Part shown: one piece after another, positions 1 through 64,000 of the stretch
Position numbering within the stretch: the first letter of the stretch is position 1
Layout: every line of letters starts with the position of its first letter
Source of the DNA: Capniomyces stellatus
Lineage: Eukaryota > Kickxellomycota > Harpellomycetes > Harpellales > Legeriomycetaceae
Direction of reading: 5' to 3'
Assembly: GCA_001661515.1 (NCBI GenBank)
Contig: LUVW01000039.1
Coordinates: 148,478 to 212,477, forward strand
Length of the DNA stretch: 64,000 nt
Position numbers and translations under genes: made by a program
The notes under the pieces: model-generated
Databases searched by the model: none
What the model saw: only the letters and a program-made list of their open reading frames with translations
What the model was told of the DNA's origin: nothing

Positions 1-743
1 CCTATTTACACCATTCAAACATCACTTAATTCCTGGCTCTTGTCTTATTTCACTTTTATTTTTTTTCTTGGATCAGATCAAGTTGTACTTTCCAGCATAT
101 TGCCAATTAACTGTTTGCTAGCCATGCATACGCATAAGCGTCAATATATCATTTGTAAATAATCACTATACTTGCATTTGTTCCATTTATACCCTGATGT
201 TACTATTGTCAAGAAACCAAACCCTCTACACGTCCCTATTTCAGTTAAATAACATTGCCATTATATTATTATTCTAACATCTATCTATACCACAAACATC
301 CCAACCCCTATTTCAAATCCACAGTCTCTTTTGCACTGACAAACAAATCCCTTGAGTAAAATCAAGATTATTTTTTGTTACTGCAAACAATTTCTCATAA
401 ATAACTGCATATTATTACCTGTTTCAGCAAACTTGGCCAAATCAACTCTGGATACCTCCCCAAACGGCTTAAACCGACCCTTCAACTCGTCTTCTGTCAC
501 TACTTCATCTAAACCTCCTACATACGCTCGAATCTCCCGCACCTCATTCAACGATATTTTGTTTGCTTCTGAGGCTATTTCCGCCAATTCCGCTGGCGTT
601 TGCTCATTGTTGCTTTTCTTTTCCGGCTCAGAACTCAGTGGGACTTCACCCGGGATACCGTGACTACCCACAGCCAAGCTCTCACTATTTTCAAACTCTC
701 GATTCCCAGTCTTTTCAAACTCTCGATTCTCAGTATTTTCCAT
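1..743 (-). CDS. RRM-domain protein, 5' part (runs off left edge), NOL8-like
   Basis: The minus-strand gene starts at the ATG at 743 (good context, A at -3). Exon 1 is 743-419 and ends in a GTAATA donor. It encodes an acidic, low-complexity leader with repeated NREFE peptides, then the first half of an RNA-recognition motif: RNP2-like AYVGGL followed by a helix and EDELKGRFKPFGEVSRVDL. The best acceptor is TAG at 238-236. Exon 2 from 235 restores the frame and supplies an RNP1 motif, RGFGFLTI, preceded by GTC as in nucleolar-protein-8-type RRMs. Exon 2 probably stops at a GTAACA donor near 203, and the rest lies outside the window or is not recognisable. RNA binding is expected from the family. 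A nucleolar, ribosome-biogenesis role is inferred only from the resemblance to NOL8. An upstream in-frame TTG at 818 is not a plausible start. Confidence 0.6.
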
Positions 744-1784
744 TCTTTCTAATTTCCACCAATGTTTTTTTCTTTCGCCTTTGTTTTCAAGCTGATCGCT
801 TCTGTTTCGCCAAGCCAAACTTTATCGATTTCGCTGCGCCGACTTATTTAAAGTAAAAAAAATATTACAAGGCCTAGAATTCTAACGGTTTTGATCTGTA
901 TATTTTTGTTTTAAGCTACCCACGCTCTTTAAATTTGCCAAAGTCCAATTGTTTTGACTTGAATGCACTTTTTGACTTTGATTTCAGTTCTTTGCTCTTT
1001 TTAAATTTTATTTTCAAATCGCAAACTCGTAGCTTTTTTTTTTTTCCAATTGTTTTATTTATATCCAATAGAGATCAAAGTTCAGAAATCTTTAGAAAAT
1101 ATTTTGCAAGTGGAATTAACCACTTTGAAAGTGAGCTTTATAAATCTGCCAAAATGGTGCTACATTATTGCCTCTCCAACTTGGTTTATAGTTCATAGTC
1201 TATTTGGCTCGAAAGTTCCGCTACATCCTCCTCAACACACACTCCCTAGTAATCATCCCCCCCCGTTTCGAGCGCAAACTTGGAAACTTGTAAGGATAAT
1301 GGTAAAAGTTTGTAGAATAAAAGTGGGTTTAAAAACCCAACTATTTAGCCCATTGCAACAATAGGGCCTCCTTCATGAAGCATATTTACCCATTATGCGC
1401 AAACCACACATTTAATATACCTAGTTTAAATAGCTTAAAAACAAGCCAATAAAATCGGCTGTTGCTTAATTAAAAAAATGTTGTTGCTATTGAATTGTTA
1501 AGGCCCAAGATTCATTTTTAGTACAATCTATTCGGTAAAGCTAAAATTAAAGCACAAAAGCCTACTCAATTTAAAAGGCGTTTTTAGTTTATTTACTGTA
1601 CAGCTTGAAGAATAATAAAGCGCAAATCTCAATCGAAAAAAAAAGCTCATTTTGTGTTTACCACTCAACCGCTTTTATCTCTATTTATACTTGGCAAACC
1701 TCCAATTTCTTAATCTAAAGCAAAAGACCAGATTCTTGTAAGCTACAGCAATCAAAGCGCCGAAAAGTAAAAAGTTTCTGTAAA
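744..1784. promoter_or_regulatory. Divergent intergenic region between the RRM gene and VMA6
   Basis: About 1 kb of non-coding DNA separates two divergent start codons, so it should carry both promoters. TTGCCAA/TTGGCAA copies occur near 936 (about 190 bases from the RRM ATG) and near 1692 (about 90 bases from the VMA6 ATG). TTATTTAAAG near 845 on the RRM side could be a TATA element. No convincing gene was seen. Confidence 0.35.
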
Positions 1785-3345
1785 ATGGATGATATAAAAT
1801 TCAACATTGAGAGTGGGTATTTAGAGGGAATAGTTCGTGGGTATAGAGATGGGTTTATTACCTCACAGCAATACTTGAATCTAACCCAATGCGAAAACAT
1901 TGAAGGTAAATTAACCTTTTGAGACTACTTTTGATACGCTTGTGGCCTAGACTGGAAATGGCATTTAATTGTTTTATCGGCGCTAATGCACAAATATAGA
2001 TTTGAGGATGCAGCTGTCTACAACGGATTATGGCTTATTCATCCAAAACGAGCCTTCTCCGCTGGCCACTTCAGTCTTGTCAGCGAAATGCAACGAAGCT
2101 CTAATCCAAGAGTTCAAGTACTTGAGAGAAAACTCGACAGCCAATTGCTCTAAATTCCTTAAATACTTGACGTAAATTCCCCTCACCAACTTACTAGTAA
2201 CCCTTTTACAACAGTTGAATTCTATGTTCACACTTTCTAAAAACAAAGCACACACATCTACATATTCGGGTTGTTGTATATATAATGCACGTTACCCTCC
2301 GGTACTAACAATTCATTTCCACTTCAAAACATAGCTACTCGTACATGATCGACAATGTCATTCTGCTCATCACAGGAACTTTGCACGAACGAGACACACA
2401 CGAGTTGCTTGAGAAATGCCATCCTTTGGGCTGGTTTGAAACTATGCCAGCTCTGTGTGTCGCAACCAACGTTGCTGAGCTTTATACAACCGTTTTGGTG
2501 GATTCTCCAATAGGTATGACACATAAATGAAGATTATATCTGGACTTTTATCTAGATAATTGTATTGGGTATTCGAGGAAATGCATACATCTTTACCCCT
2601 ATGGCTTATTTAAACTTTGAGACTTTAACTATAAAATGTTTTGACTAAATTAGCCGACTATTTCAGAGAATGTCTGTCTGCAGAGGACCTTAACGAAGTT
2701 AATATAGAGATTATTAGAAACACGCTGTATAAAGCCTATATAGAAGACTTTTATAGATTTTGTGAGGAAATTGGGGGAACAACGTTTGAAGTCATGGGCG
2801 AAATCCTAAAGGTAACGCTTTGTTGGTTTTATAACGCACCTTGCTTTAAATTATTAACAGCAGTGTTTATGTTTTCACTTCACTTTGTTCTTGGTACTAA
2901 CTCTATTGCTTTGCTATTCTCATACTAGTTTGAGGCCGATAGAAGAAAGATAAGCATCACGATAAATTCTATTGGCACCGAGCTCTCCAAAGACGAACGG
3001 GCAAAACTCTTTCCAAACATCGGTGTCTTGTATCCTGCAGGCGACTTCAAGCTTGCAAAATGCGACGATATTGACCAGGTGAAGCAGGTGCTGGATACAT
3101 ACAGCGAGTACAGACACCTTCTCACAGGAAACTCCAACTCGTTGCGGAATTTGTCGTTTGAGGAAATGTGTTTTGAAATTGAGGTTAGCATGAACAAGAG
3201 TGCCTTTGAGCAACAGTACCACTACTCTATTTTCTTTGCATGGCTAAGACTGAAAGAGCAGGAGATTAGGAATGTTGTGTGGATTGCTGAGTGTATTAGC
3301 CAGAAGCACAAAGATCGTATCGGAAACTACATCTCAATTCATTAG
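1785..3345 (+). CDS. VMA6: V-type proton ATPase subunit d (Vma6), five exons
   Basis: Exons are 1785-1905, 2000-2171, 2335-2513, 2654-2811 and 2929-3345. They join to 1,047 nt, or 348 residues, close to yeast Vma6 (345). The protein opens with [18 protein letters not shown], the hallmark start of subunit d, followed by the conserved [14 protein letters not shown] and TTDYG segments, [18 protein letters not shown], and [11 protein letters not shown]. The C-terminal exon carries the [18 protein letters not shown] and [26 protein letters not shown] blocks. Subunit d caps the membrane c-ring of the V0 sector on the cytosolic side and couples it to the V1 central stalk for vacuolar acidification. 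All four introns have GTA donors and TAG acceptors, and every junction keeps the frame. It is divergent from the RRM gene. Confidence 0.95.
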
Positions 3346-5270
3346 CCTTTTTCTTCTTCCTATTATTATTTTCTGCTTTGTTTTCTCACGATTTATTTGC
3401 TTTGCTTTCTTATCAAACTGCCTTCATCTGTTAAATATCACCTTCCGATATTACCATTCTATCTACTATCGAGTTTATTGTTTAACGTTTCTATAACTTT
3501 TATTACTACAACCTGACCTCCTTTTTTAAAAAAACAAGTTCTCCCAAAGTCTATTGAGATATGATATATATACACATTTATATATCCGGATGTATTTCAT
3601 TTGGTGAGTCATTAAATAGCTTACTTTGGCCAACTCAATTAGCAAGCGCGCCTTTACACTTGAAAGCCTTGTACACTGATTTTGTAAGTCCTGCTCAAAC
3701 ACCACGCTTTGCAGCAATTTTTCTAAATCTCATCTACTATATTTAGGGGGCCACTATGTAGTATTCCCACCCGCACCAAGTATGTAATTTTTTAACGTAA
3801 TTATCCGAAAAAGAAGCCCCCCCCCCTACTCAAAACGATACTAGTTTTGCCAACTCTGCTTCTTTAGAAATCACTGAAACGGACACTCGCTCAAGTAGGC
3901 TGGTCTGCGCCATTAATAGATTAGTTGGCAAGTTGGCGCCCGTGTGATTTTATTTTGCTAATATAGTGAAACAAGGTATCAAATCAATTAATAGTACCCC
4001 AAAGTCCGACTAATAAACAATCTGAGGTACAAAAATAACGGTATGTAGTAAAAAGAATAAAAGATGTTCACAACGTCAATCCCAAACAAGCCAATTTAAG
4101 GCCAGAAATCAACCAGATGTGTTTCATCAATTAACTAGATCTTGATATCTGCATTTATTAACAAAAAAAAAGAACAGGACTGAATACACCTTAATGACAC
4201 CCTAAACCGTCCTAATGACATGCTATTGCAGTAGCTTGTAAAGATTCTGTCAACATAATTATGTTAATGGTTCTACAAACCAAACTAGCTGTGTGGAAAA
4301 CATAAATGTCCTAGATGTTGTGAACAAAATAACGTTTCCAAATAATTCTACAATTAGTTGCAGCCGAATTTTTGTGATAGAAGCATCGTGTTTTAAATTC
4401 CAGTGTATCCATAACAAAAAAAAATAAGGCTCGGAAGCGTGCTTGATCGTTTGATGAGGATTTAGAACTTGGTTAAACTAGTTCCCCTTCGAAAAAATGC
4501 CTAACTAGATGGGCTTTTTTTTTTTACTAAATCAGTGAATGGCTTGTTTTGATTATAAAGCCTTAAGATTTCAAAATTTGAGACATTTTGGTTTAATTTT
4601 GCCAATTCAGTCCTGTATTACTGAAATTGGTGGGATTAGTGAGTTTAGGTATTGGTATTGGGTAGCAACATTACAGAATTGTAAAAACAGACCAGTAACC
4701 AAAGTGCCTCAATAATAACTATCAAAGATGGAAACCCCAGGAATTACAACAACTATATGTAAATTATAAAAAAATTGCTACAAAAAGATTAGAAATCGAT
4801 TTGACCCAAGTGAATCATTATTGTAATGACAAAGTAGCATGGCGATTACAGCATCTAACTCGCTGTAAGCCAAAGCCGTAATAGGTCTTAAGCGATAAGA
4901 TTTAGCAAAAGATATGGTAACCAAGCAGAATAGGACCAGCAGAGGTATCGGAGCTATATATAGTCAAGATAGTCACATTCAGAGTTGTGATAAGGTCATT
5001 TCGCCAAAAAAAAATCCATATTTTTGATCTTGGATACTTTAACATTATTCCGACCTGCCTTGAGTGTTTATATTGAGATGGAGTGATTGCCGATTGCCAT
5101 TATGAGAATGGCAGTTACGTTAAGCTCACTAGGTAACAAAACACCGCCCAACCAGGTATAAGCGGATGATATGATGGTTGGTATCCGGACACTATGTAAG
5201 GTACGACGTTGCGTGTCTGTTGAGTTTTTTTAGTTTTTATTTTTATTGAATAATCTTGTTGGGCATTATT

Positions 5271-5296
5271 ACCAAACCAAACCAAACCAAACCAAA
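5271..5296. repeat. Short tandem repeat (CCAAA)n
   Basis: About five tandem copies of CCAAA lie in the non-coding region between VMA6 and the P5 ATPase. It is a plain microsatellite and is not near a start codon. Confidence 0.8.
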
Positions 5297-6654
5297 AATG
5301 TAAACATCATGCCCAGACAAATACACTTGGGGAATCAGATACGCTTTATTATTATTAGTTGATACCACCAAGAAAAGCAAACTGTTGGGATCATATTTTT
5401 CTCTAAAGACAGGCTGAGAAAAATCCAAAAATTCGCTTTAGTTAAGCTATCAGCAATGTGGTATGCCTTTAGACAAAAATGACGACGTAAAAACAAAAGA
5501 CTAATTTTTTGCCTTTTTTTCCTTCAGGACTGTTGAAAATTGCGCATCGTTGGTCATTGGCTGGTTGTAGAACAATACAATATTTTATTAGATTGAGCTA
5601 CACGTAAAACTACAGTTTAAGAAATTCAGTGATGATTTAATGGGAAAATTTTAACTGTGGTAAATATAGCAGAATTGGTTCAAAAGTGCAGAACGAAACT
5701 GACGTTTATTAGCAAACAAAAAGCAAAAGGCAAAAACCAAAAGACCAAAGGTTACTTTCTAGACAGGCTGGGGTTGGAGATAATAAAGCATTAACTACAG
5801 TGGCTATAGTAGCGCAGATGTGTGTTTGTTTCACATCGTAGCCCTTAGTAAATGGATAGTTTGCCAAATCAATTTGATCTTAAACTGAAGCGTGACGCTT
5901 TAGCCAAAATAATAAAACAAAAGTTTGCGCTGATAAAATAGATGAAAGGGAAAAGAAATTAGAAAAAAAAAAATCTGTGTAATGTTTTTAGCTTGTTTAC
6001 GGCTAGTCCTGTACAAGTTTCATGGAAAGGGACCAAGTAGGAGGGGAAAATAGATCCTTTGTGATTAAAAACCCGGTCTAAAATAAATACAAAAACAATA
6101 GGAGAGCACCAATCGCAAGAATTAAGGGGAAGTGCACAAGGTTTATAGGAGTTATAAATTAAGAACAAAAACAGGAAACGACAAATAATTATATGGTTTG
6201 AATCAAATTAACGATTATTTTAATGATTCATACTGGTTTTTTGTTTTTTAATAAAAAAGATCAGTTTTGGTTTTAAAGTGCAGATTGTAAATTGCAGTGT
6301 GAATTAGCGTAAAGAAAAAAAAGGACCAAATGTTGCCATAGTTGTATGAATTAAAGTAAAAGGAGGTTTAGTATATTTGTTTTATAAAAAGGAATACAAC
6401 TCAGACTCAGAAATGGGGGGAGGGGTTTGGAGAGATCAAAAGAAATATCAAGACACGAAGGAGAAGGCTAGCTGACTGGTATAAATACAGTACAGGTTTC
6501 CCAACCATCCTGATACCATAAATTGATATTTTCATACAAGTAATTTCACACCACTGCTAATAGCTTAACTGTATTGATAAATAATTCTCCAAAGTAAAGG
6601 AACTGTGATAAACAACAACAGCACGCGTAGTACAACACGCTAAACATCTCTGCA

Positions 6655-6834
6655 ATGAATAGAATAATTCGTAGCGCATTTTTACTAATATGTACGGCCA
6701 AGTACATCTCTGGAACACCAATGTTTAATTTAGGTAAACAAAGAACGCCTGCTCAGGTCAATTTTGACCAGCATATCAATTACATCAACCTCCTTATTAT
6801 AATGTGCTCTTTATCTAAATCTTTTCAACTGTGA
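6655..6834 (+). CDS. Possible 59-residue short ORF with hydrophobic N-terminus
   Basis: An ATG-initiated ORF of 59 codons ends in TGA about 30 bases before the P5 ATPase start. Its first residues, MNRIIRSAFLLICTAKYISG, resemble a signal peptide, but the rest shows no motif. It could be a small secreted peptide, an upstream ORF in the ATPase 5' leader, or chance. A GTAAAC donor-like site inside it does not give an in-frame splice to the ATPase. There is no independent support for expression. Confidence 0.2.
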   Translation: MNRIIRSAFLLICTAKYISGTPMFNLGKQRTPAQVNFDQHINYINLLIIMCSLSKSFQL

Positions 6835-6861
6835 TAAGTCCTGTTAAAGTAAAATCAGTCA

Positions 6862-9800
6862 ATGTTGACACTAAAATATGTATGTTTTTTTTATATCTCA
6901 ATTCTTTGCGTATTGACCAACACACAAAAATATCTGACTACAGTCAACTGGGACGATGTTGATGGGAATAGATGCGAGGTTATTCCTAATCTAAACGCCA
7001 CATGTCCAGAGATATGTGTAACCAACCTGGATTTATGCCCAGGGATAACAAAGCCGACCTGCGATGTTGGGTTGAGCTTCTGTGTTGACGGGTCCTGTCA
7101 GGCCCAGTGCCCAAAAAATCTGGTCAATCCATGTAGCTGCTCGCTGCCAAGCGAGAAAATCTCAGCATTTATGAACACCTTGGTTCCATGCAAGCTCCAG
7201 CCAAACATTGACGTTTACGAATATGCACCGTTCTCTCCCAGCACCATAGCCGAATCTTGCGCTCGAGCTCTAAAGATTGATGACCTACCATCATGGAAGG
7301 TTGACACTACTGACAAGATACTTTGGAATACATGCCCGCTAGTAGTGGCCAACTTTACATACCAAGAGCCGATATTCAAAGCCTTTTTTTTGACTATTGG
7401 GATTCAAGCAGCAATTATTGCGCTGTGGTACACTTACAAGCTAATGGCTGAATCAGGATTAAAGAAAAACAAAACGCAACAGAGCGAAGGACAGGATGTG
7501 GAATTTGATATTGACGAGAAGAACCAAGTTGTATTTGGAGATTCAAGATCGGGAGATAGTGACTATATTGACGAAAAGGAGCGTATGCTAATGAGCTCGC
7601 CAATCAGCAACGACAGTGGCTTGGTGATGAACCCTTACAAGAACGACATTTTAGGATCGCTTGGATTTTACTCTATTTTTGTCACAACAGCAGTGTTTAT
7701 GGGATTGATGGTTGCTATAATTGCAGATTACTACGGTCTATTGGTTCCCGGAAGCTATGGAGATATATTTGGTGGAAGCTACTTACTCCTTGGCACAATG
7801 TTTATTATTGTTTGGTGCACTTTTGCTTTGTGGCTGATAATCCTGTGTCTAATTAGACATAAAATTGCAAACTTTTTCAGAATCAGAACAAGTTTGGCTA
7901 AAGCGAATGTTATCCAGATTGAACAAAAGGCCAGCGCCATTATTCTGCAAAACACCAAACCACCATTTGTGGTGAGCCTTGTTCAAAACATCGAGATGTG
8001 GCTGTCGAAAAAAATAGGATGGGATAGAAACTATGCCGACTGCACAGTTGTCCGCGGCGTAAACGATTTGTCCTACTTTGAGCATCATAGCACCAGATAT
8101 GTCTTCAACAAAAGTCTAAACATGTTTTACCAAGTCGAGTTCAATGTCGGAGACACGGGAAGCGATATTCTCAAATCAAAGAACGGGCTGACAGACTCAG
8201 CGGCTCAGCTGAGAAGTGAGCTTTTAGGTTCCAACTTTATTACAGTGAAGGTGGACTCGTTTGTTATGGCATTTGTTAGGGAGGTTACAGGATTTTTCTT
8301 TATTTATCAGCTGATGGTTCTGTGGATCTACTTTTACTATAGTTACTGGCAAGTGGGCATTGCCGATTATAGCGTTATATTTTTGTCTATACTTACAAGA
8401 GTGGTAGTCAGACTTAGATCTGAAAGAAGGCTTAAGGCCATGGCCGAACACACGGACGATTGTAAAGTGATTCGAAACAACGAGATTGTTTCAACCACCA
8501 CCAAAAACCTGACTGTTGGAGATGTGGTGGTTATGGAGGCTGGAAAAAAAGCCGCATTTGATGGTGTTCTGGTTTCTGGCACACTGGTCATGGATGAAAG
8601 CTCGTTGACAGGAGAGGCCATGCCGGTTAGAAAGTTTGCGATCATTGACGACAATCAGGTATATAACAGACTAACAACAGGAAAAATCAACTCGATTTTG
8701 GCTGGTACAACTATTATGCAGACACTAAACGATCAAAACGAAAACTCCAGCAATCCACACGGACACCTCACCCTTGCACTGGTCAGAAAAATAGGAACTT
8801 CGACTGAGAAGGGCCAGATGATTAGAAAGATTCTGTTCCCAACAAGGATTATGTTTATTTTTGACAAGGAGATCAAGGTTGTTATGGTTATTTTGGCAAT
8901 GCAGGGTCTTGTGTGGCTGACTACCACGTTTTTGCTCATGCAGTCAAGCGTCATAGCCTCTTTCTTTGCATCCATCTTCTCGGTTTCTCAGCTGATCAGT
9001 CCTATGCTGCCAGCGGGTCTAGTTATTGGCCAAACTGTGGCTGCCCAAAGACTCAAGTATCAAAACATCTTTTGCGTTGATATCCCAAGAGTGATGGTTG
9101 CTGGAAAGATCCAGATTTTCTGCTACGACAAGACAGGAACCTTGACCAAGGAAGGACTGGAGTTCTGCGGAATCAGCGAGCTAGAAGTTGCCACTGAAAT
9201 CAGTGCCACAGTTATATCAAAAGCAGCTCTGAGCGACCCTGATTATCTGAAACTTGATGGGTTCAAGGAGCACACCAACAACAAAACCAAATACTCTAGA
9301 GCCACAATGATGGGCCTTGCTTCGTGCCACTCGGTCACAACTCTTGGCGACACATTTATTGGAAACCCTGTAGACGTAGAGATGTTTAAAAACACCGGAT
9401 GGAAGCTGTCGCCTGGAACCGGCGATTTCCTTGATCATATTAGTCCCCCAGCGATTCTCGAGTCCTCGGACAACAGACCCTATGAAACTATCAATGTTGT
9501 CAAGAGATTTGAGTTTGCCCACCACCGCATGTCAATGAATGTGTGTGTGCAGGAGGCAGAAAGCAAGAACGTACACGTGTTTGTCAAGGGGTCATTCGAG
9601 AGAATTGCTGAGCTTTCCAACCCAGATTCTGTTCCAGCAGGGTATCTTGCCTCTGCGCAAAAGCTCGCTAGAATGGGGTGCTATGTGCTTGCTATTGCAC
9701 ATAAAAACTACGGCCCAATTGACCCAAGCACAATGTCTGAGTGGAGCCGTGACGAGATGGAACAGGATGTCAGCTTTGTTGGGCTAATTGCATTCAAGAA

Positions 9801-11166
9801 TCTGCTCAAGCACGACACTGCTGATGCGCTGAAGGAGATCAAAGAGTCAAACACAAGAAACGTCATGATTACTGGCGACACCACGCTCACCGGGGTGTTT
9901 ATTGCCAGAAGTAGCGGAATGATTGAGCCCAATAGTAAAGTCTTGTATGCTGATGTTGACAGCAACGGACTTATTTACTGGCTGGATGTTGACACAGACT
10001 TGCCTGAAAATGTAAACTCTTGCCTAGCCAACAAACAGGCCCAGGATGTTGAGCTGGCTGTTTCAGGAAAGGCGTTTGACCTGATGGTGCGAAATGACTC
10101 TATTCGCGAATATCTGCTAGACATCAGAGTGTTTGGCAGAATGACCCCCGAGAACAAAGTCACTTGCGTGAATTTACACATGGAACGCGGCATCACAGCC
10201 ATGTGTGGTGATGGTGGTAATGATTGTGGCGCCCTCAGAGCAGCCCACGTTGGCCTGGCTCTTTCCAAGTCCGAAGCCTCGATTGTTTCTCCCTTCAGCT
10301 CCACCAATAAGTCCATTTACTCTTGCGTCAATCTGATGTGCCAGGGCCGATCAGCGTTGGCAACATCGCTTGCCAACTACAAGTTCCTGATTCTCTACGG
10401 ACAGACAATGGCTATGTTTAAACTCACCACAGCCTACTTTAGCTCTTCAATTGCTATTTACTCTTGGATTATAGTTGACGTCTTTATCACACTCGGAATC
10501 GCCATCACAATCTCGTTTAGCAAGCCTCTCACCAAGCTGGTGCCATACCGACCAACAGCACGTCTATTAGGCGCCCAAACTCTTGCCTCTGCAATCGGCC
10601 AAGTTACGATCAACTATGCATTTTTGGTTTTTACGCTAAGCTGGCTGTTTAGGCAGTCTTGGTTCAGGTGCCACATGTTTGACGCTTCGCTAGCTGATTT
10701 GGCATCTTGGTGGCTGTTGGGTGATAACTATGAAGCTGAAACCATTGTTATGTTGTGCTTCTTCCAGTTTGTCAATACTGGATTTATCTACAACTTTGGC
10801 TACAAGTTCCGCGAGCGCTTCTACAAGAACTACTCACTAATGACTCTGTGGGTTGGGTTTATTGCTCTTATCAGTTATATGCAGCTTGCAAATCCAAACG
10901 TCTTGGGTTGCGCCTTCAGGATCAACTGTGGTGACCCCGACAAGTTAGTCGAGCTTGGCTACCCAAGACCAACATTTGAAATAGAGAAATACAACATCCC
11001 AATTGGCCACAACGTCCTTACACCAAATGTTAGATGGACACTCTGGTCCTTCTCAATGGTAAACATTGTTATTGGGATTCTTTGGGAGTTGTTAGTGGTG
11101 ATTGGCCCTGTCGGTAGAATGTTAGCTAAATCACACGGCAAAAAGCGCCCTTTCATTAAAAACTAG
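6862..11166 (+). CDS. P5-type cation/polyamine-transporting ATPase with cysteine-rich luminal N-terminus
   Basis: This is an intronless 1,434-residue P-type ATPase. A signal-like segment (residues 1-21) is followed by a luminal domain rich in cysteines up to about residue 160, a membrane segment near 170-195, and an acidic cytosolic linker. Core motifs are the actuator TGE (583-585), the phosphorylation site DKTGTLT (D756), and GDGGNDCGAL (1116-1124). The last matches P5 ATPases rather than P2 ion pumps. The M4 motif is SPMLP (713-717), where P5A proteins usually have PPELP and P5B proteins PPALP. Several hydrophobic helices follow to the C-terminus. P5B members (Ypk9, ATP13A2) act in the vacuole or lysosome and P5A (Spf1) in the ER. 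Sequence features around the hinge favour P5B or a fungal-specific P5 branch, and the substrate cannot be read from the sequence. An in-frame TAA lies just upstream of the chosen ATG. Confidence 0.9.
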   Translation: MLTLKYVCFFYISILCVLTNTQKYLTTVNWDDVDGNRCEVIPNLNATCPEICVTNLDLCPGITKPTCDVGLSFCVDGSCQAQCPKNLVNPCSCSLPSEKISAFMNTLVPCKLQPNIDVYEYAPFSPSTIAESCARALKIDDLPSWKVDTTDKILWNTCPLVVANFTYQEPIFKAFFLTIGIQAAIIALWYTYKLMAESGLKKNKTQQSEGQDVEFDIDEKNQVVFGDSRSGDSDYIDEKERMLMSSPISNDSGLVMNPYKNDILGSLGFYSIFVTTAVFMGLMVAIIADYYGLLVPGSYGDIFGGSYLLLGTMFIIVWCTFALWLIILCLIRHKIANFFRIRTSLAKANVIQIEQKASAIILQNTKPPFVVSLVQNIEMWLSKKIGWDRNYADCTVVRGVNDLSYFEHHSTRYVFNKSLNMFYQVEFNVGDTGSDILKSKNGLTDSAAQLRSELLGSNFITVKVDSFVMAFVREVTGFFFIYQLMVLWIYFYYSYWQVGIADYSVIFLSILTRVVVRLRSERRLKAMAEHTDDCKVIRNNEIVSTTTKNLTVGDVVVMEAGKKAAFDGVLVSGTLVMDESSLTGEAMPVRKFAIIDDNQVYNRLTTGKINSILAGTTIMQTLNDQNENSSNPHGHLTLALVRKIGTSTEKGQMIRKILFPTRIMFIFDKEIKVVMVILAMQGLVWLTTTFLLMQSSVIASFFASIFSVSQLISPMLPAGLVIGQTVAAQRLKYQNIFCVDIPRVMVAGKIQIFCYDKTGTLTKEGLEFCGISELEVATEISATVISKAALSDPDYLKLDGFKEHTNNKTKYSRATMMGLASCHSVTTLGDTFIGNPVDVEMFKNTGWKLSPGTGDFLDHISPPAILESSDNRPYETINVVKRFEFAHHRMSMNVCVQEAESKNVHVFVKGSFERIAELSNPDSVPAGYLASAQKLARMGCYVLAIAHKNYGPIDPSTMSEWSRDEMEQDVSFVGLIAFKNLLKHDTADALKEIKESNTRNVMITGDTTLTGVFIARSSGMIEPNSKVLYADVDSNGLIYWLDVDTDLPENVNSCLANKQAQDVELAVSGKAFDLMVRNDSIREYLLDIRVFGRMTPENKVTCVNLHMERGITAMCGDGGNDCGALRAAHVGLALSKSEASIVSPFSSTNKSIYSCVNLMCQGRSALATSLANYKFLILYGQTMAMFKLTTAYFSSSIAIYSWIIVDVFITLGIAITISFSKPLTKLVPYRPTARLLGAQTLASAIGQVTINYAFLVFTLSWLFRQSWFRCHMFDASLADLASWWLLGDNYEAETIVMLCFFQFVNTGFIYNFGYKFRERFYKNYSLMTLWVGFIALISYMQLANPNVLGCAFRINCGDPDKLVELGYPRPTFEIEKYNIPIGHNVLTPNVRWTLWSFSMVNIVIGILWELLVVIGPVGRMLAKSHGKKRPFIKN

Positions 11167-11763
11167 CTATCGTAGCACCACCCACCTCTTTTCTTTTTAT
11201 GTTATTGATTTATGTTTATATTTGGTTTTTCTACAACCCAGTCTTGTTTGTTTTTTTTATTATACGTTTCAGTTTTGGTAATATATCTGTTTTAATTGTA
11301 ATAAATATGCGTTGGCTTATAGAAAGTCTTTGAAATTTTGTATAAGCGTTTCGAGAGGTGAAAAGAAGTGATAGCAAACGAGCAAACGTTATTTGAGTTG
11401 AATATTTTATATTTGGATTTACTCGATACAATTAGTTCAAATTGGTAGAGTCGTTTATCGTATCAAGATAGTAATGATTTATATAATTTTTATAGTACTG
11501 TTCAATGTTATATGTTTTGATGTGTTGATTCTATTGCCAACAAATCACATAAATAAATTTAAAAAAATGGGACAAAAGTAAATATTACATTTCAATAAAT
11601 AAACGAGTCAAAAGTAAATATTGCTTTTAAATGTCCGATACTGGCACAACTAAAAACTATTCACCAGTTTACTTATTAAAGTATTTGTACTCAACAAGAT
11701 ATTACTGCCATATTATAAAACCATAGCTAGAACTTTGAGCACATTAGTATACAGACAAAAACA
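11167..11763. other. Intergenic, P5 ATPase 3' end to ETR1 5' end
   Basis: This stretch is about 600 bases, AT-rich and non-coding. It holds a possible polyadenylation signal at 11300 and a TTGCCAA copy near 11532, about 230 bases before the ETR1 start. No gene was seen. Confidence 0.4.
11300..11305 (+). terminator. Candidate polyadenylation signal AATAAA for the P5 ATPase
   Basis: AATAAA lies about 134 bases after the ATPase stop codon. The hexamer is common in AT-rich DNA, so the assignment is weak. Confidence 0.25.
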
Positions 11764-12972
11764 ATGCTTGGTGTTTTTAATAAATCAAGATCGATTAGGC
11801 TAAACAGCCTTGCCAACTTTTCGACATCTTTTGTAAATAGAGAGAATCCGATAAAGTATGCTAGGTCAGCGATTATAAAAGAGACTGGAGCAGCTTCAAC
11901 AAGCACAAAGATCTATAAAGTCAAGCTGGAAGAGAATTTGGATAATAGAGTTTTGGTGGAAATGATGATGGCGCCTGTCAATCCCTCCGATATAAATCAA
12001 GTTGAAGGAGTATATCCGATTAAAAAGGCTGCCAAAGAGTATCAGGTCAAAAGCGAGACCAACGGGTTTGAGAAAATCAGTGGCTTTATTGGAGGAAATG
12101 AAGGAGTTGGCAGAGTTATCAAAGTAGGAAACAAAACGAGTAAAGCAGATTCCAGCAAAGATTTAGAAAAGAGAAGGATAGAGGTGGGGGATTGGGTGGT
12201 TCCAAAATTAGCGGGCGAGATAGGTACTTGGACAACACATGCGGTAGTAAAGGAGTCTGAGATAATTCCAATAAAGGATCACGAAGGCTTGAGCGCAGAG
12301 CAGGTGGGAACAGTGAAGGTGAATGCATCGACGGCGTACAGGATGCTGAAGGATATGGTTGAACTGAAGCCAGGCGACTATGTTATTCAGAATGGGGCAA
12401 ATGGCGCGGCGGGACAGATGGTGATTCAATTGGCGCGAGCATGGGGAATCAAGACGATTAATGTGGTTAGGGATCGAGAAAACTTTGAAGGCTTCAAGAG
12501 CGAGCTTGAAAAGCTGGGAGCGGATATAGTAATAAAGGATACGGATATAGCATCGGATACGGTAAAGGCGCAAATGAAAATGTTGAAGGCACCAATAAAG
12601 TTGGCGATTAATTGCGTTGGGGGGCGGAGTTCAATGGTTATGGCAAAGTATCTTGAGAAGGGAGCGACATTTGTTACCTATGGAGCAATGGCGAAACAGC
12701 CGCTGAGCATCCCAGCATCGTTGTTGATATTTAAGGATATTCGATTTAAAGGGTTCTGGGTTTCAAGGTGGTATACCGAAACAACGGTGGATAAGTGGAT
12801 GGAGATGTGGAACGATATATTTGGACTCATGAGAAGTAGCCAGCTGAAAGTCCAAACTATGCAACCGATATATTGGCCTAAAGGAGACGATACTGCTGAT
12901 TTAGCTCAACTGCAAAACAGGGTTAGCGAGGCTGTAAGCTCTAGCCGAAAGAGCTATTTCAAGTTTGTGTAA
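11764..12972 (+). CDS. ETR1: Mitochondrial 2-enoyl-thioester reductase (Etr1/MECR)
   Basis: This is an intronless 402-residue medium-chain dehydrogenase/reductase without zinc ligands. The N-terminal 35 residues are rich in R, S and N and lack acidic residues until E28, as expected of a mitochondrial presequence. Family blocks are APVNPSDINQVEGVYP, with Tyr84 at the position of the catalytic tyrosine of yeast Etr1p, GGNEGVGRVI, and the NADPH-binding loop NGANGAAGQMVIQLA from about residue 210. WGIKTINVVRDR follows. The enzyme reduces trans-2-enoyl-ACP in type II mitochondrial fatty-acid synthesis, which feeds lipoic acid production and respiratory assembly. The length is slightly above yeast (380) and human (373) homologues. 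It follows the P5 ATPase on the same strand and converges on the LRRC40-like gene. Confidence 0.93.
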   Translation: MLGVFNKSRSIRLNSLANFSTSFVNRENPIKYARSAIIKETGAASTSTKIYKVKLEENLDNRVLVEMMMAPVNPSDINQVEGVYPIKKAAKEYQVKSETNGFEKISGFIGGNEGVGRVIKVGNKTSKADSSKDLEKRRIEVGDWVVPKLAGEIGTWTTHAVVKESEIIPIKDHEGLSAEQVGTVKVNASTAYRMLKDMVELKPGDYVIQNGANGAAGQMVIQLARAWGIKTINVVRDRENFEGFKSELEKLGADIVIKDTDIASDTVKAQMKMLKAPIKLAINCVGGRSSMVMAKYLEKGATFVTYGAMAKQPLSIPASLLIFKDIRFKGFWVSRWYTETTVDKWMEMWNDIFGLMRSSQLKVQTMQPIYWPKGDDTADLAQLQNRVSEAVSSSRKSYFKFV

Positions 12973-13498
12973 AGAATAGATAAGAACAGGGCGATCAACT
13001 GATAGCAACAGTGATACAGCCTCAATTGACGTTTCATTTAGTAAAAGAAAAAAAAAGAGAGAAGTAAAGAATCGATGTTTTCAAGTCAAAAACTATACTA
13101 TATAAAGGTCTGCAGCTTTAGCTTTAGTTTCAGTATAATGTTGATACTTTTAATTTTTATAGCCAACATTTTACCAACTATTCTTACACTACAAGTATTC
13201 AGCCTAATTACTCGATAAATAAATACAAAAATATAAATGTTCAAAGTAATTGAACTCATGGGATGAACAAAAAGCCCACGATGGCGTTCTCAGCTCCAAC
13301 AGGCATATGGGAGAAGCAACACGTAGTAAAGTCAGCTGGATGTTTATTTAGTTATTAATCCAGATTAAGGACAAAGCAAAAAGAGAAAAGAGGAAAATAT
13401 ATAAGAAATGGAAAACTATATAAGAAAGTGAAAAATAAATAAGAAGAGAAAAATACAAGTATAAATACTCAGCAAAGGCAAGTGGTTGATAATAAAAA
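12973..13498. other. Convergent 3' intergenic region between ETR1 and the LRR gene
   Basis: About 525 bases of A-rich non-coding DNA lie between two converging genes. Purine-rich AAGAAAAGAGG-like tracts occur near 13370-13460. No gene was seen. Confidence 0.4.
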
Positions 13499-16400
13499 TC
13501 AGGAAGCGGTGCGGTCTCTTAGCCAAGCCAGGACAGCATCAGTGCCAAGCTCCAGCGTCTGCCTTCTAGGAACCCTGAACCGGTTCCCAATCAAATCCAG
13601 GTGTTTGATGGAGGAAATGAAGCCCAGCTGCAAGGGGACAGAGTTGATGTCGTTGTTTGCCAAGTCAACGGTAGTTAAGCCAGATAAGCAATCTGGATTA
13701 TCGATGGCAGAAATCTGGTTCTTAGACAGATTCAGTGAAAGCAAAGAGGCGGTGTTTAGGTACGCAGTGATAGTTTTGTGGACATCGTTTTGAAACAATA
13801 AGGAGGTAAACGCGTTGTTGTTTAGGTCGAGTGTTGACAAGTTTGGGAATATTGAGCCCAGGCACAGCGCTGATGAGTTTACTACTGAGCCCGAGTTCAA
13901 ACTTACAAACCCACTAAATCTATTAAAGGAAAGACTCAGATGCAAAAGTCGGGGGAACAGGATTAGCTTGAAGTCTGTGGTGTTTGAGCTGGCTGTTGAG
14001 CTGTTGTGATTGTAAACATCGTCAAATTCAGCAAGTTGATTTCTGCTTGCATCCAGTTCCACCAAACCATCGCACAATGTTTCAAGGAGGTTCAGAGGCC
14101 AGCTAGCAAGCTGGTTGTTTGCAATTGACAGTCTTTTGATTGAACCCAACATGCTTGTTTCGTCTTCGCTGTCTGAGTGTGTTTGTGGGTGTTTAAGCCT
14201 CACGGTTTTAATAAGTAGCGCTTTTAACTCGGATTTCGACAGTTCCAAGATGTTTCGAATCTCTGGAACATTGCTTAGGTCTAAATGGCCACCACTTAAG
14301 CACCGGGTTAGGCAGGCCTGCACTTGTGGTATATGTGTATATAAGCCAGTTTCAGCATATTCATAAGTGTCCACATCCATCTCAGATCCCATTTCAACAT
14401 CCATGTCATGTATACCAAACACTTTTGATCCATTTCCAACAGCAACCTTATTCCTGCCAGATGAGTGGTCAAAGTTGCTTTGGCGATCAACTTGGCCGCC
14501 AAATCCTCCTTGTTTCCCGCTACTGCTTTCTATATCCACAAACAATCAGCATTCATTAATTACTCATTCAAAATCACGTCTAATTATGTCGATAACGGCC
14601 AGGTATCCAAACGCGAAAACAACATCGCGGTAAATCAGCTTTAAAGTTAGTGAGAAAGAAAAAAATAAAAAAAATATCAAGTATAGAGTAAAAAAAAAAA
14701 AAACAAACCATTTGCATTACTACCAGCCATTCTATTAAAGTACGATTCAATTTGGCTGCGGCTCTGGCCAGATGGTCTGGTTCTTAGCGGATTTCCCTCA
14801 AACCCCAGATTCATCAAGTTTTCGCACTTCCCAATTTCTACAGGCAGCACCTTGATCAGATTATTCGATATATCCAACCGACTCAAACTCTTAAACTGTG
14901 AAAACACAACGCCGCTAATGGATTCAATCGAGTTGTATCCAAAGTCCAAAATGGATAGTTTAGGCATCGAGTCTGCGTTTATAAGCTTTGGGACGTCTGA
15001 AATCTTGTTTTTTGATATCAGCAGCGACCCTAAATTTGGAAACTCACTTCCCACCACCCTTTCGTCCTGTATTAATGACTGTAGCAAATTCTCCCTCGCA
15101 TCCAAATAGTTCAGATTAGGCGCTGTCAACGAGTTACCTCCACTTGGACTGCCATCTAAGCAGCTAAATACAAATTCCAATTTATTCGAGGCCACTTCCA
15201 GTTCCTCCAGCTTCTCCATCCACCGGCTCCCACCAGGCATCTCTGCAATCTGATTGCCGCTCAAATTCAGCTTTTTTAGGCTCTGCATTAAACCCAACTG
15301 CATCTTTACCTCCTCAATCTTATTAAATGACAGGTCCAGTATCACTAGACTTCTGCTCAATCCCTTCAGATCGCTTGGAAGACTCGTTATCTCATTCCGC
15401 TGCAAATATAACTCATTCAGCTTCTCAAGCTCTGTTATCACTATTGGGAACTCCTTCAGCTTATTCCCTGATACCGACAATACCCGAAGCTCCTTTAACT
15501 CACCAATAGAGTGTGGTAGCTCTGAAATATTGTTGTTTCGAATCTAATACACAAATATCGGATATTATTTTGGTTTTCTTCCACCACTATGTTTGTTTTT
15601 ATCATCACTTTTGGGTAACGCAACTCATTTGCAATTAAGTCAGCTATACCCATGTCTATATAATAATATTGGTAAAAAAAAAGGTCACAGTGGTTCAACT
15701 CAATGTACAAGCCATAAATCTGCTTACATCTAGTTGCTCTAGGGAATAAAACACGTTAATTCTCTCTTCAATTCTACTGATATTGTTGTCTGAAAAGCTG
15801 ATAAACGTCATAGGCTCGTTTTCCCACCACTTTTCTTTTTCTGCGTTTAGATCCAGATCCTCCTCAGTCAGCTTTCGGTCATATATAGTGTAAACTGAAT
15901 CTGGAACCTCGTCAAGACCTCTGTTTGATAAATTCATTTTCCCTATAAACCACGTTAAAGTATGTAAATGCCTCATATTAGAGTTCAGATCACAACTTTT
16001 TTTAGATAGCACATTTAAAGCTTTGCCCATGACTCGTTTATTTTCTGCGAATTTAGCTGGTTTACAACTTTGTTTATAATGGTAAGAAAATCAATCAATG
16101 GCTTTACTTGCCTATTTTTCTGGATCTTTGAAGAAAAGCTTCACTAATATCACTCAAATCTTCAACCTCAGCAACAACCGGCCTTTTTACCCTCCATGGC
16201 TTAATAGCCTCTGCCTTTTTGCTTGCTACTTCCGCCTTTGTTGGCTGGCTTGTAATACTCGATGCTGTTTGCCTTTGTCCAGGCCTGGCCATAGTAGCAC
16301 TCGTATTTCTTGCCATTTTTGTGGTTTCTGGCGCCTTAGTCGTGGCACCAGTCCTGTTAATCGAAACTCCGCCTGGCCTTGGACCAGTGTTCATTGCTGT

Positions 16401-17115
16401 ACTTGATGTCTTGCCCAATTCTGTTGGTAGTCCAGGCTTTTCTCTCACTGTACCTGCCTCTATCTTCTGAATCCTAGAACCACCGGTGCTTATGGCTTTT
16501 CTCGCTGGCTGAGCGCTATCAGTACGAGGCTTAGCTAATGGTCTTGGTGGGATCCCCCGTTTAATATCGGGGTTGTTGTTTCCTATTTGATTTGTTTGTG
16601 TTTTTATTGTCTCTACCCCGATTCTGCTTTTGTAGCCTGTGCTTGATAAAATATTGGCACTTTTCACGTTTGTTGTTCTGTTTGTATTTACTGTCGTACT
16701 GCTGGAACTATGTAAAATTGAACGACTTTCACGATACTGCGGTATTGCCCTTATTTGCTCAGTACCATCTCTGTCCAAATCTGTTGCTACCGACTTTTTC
16801 TCCATTTCTAACCCTAGAAAACATATTTTATTTTAAATGACGTCAATATCTAGTCTTTTTTTTCATTAACTATTTTTTATATGTATTACGAGGAACTAGT
16901 GCTTAATTGACCAGATAATATTGGGCATTTAAACTCGTACCACTAAAATTCTACATACCTCCAACGTTCCTTGAATTGGATTTTTCAGAGTCTAAATTGT
17001 CTGGCTGGGCATGCCTGCTGCCAGAAACTATAGGCTTCGGTGCTGTTCTTTTAGGTCCATAACCGCTACTGGCCACATTCTTGTATCTATCTGCAATTGT
17101 TTTATTTGTACTCAT
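13499..17115 (-). CDS. LRRC40: LRRC40-type leucine-rich-repeat protein, five exons, with long disordered N-terminus
   Basis: Minus-strand exons are 17115-16959, 16813-16112, 15942-15728, 15543-14709 and 14529-13499. They join to 2,940 nt (979 residues). The first ~280 residues are low-complexity, rich in S, T, P, R and K. Residues after that match LRRC40: the FLQRSRKIGKMNLSNRGLDEVP start, many LxxLxLxxNxIxxLP repeats, and a C-terminal GNRFRVPRRQTLELGTDAVL block followed by WLRDR. Human LRRC40 is near 600 residues, so the extra N-terminus is the main difference. Exon 2 must end at 16112 with a GC donor (AG then GCAAGT) to restore the conserved IGKMNLSNRG junction. The other introns are GT-TAG. 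Family function is poorly known, and a scaffolding role is inferred from the repeats. It is divergent from the WD40 gene. Confidence 0.87.
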
Positions 17116-17791
17116 GTTTAAGATAGTCGCCGATACTGACTTGGGCTGCTGTTGATTTTCAAATCAATTGTTCTGAAAAGATACGTTTACAAAGTCTGCT
17201 GGAAATACTACAAATGTCACCAATGTTACTAAAACGAGCCTTTTGAAATGTATTACGGGATTATTTTAGCAGCAAAGTCTCTAGGATTAAATCTTGAAAG
17301 TGATGTCTCTGAACCGTTTATTTGCGTTCCATTGTATTTTTATACATCATTGTCTAATAATAGCTCTGATACTTATTTATGTTGGTTTTTTGTATTCCTC
17401 AAACTAACTTGGCCTGATTCTTCAAGGAACTAATAATCGCTCAATCAAACCTTTTCAGACGTACTTTTGGCTTTATTTAGGGACAGGTCAATACAACGAG
17501 CCAATTATAAACACAGTGCATAAAATCTAAATGTGAAATGAATCAAATCAACCAAAATCAGCCGAATTTACAAACTACAGAAACCTATAAAATCTTTTAT
17601 AGAAAAAAATAAGCTTTAACAAAGTCGAGTCTAGTTACAAATCATGTTTATAGCAATTCAGAATTGTATACTTCAACAAGCTGTCTTTAAAATCCCCGAA
17701 TCTACACACTTTACACTTCTCCAAACAATACCTTTAAAATCGAGCCCTAAAACCTAACTTTTGCAAACAAAAAACTTTAGTATTAATAATA
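17116..17791. promoter_or_regulatory. Divergent intergenic region between LRRC40-like and WD40 genes
   Basis: About 675 bases separate two divergent start codons and presumably hold both promoters. A 61-codon ORF at 17248-17433 has no recognisable domain and is not supported. No clear TATA element was picked out. Confidence 0.35.
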
Positions 17792-20009
17792 ATGTCAAAA
17801 GAAACTGACAATATCAGCCAAGGATTTGACCAGATTCCAGAAAGGCCAACAGTTTCGTTTTTTCAGAGCGATGCTGATGCACAGAAGGCACAGGAGACAG
17901 CACTGAAATTGAACGATCCATATCGACAGGCTTTGGGAGATCCATGTAGAATTGGTGCAAAGATTTTAGGAATGGCCAAGAGTTTGGATAGCTGTACAAA
18001 GCCCGAAGTTAACGTGAAGCCAAGGTTTATTGTTTGGGTCGCTTCGGGAGATTTTACCGCCAAGAAAGTAGATGTGGTAAGGGTTTAGAAGTCAAGCTAG
18101 CTTTCAACGGAATCTCTATATAAATAAAATAAAACACTAAACGAACCAAAAAAAAAAAAAAAAAAACCCACTGCCACGTGTTTGTAACCCAAAGACTGTG
18201 GAATAAAGGTTTAAGTCGGCATGAATATAAATATACTGTAAAAGATTTAAAACTAAATGTATATGTATACATTTACTCATTGCTGTTGCTGTAGGGCGGT
18301 GAGGATAAGAAATGCGTTACTGCGATACTCAGAGGACATAAAGGCCCAGTAACTTGTGTGGCCGTGATTCCCAAGAAAACAGCCAAAACGAACGAACAAG
18401 TCATTACTGGATCGTGGGACAAATCTATCCGGCTTTGGGATGTTATGGTAAATTACTATGACTGATACTTAGCTTTCAACGTTTAAGCATGCATTTTTTG
18501 TGTTACTGTTGACTACTTATAATCAGTGTCATTCAATTCATTTGGATTAATAGTTTGGAAACCTAAAAGTTTAATATAAGGTATTAACTACCTTCAACAA
18601 TAAAATAATAATACCCGCCAATAGAGTAGACAAACGATAGCTATATTCAATGGCCATACTGACTTTGTTAAATGTATAACTCCAAGTCCAAACAGTATGT
18701 TCTACTCTGGATCTTCGGATAGCGAAATACATCAGTGGAAAATTCCAGAGCTGGATTTTGAGCCAACAAAGAACAACAATGTTCCTGAAATTAGCTCTGA
18801 AAAAGCTATAAAGGGTCACAAGGGTGCTGTTCAAAAGCTGGTAACAAGCCCATACACAGATACGCTATACTCGGCAGGATCAGATACAACCGTTCTAGGT
18901 TGGTCTTCAGAAACCGGAGAAAAGCTGGCCGAGTTTCCTCCTACCAAGAACTCTACAAGCAAATCCAAAGTTAGAATTGAGCAAATGGGATTTGTGGGTC
19001 ACCAGACCACTGTGTTTGATATTTCTGTCACTGAGAATTCTGTTTGGACAGGTATACATAAAGTACTAAAATCTAAAAAGCCTGTTAAAATGTGCCTGTT
19101 TTACCCTCTCACAATTCTTGTTATATTCTACTTGTTTGGCTTTGATATACTCCTTGTTGCGTAGCTTCTGCTGACAAATCTGCTTGCGAATGGGATGTCG
19201 AGGTAAATTTTTTCAAAATTGTTCTACCACCGCTATTATCAATATTATCCCCAGTTTCTAAATATTGATGGTCAAATAACTTTAAACAAATTGTACTTGC
19301 TTAGACCGGGAAGCTTGAATCAGAGTTTATCCACGCCCAAATAATCAAGTCTGTTCTTCCCATCCCAGCAGCTCGGGCAGTTTTTACAGGCGATCGAGAT
19401 GGCGTCATTAGTGTGTGGGATACTACTGTAATTACCCTTCAACAATATATATTTGTTATAGCTACTTTGCCACTTTGTAGATTACCCATGAACATGAAAT
19501 CGATTATTATTTAATGGGTAATAATGCTCGCTAATTGATTGTGTTGGATTTAATATACGTTTTGCTGTTGTTAAATCGTTATAGAGTGGAGATTGTATCA
19601 GACAGATCCATGCTCATACTGATAGCGTCGAGGCTATATTGCAGTTTGGCGATTTTGTTTTGACAGGATCCTTGGATGGAAAAATACTGACATGGTCGAT
19701 CAAAGGTACAGCAGCCGATTTAATATATGCTACTGAGTTTGACAAATACCCCTGCTATATAGACTCTTAACACACCAGCTACATCAATTTTTATTTATTC
19801 AAAACGATATATAAATGCTTTTAGACATTTTGTCATTTGATGGGTTTATTTATAAGCCACGAATTGAAGGATTCAGCGACTCTGACCAAAGCCTAAGCAT
19901 TTCCTCAGATGTTAGTCCTGAAAAACACCAGCTCCAGGCGCGTGGTAAATCGCTGTTAACAGAGGAAGAAGAAAGAGAATTAGAAGAGCTACTAGGCGAC
20001 TCTGATTAG
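17792..20009 (+). CDS. WD40-repeat protein of unknown role, seven exons
   Basis: Exons are 17792-18076, 18295-18447, 18625-19051, 19165-19202, 19305-19427, 19585-19705 and 19825-20009. They join to 1,332 nt (443 residues). All acceptors are TAG and all junctions keep the frame. After a ~75-residue N-terminus there are at least six WD40 blades: GHKGPVT to WDKSIRLWDV, GHTDFVKC to SEIHQWKI, GHKGAVQ to TTVLGW, GHQTTVF to KSACEWDV, one ending GVISVWD, and one ending GKILTW. The tail ends in an acidic LTEEEERELEELLGDSD. Such proteins are usually protein-interaction scaffolds. I do not recognise the specific family, so the complex it joins is unknown. Confidence 0.85.
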
Positions 20010-20065
20010 TAATACTGATTTTTCTTGGATTTGTGCTTTTGTTCTACATTTTGCTGCTATTTTAT

Positions 20066-20071
20066 AATAAA
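20066..20071 (+). terminator. Candidate polyadenylation signal AATAAA for the WD40 gene
   Basis: The hexamer is 57 bases after the stop codon, at a typical distance for fungal 3' ends. Confidence 0.35.
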
Positions 20072-22254
20072 TTGCTGGTATCAATAACGAGTATCTTGTC
20101 TTGTAATAAGTTATGTTGAGCTCTTATACACGGCTTTGAAAGTGACTACCGCTTGTCTCAGACCTCGAATTTGGACATTGGCAAATTGCCAACGTTACAA
20201 CCGTTGATAATAATGGCACAAAAGTAAAACCAAACATTACATAAAGTAATATACCTTCCCACTTGACTGTTTTAAGATAGACAATTGGAATTTGGCTGCT
20301 TTATGGGATTGTCAGTATACAAATAACGCTGTTTTACGTGCGATCAAGTCTAGTAGTTTCGACACACCAAGGCGTTTCAATCTTGCTCGCTGAGCTTAAT
20401 CGGTTCGGAAAATAAGAATAAAAATATATTCTTAATACAACCAGCGGCAGTATCCCCTTTTTTGCTTTTCTAGCAAGCCATTTGGCTTTTTCTCTTTAAA
20501 TTCGGTTTAAATTGGATATTCAATTTTTATTTATTGAGATTATAATATTGTATATTTCTTTTTTTATTACTGAGTTTACGAAGGTTATTTCCCACGCCGA
20601 TCGTCAGTTTGTTGGCGGTTTTATTGTATTTTGAAAAAAAAAAAAATATCAGGTGCGGGTCTATGTGTTGATAATTAGAATTATTATTGGGGGGTGGTGA
20701 GCATTTACTATATTGTAAGCCCGCAAATGGGCTTCTATTTGTCTGTTTGGGTTTTTCAAATATATGATGCGAAATTGTGTTTGTCAAAGATATATTTATC
20801 GGCTGATTTAACTGGTGAGTTTTAGAAATATTAGTCAGAACCAAAATGGTTATCTTGCTAATTTTGCTTTTAAAAAAGCATCGTTCATTTCTGGTTGTAA
20901 ATCAGTGAGAAAATGTATTGATTAGTGTAAAGCGGCTTGATTCAATAACTTCTAATCCTAAACTTGTTACTATATATTTTTAAATTCCTATAATGAGCTT
21001 GTTAATAAGACTTGGTAATGTTGACACATTTTATAATTAGCAAAGCTACGAAGGCTGCTAATGTGTTTATTAGTTTGAAGATGAAAAAATAGATTAAATG
21101 GGGAGAGGATAGAAGATACTTAGTCGATCACCGTCTGTTCAGATATTCATTTAACCGATATCTGTTAAGTATCAATTGAATTGTTGACTTTTCGAGAATC
21201 TTTTTGATCAAAAGCATTTTTAAATTCTGCTATGCTAAAATGAGAAGAGGATATCTTCAGTTCAAAGCGTAGGATGTTGCAAAGTTGAGTTTGTCTAGTG
21301 AAAAGGCGAAGAGTTGTTTCAAAATAATGAGCATAAAATTTACTGGTTTACATTGTCACTACGACTCTTTAAGGTTGGCTAGTTTAGATGATTAGGTAAA
21401 TTGTTATTAAATCACGAATAATAAACCACTTACATTTAGCAAAATCTGAATGAAAAATAATAAATTAATTTCAATATATAAAATAAAATAAAACTGTCAC
21501 TGCTCTAATTTAACAGTTTGCAATAGGCTGCCAATGGTGGGCCCCGTTGATACACAGCAAAAAAGTGTTGGGTAAAAGGATTGGAGAAAAATACAGCAGC
21601 TGAAGCAAAACGTAATGTGGTTGGGGAAAACAGGTTACAATCTTTGTTGGTTTCAAAGTTTGTTTAGTTGGACCGGAATAATCGTTAAAAAGTTTTTTAT
21701 AGTAACGTATTATGGACCAAGTAAATTTGGTAATTCATAAACCCAATTTAATAATACGAACCATTTAGATCAGTATATTTCCTTGAAACCAACCAAAAAC
21801 TAAACGTCTCGACCAAATAAAACTACTGACAAGTTTTTAGTGCTGAACTCAAGAAGACCTTGATATGAACAAAACATTCGCTATTATTCCAATTTAAAAA
21901 AAATATAAATTATTGAAGTACAAGTAAAATAAAGGAAGAGTAGAGAGAGAAAAAATAAATCCAATAACTGAGAAAAGAAAAGACCGCGTTTATAAAATAA
22001 AGTAAAAGTAAATTTCAAAACCTTCGAGTAAAAGGCGAAAGTTAAAAGGTGTAAAAGGGTAGTTAAAACGAAAACCAATTTTAAAGTTCGTAAGTTTAAC
22101 ACTGAAATTGAACCCTTTTTTATTGAAATGCTGAAATTGATCTTAATTTAATTTAATCTTATATGATTGATAAAATTAAAAGTCAAGTATTAAAATAAAA
22201 TCCGCATTTCAATAAAAACAAAATAAATTAGGATACCCACCATCGACTTTTAAT

Positions 22255-22285
<31 letters not shown>
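22255..22285. repeat. Compound microsatellite (AC)n(AT)n
   Basis: An uninterrupted AC run passes directly into an AT run, about 155 bases before the transcription factor start codon. Confidence 0.85.
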
Positions 22286-22438
22286 CGTAGCTATCCTGTT
22301 AAAGACCGCTTTGTTTTTTAAAGTTAGGCGGGTGATACAAAAAGAATATTTGCGCAAGTAAAGCAGATAGTCTATTTGCAGACACGTAAAGAAAAAGGTA
22401 GTAGTATCTAGGTAAAATAGTCGGTTTTGCTAGCACCC

Positions 22439-25154
22439 ATGGACAGCTCAAGGGTTAGAAGCTGCGACAATTGCTACAGGAGCAAAAAAAAGTGCGACAA
22501 GCTTAAACCGGTGTGCACTAGATGTATGGAAAGAAATGTGAAATGCATAGAATTTGATGTTAATTCGTCAAAAAAACGGAAGAGAAATGAATCTATAGGC
22601 AATATCTTGGCGGCGATATCAAATATCGAGCAGCGATTTGAAAAGCTTGCTGAGATATACAAAAACGAATTTATGAAGAAATCCATAGAAATTAATCAAG
22701 CAAAGAGATGCAGAGGGAAATGTGGGCCAAGAGAGGTAGATAGAATGAATTATAAAGGAGATACTATGAGGGCGCAGACAGGAATTTTGAGTGCAATATC
22801 TAAAAGGCGCGTGAATGGGGAACGTAGTGATCTGATTAAAGCGTTTGGTATTGGCATTGAGCAAATAAAAGACATTGTAGCACGAATGACGTACGTCCAC
22901 TCAAATATAATGTCGGCTATCAGGCTGCCTTTGTTTTTAAAAATGATAGACGAGGGGAAAGTGCCTAAATATGTTCTTTACGCGCTTATTGCGGCAGGTT
23001 CGCGTATTTCGTCGAGTGAAGAATTTACAAAAATGATGACAAGCGAAAAGCTTAAAGCTTTAGCGGACGAGTCAATTGAATTGATGTCTAGGATGGCATT
23101 GAAGCCCAACCTTGACTACATTTGGGCAAGGTATATAATATCCGTTTATTATACAGTTGAAAGGGATGCAGATTTGTGCGTTCTACATGTGGGTAAGTTG
23201 ACCAATGTGCCTTTATATTTGTATTTATATATCAAGTAGAACAGGTTTTAGTCGGGCTATTCTAGGCTAATAAATGAATTATTGACTAATATAAATGTAT
23301 GTGGTTAATTTTGTGGTTTACTTCGGTAAAATAGGGGCGGGTGTAAGGTAAATAAATATTTGTTGTTACTTGTAGCTTAAATGTGTTTGGTAGCGGCTGT
23401 GGCATTGAAAAATAAAATAGGCATAGTAATAATGTTTACTTATACAGAACGTGTAAGATGAATGAAGTGCAGCTGAGGATATGTAGGTAGCAACACATTT
23501 TTATTTATATGTTGCTTTGGATGTAAACTATAGAGCGGCGATACAATTACGGTTGCACAAAGTAGACTCAAAGAAGGAGATGTTAAAGTCAAAGATAAAT
23601 GGCGAGACTTGGGATGAAATAGAGCACAAACGAAGAATATGGTGGCTGAGCTATATTGCAGATAGGCACACAGTCTCGGTATCGTCGGCATTTCCTTTGT
23701 TTTCGGATATTGATATGGAAGTCAACTACCCGATAAATGACGTGCAGTGGATATACGGGATAGACACGCAGGAAAAGCCATGGGGTGCTCAGGGAAACAC
23801 AGGCGCGCTGATAGGCTCCTCACAGCTGAGTAGGTCTGAGAGCGACGTGTTTTGGTTAATATGCAAAGCGTTTGTTATTTTTGGGAAGGTTTGTGTTTTT
23901 GTTAATAGGAGAAAGGAGAACTGCATGAAAAACCCAGAGCTGGACTACAAAAGATTTGCAAGGTTGTTGCAGGAGCTGGAAAAGCTGCATGCAGTGATTG
24001 TGGTGAGGTGCAACTTTACAGAGCTCAGTGCCCATGATTTCAAGGACATTAAGGGTGATCTTCTGCTGCTGCCATGGCATCATATTCTGCCCCTTCGTTT
24101 CTTTTTCCTACACTGTTTATACTACTCGATAAAAGTGCTGCTTTACCAATCTGAGATGTGCATCAATCCATCAGGTCTGGCTTACTATGAAAGAATCAAA
24201 GAGGCGAAAGCCGCGTGTATACAGAACTCTTTGTCAATAGCCGACACCGTGCAGTGGGCTATTGAGAACATTTCAAATTACCAATGGGAGTCTCAGATGC
24301 CTTCAATAGTGTTGGTTTCCGGAGGTGTGCTGCTAAATGTTGTTTTTCTAGTCGACCACCCGCAAATCGATAAAATCAACTCTTCTATTGAAGTGCTGAA
24401 AAAATCGTTTGAAATTTTAAACAAGAATTATTGCTACGCATCTCAGTTTTCCAACTTTTTTTCACAGGCACTAAAAGTAAAAACCTTTTATCATCTGAAA
24501 AACAGCAAATCTACCAAGGTTCCTGTCCACTTGGTTATGGCTGCAATAACAAATCTAGACCTAAACCCTTGGGTCCTGCCTGTTGGCACGTCATACGCCT
24601 CTCGGCTGTGCTGTCTGGGAAAGCCTGGCTGTACTATATTCTCTGCTTTGCTATATGAAAACATCTGTACATATTCACCTAATCTCAACGTATCTTTAAA
24701 GCCTCCGACAACTGCACTCTATGATGAACTCCATACCAACAACCAAGGCTTAGTTCATACCAGTTACACCTCAAATAGTATCAGTCACCAAAACGCCCAT
24801 TCCCATACCCACGTTCGTATCAATACCCCTACTCATACTCATACCCACTTTCCAAGCCAAACAGTCACTGCGAACTTGCCAATACCGTTACATAGTCAGT
24901 CCTTACCATTCAGTGTTCCTCTTGAACCAAGTATGCGCCATCAGATCCTAATAAACACGGGTCATGCCACTGGCTCCGCATATAGTCACATGAATATTGC
25001 CGACGATAGTATCTACAGACATCCACCAACAGTAATACATGGAGAAGGCGCCTGTTTTACCTCTTCGTGCACTAAAAATTTCGAAATTACTACAGATAGA
25101 ACCAACCAAGACTTTTTGAAACAACCCAGCTCGTTTAATACCACATTCTTGTAA
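22439..25154 (+). CDS. Zn2Cys6 fungal transcription factor with 13-nt micro-exon
   Basis: The start is the ATG at 22439; an upstream in-frame TTG is not credible. Residues 9-36 form a Zn2Cys6 binuclear cluster (C9, C12, C19, C26, C29, C36; spacing 2-6-6-2-6). A basic KKRKRN linker and a short coiled stretch follow. The middle-homology (Fungal_trans) region includes IEHKRRIWWLSYIADRHT. Proposed exons are 22439-23192, 23335-23347 and 23534-25154, giving 2,388 nt (795 residues). The 13-nt exon joins into VGAGVRAAIQLRLHKV, matching the usual pattern of this domain, and both acceptors are then TAG. Direct joining of the two large exons would need a GAG acceptor. The C-terminus is rich in His, Thr and Ser (HSHTH, THTHTH). 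The protein should bind DNA in the nucleus; target genes are unknown. It converges on the secreted orphan gene. Confidence 0.85.
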
Positions 25155-25483
25155 AATATCTTATCAAATACGTCTAATCAAGCCCTTTTTACATACTCAA
25201 CATGGCTATGTCTGTTTATTTAAATGTCTCTTGTTAGAAAGTTTGTTGAATGGAAAAAACAAAACCAAACACCATCAATTATTGGTGTTTTAATAGTTGT
25301 TTATGGTCGTTCTTGGCGCTGAAACAAGCAATTTTTATAGCAAAGTTTATTGATAGTAAATAATTTTAGTTTATTTCAATAAATAAAGTCGTTTAGGTTA
25401 AATGCTCTGTTGCAATAGTTGTAGTTTATATATACCCATGAAGGTTGTGCATTGATTTTTAATTATAGTGTGTTCAGCTCTAC
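25155..25483. other. Convergent 3' intergenic region
   Basis: About 330 AT-rich bases lie between the transcription factor and the secreted Ser/Thr-rich gene. No feature was seen beyond AT-rich presumed 3' UTR sequence. Confidence 0.35.
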
Positions 25484-26551
25484 TCAAAAGCTGTGTGCGT
25501 TATCGGTTCTTGTTGGTACAAGTATCTTTTCGCGACTGCCTGAATCGCTGGATGAACCGTTGGTAGCTTGTATCGCTAGTGATCTTGTTCTAGCGGACCC
25601 ACGATATATTCTTATTTTGGGTTTTTTTGTTTTTGTTACTTCATCCACTAGTTTTGATGCTACTTTCTCTTCAGAATCTGGAGGTGGTTTGTTTTGATTA
25701 AGAATGGAGCTAATGTTTTTTATTAATACGCCATTCCCGTAATCAATAAAAATTCTTGTGCTAGTTTCAGGAGATTTTGTTGTGGTTCTTTTGCCATTTG
25801 GTATATTTATATCTGTAGGCAACGCGCTCTCTGTAGATATGCTATTCGCATTTGCCTGCTGAGTTGTTGAAAAGGCCAGTGTTGAACCTGGTTGGGTCGA
25901 TGTTTGTCTTAGCATTGTTGTTGACATTAGCTTTGTTGTTGATGTTAGCTTTATTGTTGACTTTGTTGTCTGTGCGGGTGCGGGTGTTGGTGTTGGTGCG
26001 GGCACGGGTCCTAGGTCTACGGTTTTTGTTGGGAGTTTGATGGTTACAATGCTTGGTGCGTTTATTTGTGGTCTATTATTGTTGATAAATGAATTTAGCA
26101 GATCTTCCATTTTAGGTGCTTCAAAGTCAAAATCTACTCGGCCCAACCCAGCATCGCCAAGTTTGTATGAGACTGTGGTCGCTATTTGAAACCCAGCTGC
26201 TCTATTCTTGCCATTAACGTTGTTTTTTAAATTATCGCTGTCAACTTGTGGCACAATCGGTGTGTTTTCGTCGGGCTTTCTGGTTTTCGTACCGCTTTGT
26301 TCTATAACCGTGTTTTTGTTTATTTTCTTTTTCAGGGTCCTTGCTTCATAAACTGTTTTGCTACTCTTCAATTTGCTTTTGCTCTTAGCCTTACTTAAAG
26401 TGTAAATTGCATCGTTATCCGTTTCCAGCTTACTTTTCTTGGTGTATGGCTTTTGACTTAAGGCTAGCTTTGTGTTTTGTCTGTAGCTGCTAGTTATCAC
26501 GGCGCTTATAACAAGCGATAGTAATGCTATGATCTGAATTATATACTTCAT
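25484..26551 (-). CDS. Predicted secreted Ser/Thr-rich protein of unknown function
   Basis: This is an intronless 355-residue ORF with a true ATG. Residues 1-20 (MKYIIQIIALLSLVISAVIT) form a good signal peptide. A Lys/Ser-rich region follows, then a short ordered-looking block (YKLGDAGLGRVDFDFEAPKM). After that comes a Pro/Thr-rich spacer (PAPTPTPAPAQTT) with repeated KLTSTTKLMSTT-like peptides, and a basic C-terminus. There is no C-terminal hydrophobic segment for a GPI anchor. The Thr/Ser-rich segment is a likely O-mannosylation target, an inference consistent with the Pmt4 encoded in this window. I do not recognise a family. A cell-wall-associated or secreted role is possible. Confidence 0.65.
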   Translation of the reverse strand: MKYIIQIIALLSLVISAVITSSYRQNTKLALSQKPYTKKSKLETDNDAIYTLSKAKSKSKLKSSKTVYEARTLKKKINKNTVIEQSGTKTRKPDENTPIVPQVDSDNLKNNVNGKNRAAGFQIATTVSYKLGDAGLGRVDFDFEAPKMEDLLNSFINNNRPQINAPSIVTIKLPTKTVDLGPVPAPTPTPAPAQTTKSTIKLTSTTKLMSTTMLRQTSTQPGSTLAFSTTQQANANSISTESALPTDINIPNGKRTTTKSPETSTRIFIDYGNGVLIKNISSILNQNKPPPDSEEKVASKLVDEVTKTKKPKIRIYRGSARTRSLAIQATNGSSSDSGSREKILVPTRTDNAHSF

Positions 26552-29029
26552 TTGTGAGTCTAGTTGAATGTATGTGGCTATTGATGTTTATAACTATATA
26601 GATATTTGTATAATGGGTCAGTGTGTGTTGGAGAGGTAATTCTGTATAGCGAGCAGAGTAACAATAGTAGTAGTAGCAATATTAATATTATTATCAATAT
26701 CGCCAACTATTAATTAAAATGCTCTGAGTAAAAAATATAAAAAAAAGGGATAGAGCTTCAGCAAAAGTATAAATGTGTGTATAATACTTGATGGTAAAGT
26801 AAGTTTTTAAAAGTGTGGATTGGTTTTGTGAAGCTAAAGAACAAAAGTTTGCAATTTTTGCTACGACTGATTATCAAGTCTGGTTGAAGTTGAAGGTTTC
26901 AGATCTTTATAAATACATTGTTAAGCCGTTAAATTCGACAATAACAATATTACTGTATTAAAAATAAGTGCGACATTGCCTACTAATTAAGTTAATGCTC
27001 TTGCAACCATGCGTTCGGCTGAATATAATACACTTTTTTCGCTCTGAATGAAGTCTTTGTGTAGGTTTTGGCTTATCAGTCATCCCTGTTTGAGGGAAAA
27101 GAAAAGTGGAAAAAAAAAAGTCTTCTTAGTAAGATTTATAAGCCAACTTTATGACTTGGCCAATCCAGCACCGGTTCTTTAAACTGCCTTAGTTCTGCAA
27201 AAACTTCAATAACGTATTTAACTGATTTGACTTATCTAAAGGAATTATATAAAAATATCTAATTCTGTAATGTTATTAGATAATAATGAAATTTAATTGA
27301 AATACTCACGAATCATAGTTGCTTTTTCAACGTAAAGGAAATTTCTATTAATAACTTGTACAAAATTTGATGGAAATTATAAACTATTTATCTAAACTCA
27401 AGCACAATTCAATTTTTAAATCGTTAAGCTATATGCTAATTTGTCTTTTATTAACTAATTTGTTTTACAAACCCTAGTAGCATTTGGTGCTGTAAACGAG
27501 TTACATTCAAGAAAACCATACACACCAGTAACAACTTCTGGCTGTATTAAGTTTTTATTGAACTTTACAAAACGTACTTGCCGAATAAACGGATTTTGTA
27601 TTCATATCAACTAAGTCGGTGTTTTTCCTTAATCCTCCAGGGAATAACTTGATAGTTGAGTAAATAAATACCGATCCATATATAGAAAAGCGTGCATTTA
27701 ACCAGATAAGCCAAACACCCACAATGTATTTATTTATAGATTTCATTATCTAGCTTTATATTCCCGTAATTTTAAATTGATAAAGTACAAATCAAATGGA
27801 GTTGAATCAAATCCGAACTGCTAACTTTGTTAAGTCAAGGGTATTTTGCGACCATGTGTGTGGGTTTACTCCCTTTGAAGACGATTTTCAAACTTTACCG
27901 CGTAAACTCCTGGCGGCAGAGCTGGTCTGTCCAGGAAAGAGAAATCTGCGGTACCAGGGTACTCTTGCCGGATAAATACAAAGTAAATTACAAATCCAGA
28001 AAAATAGACTAAACATTTAGCTGCCAACTCCCAGTCTGTCAAAAAAAAACATTAGACTAGTTTCTCGCAAAGAAAAATAACCCAGTGCAGCGGAGATTTA
28101 GACTTTCAAATCAAAAGATGGCAGCACAATCTCCAGATACCAATTGCCCTTTAGTATCCAACCACAAGCTAGTGTTGGGAGTTTTAATATTAGAATATAC
28201 TAATTTGGTATTTGGCAAATTGTGGTTTGGTTTTAGCTTTGGTTGCTTTTTAAATTGAAACAACTATAATTCGGTGTATTTGTATAAATGAGGGCTGTCA
28301 ACTTGATGCTGATGAAATCAGAATGTTGGGGTTCAATGTCTGACAGTATAGTCGCATCGTTTCAAAGTAAATTTATGTGTATCAAACTTCTAAATTGCAG
28401 TGATCCAATAACACAGTCATGTATTTTGAAGGTGTAATACTTTTTGTTTTGCTTTTAGTTTTTAGTTTTTAGTTTCTTGTTCTACACACATCTACTTGTG
28501 TAAAGTGTATTTTGCTTTTATTGGTATCAGCCTACCTTTTTTTTCCAGTGAACCTGTTATTCCAATTTTTTGAATTAAGTTGGTTTAACTTGCGTCTTTG
28601 TTGTGTAGAATTGACTGACTATGGGCACACAATATATGTTTGTTTTATAAGCGTACAGCTATGCTATGCATATCTTAGCATCACTCGCCTTTCCGGCAAG
28701 CTAAAATAATACCATTTCTCAGCTGCTATATATGAATTTTACACATTATTAGCTTAGTATTTTTTTGCAAAGTATACTAAACACTTGAAATTCGCGGATA
28801 TATGTTAATTAATATATTTACGCTACCATTGTCCTTATAAAAAAATATATACTTTACATTATTGTTGGTTTTGACTAAATCCTATACTTTGGTTTCTATA
28901 AAAGGGCATACTCGTCTAACAAAACTGGAGCAATCGCTAAATAGTCTGACTTTGATTAGGCCTTTAAAGAGCAATAACTAACAGTCCAAAGCAAAACTGA
29001 ATATTTAGACATACAAATCGGCTGCTATA
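26552..29029. other. 2.5 kb gene-free intergenic region
   Basis: It separates the divergent secreted orphan and the ATP-grasp-like gene. Several 60-65 codon ORFs occur but show no motif and mostly lack ATG starts. A TTGGCAA copy lies near 28207. Nothing else can be supported. Confidence 0.4.
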
Positions 29030-30753
29030 ATGAATCAATACACTGGAGAACGATCTAAAAATGATTCGGTTTTACCACAGTCAAAGAAAAATGAGTATGA
29101 GGGTGTAAAGTTGGTTTTTCCAGGTGAGTTTTTGCAGGAAACACATTTCTACCCACGAGTTATAAACGCAACCATCCACCCGCTTGTGTCGTTTTTTCTA
29201 AGCTTGGATAACGAAAGAATACTTGCTAGATACGTTCATTTGAACCCGCAAGTTGACGCTCTCAAGTTGAAGGAAGCCTTGAACTATGTTCCAAAGTACT
29301 TTAAGTGGGCCGGTAAAAAAAAACAATAATTATATTTACAACAATAAATATGTTAAAAATAATATCTGTGGTGATGTTAATGCTAAAGTTGATTAAAATA
29401 GTGCTTCTGTTTCATTATTAAAGCTTATTTAAACCAAAGGAGTAAAGCTGGGTTATTTAATGAACAAAGATTTTAAATCGTACCCGTTGCTATTGCTATT
29501 GTCACTGGCTTGGCTTATTAGGATCTGATCTACTAAACGTAACGACGGGTTTGGGGGGAAAACAGATGATAGTGATTGAAACAAACTCGTGCCCCTCCGG
29601 CCAGAAATCTATGCCTTTGTTGCACGAAGGAGACGATTCTAGTGGGTACAAGTTGGTGTTAAGAACAGCATTCAGGGATATGTTGGACACTTGCAATGAT
29701 TTGGTTGAGAACGGCGAGCTCGCAGTGCTGTATGACAAAAACTTGATGGAGGCAAGTGGGTATGCATCAGCTATGGCAGATGTAACAAAAGAAAGCGTGT
29801 GGTTGGTTCCATTCCACAACGACTGTTTAGATCCGCCAGCAAGATTTGTAAACGGTGTTCTCCAAATTCGAGATGGCTCAAACAAATGGCGCAATATTCG
29901 TGCGTGTTTTAGATATGTCACCCAAAAACCATGGAACCGCATTCCAGTCAATTGCAAAACACGAATCCTGAACCCAGTCATAGCGTGTTTAGCTGGCGGG
30001 AGAAATAAAATAATGGCATATAAGGCATACGAGTTTTACAACACTCAGCTCCTAGGATCTGGACTATCCATAAGGGTGCCTGAAACAGTCAACAATATAT
30101 CAAAGAGCCAGATTCCTTTGTGGGTTCAGTCAATGAAAAACCATGCTGTTTTAAAAGTTCCTTATAGCAACGCTGGGCAAGGAGTTTACACTATAACTAA
30201 CGCCGATGAGCTTGGCAAGTTTATGAGTTTGGAACATCATTATGATAAGTTTATAGTCCAAAGTCTGGTTGGAAATGCTAGTTGGTCTAGCGCCACAAAA
30301 GCGGGCACTTACTACCATGTTGGCACTATTCCTAACAGCAAACACGAGATCTTTGTAAGCGATATCAGGTTAATGTTAACAGGCAATTCAAACGGATTCA
30401 GACCAATTTGTCTTTACGCGCGCAAGGCTAAAAACCCACTGGCCACACATCTTGACAAGAACTCGCCAACAGACTCTTGGGGTATGCTGGGGACAAACTT
30501 ATCATACAAACTCCCTGATGGCTCTTGGGGAGCTGATACTTCAAGACTGGCGCTAATGGATGGAAAAGATTTTAATCAATTGGGACTTGGCGTTGACGAT
30601 TTGATTGACTGCTATATCCAAACTGTCTTGTCAACAATAGCAATAGATTTGATGTGTATAAAGCTGATAGACAAGGTTGGAAACATTAACTTGGATCTTT
30701 TCAAAGTGCTTAACCCTGACGAGGTTCTTTTAAATGAAGTCAAAAAGTGCTAA
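29030..30753 (+). CDS. Conserved protein with ATP-grasp-like features, two exons
   Basis: Exons are 29030-29312 and 29522-30753, joining to 1,515 nt (504 residues). The junction gives KYFKWAGSDLLNVTTGLGG without loss of frame. The second exon has blocks reminiscent of ATP-grasp ligases: MIVIETNSCPSGQKSMP, HAVLKVPYSNAGQGVYTI (nucleotide-binding-strand-like), then VSDIRLMLTG followed by LYARKAKNPL. No signal peptide or membrane segment is evident. The fold assignment is my inference from these blocks, and I cannot name the family or substrate. The two-exon model and unbroken reading frame make a real gene very likely. Confidence 0.75.
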
Positions 30754-32965
30754 ACTCAACTCTAGCTTTATTCATGCTAAAAAAAATTTGCCATATTTTA
30801 AAATTTACTTTACCGCTTTTAAATCTTATTTTTTTTCCTTTTCTATGCTTTTGATTCAGCGGAAACGGTGCAAAAGAAAAATGCTTTCAACAACGCCAAG
30901 GGCCTCAGAGACTGATGTAAACACATTATGATGGTTGAGTAACAGAGCCCCCGTTTTGCCAATTCTTTAAATTGCACGTATACTTGGCATAAGTTGAATA
31001 CAAGTTGCAAATTCCTAACCATATGAGGTCTTTTTTTTTCACTAAAAAAATTCAAGTTAATATCCAGAGTCTTCAAAATTCGGCCTAAAGATTAGCTTGG
31101 TGTTTGGAAAATGTAATAAAGAATAAACAAACATAAAAAGTGTGCTATTTCTTGAGGCTACTAAAGAGCTTTTAGCAATGATGGATTGTTTGTAGATGCC
31201 AATGTTTCTTTAGAGAGTACGCTGTGTTTGATAATTTGCACAAACAGCACTTTGAGCAAATTTGAAATGTTTGTGAGACTTTACACCCATTATTGATTCC
31301 ACTCGATCACACCAAATCACATCTCAGAGCTGTTCAAGTATACGATGGAGTTACCAAAACAGATTAATTAATGAAAATCCATTTACGTTTTTATAATATA
31401 AATAAATAGAAGGATGTGCAAATGGCTGATTCTTTGTTTTCGATTTCTTGTTTTTCTTTCTCATTTTTTCTTCATAATGCCGCTGGTTTCCGGACAGTAT
31501 ACTGAAGAGGAATAGCAACACAGCATTAGTTACGTAGGTTTTGTATAAAAAAGTAAAAGTGCCCCCCGTTTATTTTATTCATTTTTTAAAAAATTAGGGA
31601 TCAAGTTATGCTGGCGAATTTGCAATTATAACCCTTAGTTATAGCTTTTGATTCAGAGTATAAAGCGATTTGAAGGTGTTGAAAGTAAAGAGATCATCCC
31701 GCTTGGGGTTGTGGAAATAAAATGTGTTGGTTTATGTAAACGAAGTGACAATTTGAATATCACATATTTGTAATACCGACACGACTATTGGCTAAAGAGA
31801 TTGTAAACAATAACAACTAATAAAAGTAGAAATAGGAAAAATAAAGATCATCTAACAAAGATGGATCAGTTTGGTGTTGCACAAGCTGTTTTCGCAGCAA
31901 TAATTCTAAATTCGGTTCTGGTCTTTCTATAATAAAGCGATATGTAAACTATGAACGCCAATAGAATTATATTAAAGTGCCGTTCATATCAATTCGAGCT
32001 ACCACCTTGTTACAAAAAAAAAGGAGTAAATGGCGTGTAATAATAAGTTCCTAAAGAGGGCCAAAGTCTTTATTGCAAATTTGCACACGCTGACACAAAT
32101 AGTTCAATTTATCTAAATTGCTCAGCTGATGTTCTATTTGGCCAAGAGCAATAGGAATTTCAAAATAGAGGAAATTGGCCATTTCTTTATTACAGCCTAC
32201 AGCAGACAAGCGACCGATTATAGAGGTTTACAAATGGCAGGAGCCATCAATACACATACCATACATTTATATTTTCTTTTAAGCAATTATAAACACTCTT
32301 GTTCAATCAAAATAAATGAAACAGAGTTAAAACGACAGCGAAATAAAATGAAAATGAAAATGAAAACTAAAAAAAGGAGTTCAGCCATCAACGCAACATA
32401 AAAAACAGAATACAACATAGTAGAGAGCAGCGTTGCAGAATGCAAAAAGTAGTGGGATTAAAGCGACTTAATCTACAAGTTGTGTTTCTGTAACTGAATA
32501 TTTACAAGTAAAAAATAAACCAAAAAATAAACTAAAATACTAATAAAAAAACTAAAAAAAAGTTGTGGGAGATTTTCTTGGCTGAACGATAAAAGCCGAA
32601 GGTTGGAACCTGGAACTATTATTTTTTTTTACTTGGTCGTGAATCTTACAAATTGGTTTATAACTGCTCCGGTATCAAAAGGTAATATACCAAATATACA
32701 CTAGAAAGTGAAGCTAATATTTAGAAGACGATATACAATCTGAGTTTCAATTCTAAAATTGGTTAATCGGCTAACAACACAGTTGATATCGGCCAATGAT
32801 TTTAGCGAGTTTCTGAAACAATAGTAAATCAGAGTACTAACACCGATAATTTATTTGCTTTATTAATCAGAATTCATTAGTAAATAGCCGCAAAAAGCAA
32901 GGCAAAGGCAAAAGTTGAAAATAAAATAAAATAAGAAAAGTAGCAACAGGTGAAAGAAAAAAAAA
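30754..32965. other. 2.2 kb gene-free intergenic region upstream of the M49-like peptidase
   Basis: No supported gene. It contains a TTGCCAA copy near 30956 and AAATGAAAATGAAAATG-like purine repeats near 32345. A 90-codon ORF at 32129-32401 has low-complexity Lys-rich sequence and no domain. Confidence 0.4.
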
Positions 32966-34642
32966 ATGATTTTTAATCCAAAGTCAATTGTTCAGTTTGC
33001 CCTACTAAGCTGTGCGGTTCAAAGTTTTTCAATTAAAAAACGTACAGACATGGAAGCTAAAAAAGCAGATATTGAGAAGCGAATGAAGCAGTACAAGCCA
33101 ACAAAACTAGAAGCCGATTTGAGTCATTTGTCTCACGGAGACCGTGAAGCACTTAAAAAACTGATTGAGGCCTCAAAAATAATTGACAATGTGTATTATA
33201 AGCAGCTGTGGAGCGGGTGTTTGGCTTTGAAAGACAAGCTGGAATTGGAAAAGGATAATGGAGAGGTGGAAGCCTTGACATACAAGTATTTCACAGTAGT
33301 TAAAGGACCTTGGGATGGAGATGAGGATGGCAAGAGTTTTATTGAAGGAGTTCCTGAAAAGCCACTCGGATCGAATGTTTACCCTGAAGACATGACAAAA
33401 GAGGAATTCACTGCCTGGGTTGCGACTTTGAGCGCAGAGAATAAGAAGAAGGCGGAAGGATTTTACCACGCCATTGCGCGAAATGAGAAGGGGGAGTTGC
33501 AAATTGTGCCATTTAGCGAGGCTTACAAAGAGTTCCTGGTTCCAGCAGCAAAGCTTTTGAAAGAGGCATCTGAGCTTGTGTGTGATTGCAGTCTTAAGAG
33601 ATTTTTGGCGTCCAGAAGCGCTAGCTTTTTGAACAATGACTACGTGACTAGCGAGTTGGACTGGCTTAAGATTGAGAAGAGCTCGGCGATTGATATTGCG
33701 ATTGGGCCATATGAGGTATACCAAGATAATCTGTTTGCAACAAAGTCGTTCTATGAGTCATTCATCCACGTCAGAGACTTTGAAGAGACCAAGCAGCTTG
33801 ACAAATTCACAAGCAGTCTGAAGGCAATTGAGGAAAAACTGCCAGTCCCTGAAGAGTACAAGAACACCGAGCTCAAAGCACCAACAATTGTGGTTGTGAA
33901 CGCGATTTTCAATGGCGGAGACACTGCGGTTCCTATGACTGCAGCGTACAATCTTCCAAACGACGAAGACGTAATTGAGGTTGGAGGGTCCAAGTTGACA
34001 CTGATCAAAAACGTCCAGCATGGCAAGTTTGAAAGTGTTTTGAAGCCCATCTCTTTGATTGTTTTGGAAGAGTCGCAGCAAAAGAATGTTAACTTTGAAG
34101 CTTTCTTTACCCATGTTCTTTTGCACGAAGTTGCACACTCCAACGGACCCCACCACATAGTCAACGATGGAAATGCAACTGTTAGAAGCCGTATGCAGGA
34201 GCTCCACTCCACGCTTGAGGAAGCCAAGGCCGACATCACGGGTCTTTTTGCCGCCAGTTTGCTTATTGAAAGCGGAGTGATTGTTGGCACCACAATTGAG
34301 CAATTCTACACAACATACTTGGCATCCGCATTCAGATCAATTAGATTTGGCCTCAACGAATCACACGGTCGAGGCCAGGCCATCCAGCTCAACTACTTGA
34401 TTGACGAAGGCGGCTTTAATTACAATGTCGAGACTGGCCTCTTTGGTGTCAACTTTGAGAAAATTGAACAGGCCATCTCCAACTTGACCCGTGATATTAT
34501 GATGATCCAAGGAAATGGCGACAAAGAAGCTGCGTTGTCGTTTGTTAACAAATACGCTGTCAACAGAGACTACACCAAAAAGGCACTCGAGTCCTTGTCT
34601 GTTGTTCCAATTGACATCCAACCAATATGGACTGAAATTTAG
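32966..34642 (+). CDS. M49-like zinc metallopeptidase (dipeptidyl-peptidase III-related) with signal peptide
   Basis: This is an intronless 558-residue protein. Residues 1-22 (MIFNPKSIVQFALLSCAVQS) look like a signal peptide and are followed by a dibasic IKKR, suggesting entry to the secretory pathway. The zinc site is LLHEVAHSNGPHH, with H387, E388 and H391, and the downstream LEEAKADITG provides E418 or E419 as third ligand. Canonical dipeptidyl peptidase III has HEXXGH, with two residues more between the histidines' neighbours. The HEXXH form with this EEAKAD block is found in the DPP III-like domain of plant NUDIX hydrolase 3 and related bacterial proteins. The length is shorter than DPP III (about 700). 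It probably cleaves peptides in an exocellular or vacuolar compartment, which is inference. It converges on PHO88. Confidence 0.85.
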   Translation: MIFNPKSIVQFALLSCAVQSFSIKKRTDMEAKKADIEKRMKQYKPTKLEADLSHLSHGDREALKKLIEASKIIDNVYYKQLWSGCLALKDKLELEKDNGEVEALTYKYFTVVKGPWDGDEDGKSFIEGVPEKPLGSNVYPEDMTKEEFTAWVATLSAENKKKAEGFYHAIARNEKGELQIVPFSEAYKEFLVPAAKLLKEASELVCDCSLKRFLASRSASFLNNDYVTSELDWLKIEKSSAIDIAIGPYEVYQDNLFATKSFYESFIHVRDFEETKQLDKFTSSLKAIEEKLPVPEEYKNTELKAPTIVVVNAIFNGGDTAVPMTAAYNLPNDEDVIEVGGSKLTLIKNVQHGKFESVLKPISLIVLEESQQKNVNFEAFFTHVLLHEVAHSNGPHHIVNDGNATVRSRMQELHSTLEEAKADITGLFAASLLIESGVIVGTTIEQFYTTYLASAFRSIRFGLNESHGRGQAIQLNYLIDEGGFNYNVETGLFGVNFEKIEQAISNLTRDIMMIQGNGDKEAALSFVNKYAVNRDYTKKALESLSVVPIDIQPIWTEI

Positions 34643-35076
34643 TTTTGCAACTACTAGTCTTGATTCTAATTCTAATTCTTTTTTTTACTTTTTTTTATTC
34701 TTCGTTTATTTTATTGTTTTCTCCAAGTTTTCGTGTTACTGTTTTTACTCGCTTGTTTATTAAATCGTGTGTTGAAATTAACTGCATAAACTGCAAAGTG
34801 CCTTCAAAATATGGTGGATATCCGGTAGCGGGTATGTATATATATATATATATAAGAGTTAAATTCGATAATACGCCTTGGGTGGTTTTGTAAACACGTG
34901 TGTTCCACTTTCAGGTCTTTTGTTTGTGATTTAATTACAAAAAAAATAAAAAAAATAAGGAAGGCTGTTAAGTACTGTCGTGCTTGGTTAGTAAACTTGA
35001 TCGCATGGCTTTATTGTGTATATATTTGCCGACTTTATATTTCAATACTCTATTGTTTTTTATAGTTGGTTTGGGT
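34643..35076. other. Convergent 3' intergenic region
   Basis: About 430 bases, T-rich then AT-rich, with a (TA)n tract near 34837-34853. No gene was seen. Confidence 0.35.
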
Positions 35077-36388
35077 TCAGTTCGCGGCTTTTCTTTCTCT
35101 TAGAGTAGACTCCTCGACTGCTGTACTGGTGGCTTTATCTGGCTGACCCGTGCTGCTATTGTCAATGTGTGACGAGCTATCGATTTTTTCGTCGATTTTG
35201 CCAATGTCACCGCCATCAACGTCGACTACTGGAGTGGTGGCTTCAATTGGGTTTGACAAGCTGTCCAGGAACCCAAAGATCTCCTTGGATCTCCATGGTC
35301 TTGCCAAAGAACCTGTAGCAGGAGAGCCTAGAATATGGACTCTGTAATAGGGACTGGTAAGCAACGATAGCGTGGGCATTATTGATTGCACAATGAGGGG
35401 CTGGTTCAGCTCAAACCTCCAGTGTAGTATCCCAGCAATCAAAATCATAACAAATGAGTAGAATCTGTCCTTGAAAATAACGCTCAAGTCGTATTCTTTG
35501 TTGTTTGTCACGATAGGTGGCTCTCTAAAATCATACGTCAAGAATCAAATCATTAAAACATTTTCCTTTTACTAGCAAACAGGTTTATCCTGCGCTGAAC
35601 CTATAGACATTAACAGACATATAGGACATATTCTAGGATGGATTTTGGTCTGATTTGCTAAACCGCGTCTTACTCTACACTTGGGTTGTCGTATTCCAAA
35701 ACCGTTGTATCTAATAAACACGTCAAACATTTCGCACCTTTAATAGCGTTTTTCCATCATTGACGATTTCGCCTGCTGTGGAAAGGCAAAAATGAAGAAA
35801 TATATATATTCATGCTGTAAAAATCCAGCTATATGAGCTTGGCTATGTCTATTTATTCTTCTATCCCTATCTTACCATTCACTGCAGTAACTGTGGCTTG
35901 GACTTTAACCGAAAGTCCGTAGTAGAACACCGAGGCTATTATAAACATGGTTCGCATGTATCTATTGCCACATTTATGATAAACACATACTATTACACTT
36001 ATTCCTTATGTCTGTTATTTTATACCAAATAGTCTCCAAGAGGATAAAAAAGCCCTAGTATGGTAAAGTTTTGGCTTTAACAAACTTACGGATAGTTGGC
36101 CTCTTGGTTAAACCCAAAGTGGTTGGAAATGAATCTAGAGGATATAGCTACAACCCCCAAAAGTACCTAGAATAAAAAATAAGTGATATAATAATACATC
36201 GTAGCGTAGCAGTTAGTTTTTACGTGGTGTTTGCAAGCATGTTTTTCCTATTATCCATTTTTTTTCTCCAAAATTAAAAGAAAAAAATAACAACGTGGAT
36301 CACGAGTTTTTTTTTGCCATCTCTGCATTCTTTGTATTTGTGCCTTAAATAAACATATATTCCTTACTGTATCCTTATATTGCTCCAT
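35077..36388 (-). CDS. PHO88: Pho88/Snd3, ER membrane-protein targeting factor, five exons
   Basis: Minus-strand exons are 36388-36368, 36166-36090, 35961-35876, 35710-35674 and 35524-35077. They join to 669 nt (222 residues), against 188 in yeast. The assembled N-terminus MEQYKDTVLLGVVAISSRF is followed by a second hydrophobic segment ending VTAVND, then TTVLEYDNPSVEEP, KEYDLSVI, a membrane-embedded stretch, FELNQPLIVQSIMPTLSLL and HILGSPATGSLARPWRS. The last corresponds to yeast HLFGKPATGDLKRPF. All four acceptors are TAG. Pho88/Snd3 works in the SND pathway that delivers proteins to the ER and was first found as a phosphate-transport factor. The extra length is a C-terminal acidic, Ser/Thr-rich tail. 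It converges on the M49-like gene. Confidence 0.9.
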
Positions 36389-38067
36389 CGTATTCAAGTC
36401 TATATCTGTGCTGTTTTGTTTATCGTTTTATTTGTACGTCGCGGCAAACTAATTAAGAGTTGTGGGATCTGTTTAGTTGGCTTTGTTTAAACTATTTATA
36501 GGAATTCTAGAGGCATTGTGTATTTTAATTAAGCCGAAATACCTTTAACTGCCTTAACTTTGACTATTGTTTGATTCCAAGCTCATTTTGCCAATTAATA
36601 GTGTGAATGGCCGGTTTCTTGATTTTCTTTGGCTGATTTTTTTCTTCAGAGTTTAACATGTTTTTTAATTGCCACGATTTCAAAATTTTCTTTGCATTAA
36701 AAATAGAATGAGCTTAATAATAGTTTTATCTTGATTTTTAAATTGCTTTTTTTTTCCCAACATTAACTTATTTTCCAGCCAGTGAAAAAAAAGCATTGGT
36801 GATAAATCCCACATGCCAGACTAATCCAAGGTGGACTCTAATTTTAACTCGTAAATTAAAAAACTAGCAACTTTATTTTTTTTTTTACTTTACAAATTCA
36901 TTAAACAAGGCTTCTGGCTATTGGTATCTTGGTTTATTGTCGCTACGTACTTATACCATACATTTGAGCAAACTCCATTGCCTGAAATTCAGTCTAGTTT
37001 ACTTTACTCCAGTCAAAGTGGAGTTTGTAATATTATCAATGTGCCATCCAAGTTGTAATCGATACTTTAAGGATCTTGTACGCTGGTTTCTAGATCTATA
37101 TAGTCGATAAACCCTGACTTTTCAAAGTAAAGATAATAGTAGTAGTGAAAGGTTCCCAAATTTGCCCACCTAAAATAAATTTGAGCCGACACTGGTTATT
37201 GGGCTTTCCAAATAACTTTTCTTTATACCGAATTTGAAATATCCTTTTGTCTTGGAAAATTTACATAGTGGAGACAAGAAATAGAAATAAGATATAGGAA
37301 ACGATGAGTATTGAGCAGAAAGACCATACCTGCTACAAAACCAAGTATAGATATAGGGCCAATGGATAAGAAAAACAGTTGGTTTGATCAACTTGATACG
37401 AGGTACTATGGTTCTGCATAGATGGTTTATGAGCAAACCTGATAAAGTCAGTTTTATCCAATGAATATGGTTGTGAACAAAATATTGGTTGGTTTAGTTG
37501 GTGTTTGAGACTTTTAGACCGAAAAATACGCGAAACATAAGTTTGTGAGTTTAAAGTTGAATATTTGGAAAAAAGAAGAAAGAGGAAGAAAAAAAAGTGA
37601 AAGAAGAAAGGAGTCTAAACGGAAAGAATATATTGTTGTTAAAAATGGAATATGTTGGAAGCAAAAGGATCACGAAGCCAGGTAAAAAAGAAATAATAAA
37701 AAAAGAAAAAAGGGTTAAAGAAAAAGCAACTGATTTGGTTTTTGGTTATAAAATGAAACAAGATGTAATGAAGCAGGTTTGATGAAATCGATTGCCTATT
37801 TTCAAAACAAAAAGAAATAGAAAATGTGAAATGTGAAATAGAAAACATGAAAAGAAATAGAAACAAAAAAAAAAAGAACGGTAAATAGAAAGTAGGAGTA
37901 ATGGGATTATAAAACAAAATGTTGATAAAACACAAAACAGCCATTTTATACCTGTACTTTTAAGTGATATTAAGGCTTAGTTACAAGCATCTAATTTACA
38001 ATTGGCTTCCAGTACTGATTGTATAAAAAGAAGGAAAAGAAAGGAAAAGAGGGTATTACAAGTACAA
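36389..38067. promoter_or_regulatory. Divergent intergenic region between PHO88 and the Dap1-like gene
   Basis: About 1.7 kb, with a TTGCCAA copy near 36593. A long purine-rich tract (GAAGAAAGAGGAAG type) runs from about 37560 to 37900 and produces spurious Lys-rich ORFs on one strand. No gene was seen. Confidence 0.4.
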
Positions 38068-38750
38068 ATGGCGCAAGGAATTAGAACGTATTTGCCAAAT
38101 GCACTCGCTTTGGCAGCAGTAGCACTGGGAACGGTGATTTACTACAAGTTTATTGCGAATGAAGACAATGAATCCGAAAGACAGCATCGCAAGACAGACG
38201 AGGAGATAAGAGCAGAGATAAAGACAGAGTTCACAAAGAGAGAATTGAGCAAGTACACAGGAAAGACAAGCACAGAACCGATTTACATTGCTGTTAGAGG
38301 GAAAGTGTATGATGTTAGCGTAAATGGCGGCAGAGCCACTTATGGGCCAGGTAACCATGACAATATTTATATAGAAAGGAATATAAAAAGGGGAAGGATA
38401 GGGTCTGGTGTCCAAATATGGGTGTAGGGGCATATTCTATTAATGTATGCGAATATAGACCAAATATAAACGTTAGTTGTGGCTGTAAATTAAACTGTAA
38501 TTGGATAGATGGGGCATACTCGATTTTTGCGGGACGTGATGCATCAAGATTGTTTTCAAACTTTGATTTTGACAATGGAATGACGGAAGAGGAGCTTGAT
38601 ACGCCAATTGATCCACTTGACGATTTAGATATAACGCAAAAGGAATCGTTGGAGTCATACGAAGAACTTTTTGAGCACAAGTACAAATTTTCTGGGTACT
38701 TGGTTGAAAGCAAAAGCACAGACTCGGAAAAGCCAGCGCCAACAGCCTGA
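38068..38750 (+). CDS. DAP1: Membrane-associated progesterone-receptor (Dap1/PGRMC)-like haem-binding protein, two exons
   Basis: Exons are 38068-38350 and 38509-38750, joining to 525 nt (174 residues). The start is the ATG at 38068; an upstream TTG is not credible. Residues ~9-29 form one membrane anchor (YLPNALALAAVALGTVIYY). A cytochrome-b5-like MAPR domain follows: FTKRELSKYTG, IYIAVRGKVYDV, and across the splice site ATYGPDGAYSIFAGRDASR. Tyr92 and Tyr98 correspond to the conserved tyrosines of PGRMC1, the second being the haem ligand there. The C-terminus has acidic ESYEELFEHKYKFSGYL, typical of the family. Family members bind haem in the ER membrane and support sterol-synthesis cytochromes P450. 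It converges on RRP6. Confidence 0.93.
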
Positions 38751-39133
38751 ATAGGATGGATAGCTCAGTAAATACCGAAAAAAGAAGCGTGGGAGAGAGA
38801 GAGAGAGAGAGAGAGGGAGAAACGTAAAAGATAAAAGATAAATAATACGAAATGAATCGAATAGGCCAACCTTTGTACTCTATTTATTTTAAACAATATT
38901 TTTTACAGTCTTTTTTCATACTTGAATAAACAATCAAGAACGAGTACGAGTAAATCAATAGAGTATATTTACTAGGTAGATATATTAACAAATGCAAAAG
39001 TAAAAAAAAAAAAAGGGGGATGGGGATGTGGTTATTACAATGATACAATTACAGTAAAGAGTAAATGGGAATAGCACGGTGGAAGAAGAAAGAGTAAAAA
39101 AAAAAAAAAAATGGGGGATGGGGTGGGGTGATG
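38751..39133. other. Convergent 3' intergenic region with GA microsatellite
   Basis: About 380 bases between the Dap1-like gene and RRP6. It holds a GA run and two long A runs near 39001 and 39098. Confidence 0.4.
38791..38816. repeat. Microsatellite (GA)n
   Basis: A nearly perfect GA dinucleotide run about 40 bases after the Dap1-like stop codon. Confidence 0.85.
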
Positions 39134-41349
39134 TTAAACAGGGCTGTGGCTGACATGCTTGATTATCTCTAGGATTTCGTTGGCGTGGTTCTGGACAACA
39201 GCAGACACAGGAATGCATAGTATGAACAGATCATTGAGTGTACTTGGTCTTTGAATAGCCAGGTCAACCAGATTGGCGTTGGATAGGGTATAGTGGACAG
39301 ACTCGTCCTCTAATCTGGAGACCTTATCACGCCATATATGCAAGGCCACAAAAACCAACTTTCCAACATCAGTCAGCCGACTATTGTACTTTCTCAGCAG
39401 CCGCGCCCACCCTATTTGACCAGTGCCAAAACACACATCGTACACTTTCTTTTTGTACACTCTCAGGGACACTTTTCTCGACATTGCCAAGACCGAGTCT
39501 AGGGGATGTGATCCTGAGGAAGTGTTGAGGGGATGGATATGGGTGTTTGTAGAGGCACTTTTACCCTTTCTAATTAGTTCGTTTTTGAAGATGTCAAAAA
39601 TGAATAGCAGAAAGTGGGTGTCGGACCGAGCATATTCAATCATTTCGAATGGTAACGGCCTATAATGAATAGATATGGATATATATAGATATGGATTTAT
39701 ATATATAGATGGATATATAGATATGAATTTATATATAAATAGATATATGATGGTGTCAATTTAGAGCGAGTTGGGTGTTACCTTATTCTCCAGTCGGCTC
39801 TTTGGTACTTTTTTTTGGACTCAAAAGAGCAGAACTGTTTGACCAAGTAGGAAAGAGAGTTTTTGGGCAGGTTTAGGGCCTTGGAGGCTATACAGGTATC
39901 AAACATGCCTACTATGTACACGCCAAAATCCTTTTGTAGCCATTCAATGTCGTTGTCTGAGCCATGCAGAACCTTGACTCTTTTTGGGTCGGCTGTGACC
40001 TGGTTGAGTCTGTGCATCAGCGACCGCAGCGATAAGGCATCAATCACATAATCCGAGCTACGTGTCGATAGCTGGACCAAACACGTGAATCCCTGGTACG
40101 ATCGCTCCGAGTGATGCTCTAAATCTATCGCCAGGTCGCTATCCGCCCCTTCCAGCATCAGCAGATCGCGCATCATTCCCTCAAATCCAGCCGCGTTACA
40201 TATATAGTGAAAGTGTGCTTTGTTGAGTCCTGCTGGAACTCGAGGCGCTGTTGTTACAAACATTCTTGCTGGCGCCTCATAGTTCATAATCTCGTATCTG
40301 TACGGATGCCACTTGTTTGTTTGCTGCAAACTTTCCTTTTCTGTGCCTAAACCACTCCCTATATACTGCCGTTTTATTTCTTCCAACGTCAGCTCATCCT
40401 CTGAATAATACCCTTCTATTACTTCAACTACATTATTATCACCATCACTATTGTTACTATTTCCATTACCACTATTACTACTATTTCCATTACTATTATT
40501 ATTATTATTACCATTATTTCCATTACTATTATTCGCGTTTATCCTCTTTATTGCCTGGAAAATCTCCTTCGAGTTGAAGCTAAACGTCTCCTTTGTTATC
40601 ATTGTTTGTCTCTCGAGCGGAATTACTGTCCTCGGTCCGTCTAGTGGAACCTTTGAGAACTGCTTGTACTTTATCTTGGGCTCAAACGCCGTATCCGCTC
40701 GATTGTCTATACAGTCTTCAAACATATACTGTGGTTTTGCAATACCGCTCCTATGGAACATTTTGTCTGCCCCTGAACTTTTAGGCCCCTTTTGCATCCC
40801 TGATTGCGGATCTTTTCTGCTCACCTCTATCTTGATCTCTAGACTCGGCCTTCTTTTGTTCTCCCCAACCTTTCCCAAAACTACTCCTATCCTCTCCAAC
40901 ATCTGATCCACTGTACTCTCCAACTGCTTATACTTGTCCCCTTGAACCTCCTCAATTCCCAAGAACTTTGGCCCATCTTCGCTTAACCCACCATTTGGCG
41001 TCTTTCTACTATACCCATTGCTTAATAAACCCACATTCATCATTTTTTTACTACCGCTGTCTTTCTGCCCAATGTTCTGGCTCTGCTGCGTGTCTTTCCC
41101 TCCTATATTACTGTACTCGTTGAATTTCGCTGCGCTACCCCATAACCCATTTCCCAAGCCCAAAGCATAATTTGCTATTTGTTTCAGGCGACACTCTACA
41201 AGGCAACTGCCCTTATCCCTCCACTCTATATCTTCCACAGGAATTTCCTTTGCACATTTAGCTGCATTAAACAACGAATCCAGTAGCTTTTCCAAGTAAG
41301 CATCTGCCTCGCTCGTTTCTGCGTCTTTACCGTCATTTTCTATGTCCAT
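39134..41349 (-). CDS. RRP6: Exosome 3'-5' exoribonuclease Rrp6/EXOSC10, two exons
   Basis: Minus-strand exons are 41349-39782 and 39659-39134, joining to 2,094 nt (697 residues). The N-terminal ~100 residues fit a PMC2NT-type region that binds Rrp47. The DEDD-Y nuclease core shows AIDLEHHSERSYQGFTCLVQ (D409, E411), VLHGSDNDIEWLQKDFGVYI, FDTCIASKALNLPKNSLSYL, and across the splice site DWRIRPLPFEMIEYARSDTH with the active-site Y and D. An HRDC domain lies toward the C-terminus. Rrp6 trims and degrades structured RNAs with the nuclear exosome. Between the N-terminal and catalytic parts is an Asn/Ser/Gly run of about 35 residues encoded by a trinucleotide-like microsatellite. The conventional basic C-terminal tail seems short. 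Confidence 0.94.
40430..40535 (-). repeat. Coding microsatellite encoding Asn/Ser/Gly run in RRP6
   Basis: Repeated ATTACT/ATTATT-like triplets on the plus strand encode NNSNGNNGNNNNNSNGN on the minus strand, inside RRP6. The tract lies between conserved domains, so length variation there would be tolerated. This is a likely polymorphic site. Confidence 0.75.
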
Positions 41350-44300
41350 GTTTATCTCTTCTTTATTCCCTTTCCCGTCTTCCTTCTATTATTTATTTAT
41401 TCTGTACACCTCTTTTCGTATGGTGGGAGGTTTTTTTTTTAAAAAAAAAGTTTGTATTCTTTAGTATAAATATTTTAGAAATACTTGTAATTGTAAAATA
41501 AGAGCTTCTTGATACTTGGTTCAAATCACTTGGTCTTTTTTCTTTAAAAAATAAAAATCATTTTCTTTTACTCTACACACTTTGTCAGTAAAGAATCATG
41601 ACTTACTTTTTTTAAAAAAAGAATAAATAACTCAATTTTATGCTACTACTCTAGTCGTGTATTTCGTACTCTTCTATTCACTTGTATTTGCCCGTTTAAT
41701 GCTATTATTTTTAGAGAGCTTTGTATACTAGCACTGCCAATTGATTAGACTATTCGCTCGATTATCTGTGTGAAAAATGGGGCGTACTTTGGCGTTTAAT
41801 CTTCACTTTGTTTGTATTATGGCCTAAAATGGCTTCTTGCTAATTTCAAACGGCGCTTCTATGAACTGAACAAAGAATTGAACAAAGTACTCTCAATCAC
41901 TGTTATTTATATTTACATGTGTTTATTGAATCGTTTACCAAAGTTGCTTTTTTTTCCTACACAGATTCTATTTCTTAAAAAAAAAAAATTCACTACTTTT
42001 TGTATTAAAAACAAATAATAATAAAAACACCAGCTTTGAAATTATAGAACCAGCGTTATGATATTTTTTTTCTTTACGACTATTCTTGTTCTTCTGGCGT
42101 ACCTCTAATATTCCTTTGCATAATTCCGAAAAACTATTTGTTCTACTAGTTTTTTTATTTTTTCCATCTTCAATTACGTGTGAACTAAAAAGTGAAAAGG
42201 ATGAACAATTGAGATGATACAATCAATAGCTTTATAATTCCTTTGTTTAGCTTTACTACAGTAAGCTGTAAGCTCAACCTGATTTGAATGCCATCGATTG
42301 AGGAATTTATTAGGTCTAGTTCTCAAAATAGTTGTCAAGTTGGCGCATATCAACAACGCCCAACCTACAACTATAACACCAGCGTGCAGCACCAACATCG
42401 CAAGTAGCTGCAACAATATACTATAATCTGTACGTTTAACAGCACCCATATTATAACAACTCATAAATAAACCAAGTGTGCTTAACAGTCGTATTGCGCA
42501 GCGGTTGCTTTGGGTGTTTGTTTTGTTCACTACAATCTGTTTTACGACTTTTTAACGGCGCCAAAACATGTGATTAGTAAAAGTAGGCAAGGTGTGCACC
42601 AACTTGTTTGTAGGCATCGAAAAATAATGCACAGTTTAGCCAATCTTGGTTATATGACCAAAATTAAAAGCACAATATTCATGACATGGATCATATTCAT
42701 GCACATTTGTTTGTGTTGTATGGGTTTGTCTAGCCTCAAACACACATACTTTTTACACTAGCTTTAGCGTATGACCAAAAGTGAATGCTCAATACAAATA
42801 AAGTAAACTCAGTTTAATTGCAGTGTACCTTTGGCTTGGTCGCCAACCCAAGCAAAATGTTGTATTATTCACTTTATCATCTCTATCATTTGTCAATGAC
42901 CGGTGACCAAGTTGACCTGTACTGATAAATGTATAGTTAACGTAATAGGTGTTGTAATAATTAAAAATATAGCAATACCAAATTTTGGTGCCAAAGTGTA
43001 AAAAAAAGTATGGCCATGAATGCTACTTGGAGGGTTGGAACGATATAGAAACGATGTCTTGTTACAGCACGTAACCAGTCTAATTCAGCATCATGCAGCC
43101 AAAGCCAGATCTCCAGCTTGGATGTATAAACTGGGTAGCAAAGGGGTTTAACGATATTTGTATATGAGGTATTGCTGGCTCAATGAGAAGTATGATTGTA
43201 GTTGATCGTCGTCTCAAGAATAGACAAGTGTGTCTATTAACGTTGTCAAGTTATTCAAAAACAGGCAGAGGCGAGAACATTCACAATAATAGGATAGAAC
43301 CTGAGCTACTGCTACCAGTAGAATAAACAGAGCAAAGAAAAATAAAGGAAAGCACAATGATGGTGAACAATATATTCTTTAAGCCAAGTAATTCAAGTTG
43401 GTTTAAAGCAGTGGTTTAGTTTTATCGAGCAGGAAACATGAATATACATGATTCACGATGTTTACTGCGAGCATCCATGATATGTTTGATTAATCCAAGC
43501 ATATCGGTGATTTTTTACTGATATTAAAGACGATCAGTCTTGGATTAAAGTAAATTGGTAATTTGGCAACGTCCAACAGCATTTTAGGCTACCAAAAGCT
43601 CAATAGAGTAGAGAGTAGAGTAAAGTAAAGAAACAAACCCGAATTAAATCGAGTTAAATTGATGTGATGTGTTGAAAATATACTTGATTTCACGATTGCC
43701 AAATACAATGAAAATCAAACATGATGACCTAATCAATATTATCATAAAAATGGATGAAATAAGGTGGTTGAAAGTAAAGAAACAAGTATTTCGCGCATTA
43801 ACGGTATTAAACAGGGAAAGGACAAATGGGTGTGCAAATACAAGAACATGTTCAACAATATATAAATAAATATATATATGGTTGTATGGGTATGTGGGTG
43901 TGCGCTTCTATATAAGCATTATTGATGATGGATGTATTGAAATGGTATTGATTTATGAAATTAGAGTATGGTTGTATGAAGTGCCTTATTATAGAGCAAA
44001 GGCAGGTTTGGCAATTAGAACGTGTAAACAAGATCCTTTGATAATTTTAGAAAAAAAACGTCCAGGACAATATTTTCCAATAAAAGTATCAAGTTCTAAG
44101 CAGATTCATCACGCTTGCTAGGCTAAATGGCAACATTAAAAAGTAATGTTGAAAATGGAAACTCTTATTCCGCATGTGTTGGAAGCAATATAAATATAAA
44201 ATGGCGTTTGAAATAATAAGGCGATCACAGCGATCTCCAGCTAATTGATCACGAGCTAAGAGTCATACAGTTGGATATTAAAATGGTTGAATGGTGTGCA

Positions 44301-46624
44301 GACTGGTGGAGTGTTGGTGGGTTTTAGAAGGGATTTTTGTTTTTGAAGACGCAAATCCCACAGATCTTTGATAAACTAGTAATTTAAGCTGTGACAGGAG
44401 ATCGTCCAAAAGAAAAAAGTTTGTAATGATACTAAACAGACATGATGTAAAAAAAAACCGCGCACAATAAAAAACTGGTGCTTTTTCAGGTCGGCTGGAA
44501 TAGTAAAAGAAGGATATTGGAAGACAAATACAAAAAATTAGTAACAGGAGTTTCAGGGAATAAAAAAATAAGACCAAACAAGCGAAGCAAAAAAAAAAGA
44601 ATCGATAAAAAAGAAACACCAAATATCTGTTATTGGTAACTGTTTTACAGAGAGCCAAAGTTAAGCTTGAAAATAGCGAAAATAATAGGTAAAAAGTAAA
44701 GAAAAAAGTATGGTGAATTTTGTCACCACAGATTCGTTGATTGCGATTAAAACGACGATTTTATAAGCGGGTAAAAATAAAATAGGTTGAGTTTGTGAAT
44801 GGTCAAATGGGCGAATGGTGTTAAAGCGAAATTAAGTGAATATTGTAAATAAAGATAAAGAAAACAAGCCAAAGACGTATCATGAATGGATTCCAATCAA
44901 TTCCAAGGGCTGGAGGAAAAAGAAGAAAAAAAAGCAGAATATAATGCGAGAATAGATTAAAAAGTGGTGGTAATCCATTTCTTGAAAAAGTTCAACAGCG
45001 AGTTGTTGGGTTTGGCTTGCAAAAAAAAAAAAGTTAGGTTAAGGCGATTGGTAATATTGACTTATTTTTTACAAATGATGGGACTAATAAATCAAGCAGG
45101 ATAGGTCTATATTATGAACTGACGAGCATTTTTGTTTAAGGCAAAAAGATGTAGGAACGTAAAAGGAAGAAATAATAATAGGGAGATTCAGGTGAAATAA
45201 ATAAATTAGGAAAATACAATTCAAGTAGGCTATAATAAATTAAAAAGCTGAAATAAAAAAAAGAGCATCAATAAATTCAAAAACAGAAATCATTACTGGG
45301 GAAGGGAGGTAGATGAAAAACAAAGGATGTTCTTGGACTTGCAAATCGCTTGAAGTGGATGAAGTATAAAAGAGAACAAATAGAGGCAGAAACGCAGTGC
45401 TAATTAGTGGGATTGGAATAGAGATGATTTCAGCAGAGCAAAAATCAAAGGAAGAATCCTATGATTTTTCGTAATTAATGCAAGCTATGAGCTCTTTTGC
45501 CAACATGGAAAGCTTAAAGAATATATTAAACAAGATTATGGACAACAGGACAAGTAGAGGCAAAAAGTATCCTAGTGTCAGTTAGGACATAGATATATAA
45601 GCATAGTCAAAGGTCATCGTAAAAAAAAAGCATTATTAATAGTCAAAAGTTCTGCATTAAAAACTTATTTATAAAACGTCCCATCCGCTAATAATAACAT
45701 TTTTTTCTTTCTTTTCGTTACATAATTCTTTTGCTTTAGCTGTGCGAACACAAAATAACATCAAGCATAATAAACCCTAGTATCAATTTATTTCAATAAC
45801 TTTGGTCCTGAATCCAACTCTGCAAAGGTTAGATTTATCATCAAGGAGACTGAAGCAACAGTAATAACAAAAAAAAGCAAGAGGCAGCCAGGAAATAGGT
45901 AGGTGTAAGGCAAACCCACCAACAAGTAAGTAAAACAAAACGTTATTTAAAGTCTAGGACATCAAGAGAGAGAGTAAAAAGGTTTAGAGTTGAGTATAGT
46001 CAGCAGGGCCATAAAGGAAGATGGATGATGTAATTGAGTTGAGGGATAGAAAGAGGAAGGGAATGGGGCAAATATATGAGAAAGATGGTGATAGGATGGT
46101 GGAAAGGTCAAATCATAATCATAATCGTTTGAGTGTGAGTTGAAGAAAAAGAGTATAAAGGCTCAGTAACAAATAGAAATCAGTTGCATCATGGGAAATG
46201 TCCAACACAATAGATAAATAAATACATAAATAAATTGGACCTGAAATATGTGTGGAAGGAATGGTATTTTATTGGTGACTTTTACATAACTGAGGTGGAA
46301 GTAATGATGTGTTGGGTGTATAATTGGAGCTGAAGTTAAAAAGAGCAGAAAAAAAGTCCTGGCTATGAGGCAACCACAAATGTGATTTCTAAAAATAAAA
46401 AAAGGCTAAAAAATCTGAAAAGAAATGAGTAGACATTTAGAGACGAATTGAAAAAAACGAAATAAGAAAACAAAAGAAAAAGAAATATGCAATACGCAAT
46501 TGAACTAATTAACACTTTTTTATTTTAATTATCAAAAGGAAAAAAAAAAGAAAATAAAGGAAAACTCTGACCTTTTACTTACCTTGTTTTATTTATTTTA
46601 CCAAATAGTAGAAAAATAAAAAGA
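41350..46624. other. 5.3 kb gene-poor intergenic region between RRP6 and PMT4
   Basis: It is flanked by two divergent start codons. I saw no ORF with a recognised domain. Small ORFs near 42174-42464 (minus) and 43669-44121 (plus) are not supported. The right half (43.5-46.5 kb) is strongly A-rich on the plus strand, with many AAAAAA and GAAAAAG tracts. TTGCCAA/TTGGCAA copies occur near 43561, 43694, 44010 and 45500. A non-coding RNA or a very diverged spliced gene cannot be excluded from sequence alone. Confidence 0.5.
42174..42464 (-). CDS. Possible 96-residue hydrophobic small ORF
   Basis: From the first in-frame ATG (MSCYNMG) the ORF has one or two hydrophobic stretches (SILLQLLAMLVLHAGVIVVG, then ALLICANLTTIL) and a polar C-terminus. 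It has no recognised family and sits alone in the gene-poor region. A chance ORF is the more likely explanation. Confidence 0.15.
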   Translation of the reverse strand: MSCYNMGAVKRTDYSILLQLLAMLVLHAGVIVVGWALLICANLTTILRTRPNKFLNRWHSNQVELTAYCSKAKQRNYKAIDCIISIVHPFHFLVHT

Positions 46625-48982
46625 ATGAAGGGACAAACCGAGGAAAGAGCAGGATCACCGCGCAAGCGTCGTCCAAGTTTGAAGGATGGTTCACCAGTCA
46701 AAGAGGCTTTTGACGTTTCGTCCAAGAAAATCAGAGGCAGTGGGCTTGAGTCAAAGCTTGGAGAGGGAGTGTTCAACAATCTTTCATACTATGCGTTTGG
46801 GGTAGTGGCATTGTTGTCGCTAGTGCTGAGAATGTGGAAGATCTGGTCACCAACAGAGGTGGTGTTTGATGAGGTGCATTTTGGAAAGTTTGCGAGCTAC
46901 TATCTTAGAAGAGAGTACTACTTTGACGTGCATCCACCGCTTGCAAAGATGTTATTGGCGTTGCCAGCAAAACTGGTGGGATATGACGGGACATTTTTGT
47001 TTGAAAAGATAGGACTGAGCTACATTGAGAATGGGGCGCCATACTTTGTGATGAGAGTGTTTGTTGCAATGTTTGGAGCGTCAATTCCACCACTTGTTTA
47101 CTTGATTATGGCAGAGTCAGGGTACTCGCTGGTCGTTTCGCTTGTTACAGCGTTGATGGCGGTGTTTGACAACGCGTTGGTTTTGCACAGCAGACTGATA
47201 TTGCTGGATTCAATTATGATGTTCTTTATGGTGGGGGCAGTGTACACTTACGTGTGCTTCTTCAAGCAAAGATACCAGCCTTTCACACAAAAGTGGTACG
47301 GATACATGGTGGCAACAGGAGTGATGATAGGGTGTGCAGTTTCATGCAAGATGGTTGGTCTGTTTACGATGTTTTCAATTGGAGCAGCGGTGATCTACGA
47401 TCTGTGGCGTCTGATGGATGTGCGCAGAGGGGTTACGGCTGAGGAGTTTGGCAAGCACTTTATGGCAAGAGTAGGGGGGCTGATAGTGGTTCCAATAACT
47501 GTGTACTTGAGCGTGTTTTACATTCACTTTGCGATTCTGAACAAGAGCGGATCAGGAGACGACTACCACACACCAAACTTCCAGATGCAGTTGCAGGGCA
47601 GCAAGTTGTTGGACGACACACTGCCAGTATACTTTGGAGACTCGATCAGCTTGAAGCACATTGACACAAAAGTATTCCTGAACTCACGCAGCGATGTTTA
47701 CCCACTAAAGTACTCGGACGGCAGAGTCAGCAGCAACGGACAGCAAGTAACAGGACACAAGGCAGAATCACCAGACACATTCTGGACAATTGTACCAGTG
47801 GAAAAGGACGCAGAGTTTGATGCGTTTATGGCAAGACGACAGGCAGAAGCAGAGGCAAACAGCAACGAGCAGCCATCAGCACTGGAGATCAAAAAGTACG
47901 CGCTACGCAACAAGTCTGAGGTTAGACTGATCCACAAGAACACAAATAAGGCGCTGCGAACACACGATGTTGCGTCGCCACTGACAACAACAAACATGGA
48001 GTTCACCGCGGTTGCCATTGACGATGAAAAGAACTTCAAGGACACGGTTTTCTACCTCAACATTGACCGGTCACGTGACACACCAGAAGGCCCTGAACAG
48101 GTGCGCACACTCAACAAGTACGTCCGACTGGTCAGCAAGCCACACAACGTAGCCTTGTACACCAACGCAAAGAAGCTGCCTGACTGGGGATTCTATGACC
48201 AGGAGATCAACGGGAAAAAGGACCCATTGGGCGAGGGAACTTTGTGGGTAGTCAACAGCGTGTTGGGCCGCAAGTTTGTCAAGAACGCAAACGGGATGAA
48301 GATCAAGAAAATGGGTTTCATGGCCAAGTTCAACGAGCTTCAGTCCCTGATGCTGGACCACAACGAGAAGCTGACCAAGCCCCATCCATACCAGTCCAAG
48401 CCTTTGACCTGGCCCCTGTTTGACAGAGGTGTTTCGTTCTGGACCAACAAAAAGACCAACGCCCAAATCTACTTTGTCGCCAACCCCTGGGGATGGTACT
48501 CCATTGTTGCTGGTCTGCTGGTTTTCAACGCTGTCTATCTCGCTGTTTCTATTTCCCACTACCGCCGCAACGTTGCTATTATTAGTGAAATCACCGAACG
48601 CCACCTCCTTAGAAGCGGTATGTTTTTCCAAGGCCTCTACATTCTCCACTATATTCCCTTTTTCGTAATGGGAAGAGCTCTCTTTATCCATCACTACTTG
48701 CCAAGCGTTGTCTTTGGGTACATGGTTCTTGGTGCTGTTATCCAGTTCTTCTGCTTTACTGACTACAAGTCCTATGCTATGCAAAACTGGCACACAATCC
48801 GCCAAAACATCTTGATTCTGCCCAAATCCACCAAGGCCACCGTTGCTATCGCCGTTATCATCGGCTTCCAAATCATCAACTTTATCTACTTCAGTCCCTT
48901 CGTCTATGGTCTCCCATTAACCAAGCCTGAAATCAAAGCCCGAAAGTGGGGTTCCAAGTGGGATTTCAATTTCACAAACTAA
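46625..48982 (+). CDS. PMT4: Protein O-mannosyltransferase, Pmt4/POMT1 subfamily
   Basis: This is an intronless 785-residue multi-pass ER membrane protein (yeast Pmt4 has 762). A basic cytosolic N-terminus is followed by the first membrane segment and the luminal catalytic loop VVFDEVHFGKFASYYL, with the D82-E83 acidic pair, then YYFDVHPPLAKML. VVFDEVHFG, rather than VVWDEAHFG, marks the Pmt4 subfamily, as does the central MIR region YPLKYSDGRVSSNGQQVTG. C-terminal hydrophobic segments include MGRALFIHHYLPSVVFGYMV. It transfers mannose from dolichyl-phosphate-mannose to Ser/Thr of secretory and membrane proteins; Pmt4 usually acts as a homodimer on membrane proteins. The third codon position is noticeably richer in C and G than in neighbouring genes, suggesting strong expression. 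Confidence 0.96.
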   Translation: MKGQTEERAGSPRKRRPSLKDGSPVKEAFDVSSKKIRGSGLESKLGEGVFNNLSYYAFGVVALLSLVLRMWKIWSPTEVVFDEVHFGKFASYYLRREYYFDVHPPLAKMLLALPAKLVGYDGTFLFEKIGLSYIENGAPYFVMRVFVAMFGASIPPLVYLIMAESGYSLVVSLVTALMAVFDNALVLHSRLILLDSIMMFFMVGAVYTYVCFFKQRYQPFTQKWYGYMVATGVMIGCAVSCKMVGLFTMFSIGAAVIYDLWRLMDVRRGVTAEEFGKHFMARVGGLIVVPITVYLSVFYIHFAILNKSGSGDDYHTPNFQMQLQGSKLLDDTLPVYFGDSISLKHIDTKVFLNSRSDVYPLKYSDGRVSSNGQQVTGHKAESPDTFWTIVPVEKDAEFDAFMARRQAEAEANSNEQPSALEIKKYALRNKSEVRLIHKNTNKALRTHDVASPLTTTNMEFTAVAIDDEKNFKDTVFYLNIDRSRDTPEGPEQVRTLNKYVRLVSKPHNVALYTNAKKLPDWGFYDQEINGKKDPLGEGTLWVVNSVLGRKFVKNANGMKIKKMGFMAKFNELQSLMLDHNEKLTKPHPYQSKPLTWPLFDRGVSFWTNKKTNAQIYFVANPWGWYSIVAGLLVFNAVYLAVSISHYRRNVAIISEITERHLLRSGMFFQGLYILHYIPFFVMGRALFIHHYLPSVVFGYMVLGAVIQFFCFTDYKSYAMQNWHTIRQNILILPKSTKATVAIAVIIGFQIINFIYFSPFVYGLPLTKPEIKARKWGSKWDFNFTN

Positions 48983-49476
48983 ATCTCATTATTATTCCCA
49001 TTTCTTTTACCTTCAACTTTTTTTTTTTCAACCTCTTTTTTTTATATTCACAAAAAAAATAAAATCTTCTATTTACACTATACATTATTTGCTTTAACAA
49101 AAATAAAGAAATTAAAATAAACAATTCAACTAGCTTGGTTACTTTCAATCAAAATCACATTCTTACTGACCACAATTACTTTCTGGCCTTTGTTTAATCG
49201 GTTTAATAAAGCTTACTCTTTTAAACACTATTGTAATTAATTTATTTATTTTTGCTTTTATTTTTCAGTTCTTTACTACTCTGCTTTCAAACTGTTATAC
49301 TATCTTTACGTTTGTTTGTTTGTCATTCCAACTTTTTCTTTTCTTTTTCTATCATTTTTCTTTCTTACTATTGATATACCGAGGCTTAGTGTTTTCAGTT
49401 ATTCAGTCCACTGTAATCGTTTTTTCTTTCAAATAAATAAATAAACAGCAAAGAAATAAACAATAAATAAATAAAA
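48983..49476. other. Intergenic, PMT4 3' end to PXA gene 5' end
   Basis: About 490 bases, T-rich then AT-rich, with a candidate polyadenylation signal at 49058 and AATAAATAAATAAA-type repeats immediately before the next start codon. No gene was seen. Confidence 0.4.
49058..49063 (+). terminator. Candidate polyadenylation signal AATAAA for PMT4
   Basis: It lies 76 bases downstream of the PMT4 stop codon after a pyrimidine-rich stretch. Confidence 0.35.
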
Positions 49477-52400
49477 ATGTACCGGCCTAGAACCAGCATT
49501 TCAAAAAAGTCCGGTTATCTGGCATACGTCAAGCGCTCTGATACTCTGAATGAAGAAGTCGAAAAACTTGTAAATCTGATAGTAAGAGACTTTATCGACG
49601 ATTGGTACAAGGAAATCACTACTCACTCGACTTTTCAAAAGGAACTAAGGGGTATATTCAAGCATATAACCAACGAACTTGAATCCCGTCTAACCAAGGT
49701 ATGTCCAGTTTGGCTTTGTTTCCCTCACCCCCTCCCCCCCTTTTTTTTAAAAAAAAGAAACTGTCACAGTTTAACTAATATTAAACAAACAAAAAACTTG
49801 TAGATTGATTGGATCAAGTTTATCTTGTACGATATACTGCTGATCATAAAGACACATATCCAAGACGTTAGGCAGTGTGAAGCGCGACTGTTTACCTCAT
49901 ACGGTGGAACGTGTAGTTCAATGGAAGAGCTATTCAGGCTAAGGCACCCACATGTAGCTTTGTGCGATGCAGCTAATTCAGAGCTAAGCTACCTGCGGCA
50001 TTTGTCCAACGAGGTCCTAACTTTGGTTCTACCCAGCGATATTATTGAGGACGAGGTGACTTTTCATTTGTTGCGAGAGATATTTGCCTGTACAATACTA
50101 AGATCGTTAATTGACATTGCAACAGATCCTGGTACTCTAAACAACTTGATAATCAAGGTATAGTAACGCATATTTTGTATTATTGTGAAGGCTGTGTTTA
50201 ATTTGAGATTACCGTTGACGCTTACGAGAACTGAAATTTGCATTGTTACTTGATTTAGTTGTTTGGCGAGTATTCGAAGGATACTTATTTTTCAGAGGCC
50301 GATTTGCAGAGGTATGTTACTGTTCCTAGCACCAATGAATCAAATGAATCAAAAGAGGCGAAAAAAACAGCGACCCCAAAAGAGAGCAGGCTAAGCAGTC
50401 AAGAGAACAGCAAAAACAAAGGTTTTTCGAGTCTTGAAAAGTCAAAGTCAACCCCAAAGCCAAACACACAACCAGAAACAACTGGACCTAAGGTACGGAG
50501 GCCTAGTGGAGTGGCTGAGGCGAAAGGAAGAGCGGAAACCAAGCATGAGTTGGAAAGTAATTTAAGACGTAGAGAAGAGGCGGTGAAGTCGGTAGAGGAA
50601 ATGATGACCGAGGCATTGGGGACATTTATAAACACAGACTCAGAGTCGGAAACAGAGACAACTGATGAGTTGGAGAGTGGGTATGGGTCAGAGGTGTACA
50701 CAAAATACTCGAACAAAGTAAAGCTGGAAAACTCAGACGATTTTATTGGGCAAATAGAAAAGAATATAAGCAGTCAGTATAGTAGAGGTAGAAATTTAGA
50801 CCATGTAAATAGCAATAGAAAGGACCCAGGGGTTTTGCAGTTGGGAAGTAGGGCGAATAATGTATTTGATCAGAGAATAAAGCTGCAAAAGCATTTTAGG
50901 AGCAAGTCAGAGCAGTCAGGCGTAAGGTTGGATGCAGATTTGTTTAGCTTTGATGGATATTTCGAAGGGGGCGGCCGAAGTAGCAACAGACAACAGCAGA
51001 TGGATCCGAAAACCGCAGACAACAGCCACCACAACATCAAAGTGACAAAGCTGGAAAGAGTAAACGAGAATTCGGCAGATTTAACGCGAGGCAAGAAGAA
51101 GAAAAAGAGCAAAAACAGAACCAATGAGAAAAGCAGCAGGGAAGACAGGCATGGAGGGGCGAAGGTTGGGGGTGGCAAAGGCGGTGGTGGGGACAAAGAC
51201 AAAGACGAATACGGGGAAAAGGCCAAAGGCACAGGGGGTGAGGTTGGAGAGTACATGAAGAGCTCGTTATACCTGGTGCTGGACCTTCCAAAGAAGCTGT
51301 GGGTAATGGCGGTTTTGATAAGTAAGGGGACATATCAATTAGTCCGGTTAAAAGTTTCGAGGTTTGTGGAGTACACATTTTCAGCCAGCTGGGAGACGAG
51401 GCAGCTGCAGCTCCAGTCAATGGCAACAGCACAGTTTTACTACAAGCTGTTTTCCAAAAATACCAAGCTGGACCCAGCTAAAGCCAGCAACCGAAGGGCT
51501 GTGACTGGTGCTTTGCCAGGGGAAGGAGGCGACCAGTCTTTGGCTAGTCGTGTTGGCCGGTATGTTGCTGAGAAGCTGTCGAATTTTTTTTACGTGACAT
51601 TTACTTACAACAAGTTAAACTCAATTGTTGGTTACCTGAGCTATCGAGGCTACAAATCGCCGTTTAGTCCTGGCGATGCAACAAAGCAGGTGTTGTTGTT
51701 CCTCAACTCTCTTCTTTTGCTGAGCGCCTACAACGACTGGCTGTGGGTCCAGTTTATGTTTTACCTGTTTCCTTTATATAGTATTCTGGCTGGCAGTTTG
51801 GTTGATCAGTAAGCATGCTTTTATATTATAATTTTATAGTATGATTTTATATTATGATTTTATATTATGTATTTGTGAATTCATTGTTTTTGTGGTTGTA
51901 TTGCAGCCTTTTTTTTACGTTGAAACTGTTCATGACTGTTTTATTATTATTATTGTTATTTATTAAATAGGTTTATTTACAAAAGCATCAACTCTGCTTT
52001 GAATCCAGACTCCCTATGCGGGCTAATAGCTGGTGTTAGGGAGTCTATGTGGCCCAATGGACATCAGTTGCCCAAAAAAAACGAGTACAGGACCCAGCAA
52101 CAACAAGACTTACTGAGAAATGATGCCAACGAACTTGTGGCTGAGGTTTTACCAAGTAAGCTAAATACAAGCTTTTATTATTAATATTGTTATTTAGTAA
52201 AAAAAAAAAAAATGCTGAGCCACTATCGCATTTATTATTTCCATCAAGTTGAGGTGTTTAAAGTGTAGATCCTGTGTGTAATATAGCTGTGCTCACGACG
52301 TTTTTTTATGGCGACTCCAAGCAGGATCGATTGTTGGCTGCAAGCAGGCTACTGAATCCTATACAAAGCCACCAGCTCAACAAACATTTGGTATACACCG

Positions 52401-52489
52401 TTATCGATAGTCTGTTTATCAAGGTATTTCCTGAACTATCCGAAGATTCCGCCTCACACTCCAACTCCAGTCCTCAACTTCAACTCTAG
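49477..52489 (+). CDS. PXA and nexin-C domain protein (Mdm1/SNX13-14 related), five exons
   Basis: Exons are 49477-49698, 49804-50157, 50259-51808, 51971-52155 and 52269-52489. They join to 2,532 nt (843 residues), and all acceptors are TAG. Residues ~20-200 form a PXA domain (EKLVNLIVRDFIDDWYKEIT, EVLTLVLPSDI, LLREIFACTILRSLID). A long charged, disordered middle with KKKKK and glycine-rich runs follows. The C-terminal third has WVQFMFYLFPLYSILAGSLV and a nexin-C region ending LNPIQSHQLNKHLVYTVID and IKVFPELSE. No PX or RGS domain was recognised, unlike full-length Mdm1 or SNX13. Related proteins tether ER to vacuole or endosome membranes; PXA-only forms exist in fission yeast. The exact role here is inferred. 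Confidence 0.85.
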
Positions 52490-53114
52490 TTTGTTAAGCA
52501 TTTTTTTTTTACCCTTTTTAGTTTTGCTTTGCTTTGCTTTTGACTTTAACTTATTCATATCTAGTATTTTATTGGTCGAGTTGTAAATTTGAATTAAATC
52601 CTTAGTAACCGGGTTTTTTGCTTTAAAAGACCAGAATAAACCGATTTCTTTTCTTGTACTTTGCTATTTACATTTATTGTTCGCAAAACGCGTTCGAGTT
52701 TGTGGATTTTAGGCTATTTGTAATCCACTTTTTCTTATTTGGATTAGTTTTATGCTTAATTTTGTCGATTCCAGCTTTTAATTACAAATCAAGAGCAAAA
52801 GCAATTTTAAAAATGATAAAGCAAAGTAATCAAAACAAAACACTTTTGTTTCATTAAAAACCTAAATAAAATTAAAAAAATCCTTTTTCCAAACCTTTGT
52901 CTCATTCTCTTTTTTATTTTTATTTTTAAAAAAAAACTCAACAAAGAAAACCCGGAGTGTCAGTGCTGTGAGTTTGGAATAAAAGAAGTTTGCGGCCTCA
53001 AGTAAACAGCCATATAGAGTAAAGCAAGAATCAAAGTATAATTGATCTTTTGAGTAACGATTTAAATTTACATTGGAAAAAGATAACAGTTCGTACAATT
53101 AGAAAAGATATACA
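52490..53114. other. Intergenic, PXA gene 3' end to PRP4 5' end
   Basis: About 625 AT-rich bases with a CTTTG repeat near 52526-52541 and poly-A/T runs near 52930. No gene was seen; the ORF at 52654-52857 lacks domain support. Confidence 0.4.
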
Positions 53115-56100
53115 ATGGAAGAGAACAAGCGGATACATTTTGGTAGTCTTGAACACACATTAGCCAAAGAAATCCAGAATGAAGCAGTAAGAAAAAATAT
53201 ATATATCCTTCAAAATATTGTATTAATTGATAGAGTATAGCAAACAATCCAATATACTATATACAGGTTAAATATAAAAAAAAATTGGAGGAGGGGGAGG
53301 GAGGGAAAGGTGTTCAGTAACTCGTGTTAATTAGCTGGTTAAAGATTAAGATAAATATAAACATAAATGATATAAAATAGGAAAAAGAGGACGATGGAAT
53401 CGATATCGATGATCTAAGTAAGCTAGAAAGAAAAGAATAGATAAGAAAAGGTCAAACAGACAGTAATAAGTTGAATGGATAATAAAACCGATGAATAAAC
53501 ACGTAATAGGCGAGGAAGGAAGTGATGTAGATTTGACAGAGAATCAATTGAGATCAAAAGAGGAACACGAAGAGATACTAAAAGAGTTTGAAAGAAAAGA
53601 GGCCGCAAGGAAACTAGCGGTTCCAACCGATGATGGCAGGGTTCGATTAAAGCTGAGAGAGTATGGGGAGCCGATATGTTTGTTTGGAGAGGGGGTAAGT
53701 GCGGAGGTTTTGTGAATAGATTGACAGTTAAGTGGATGCGAATTGCAATTTGGTTCGAGTTGGTATGTAGGCGGGTAAATAAGTTGTCTGAATAAATATA
53801 TGACTATTTTAGCCTGGGGAAAGACGTGATAGGTTGCGGTATATAATGTCTAGGCGGCAGTTTGAAGAAGGCGGAGAGAAAGCGGTAGAATCAGACAGCT
53901 CATCAAGCGTAAATAATGATTAAATATGGCTATATTATACCAAAATGAACAAAGGAATATATATATGATATGGTATGGGTATTTATTTGGTTGGTTGGAT
54001 TGGTTGGGTGGTAATAGGATAGCGAGGGCGAACAAAAGGAAGAGTTTTATACCGAGGGACCTCTGGAGCTATTAGGTGCTCGAAGAAAGATGGCGCTGTT
54101 TTCGCTGCCTAGGTAAGATCCCAGAATATGTGATTTATTTGGCTTAGTTATGCTGTAAGGAAGGCAAGAAAAAAGAAAAAAAAAAGGGGGGGGGGCGATG
54201 GCTGGGTGGCTGGCTAAGATGCGTTCAAAATTGTTAAAGTTAAAACAAAATGGTATGATTAGGGCTAAAGAAAGAATCGATAGGCAAAAAAAGTATTTAA
54301 ACACGCCCATGACCACCATCAAGAACCAGAGACAGGCGTACTATAGTACATTTCAGGTAAGTATAGCTAAAGTAGAGAGTTAAATATCAGAATCTGTATA
54401 GTCGAGGCGTTTTACAATGGGTGGGGGGGGGGGGGGATTAAAGGGTCTTGTATACGTGATTTGGCTTGTAGAATGTGGGGCTGTACTCGTCGGAATTTGG
54501 CGATCAAAGACCGATTTCAAGTGTCCGATTTTCACCAAACTCGCAAATATTGGCTACGGGATCGTGGTCAGGGTTAGTCAAGTTATGGGAAACCGCAACG
54601 TCAAAGCCATTGGCTACATTGAGAGGTAATTTTCAAAAGTAATTCAAAGTATACAGTGTGATTAAAGCACAAATAAGTTTGAAGAGAAGAAAAACTGTTT
54701 TGTGTCTAGTTGAAGCTTTTTAGTTTTATTTTCTTTAACATTTTATTTTGGTTGGGTTGTTTAATATAGGACACAATGACCGAGTTGGCGGAATCTCGTT
54801 TCACCCGCAATCGACTCGAGGACTTGATAGAAGTGCAGCAAACATTGCCACAGGAGGTGCCGACAGCTTGATCCACTTATGGTCTTTGGAAAGGTAAATA
54901 TGCGGATCAAAGCTGTGTTTCAAGTGGGAAAAGATACCGGGGTTTTATTATTGTTAGTATTGTATTATTTATTGATGGGGTTTTGGAACACAAGCTTAAT
55001 TTAGGTCTTTGAAATATTAACATTTTTTTGTTGATAGCCAAACACCAATATCTACCCTGGAAGGTCATGTTGCTAGAGTTGTACACGTAGACCATCACCC
55101 ATCTGGAGACTACTTGGCCAGTGCAAGGTAATTAATATGGTGTCAAGTAAAGCCAGACCACACACTGGATGTTGGATTTGCCAACCTCAACGTTTTTATT
55201 TATTTATTTATTTGTTTGTTATTGTGTGATATGTCGTAGCTACGATGGAAGTTGGAGACTGTGGGATTTGGAAACTGCCAAGGAGCTGTGTCTACAAGAG
55301 GGCCATTCTAAGCAGGTCCATGTAGTTAAATTTCAAAACGACGGTTCATTGCTTGCCTCGGCGTAAGTTAAATGTCAAATGTCAATTATTACATATACTA
55401 TTACTGGTTATAATTACTATTATTGCCATTACTATTATTACTATTGCTATTACTGCTATTTTTTGAATCTCAATGGATTTGTCGATAAATATGTTGCTTG
55501 CGTGCTTGGGTAACTGGGCAAATAGAGGGCTGGATTCTATTGGCCGGGTTTGGGATATTAGAACTGGGAGATCCATCATGACTTTACAGGGTCACGTACG
55601 TGAGATTTTTGCTTTGGATTGGGCACCTAATGGGTAAGTTTGATTGTTTTTACAAGTACTAAGGCTATATAACTTGGGGTTTTAATTGAATCAATCTCTT
55701 CATAATTGATATGAAACTTTATTTATTTCACCCGTTTTCCCTTTTCCTTTTTCCTTTTTCCCATTTTCCTTTTCTTTTTTTTTTGTTTTACTTTAACATT
55801 TTCAATTATAAAACCTCTTAAATTTATAGTTATCAAGTCGCAACAGGCGGTGCTGATAATTCAGTGAGAGTGTTTGACTTGAGAGCTTTACAGCAGATCC
55901 ATATCATTCCTGCTCACAAATCTACCGTGTCTCAAATCAAGTACGTTTGCGGTGACGATAGTACTAGTGGTCTAAACAATGCCCTCGTTTCTAGTTCCTT
56001 TGATGGTTCTACCAAAATTTGGAGCTCAAATGATTATAAGTTAATCAAAGTTCTTGAAGGGCATGAAGGCAAAGTAATGGGTGTTGATGTTTCACAAGGT

Positions 56101-56284
56101 AGCTGTTATTATTGTTATTATTGTTATTATTGTTATTATTGTTATTATTGTTATTATTGTTATTAAATTATCTGTCAGATCGCTGGTATTAATGCTGTTG
56201 TCATTTTCTTCCCTTTTAATAGACAACTCTTTTATTTCAACCTGTGGTTATGATAAGACTTTCAAACTGTACTCCAGCGAATAA
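53115..56284 (+). CDS. PRP4: U4/U6 snRNP protein Prp4 (PRPF4), 13 exons
   Basis: Exons are 53115-53186, 53381-53417, 53510-53694, 53813-53908, 54018-54112, 54263-54356, 54472-54625, 54770-54893, 55038-55127, 55240-55362, 55526-55633, 55830-56098 and 56223-56284. They join to 1,509 nt (502 residues; yeast 465, human 522). All 12 introns end in TAG and all junctions keep the frame. The N-terminal half has the splicing-factor motif region [20 protein letters not shown] then ERRDRLRYI, followed by [20 protein letters not shown]. The C-terminal half has seven WD40 blades, including [27 protein letters not shown] and [13 protein letters not shown]. Prp4 binds Prp3 in the U4/U6 di-snRNP. It converges on the cysteine-repeat gene. 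Confidence 0.95.
54423..54436. repeat. Poly-G homopolymer in a PRP4 intron
   Basis: An uninterrupted G run of about 14 bases lies in the intron before exon 7, with a smaller G run near 54187 in the preceding intron. Such runs stand out in AT-rich DNA. Confidence 0.8.
56104..56164. repeat. Tandem repeat of TTATTATTG units in the last PRP4 intron
   Basis: About six to seven perfect 9-base units fill the first half of the 124-base intron, immediately after the donor site. The run leaves the reading frame open as a CYY repeat, so the ORF appears to continue past the exon. Confidence 0.8.
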
Positions 56285-56589
56285 AGTCGGGAAATCATAA
56301 AATTGTTTATATATATATCTTAAAGCCACGATTTACCTTTTACCTTTGCTTGTTAATAACTAAAATGAAGTCGAAAAATGTGATCTAGAGCAATAGTTTA
56401 AATCAGCTGATGGCACCTCTTAATTTTATTGTTAGATGATTTATTTCGTAAAGTAAATTGAAAACTAAAGTATATAATGAAATAGTAAAGCATTAAAGTA
56501 ATCAAAACAGTGATGTGGACCGTGTAACTCTGGTTACATGATTAGTTTTTAGGCTATTGTTTTTTTTTTTTTTTTTTTTTTTNNNNNNN

Positions 56590-56622
<33 letters not shown>

Positions 56623-56632
56623 CAAATACAGA
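56285..56632. other. Convergent intergenic region containing an assembly gap
   Basis: About 350 bases between the PRP4 stop and the stop of the cysteine-repeat gene. The right end is a poly-T tract broken by undetermined bases. No gene was seen. Confidence 0.5.
56560..56620. other. Poly-T tract with a seven-base N gap (unresolved assembly junction)
   Basis: T runs from 56560 to 56582, N from 56583 to 56589, and T again from 56590 to 56620. The true length is unknown. It lies only 12 bases from the stop codon of the giant cysteine-repeat gene. Confidence 0.95.
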
Positions 56633-59600
56633 CTAAAGTTTCTTTGGGCAGAACTTTTTAATAAGCTTTTTGTTTGACGTGACCCTTCCTTCAACGCATA
56701 ACACATTCTTGGTTTCTTGTATCGGTATGAGTTCTGCCTTTTTAACAGTAAGATCGCGGCAGTATTGTTCAGCTGCACCCCTCTTTCTGCTTTTCTTAGC
56801 CGACTTGCACAGTCTTGAGTATATCTCGTCAATAGGCATATCATAGTTGTCTGTTTTGTCTTTAACGCAGTATTTACTTATTTTGGGCCCGTCCTTGCTT
56901 TTTCTTGCCAATGCACAAACCACTCTATAAATGTCCTTTAGCCACAGCCTATATTGTGTTATTTTGTCGTTTGGAAAACAGTGCTTTTTTATTGCCGCGG
57001 CGTTTTTGCTAGTCATGGCTTGTTTGCAAAGTCTGTTGGCATTGGCGTTGGCGTTGGAATTGAGTTTAACATTGGAGTTGGATTTGGATTTGGTCTTTGC
57101 CTTGGCCTTCGCTTTGGCCTTTGTTTTAAGGGGTTGTTTAGGTGCCGCTTTTTTAGGCGGCTCAAGCTTGGTTATTTTCTGACAGTGGTTTTTAATAAAA
57201 ACTTGATTTTTTCTAATTCGAGCCTCTTCGCAAAGCAGCTTCCCGATCTCTTCAAGTGGAGCTATATCCCGAGTAGCAACTGCCAGATTTTTACAGTACT
57301 GAGAGACTGCCAACTTATCGTTGGCTGCCTTGGCCTTTCTGCAGAGATTCTTATAAATTTCCACAACTGGCGGCATATTTTTTGGGTTATTGGCTACACC
57401 AACACAGTATTTGGCCATTTTTGTTGTGTCTTTGCTGCTTGTAGCTAAAGCACACAGACCGCGATAGATATCTTTTAATTGGTGAGGAGACCTGGCGTTA
57501 TTATTTTCTGCGTGACAGTATTTTTTCATATTTTTATTATTGCCATTGGCTTTGGACTTGCCGCAGAGAATTTCGTATATATTATTGTAAGCAGATGTGC
57601 CCAAACCACGAGGTTTACCGCAATACGTTTTATTGCAGTACATTTTGACTCTGCATTTATCGCCTGCAATCTCTGCTTCTTCGCACAATATTCTGTACAC
57701 CACTTCCGCTGGAGGTAGATTGGCAGTTAAATTGGGCTTTCCACAAAAGTACTTGGTGTTTGCCGCATCAGTCGCACTTCTTGCTTTTTTGCACAGTTTT
57801 TTGAATATGTAATTTATCTCTGGTATCGGGTTATGCGGGATAATTTCGTTTATACAGTACTTTTTAATCTGGTTGGTGTTGCTACAGCTCCTTGCTAGTG
57901 CACACATAACTCTATTTGTATCTCCAAGCGGTGGTGATGTTTTGTGATTAGTTGGGCAGTACTTGTACATCATGGCATCATCTTTCTCTGCCTTTGCCTT
58001 TTTGCATGGCTTTTCGTACACGTCTTTAATCAGGGGTTTAGGGAATGGTTCACAAAACTTTTTTTTTTGACTTTGATTGTTGTGAGCCTGTGCAACTTTG
58101 CACAAAACCCGAGTAATTTCCTTAATCGAGGGGTACTTGTCCCTTGGTTTTTGCAGATCCCGACAATACTGACCAATTAGACCAGCTCTTTCAGTATCTT
58201 TAGCCTCTTTACACAGTTTCCTATACGCATCCTCCATAGAATTTGACGGAATCTTATCCTTTGTAGTGTCATCGCAGTGCAACCTAGTTTTTTTAACATC
58301 TTCGCTCAATCTTGCTAGCTGACAAAGGATTTTGTTCACCTTTATAACCGGTAGCTTGGGTGTGCTTGGTGTAGCGCAGTATTTTATAATTGACACTGGC
58401 TCCTTTTCTTTTTTTGCCAATTTGCAAAGCGAGTCGTAAATAAACTCGGGAAGCTTAACTTTACCAACACAGTACTTTTTTGCATTTACTTTGTCCTTGT
58501 TGATTATCGCTTCTTCACAAAGAACTCTGCTGGTGCTATCTAATGATGGTATATTCACTGCAACATTGCTAATTTCTTTACAATATGTTTCAATCCCCGT
58601 TTTATCCTTGTTGTTTTTAGAGATTCTGCAAAGTTTTTCATATATATGTTCAATTGGCGGCAAAGGCTTGCTGGGGTCCAGTGTTTTTGGGCAGTATCTC
58701 GAAAGAAACTTTTTTTTGTTTGATGCTCTTGCAAGAGCACAAAGTACTCGGTTGATTTGGATAGTCGGCGGCTTGATTGATATGCTGGCCATACAGTATT
58801 TGGATTTATTTTGCTGGTTGTTTTGGATATTGGCTTTTCTGCACAGTCTTCGATATATATTTTCGTTGTCTGGCTTGATTTTATCTGTGCAGTAAAGCTC
58901 AACACTTTTTGTATCACCTTTGATCTTTGCTTCCTCACAAAGGATCTTGATCAGATCCTCAAGCGAGGGAACTACCAACTCTGGATTAGTTATATCTATA
59001 CAGTATGAATCAATTTCTTTTTTGTTATTTTTAACTTTGGCTTTTCTACATAGCTCACTGTATATCTTTTCTACTGGAGGGAGTGCATCTTTTTGGTCGA
59101 TCTGTCCTGAGCAGTATTTTGCAATGTTCCTTTGGTTTTTTGTAGACTTTGCAATCGCACACATTATCTTGTTTACCATGATCACAGGCGGTTTGATACC
59201 TATACTACTGGAGCAGTACCTTCTTACCCCAACAGCGTCATTTTTTCTCCTAGCACTTTTACACATTTCCCTATACAAATCGCCGCTTGGCTTTTCGGAA
59301 ATTTTACCACAATACAATTTCTTCCCTACAATATCTTTCATTAGTTTAGACTCCAAACATAGCACTTCAACAACCTCATCTTTTGGCGGCAGATCCTCTT
59401 CATACTCGGTCAAGTCTTTGCAATACATATTAATCATTAATTTTGTGTTTTCCTTTAGCGCCTTTTTGCACAGCCTGTTATAAATTGATTCCAGTTTTAG
59501 GTGTTTATTTACATCTTTCAGGCCAGTGCAGTAGGATACCACTTTTTCATCATCACCGCTTGATCTTGCTAGTCCACAAAGTATCCTATACACTGCTTTA

Positions 59601-61159
59601 ATCTCCGGGAATGGTTTCTTTGTATTTGATTCAGGAGTACAGTATTTTTTGATTTCTTTCACGTTTTTTGTTTTCTTGACCTCGTCACATTTGTTTCCAT
59701 ATATGTCGCTGAGCTCAGTACTAGTTACTGACTGAATGCGACCTTTAGAGCAGTGTTTTGCAGTATATGCACTTGCCCCATTTATCATTGCTTCTTTACA
59801 TAATACTGCTATTACCTCTTTTAATGGTGGAATTTCGGTCTGCGCTTTACTCAAGTCCCGGCAATACTCTTTAGAATCTGTAGCATTTTCTAGTTTATTA
59901 GCTGCTCTGCACATAATTTTGTAAATTTGAGTCAACGGTGGAACTATTATAGAAAGGAAGTTCAGCCCACTGCAATATTTAGATACATCGCTCTTATTAT
60001 TACTTTTACGTGCCAAGCCACATAAAACCCTGTATACATCTCGCACTGGAAGTGGCTCATTAGTTGGAGGCAAATCGGTATGGCAATATCTCTTTGTTTT
60101 GACACTATTCTTTTCCTTTTTGGCCTGGCTGCACAGCGATTTGTAAATATCTTCAAACATGGTCTGGTCATCTTTTTTACAATAAGCCTTTATTCTTTTG
60201 TCGTTTTCATTCATTTTGGCATCCGCGCACAAAACTTTTACAATCTCTGCAGTTCCAGGCAGCTTACTCAATGGCGTTTTTAAATTTTGACAGTATATTG
60301 AAGCTTCACTTTGTGTGTTTCGATCCTTCAACCCGGCACACAGGAACTTGTATATCTTCACAACAGGCAATAACTCCTTTTTTTGGTTTTTGACCTCTTT
60401 GCAGTAGCGTCCAATATAAATAGCATTGTTGCTTATTTTAGACAAACTACACATTACTCGTGCGGTTTCATATTTAGATACTTTTACATTAGGCGTTTTA
60501 CGCACTTTTCTACCGCAATATCTACACATCCCTTTCTTATTACCACTGGCCTTTGACTCCGCGCACAGCACATTGTATATTTCTATTATTGGAGGAAGTC
60601 TCTTTTCGTGCCGCCTGATGTTTCTGCAATACCTTCTAGTATTGTATTTAGTATTGCCTTTCTTAGAGTTTGTGCAAAGCGTTTTCATCAACGCAGCAAT
60701 GTTCCTGATGGGATTTCTGTTCTTTGAATCACAATATTTTGCAACACACTTTTTATTGCTGCTTGCTTTTCCAAAAGCACACAGCACCCGGCTATACTCG
60801 GCAACGCTCAGAGTTGGCCTTCTAGGTTTGTGAACGTGTATACAGTAGTCCCTTACCATTCTTTGATTGTAAGTTTTTAGTCCAATTGAACACATTCTTC
60901 TGTATATGTTTAGGTAGCCTACACAGTTAAAGTTTTGGTAATTCCCGCATCTAATCTTCCTTTTAGATCTTTCCTTATTGAGCAGCATACCCTGTCTTCT
61001 GTTTGTTATATGATCGCTTTCCTCAAGTTTTTTTAAACAGTAATTCCCCTGGCTAATAAATAGACTCGATCTAGCAATGTCTGATGCAGGGCTTGTACCC
61101 TCTTTAGAACATACCGCACCAACCATCAGCACTACAAGAGTACAAATGCGAGTAAACAT
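56633..61159 (-). CDS. Giant secreted cysteine-repeat protein: 39 C-x15-C units in a four-unit cycle
   Basis: This is an intronless 1,508-residue ORF. Residues 1-18 form a signal peptide (ICTLVVLMVGAVCS). After ~70 residues with a few extra cysteines, residues 90-1504 hold 39 units in which two cysteines are separated by exactly 15 residues, roughly [LM]-C-x2-A-x11-Y-C. Typical units are CALARKSKDGPKISKYC and CRKAKAANDKLAVSQYC. The linkers (about 16-22 residues) usually contain P-P/PLPP and IY before the next LC. Units fall into four recurring classes (A, ALAR/GLAR; B, RKAK/KKA; C, EEA; D, remainder) in the order D-A-B-C, repeated almost throughout. A Lys/Asn/Ser low-complexity insert (KAKAKAKAK, NANANAN) precedes unit 36. 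The protein is strongly basic. I do not recognise the family. An extended disulfide-stabilised helical array at the cell surface is my inference. Confidence 0.9.
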   Translation of the reverse strand: MFTRICTLVVLMVGAVCSKEGTSPASDIARSSLFISQGNYCLKKLEESDHITNRRQGMLLNKERSKRKIRCGNYQNFNCVGYLNIYRRMCSIGLKTYNQRMVRDYCIHVHKPRRPTLSVAEYSRVLCAFGKASSNKKCVAKYCDSKNRNPIRNIAALMKTLCTNSKKGNTKYNTRRYCRNIRRHEKRLPPIIEIYNVLCAESKASGNKKGMCRYCGRKVRKTPNVKVSKYETARVMCSLSKISNNAIYIGRYCKEVKNQKKELLPVVKIYKFLCAGLKDRNTQSEASIYCQNLKTPLSKLPGTAEIVKVLCADAKMNENDKRIKAYCKKDDQTMFEDIYKSLCSQAKKEKNSVKTKRYCHTDLPPTNEPLPVRDVYRVLCGLARKSNNKSDVSKYCSGLNFLSIIVPPLTQIYKIMCRAANKLENATDSKEYCRDLSKAQTEIPPLKEVIAVLCKEAMINGASAYTAKHCSKGRIQSVTSTELSDIYGNKCDEVKKTKNVKEIKKYCTPESNTKKPFPEIKAVYRILCGLARSSGDDEKVVSYCTGLKDVNKHLKLESIYNRLCKKALKENTKLMINMYCKDLTEYEEDLPPKDEVVEVLCLESKLMKDIVGKKLYCGKISEKPSGDLYREMCKSARRKNDAVGVRRYCSSSIGIKPPVIMVNKIMCAIAKSTKNQRNIAKYCSGQIDQKDALPPVEKIYSELCRKAKVKNNKKEIDSYCIDITNPELVVPSLEDLIKILCEEAKIKGDTKSVELYCTDKIKPDNENIYRRLCRKANIQNNQQNKSKYCMASISIKPPTIQINRVLCALARASNKKKFLSRYCPKTLDPSKPLPPIEHIYEKLCRISKNNKDKTGIETYCKEISNVAVNIPSLDSTSRVLCEEAIINKDKVNAKKYCVGKVKLPEFIYDSLCKLAKKEKEPVSIIKYCATPSTPKLPVIKVNKILCQLARLSEDVKKTRLHCDDTTKDKIPSNSMEDAYRKLCKEAKDTERAGLIGQYCRDLQKPRDKYPSIKEITRVLCKVAQAHNNQSQKKKFCEPFPKPLIKDVYEKPCKKAKAEKDDAMMYKYCPTNHKTSPPLGDTNRVMCALARSCSNTNQIKKYCINEIIPHNPIPEINYIFKKLCKKARSATDAANTKYFCGKPNLTANLPPAEVVYRILCEEAEIAGDKCRVKMYCNKTYCGKPRGLGTSAYNNIYEILCGKSKANGNNKNMKKYCHAENNNARSPHQLKDIYRGLCALATSSKDTTKMAKYCVGVANNPKNMPPVVEIYKNLCRKAKAANDKLAVSQYCKNLAVATRDIAPLEEIGKLLCEEARIRKNQVFIKNHCQKITKLEPPKKAAPKQPLKTKAKAKAKAKTKSKSNSNVKLNSNANANANRLCKQAMTSKNAAAIKKHCFPNDKITQYRLWLKDIYRVVCALARKSKDGPKISKYCVKDKTDNYDMPIDEIYSRLCKSAKKSRKRGAAEQYCRDLTVKKAELIPIQETKNVLCVEGRVTSNKKLIKKFCPKKL
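56648..60892 (-). repeat. Protein-level tandem array: 10 blocks of cysteine-repeat units
   Basis: The array runs from Cys90 to Cys1504. By class, units 1-4 read D-A-B-C, units 5-7 read A-B-C with no D, and units 8-39 form eight complete D-A-B-C blocks of about 145 residues. Blocks have diverged too far for obvious DNA identity, so the array is old. B-to-C linkers characteristically read CxDL then a proline and end VLC. D-to-A linkers are often shorter and read IKPP then INRVLC or VNKIMC. Confidence 0.8.
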
Positions 61160-62095
61160 CGTTTATAAATTGGCTTTGTAATCGAAATATTATGTCAGTC
61201 AAGTTGACTTCACCCTTAGTTAAATTGCACTCTCAAATTTAATCGAGTTTAGACTAATGTGTTCAAGTAAGTGTATGTGTATGTATATTTACACTTATAA
61301 ATTTGTTTTTGACTTTTAGCTTATTTTAGTGTCGAGGGTCACTAAGCGAAAATAAATAAATTATAAACGCCCATATTAATGAACATAAAAGAAAGTTCTT
61401 ACCAAAATTTTAGTTAAGTAGTGGTTAAACACAAACCAGAAATTGTACTAGAATGGTCATGTCATGTAACTTTAAATTAATTAGTAATTTGCAAGTTCAG
61501 CCTAGTATCCAAGCTATATACATATGTCAGAGGCAGTCGAGATTTTTTTATTTGAGCCTCATTAAAATAAATTCTCATCTGGGATATACTGTATATACCG
61601 AACGATTCCTGAATATTAATATCAGCTTTTATAAAGCACCAGTCTAGTTGTATTTTATTTGTTGGAAACATCTATCAATTATTATATTAATCTACAATCA
61701 CAATACTGTCTGTTAAATTAAACCCGTGTTTATCCTGGTATCGTACTTTTGGCATATGGCACGAATGCTAATTGTACCAAATCAAGTCAAACCAAGTTTG
61801 ACAGTTAATAACCAAGGCTAACCAGATGTCTTGAAATAAAAAATCAATGGATCAGTTATCATCAAAGTAAAAGAATAAATGAGATAATAGATAATTATCC
61901 CGTATATCAAAATGATTTAAATCCATGCGTTCCAATTCATTTGTGTTTGCTTTAACGTTAACAACAATACAAAAGTGTAATTTTACAATTTTTATTGAAA
62001 TTAAAGGATATATTTTTTCATTGCAAGATAAAATCGGATATTTAAATCCAGTAAACTCAATATATATATACACATCAAAACAGATGTACGTGTAG
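61160..62095. other. Intergenic between the two cysteine-repeat genes
   Basis: About 935 AT-rich bases. It carries the presumed promoter of the giant repeat gene and the 3' end of its smaller relative, both on the minus strand. Small ORFs there have no domain support. Confidence 0.4.
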
Positions 62096-62689
62096 TTATA
62101 CAGGAACTATTTCAAATTGTTCAGTGCAGTGTTTCATCATCCCATCCTGATCTTGATCCTCCATAGCCTTTTTGCAAAGTTGTTCATCATTTCTGCAGTG
62201 TAGCGCTATCAACGCCTCATCATTATCATCACGAGCTTTTGTGCAATTTTCCTTCACATATTCAACTCTACAGTGTTGAGTAATGTATTCCACGTCCTTG
62301 TTTTCTATCGCTATTTTACATTTTTCTACATTCGGATCAATGATGGATGTGCAGTACTTGTCAATCATTTTTTTATAGTTGCAGCTCTTAGCGGCTTGGC
62401 AAAGTTCGTCTTTGCACAAACCCTTACAGTAAATCTTAATCGACTCTGTATTAGAAAATTTCAAGGCTTCAATGAATTTTTCAAGTTTGTTTGGTGGTTT
62501 TTGAGGACAGTATTTAGCTATCATTTTTGCAATTCCAGAAATTAGTGCTGCTCTGCATCTCTTCCTGTCATTTAATATACCACATTCCTTCTTAATCAGC
62601 ACTTTGTCGCCTGACTTCATGGCCTCGCTACATTTTTTAACTTTGTTACTTGGATTGGTAATACAATATTTCCTAATCAGGCGATTCAT
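62096..62689 (-). CDS. Smaller C-x15-C repeat protein, relative of the giant repeat gene (5' end uncertain)
   Basis: A 197-residue ORF from ATG 62689 has about eight units with the same C-x15-C spacing (CRAALISGIAKMIAKYC, CKIAIENKDVEYITQHC, CKKAMEDQDQDGMMKHC). The linkers are far shorter than in the giant neighbour, and the C-terminal units are acidic rather than basic. In the fourth unit the first cysteine is replaced by Phe, and an extra pair appears in CKGLCKDELC. No signal peptide is present. However, the frame stays open upstream to a TAG acceptor near 62720 (VQFYQEADDM reads through), so a 5' exon carrying a signal sequence is probable; I could not find it. It could also be a 5'-truncated pseudogene. 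Function is unknown. Confidence 0.7.
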   Translation of the reverse strand: MNRLIRKYCITNPSNKVKKCSEAMKSGDKVLIKKECGILNDRKRCRAALISGIAKMIAKYCPQKPPNKLEKFIEALKFSNTESIKIYCKGLCKDELCQAAKSCNYKKMIDKYCTSIIDPNVEKCKIAIENKDVEYITQHCRVEYVKENCTKARDDNDEALIALHCRNDEQLCKKAMEDQDQDGMMKHCTEQFEIVPV

Positions 62690-62848
62690 GTCGTCAGCTT
62701 CTTGGTAGAACTGTACCTAAATTTTCTATATTAGGATTTGTTTTCAGTACCTAGAGTATTTTCTTTGCTAGTAGGTGTACTTGGTTGGTTGTTTTTATTT
62801 TAATCCAAGGATGGATCAGTAGTAGTAATAATAATAATAATAGTAGTG

Positions 62849-62888
<40 letters not shown>

Positions 62889-63884
62889 GGATGTTGGCAA
62901 AAATTTGCTAATCTCAGACAACACAAGTATGTGTACAGTTATAATGTTTATTCAGAGTAGACATTTGTCATTTTTAGAAAAGACTCTAATCACACCGTGC
63001 TCATACAGCGCGCTATAGCTGTATATAAACTGAGACACAATTCATTAGTAAAAACATACTTTATCAAAAAGGTTCCCTAATGGCTTAAAGTATTAAGATA
63101 ATATGTAATACATGTAGCTAGAATAGATGTCTGTAATAATAAGATGTTAGTAGTAGTGTGTATAACAGAATATGGTAAAATAAAACACGGTACTTGTAGC
63201 TTTTCGGATAAAAAACCACATAATAGGAAAACCGTTAAAGCATACGGCATTACCCGTGGTTAGAATTAGTCCACGAAATATATATAATTTGTAGCTGTTG
63301 TTTAACCTAACAACCAACTATTTTTTAAGGTTCAAAGGATATCTGGCAGGGTTTCCAGCATCCTCCATCTAATAAATTTTGGTTCTTATTTTAGTCATGT
63401 CCCCCCACCCCCCGGATTTTTTTTTCAACGACCAGTAAAAGTGAGGTGACTTATAAAATGAAAGCATTGCAAGTCCAATGAACGAATATAGTTTTTATTT
63501 GAGCCATTGTAGTTAAAAACAACATCCAACTTGCAATATTGGATTTCTAAGCCCACAAGAGCTGGTAATAGTAAGATACAAATGCCAAGTTATACTCCCA
63601 AATAGTGTGTTCCACCAATGACGATACAGTTGAGCCAAAGAGTTTAATTGGGGTTGATTTTCAAAAGCGCTATTTTGTTGGCATTCAATTTTAAAAAGCA
63701 TTTTTTGCACTTTTTACGCTCCCCCAGAAATTGAGTTGAGATAAAAGTGTTGGAATTTACACAAGTTCATAACAACCATTTAGTCTTTTTAAATCCCAAG
63801 AACGAGAACAAGAACGAGAACAAGGACGAGAGCGAAAACAAAAGCGAGAAATATATAATAGATAGAGACGAAAAAAAAGTAGAG
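62690..63884. other. Intergenic region with AGT/TAA microsatellite
   Basis: About 1.2 kb with no supported gene. It holds the trinucleotide tract at 62820-62888, a TTGGCAA copy near 62893, a C run near 63403-63413 and the expected but unidentified first exon of the smaller repeat gene. Confidence 0.4.
62820..62888. repeat. Microsatellite (AGT)n with (AAT)n interior
   Basis: Over 20 trinucleotide units, mostly AGT with a short AAT block near the left end. It gives an artefactual poly-Ser ORF on the plus strand. Confidence 0.9.
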
Positions 63885-63963
63885 ATGAGAGCACAGCTAA
63901 GCAATCCAACTGCTGATTGGATTCCACTTCAGGATGTATTTTATAGGCAAGTACTAGTTTAGG
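63747..63963 (+). CDS. Possible exon of a gene running off the right edge
   Basis: An open frame with Lys/Glu/Asn-rich sequence (NENKNENKDESENKSEK) leads into MRAQLSNPTADWIPLQDVFY, which looks ordered and coding-like. The first in-frame ATG is at 63885. A GTACTAG donor-like site follows the codons YRQ near 63952, after which the frame ends quickly, consistent with an exon boundary. A TAG acceptor-like site near 63783 would allow an upstream exon. No family was recognised and the rest lies outside the window. Confidence 0.3.
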
Positions 63964-64000
63964 ATTTGTATAAACGTTTGTTTTAAATTGGGTTTATTTA

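Follow-up and report, generated by a model that had tools for sequence, protein, structure and literature searches.

Capniomyces stellatus encodes a likely secreted protein of 39 C-x15-C units whose four-unit programme is kept largely unit by unit between two genera of gut fungi

The stonefly hindgut fungus Capniomyces stellatus (24.8 Mb, 72 scaffolds, 37.8% GC; PMC4974312 and the part of PMC5954228 consulted) encodes a 1,508-residue protein, here called F1, in which 39 units, each a pair of cysteines separated by 15 residues (C-x15-C), follow a four-unit programme. Two genera share this programme, for the most part one unit at a time, and at least four genes besides F1, one of them inside the window, bear the same unit. 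In my judgement there is about an even chance that F1 represents a family, not described before, of secreted arrays of disulfide-stapled helical hairpins with a structural or adhesive role at the fungal surface or in the holdfast.

Results

The window, meaning the whole 64,000-nucleotide stretch analysed, has a GC content of 37.5% and is fungal, encoding a Zn2Cys6 regulator, a protein O-mannosyltransferase (PMT), a P-type ATPase and others. F1 is the open reading frame at 56633..61159 on the minus strand, and its strand, length and 39 units are as the initial annotation described them. An apparent signal peptide spans about residues 1-19 (61103..61159, minus strand), with a best 15-residue hydropathy of 2.12 at residue 5; beyond residue 40 the same measure reaches at most 1.61, and no 19-residue stretch averages above 1.32 on the Kyte-Doolittle scale. 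The signal peptide was called from sequence and hydropathy, its extent being approximate, and as no later stretch is as hydrophobic as the N-terminus, F1 is likely secreted, in keeping with the earlier prediction. The protein is strongly basic (net charge +158), its relatives less so (+72 in P0001, the Zancudomyces culisetae relative described below, and +9 in F2, a neighbouring gene).

The PMT gene of the window looks complete (46625-48982, plus strand); some 7.7 kb separate it from the end of F1, and it is probably a chance neighbour. Also on the plus strand, at 55864-56166, a WD40 frame passes at its end into an uninterrupted (TGTTATTAT)n array that is read as (CYY)n. On the minus strand, an ORF of 355 residues at 25484-26551 is rich in Thr and Ser, starts like a signal peptide and matches nothing in Pfam. 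Twelve bases past the stop codon of F1 (TAG), on its strand, begins a run of about 61 A interrupted by a 7-N gap (56560-56620). A/T runs of at least 15 occur elsewhere in the DNA examined, none of them as long, and the 3' flanks of F2-F5 hold no such poly-A tract. The reading of F1 as a retrocopy, which this tract prompted, was considered, as was that of an antifreeze-like protein of a winter host.

A signal peptide, many basic residues and repeated units are also what one would expect of a polyprotein from which Kex2-like proteases release numerous small peptides with one disulfide each. KEPs (Kex2-processed repeat proteins) are fungal, secreted and built of repeated units, and are defined by recurrent dibasic KR sites between the repeats, whereas F1 has no recurrent KR or RR sites between its units. 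It contains five KR against 12.2 expected from its composition, and eight RR, and no KR or RR position relative to the first cysteine is shared by more than three of the 39 units (30 KK and 12 RK pairs were only counted). Kex2-processed repeat proteins are described as widespread in fungi in the part of PMC7329392 consulted. The shortage of KR and the scattered positions of both pairs nevertheless fail to support such a polyprotein here, and I consider it very unlikely.

The C-x15-C pattern occurs 43 times in F1, against a mean of 5.0 and a maximum of 15 in 5,000 shuffles of the protein. Four of the matches are linkers, of the C-to-D type defined below, that are themselves 15 residues long, which leaves 39 units. 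These take up 78 of the 88 cysteines. Of the other ten, the signal peptide holds two and the N-terminal region three, while five are extras, and no leftover pair resembles a unit with another spacing. The earlier claim that every unit keeps 15 residues between its cysteines holds for 39 of 39, but partly by definition, since the units were picked by that very pattern. The first cysteine is encoded by TGT in 20 units and TGC in 19, the second by TGT in 19 and TGC in 20. From one first cysteine to the next the distance is 37 residues in 22 of 38 steps, within a range of 31-68, and is not constant. With the cysteines at 0 and +16, the hydrophobic columns of the unit stand at -8, -5, -1, +3 and +12, an arrangement that fits one buried face per helix, and the pattern common to units of the family reads C-x2-A-x4-[N/D]-x3-I-x-K-Y-C.

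AlphaFold predicted a helical hairpin, made of a long and a short helix, in all 12 units modelled, at a mean pLDDT of 72.1 in the best model and 53.9 in the worst; the overall shape is of low confidence (pTM 0.39), and the model of F2 alone is poor (58.5). A Foldseek structure search with the pTM 0.39 model returned no convincing match and no firm Sel1 or solenoid fold, with TPR and PPR chains among the weak ranks. Of the disulfide-locked helical superhelix that had been suggested, the hairpin per unit is thus predicted, but a reliable superhelix and a structural counterpart did not emerge. Each unit would be a helix-turn-helix with the first cysteine near the middle of helix 1, an Asn or Asp at the turn, and a helix 2 ending in Tyr-Cys.

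It is plausible that a disulfide forms within each hairpin, and the two cysteines of a unit would most likely staple it in this way. They might instead bind metal or form bonds between units or molecules. In the Hcp proteins HcpB and HcpC the bond ties the last part of a repeat to the first part of the following one (PMC3851747, part consulted), whereas the constant pair of F1 sits within the predicted helix-turn-helix, and bonds between molecules have been considered for the motifs of CagY (PMC2581425, part consulted). However, the 16-residue step is kept while linkers range from 14 to 51 residues, for which pairing within the unit is the simplest reading, and no extra ligand pattern was noticed. 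I regard metal binding or bonding between units or molecules as improbable.

Unit similarity at a lag of four averages 50.4 in F1, against 38.4 (sd 2.0) when the order of the units is shuffled, and none of 20,000 shuffles reached that value. Similarity is likewise elevated at lags 8, 12 and 16, which 53, 1 and 13 of 20,000 shuffles equalled, but not at lags 1-3 and 5-7. The lag-4 score marks eight D-A-B-C blocks, units 8-39, at residues 331-1504 (56648..60169, minus strand). Leave-one-out assignment returned 27 of these 32 units to their class; four misses sent D to B and one sent C to A, D and B being the least distinct classes. On the 56-unit tree described below, units cluster by class as had been anticipated, with 11 label changes against at least 24 in 2,000 shuffles, and the earlier description of D-A-B-C eight times in a row stands. 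Before the blocks, units 1-7 (residues 78-327; 60179..60928, minus strand) form an irregular start, whose best order by class scores is A-A-B-C-A-B-C with the first C nearly tied; this fits the imperfect start lacking one D that had been proposed, but unit 1 is only weakly A. Within units 8-39 the A-to-B and B-to-C linkers are 19-20 residues long and the D-to-A linkers 17 or 20. The C-to-D linkers measure 20, 15, 15, 14, 15, 23 and 51 residues, the last being a Lys/Ala/Asn-rich spacer before the final block (residues 1327-1377; 57029..57181, minus strand).

A search of about 5.8 billion proteins, subject to its limits on length and words, gave a single protein relative of F1, AX774_g2045 of the gut fungus Zancudomyces culisetae (P0001), an unnamed hypothetical protein of 1,242 residues (E 1.8e-166, 35% identity, 63% of F1 covered). 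It has 28 units; in 27 of them the spacer is exactly 15 residues long, and in the remaining unit, which was added by eye, it is one residue shorter. P0001 units 5-28 face F1 units 8-31 in the same four-unit order, the collinear register scoring 62.4 against 51.8 and 47.4 one block off. The collinear F1 block is the best match for five of the six P0001 blocks, the exception being block z4, for which F1 block 3 scores 259 against 243 for collinear block 4; seen from F1, the collinear P0001 block is best for four of six. In a tree of 56 F1 and P0001 units, 10 of 16 W-Z sister pairs are collinear and six are not, where 5,000 within-class permutations gave at most eight collinear pairs.

Linker lengths tell much the same. 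The C-to-D linkers are 20, 15, 15, 14 and 15 in F1 against 22, 15, 15, 14 and 15 in P0001, and the D-to-A linkers 20, 20, 17, 17, 17 and 17 against 20, 22, 17, 17, 17 and 17, while two A-to-B linkers are clearly unlike (19 against 22, 20 against 16). P0001 differs from F1 in ending at the match of unit 31, so that the last eight F1 units are absent, and in having its first units dispersed among longer non-repeat stretches. By sequence, P0001 appears ortholog-like to F1. Because the units are largely collinear and most linker lengths are shared, the F1 array is old and frozen rather than recently expanded; an array of about 24 units thus already stood in a common ancestor and has been kept largely one by one.

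The DNA of F1 agrees. Units four apart are on average 47% identical in DNA (maximum 61%), and uncorrected differences per site within classes are near saturation at synonymous sites (pS 0.79-0.83, pN 0.43-0.47), which together rule out recent tandem expansion. The four-unit block that the initial annotation took as the unit of duplication is real, but its amplification is ancient, most of the array being common with Z. culisetae. The same figures bear on the suspicion that F1 is a collapsed or chimeric assembly. The genome was built from Illumina libraries (PMC4974312), and in one sister gene, F3, a 53-N gap interrupts repeats that are almost the same; against this, the repeats of F1 are too dissimilar to be confused, its frame is open throughout, and 24 of its units face those of another genus. 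An artefact is, on this sequence evidence, the least probable reading of all, and only marginally credible.

Searching the genome (24.51 Mb in 59 contigs) brought the family to at least F1-F5, gene counts of this kind being lower bounds. F2, just upstream of F1 (62096..62689, minus strand), is a 197-residue ORF whose six C-x15-C units are joined by short linkers; it shares 46% identity with the last 194 residues of F3. F3, which came to light when the genome was searched with F2 and the DNA was read, lies on the same contig, on the minus strand, 6.0 kb from F2, its start 4.7 kb beyond the window (contig 33, 217141-222067; L022 4742-9668). It has a hydrophobic N-terminus, a Cys/Pro-rich N-terminal stretch and at least 58 units, 14 and 44 in two frames around the 53-N gap, this count being a lower bound since the gap within the array leaves the length unfixed. 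F4 (303 codons, six units) and F5 (267 codons, three units) are neighbours on the minus strand of contig 8, the pair occupying L024 4816-5724 and 7023-7823; they are 83% identical over their alignment, are separated by a 459-N gap, and both begin with a hydrophobic N-terminus and a Cys/Pro-rich stretch. On the plus strand of contig 31, a frame of 101 codons (L025 4505-4807) holds three C-x15-C matches and a stop inside the match, and may be a relic of the family. Searches of the genome with F1, part of F1, F3 and F4 yielded no further gene; a weak match on contig 42 (E 0.03) is to the N-terminal and Pro-rich part of F4.

Ordinary sequence searches with F1 and with F2, F3 or F4 do not retrieve one another. 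A position matrix of F1 and P0001 units, in contrast, recognises those of F3 (z 6.5, 46 distinct units) and those of F2, F4 and F5 (z 7.0, 15 units), and the reverse tests recognise F1 (z 6.9) and the Zancudomyces protein (z 6.8); in each case none of 20,000 column permutations did as well. F1-F5 and P0001 accordingly share not only C-x15-C but also a common choice of residues at the 15 positions between the cysteines. There is some small probability that the likeness between F1 and F2-F5 arose by convergence, amphipathic hairpins having come to resemble one another.

F3 has its own period. The distance from one first cysteine to the next mostly switches between 24 and 25 residues, which gives a two-unit period, and most steps are 24-27. 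With 55 of 58 units typed, type a shows pS 0.77 against pN 0.32 and type b pS 0.69 against pN 0.19. Near the gap two of the lag-2 pairs have the same DNA sequence; in the rest of the array a high pS goes with a low pN, which rules out recent expansion of F3 as a whole. Apart from the recently duplicated pairs near the gap, it is thus mainly selection at the protein level that keeps F3 uniform, and F1 and F3 are both conserved at the protein level.

No named family in the libraries searched covers these proteins. Pfam, NCBIfam and PDB gave no convincing family match, and the known repeat domain that could have claimed the units was not found in profile and structure searches of the three; one Pfam model that just reached the cut-off on F3 was judged spurious. 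Among the Pfam families listed at E <= 10 for F1, F2, both parts of F3, F4, F5 and P0001 there is no TPR, PPR or ankyrin profile, nor any Sel1 profile (PF08238, as numbered in the part of PMC3851747 consulted). The literature searched by title or abstract holds no description of a C-x15-C hairpin family, the C. stellatus genome note (PMC4974312) does not mention one, and neither do the portions checked of PMC5954228 and of PMC12611240, the latter on a long-read assembly of Z. culisetae and its transcriptome; in the main text of these two papers no word begins with 'cysteine'. The family is narrowly distributed, as far as found by sequence search.

Discussion

Secreted, disulfide-linked helical repeats are a known kind of protein; what looks new is the C-x15-C family, along with the spacing of its cysteines and the two super-periods. 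Close to F1 in kind are the Helicobacter cysteine-rich (Hcp) proteins. Their disulfide-bridged Sel1-like repeats are secreted alpha/alpha units, about 36 residues long and regularly disulfide-bonded (parts consulted of PMC2581425 and PMC3851747), as the units of F1 may be, but Hcp has far fewer repeats. Repeat region 2 of CagY from Helicobacter pylori is a long extracellular array of helical modules with fixed cysteines and a variable module number, described as a very stable filament sheath. It is bacterial, has six submotifs with cysteines in four and Lys/Glu multiplets, and is set apart from F1 by that description (PMC2581425, part consulted). Its modules, thought to sheathe a surface filament, show, as an analogy and not as a demonstrated relationship, that such a design can work.

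TPR, PPR and ankyrin proteins are likewise made of helix-turn-helix units, and the A-x-x-x-G-N turn of F3 presumably recalls ankyrin. TPR units are 34 residues long and ankyrin units 33, whereas the F1 family carries a fixed cysteine pair and the F3 steps are shorter for the most part. Solenoids of this sort commonly bind partners, and the main rival of a structural role is that F1, with the same architecture, is a soluble secreted scaffold or effector, an alpha-solenoid binding gut mucins, the peritrophic matrix, host factors or microbes. A four-unit order frozen unit by unit between two genera suggests position-specific surfaces, and solenoids do appear among the weak Foldseek ranks. The nearly uniform F3 is, however, what a material would look like, the Cys/Pro-rich stretches of F3-F5 resemble those of wall or matrix proteins, and AlphaFold gave no confident solenoid. 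A soluble scaffold is a possibility to be taken seriously, if a tentative one.

The reading that I prefer is that of extracellular structural or adhesive material. Dozens of stapled hairpins in a row would form a long, basic, very stable rod or string; the F1 chain would be secreted, and the family would most likely act as structural or adhesive material outside the cell, with three candidate places: the surface of the wall, the secreted holdfast by which these fungi attach in the guts of insects, and spore appendages. The Cys/Pro-rich stretches of the sister proteins F3-F5 point to extracellular material and therefore to a structural or adhesive role at the surface, with the holdfast a candidate. 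The basic charge of F1 and the hydrophobic N-termini of F1, F3, F4, F5 and P0001 (by hydropathy) argue the same way. Against it, the F2 ORF shows no signal peptide in its N-terminal sequence or hydropathy, F1 itself has no Cys/Pro-rich stretch of the F3-F5 kind, charge is lower in P0001 and F2, and the hairpin model is of middling confidence, that of F2 alone being poor.

A bolder proposal, rather doubtful as things stand, is that the frozen four-unit F1 and the near-uniform two-unit F3 form a new class of extracellular structural protein confined to one branch of insect-gut fungi and together build its holdfast or spore appendages. The literature searched contains no description of the protein make-up of either structure. 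A further point against the preferred reading is that Smittium and Furculomyces, which are also Harpellales, yielded no relative; as far as these searches could reach, this makes a general holdfast protein less likely.

Descriptions of secreted helical-repeat proteins in which a cysteine pair recurs regularly are rare, and the printed examples found are bacterial. Here one unit is put to two uses in one genome, which makes a clean case for freezing versus homogeneity in repeat proteins. If the holdfast reading is true, a simple stapled scaffold for protein design would also be on offer, and if these are holdfast proteins, the attachment of insect-gut fungi would be opened to molecular study.
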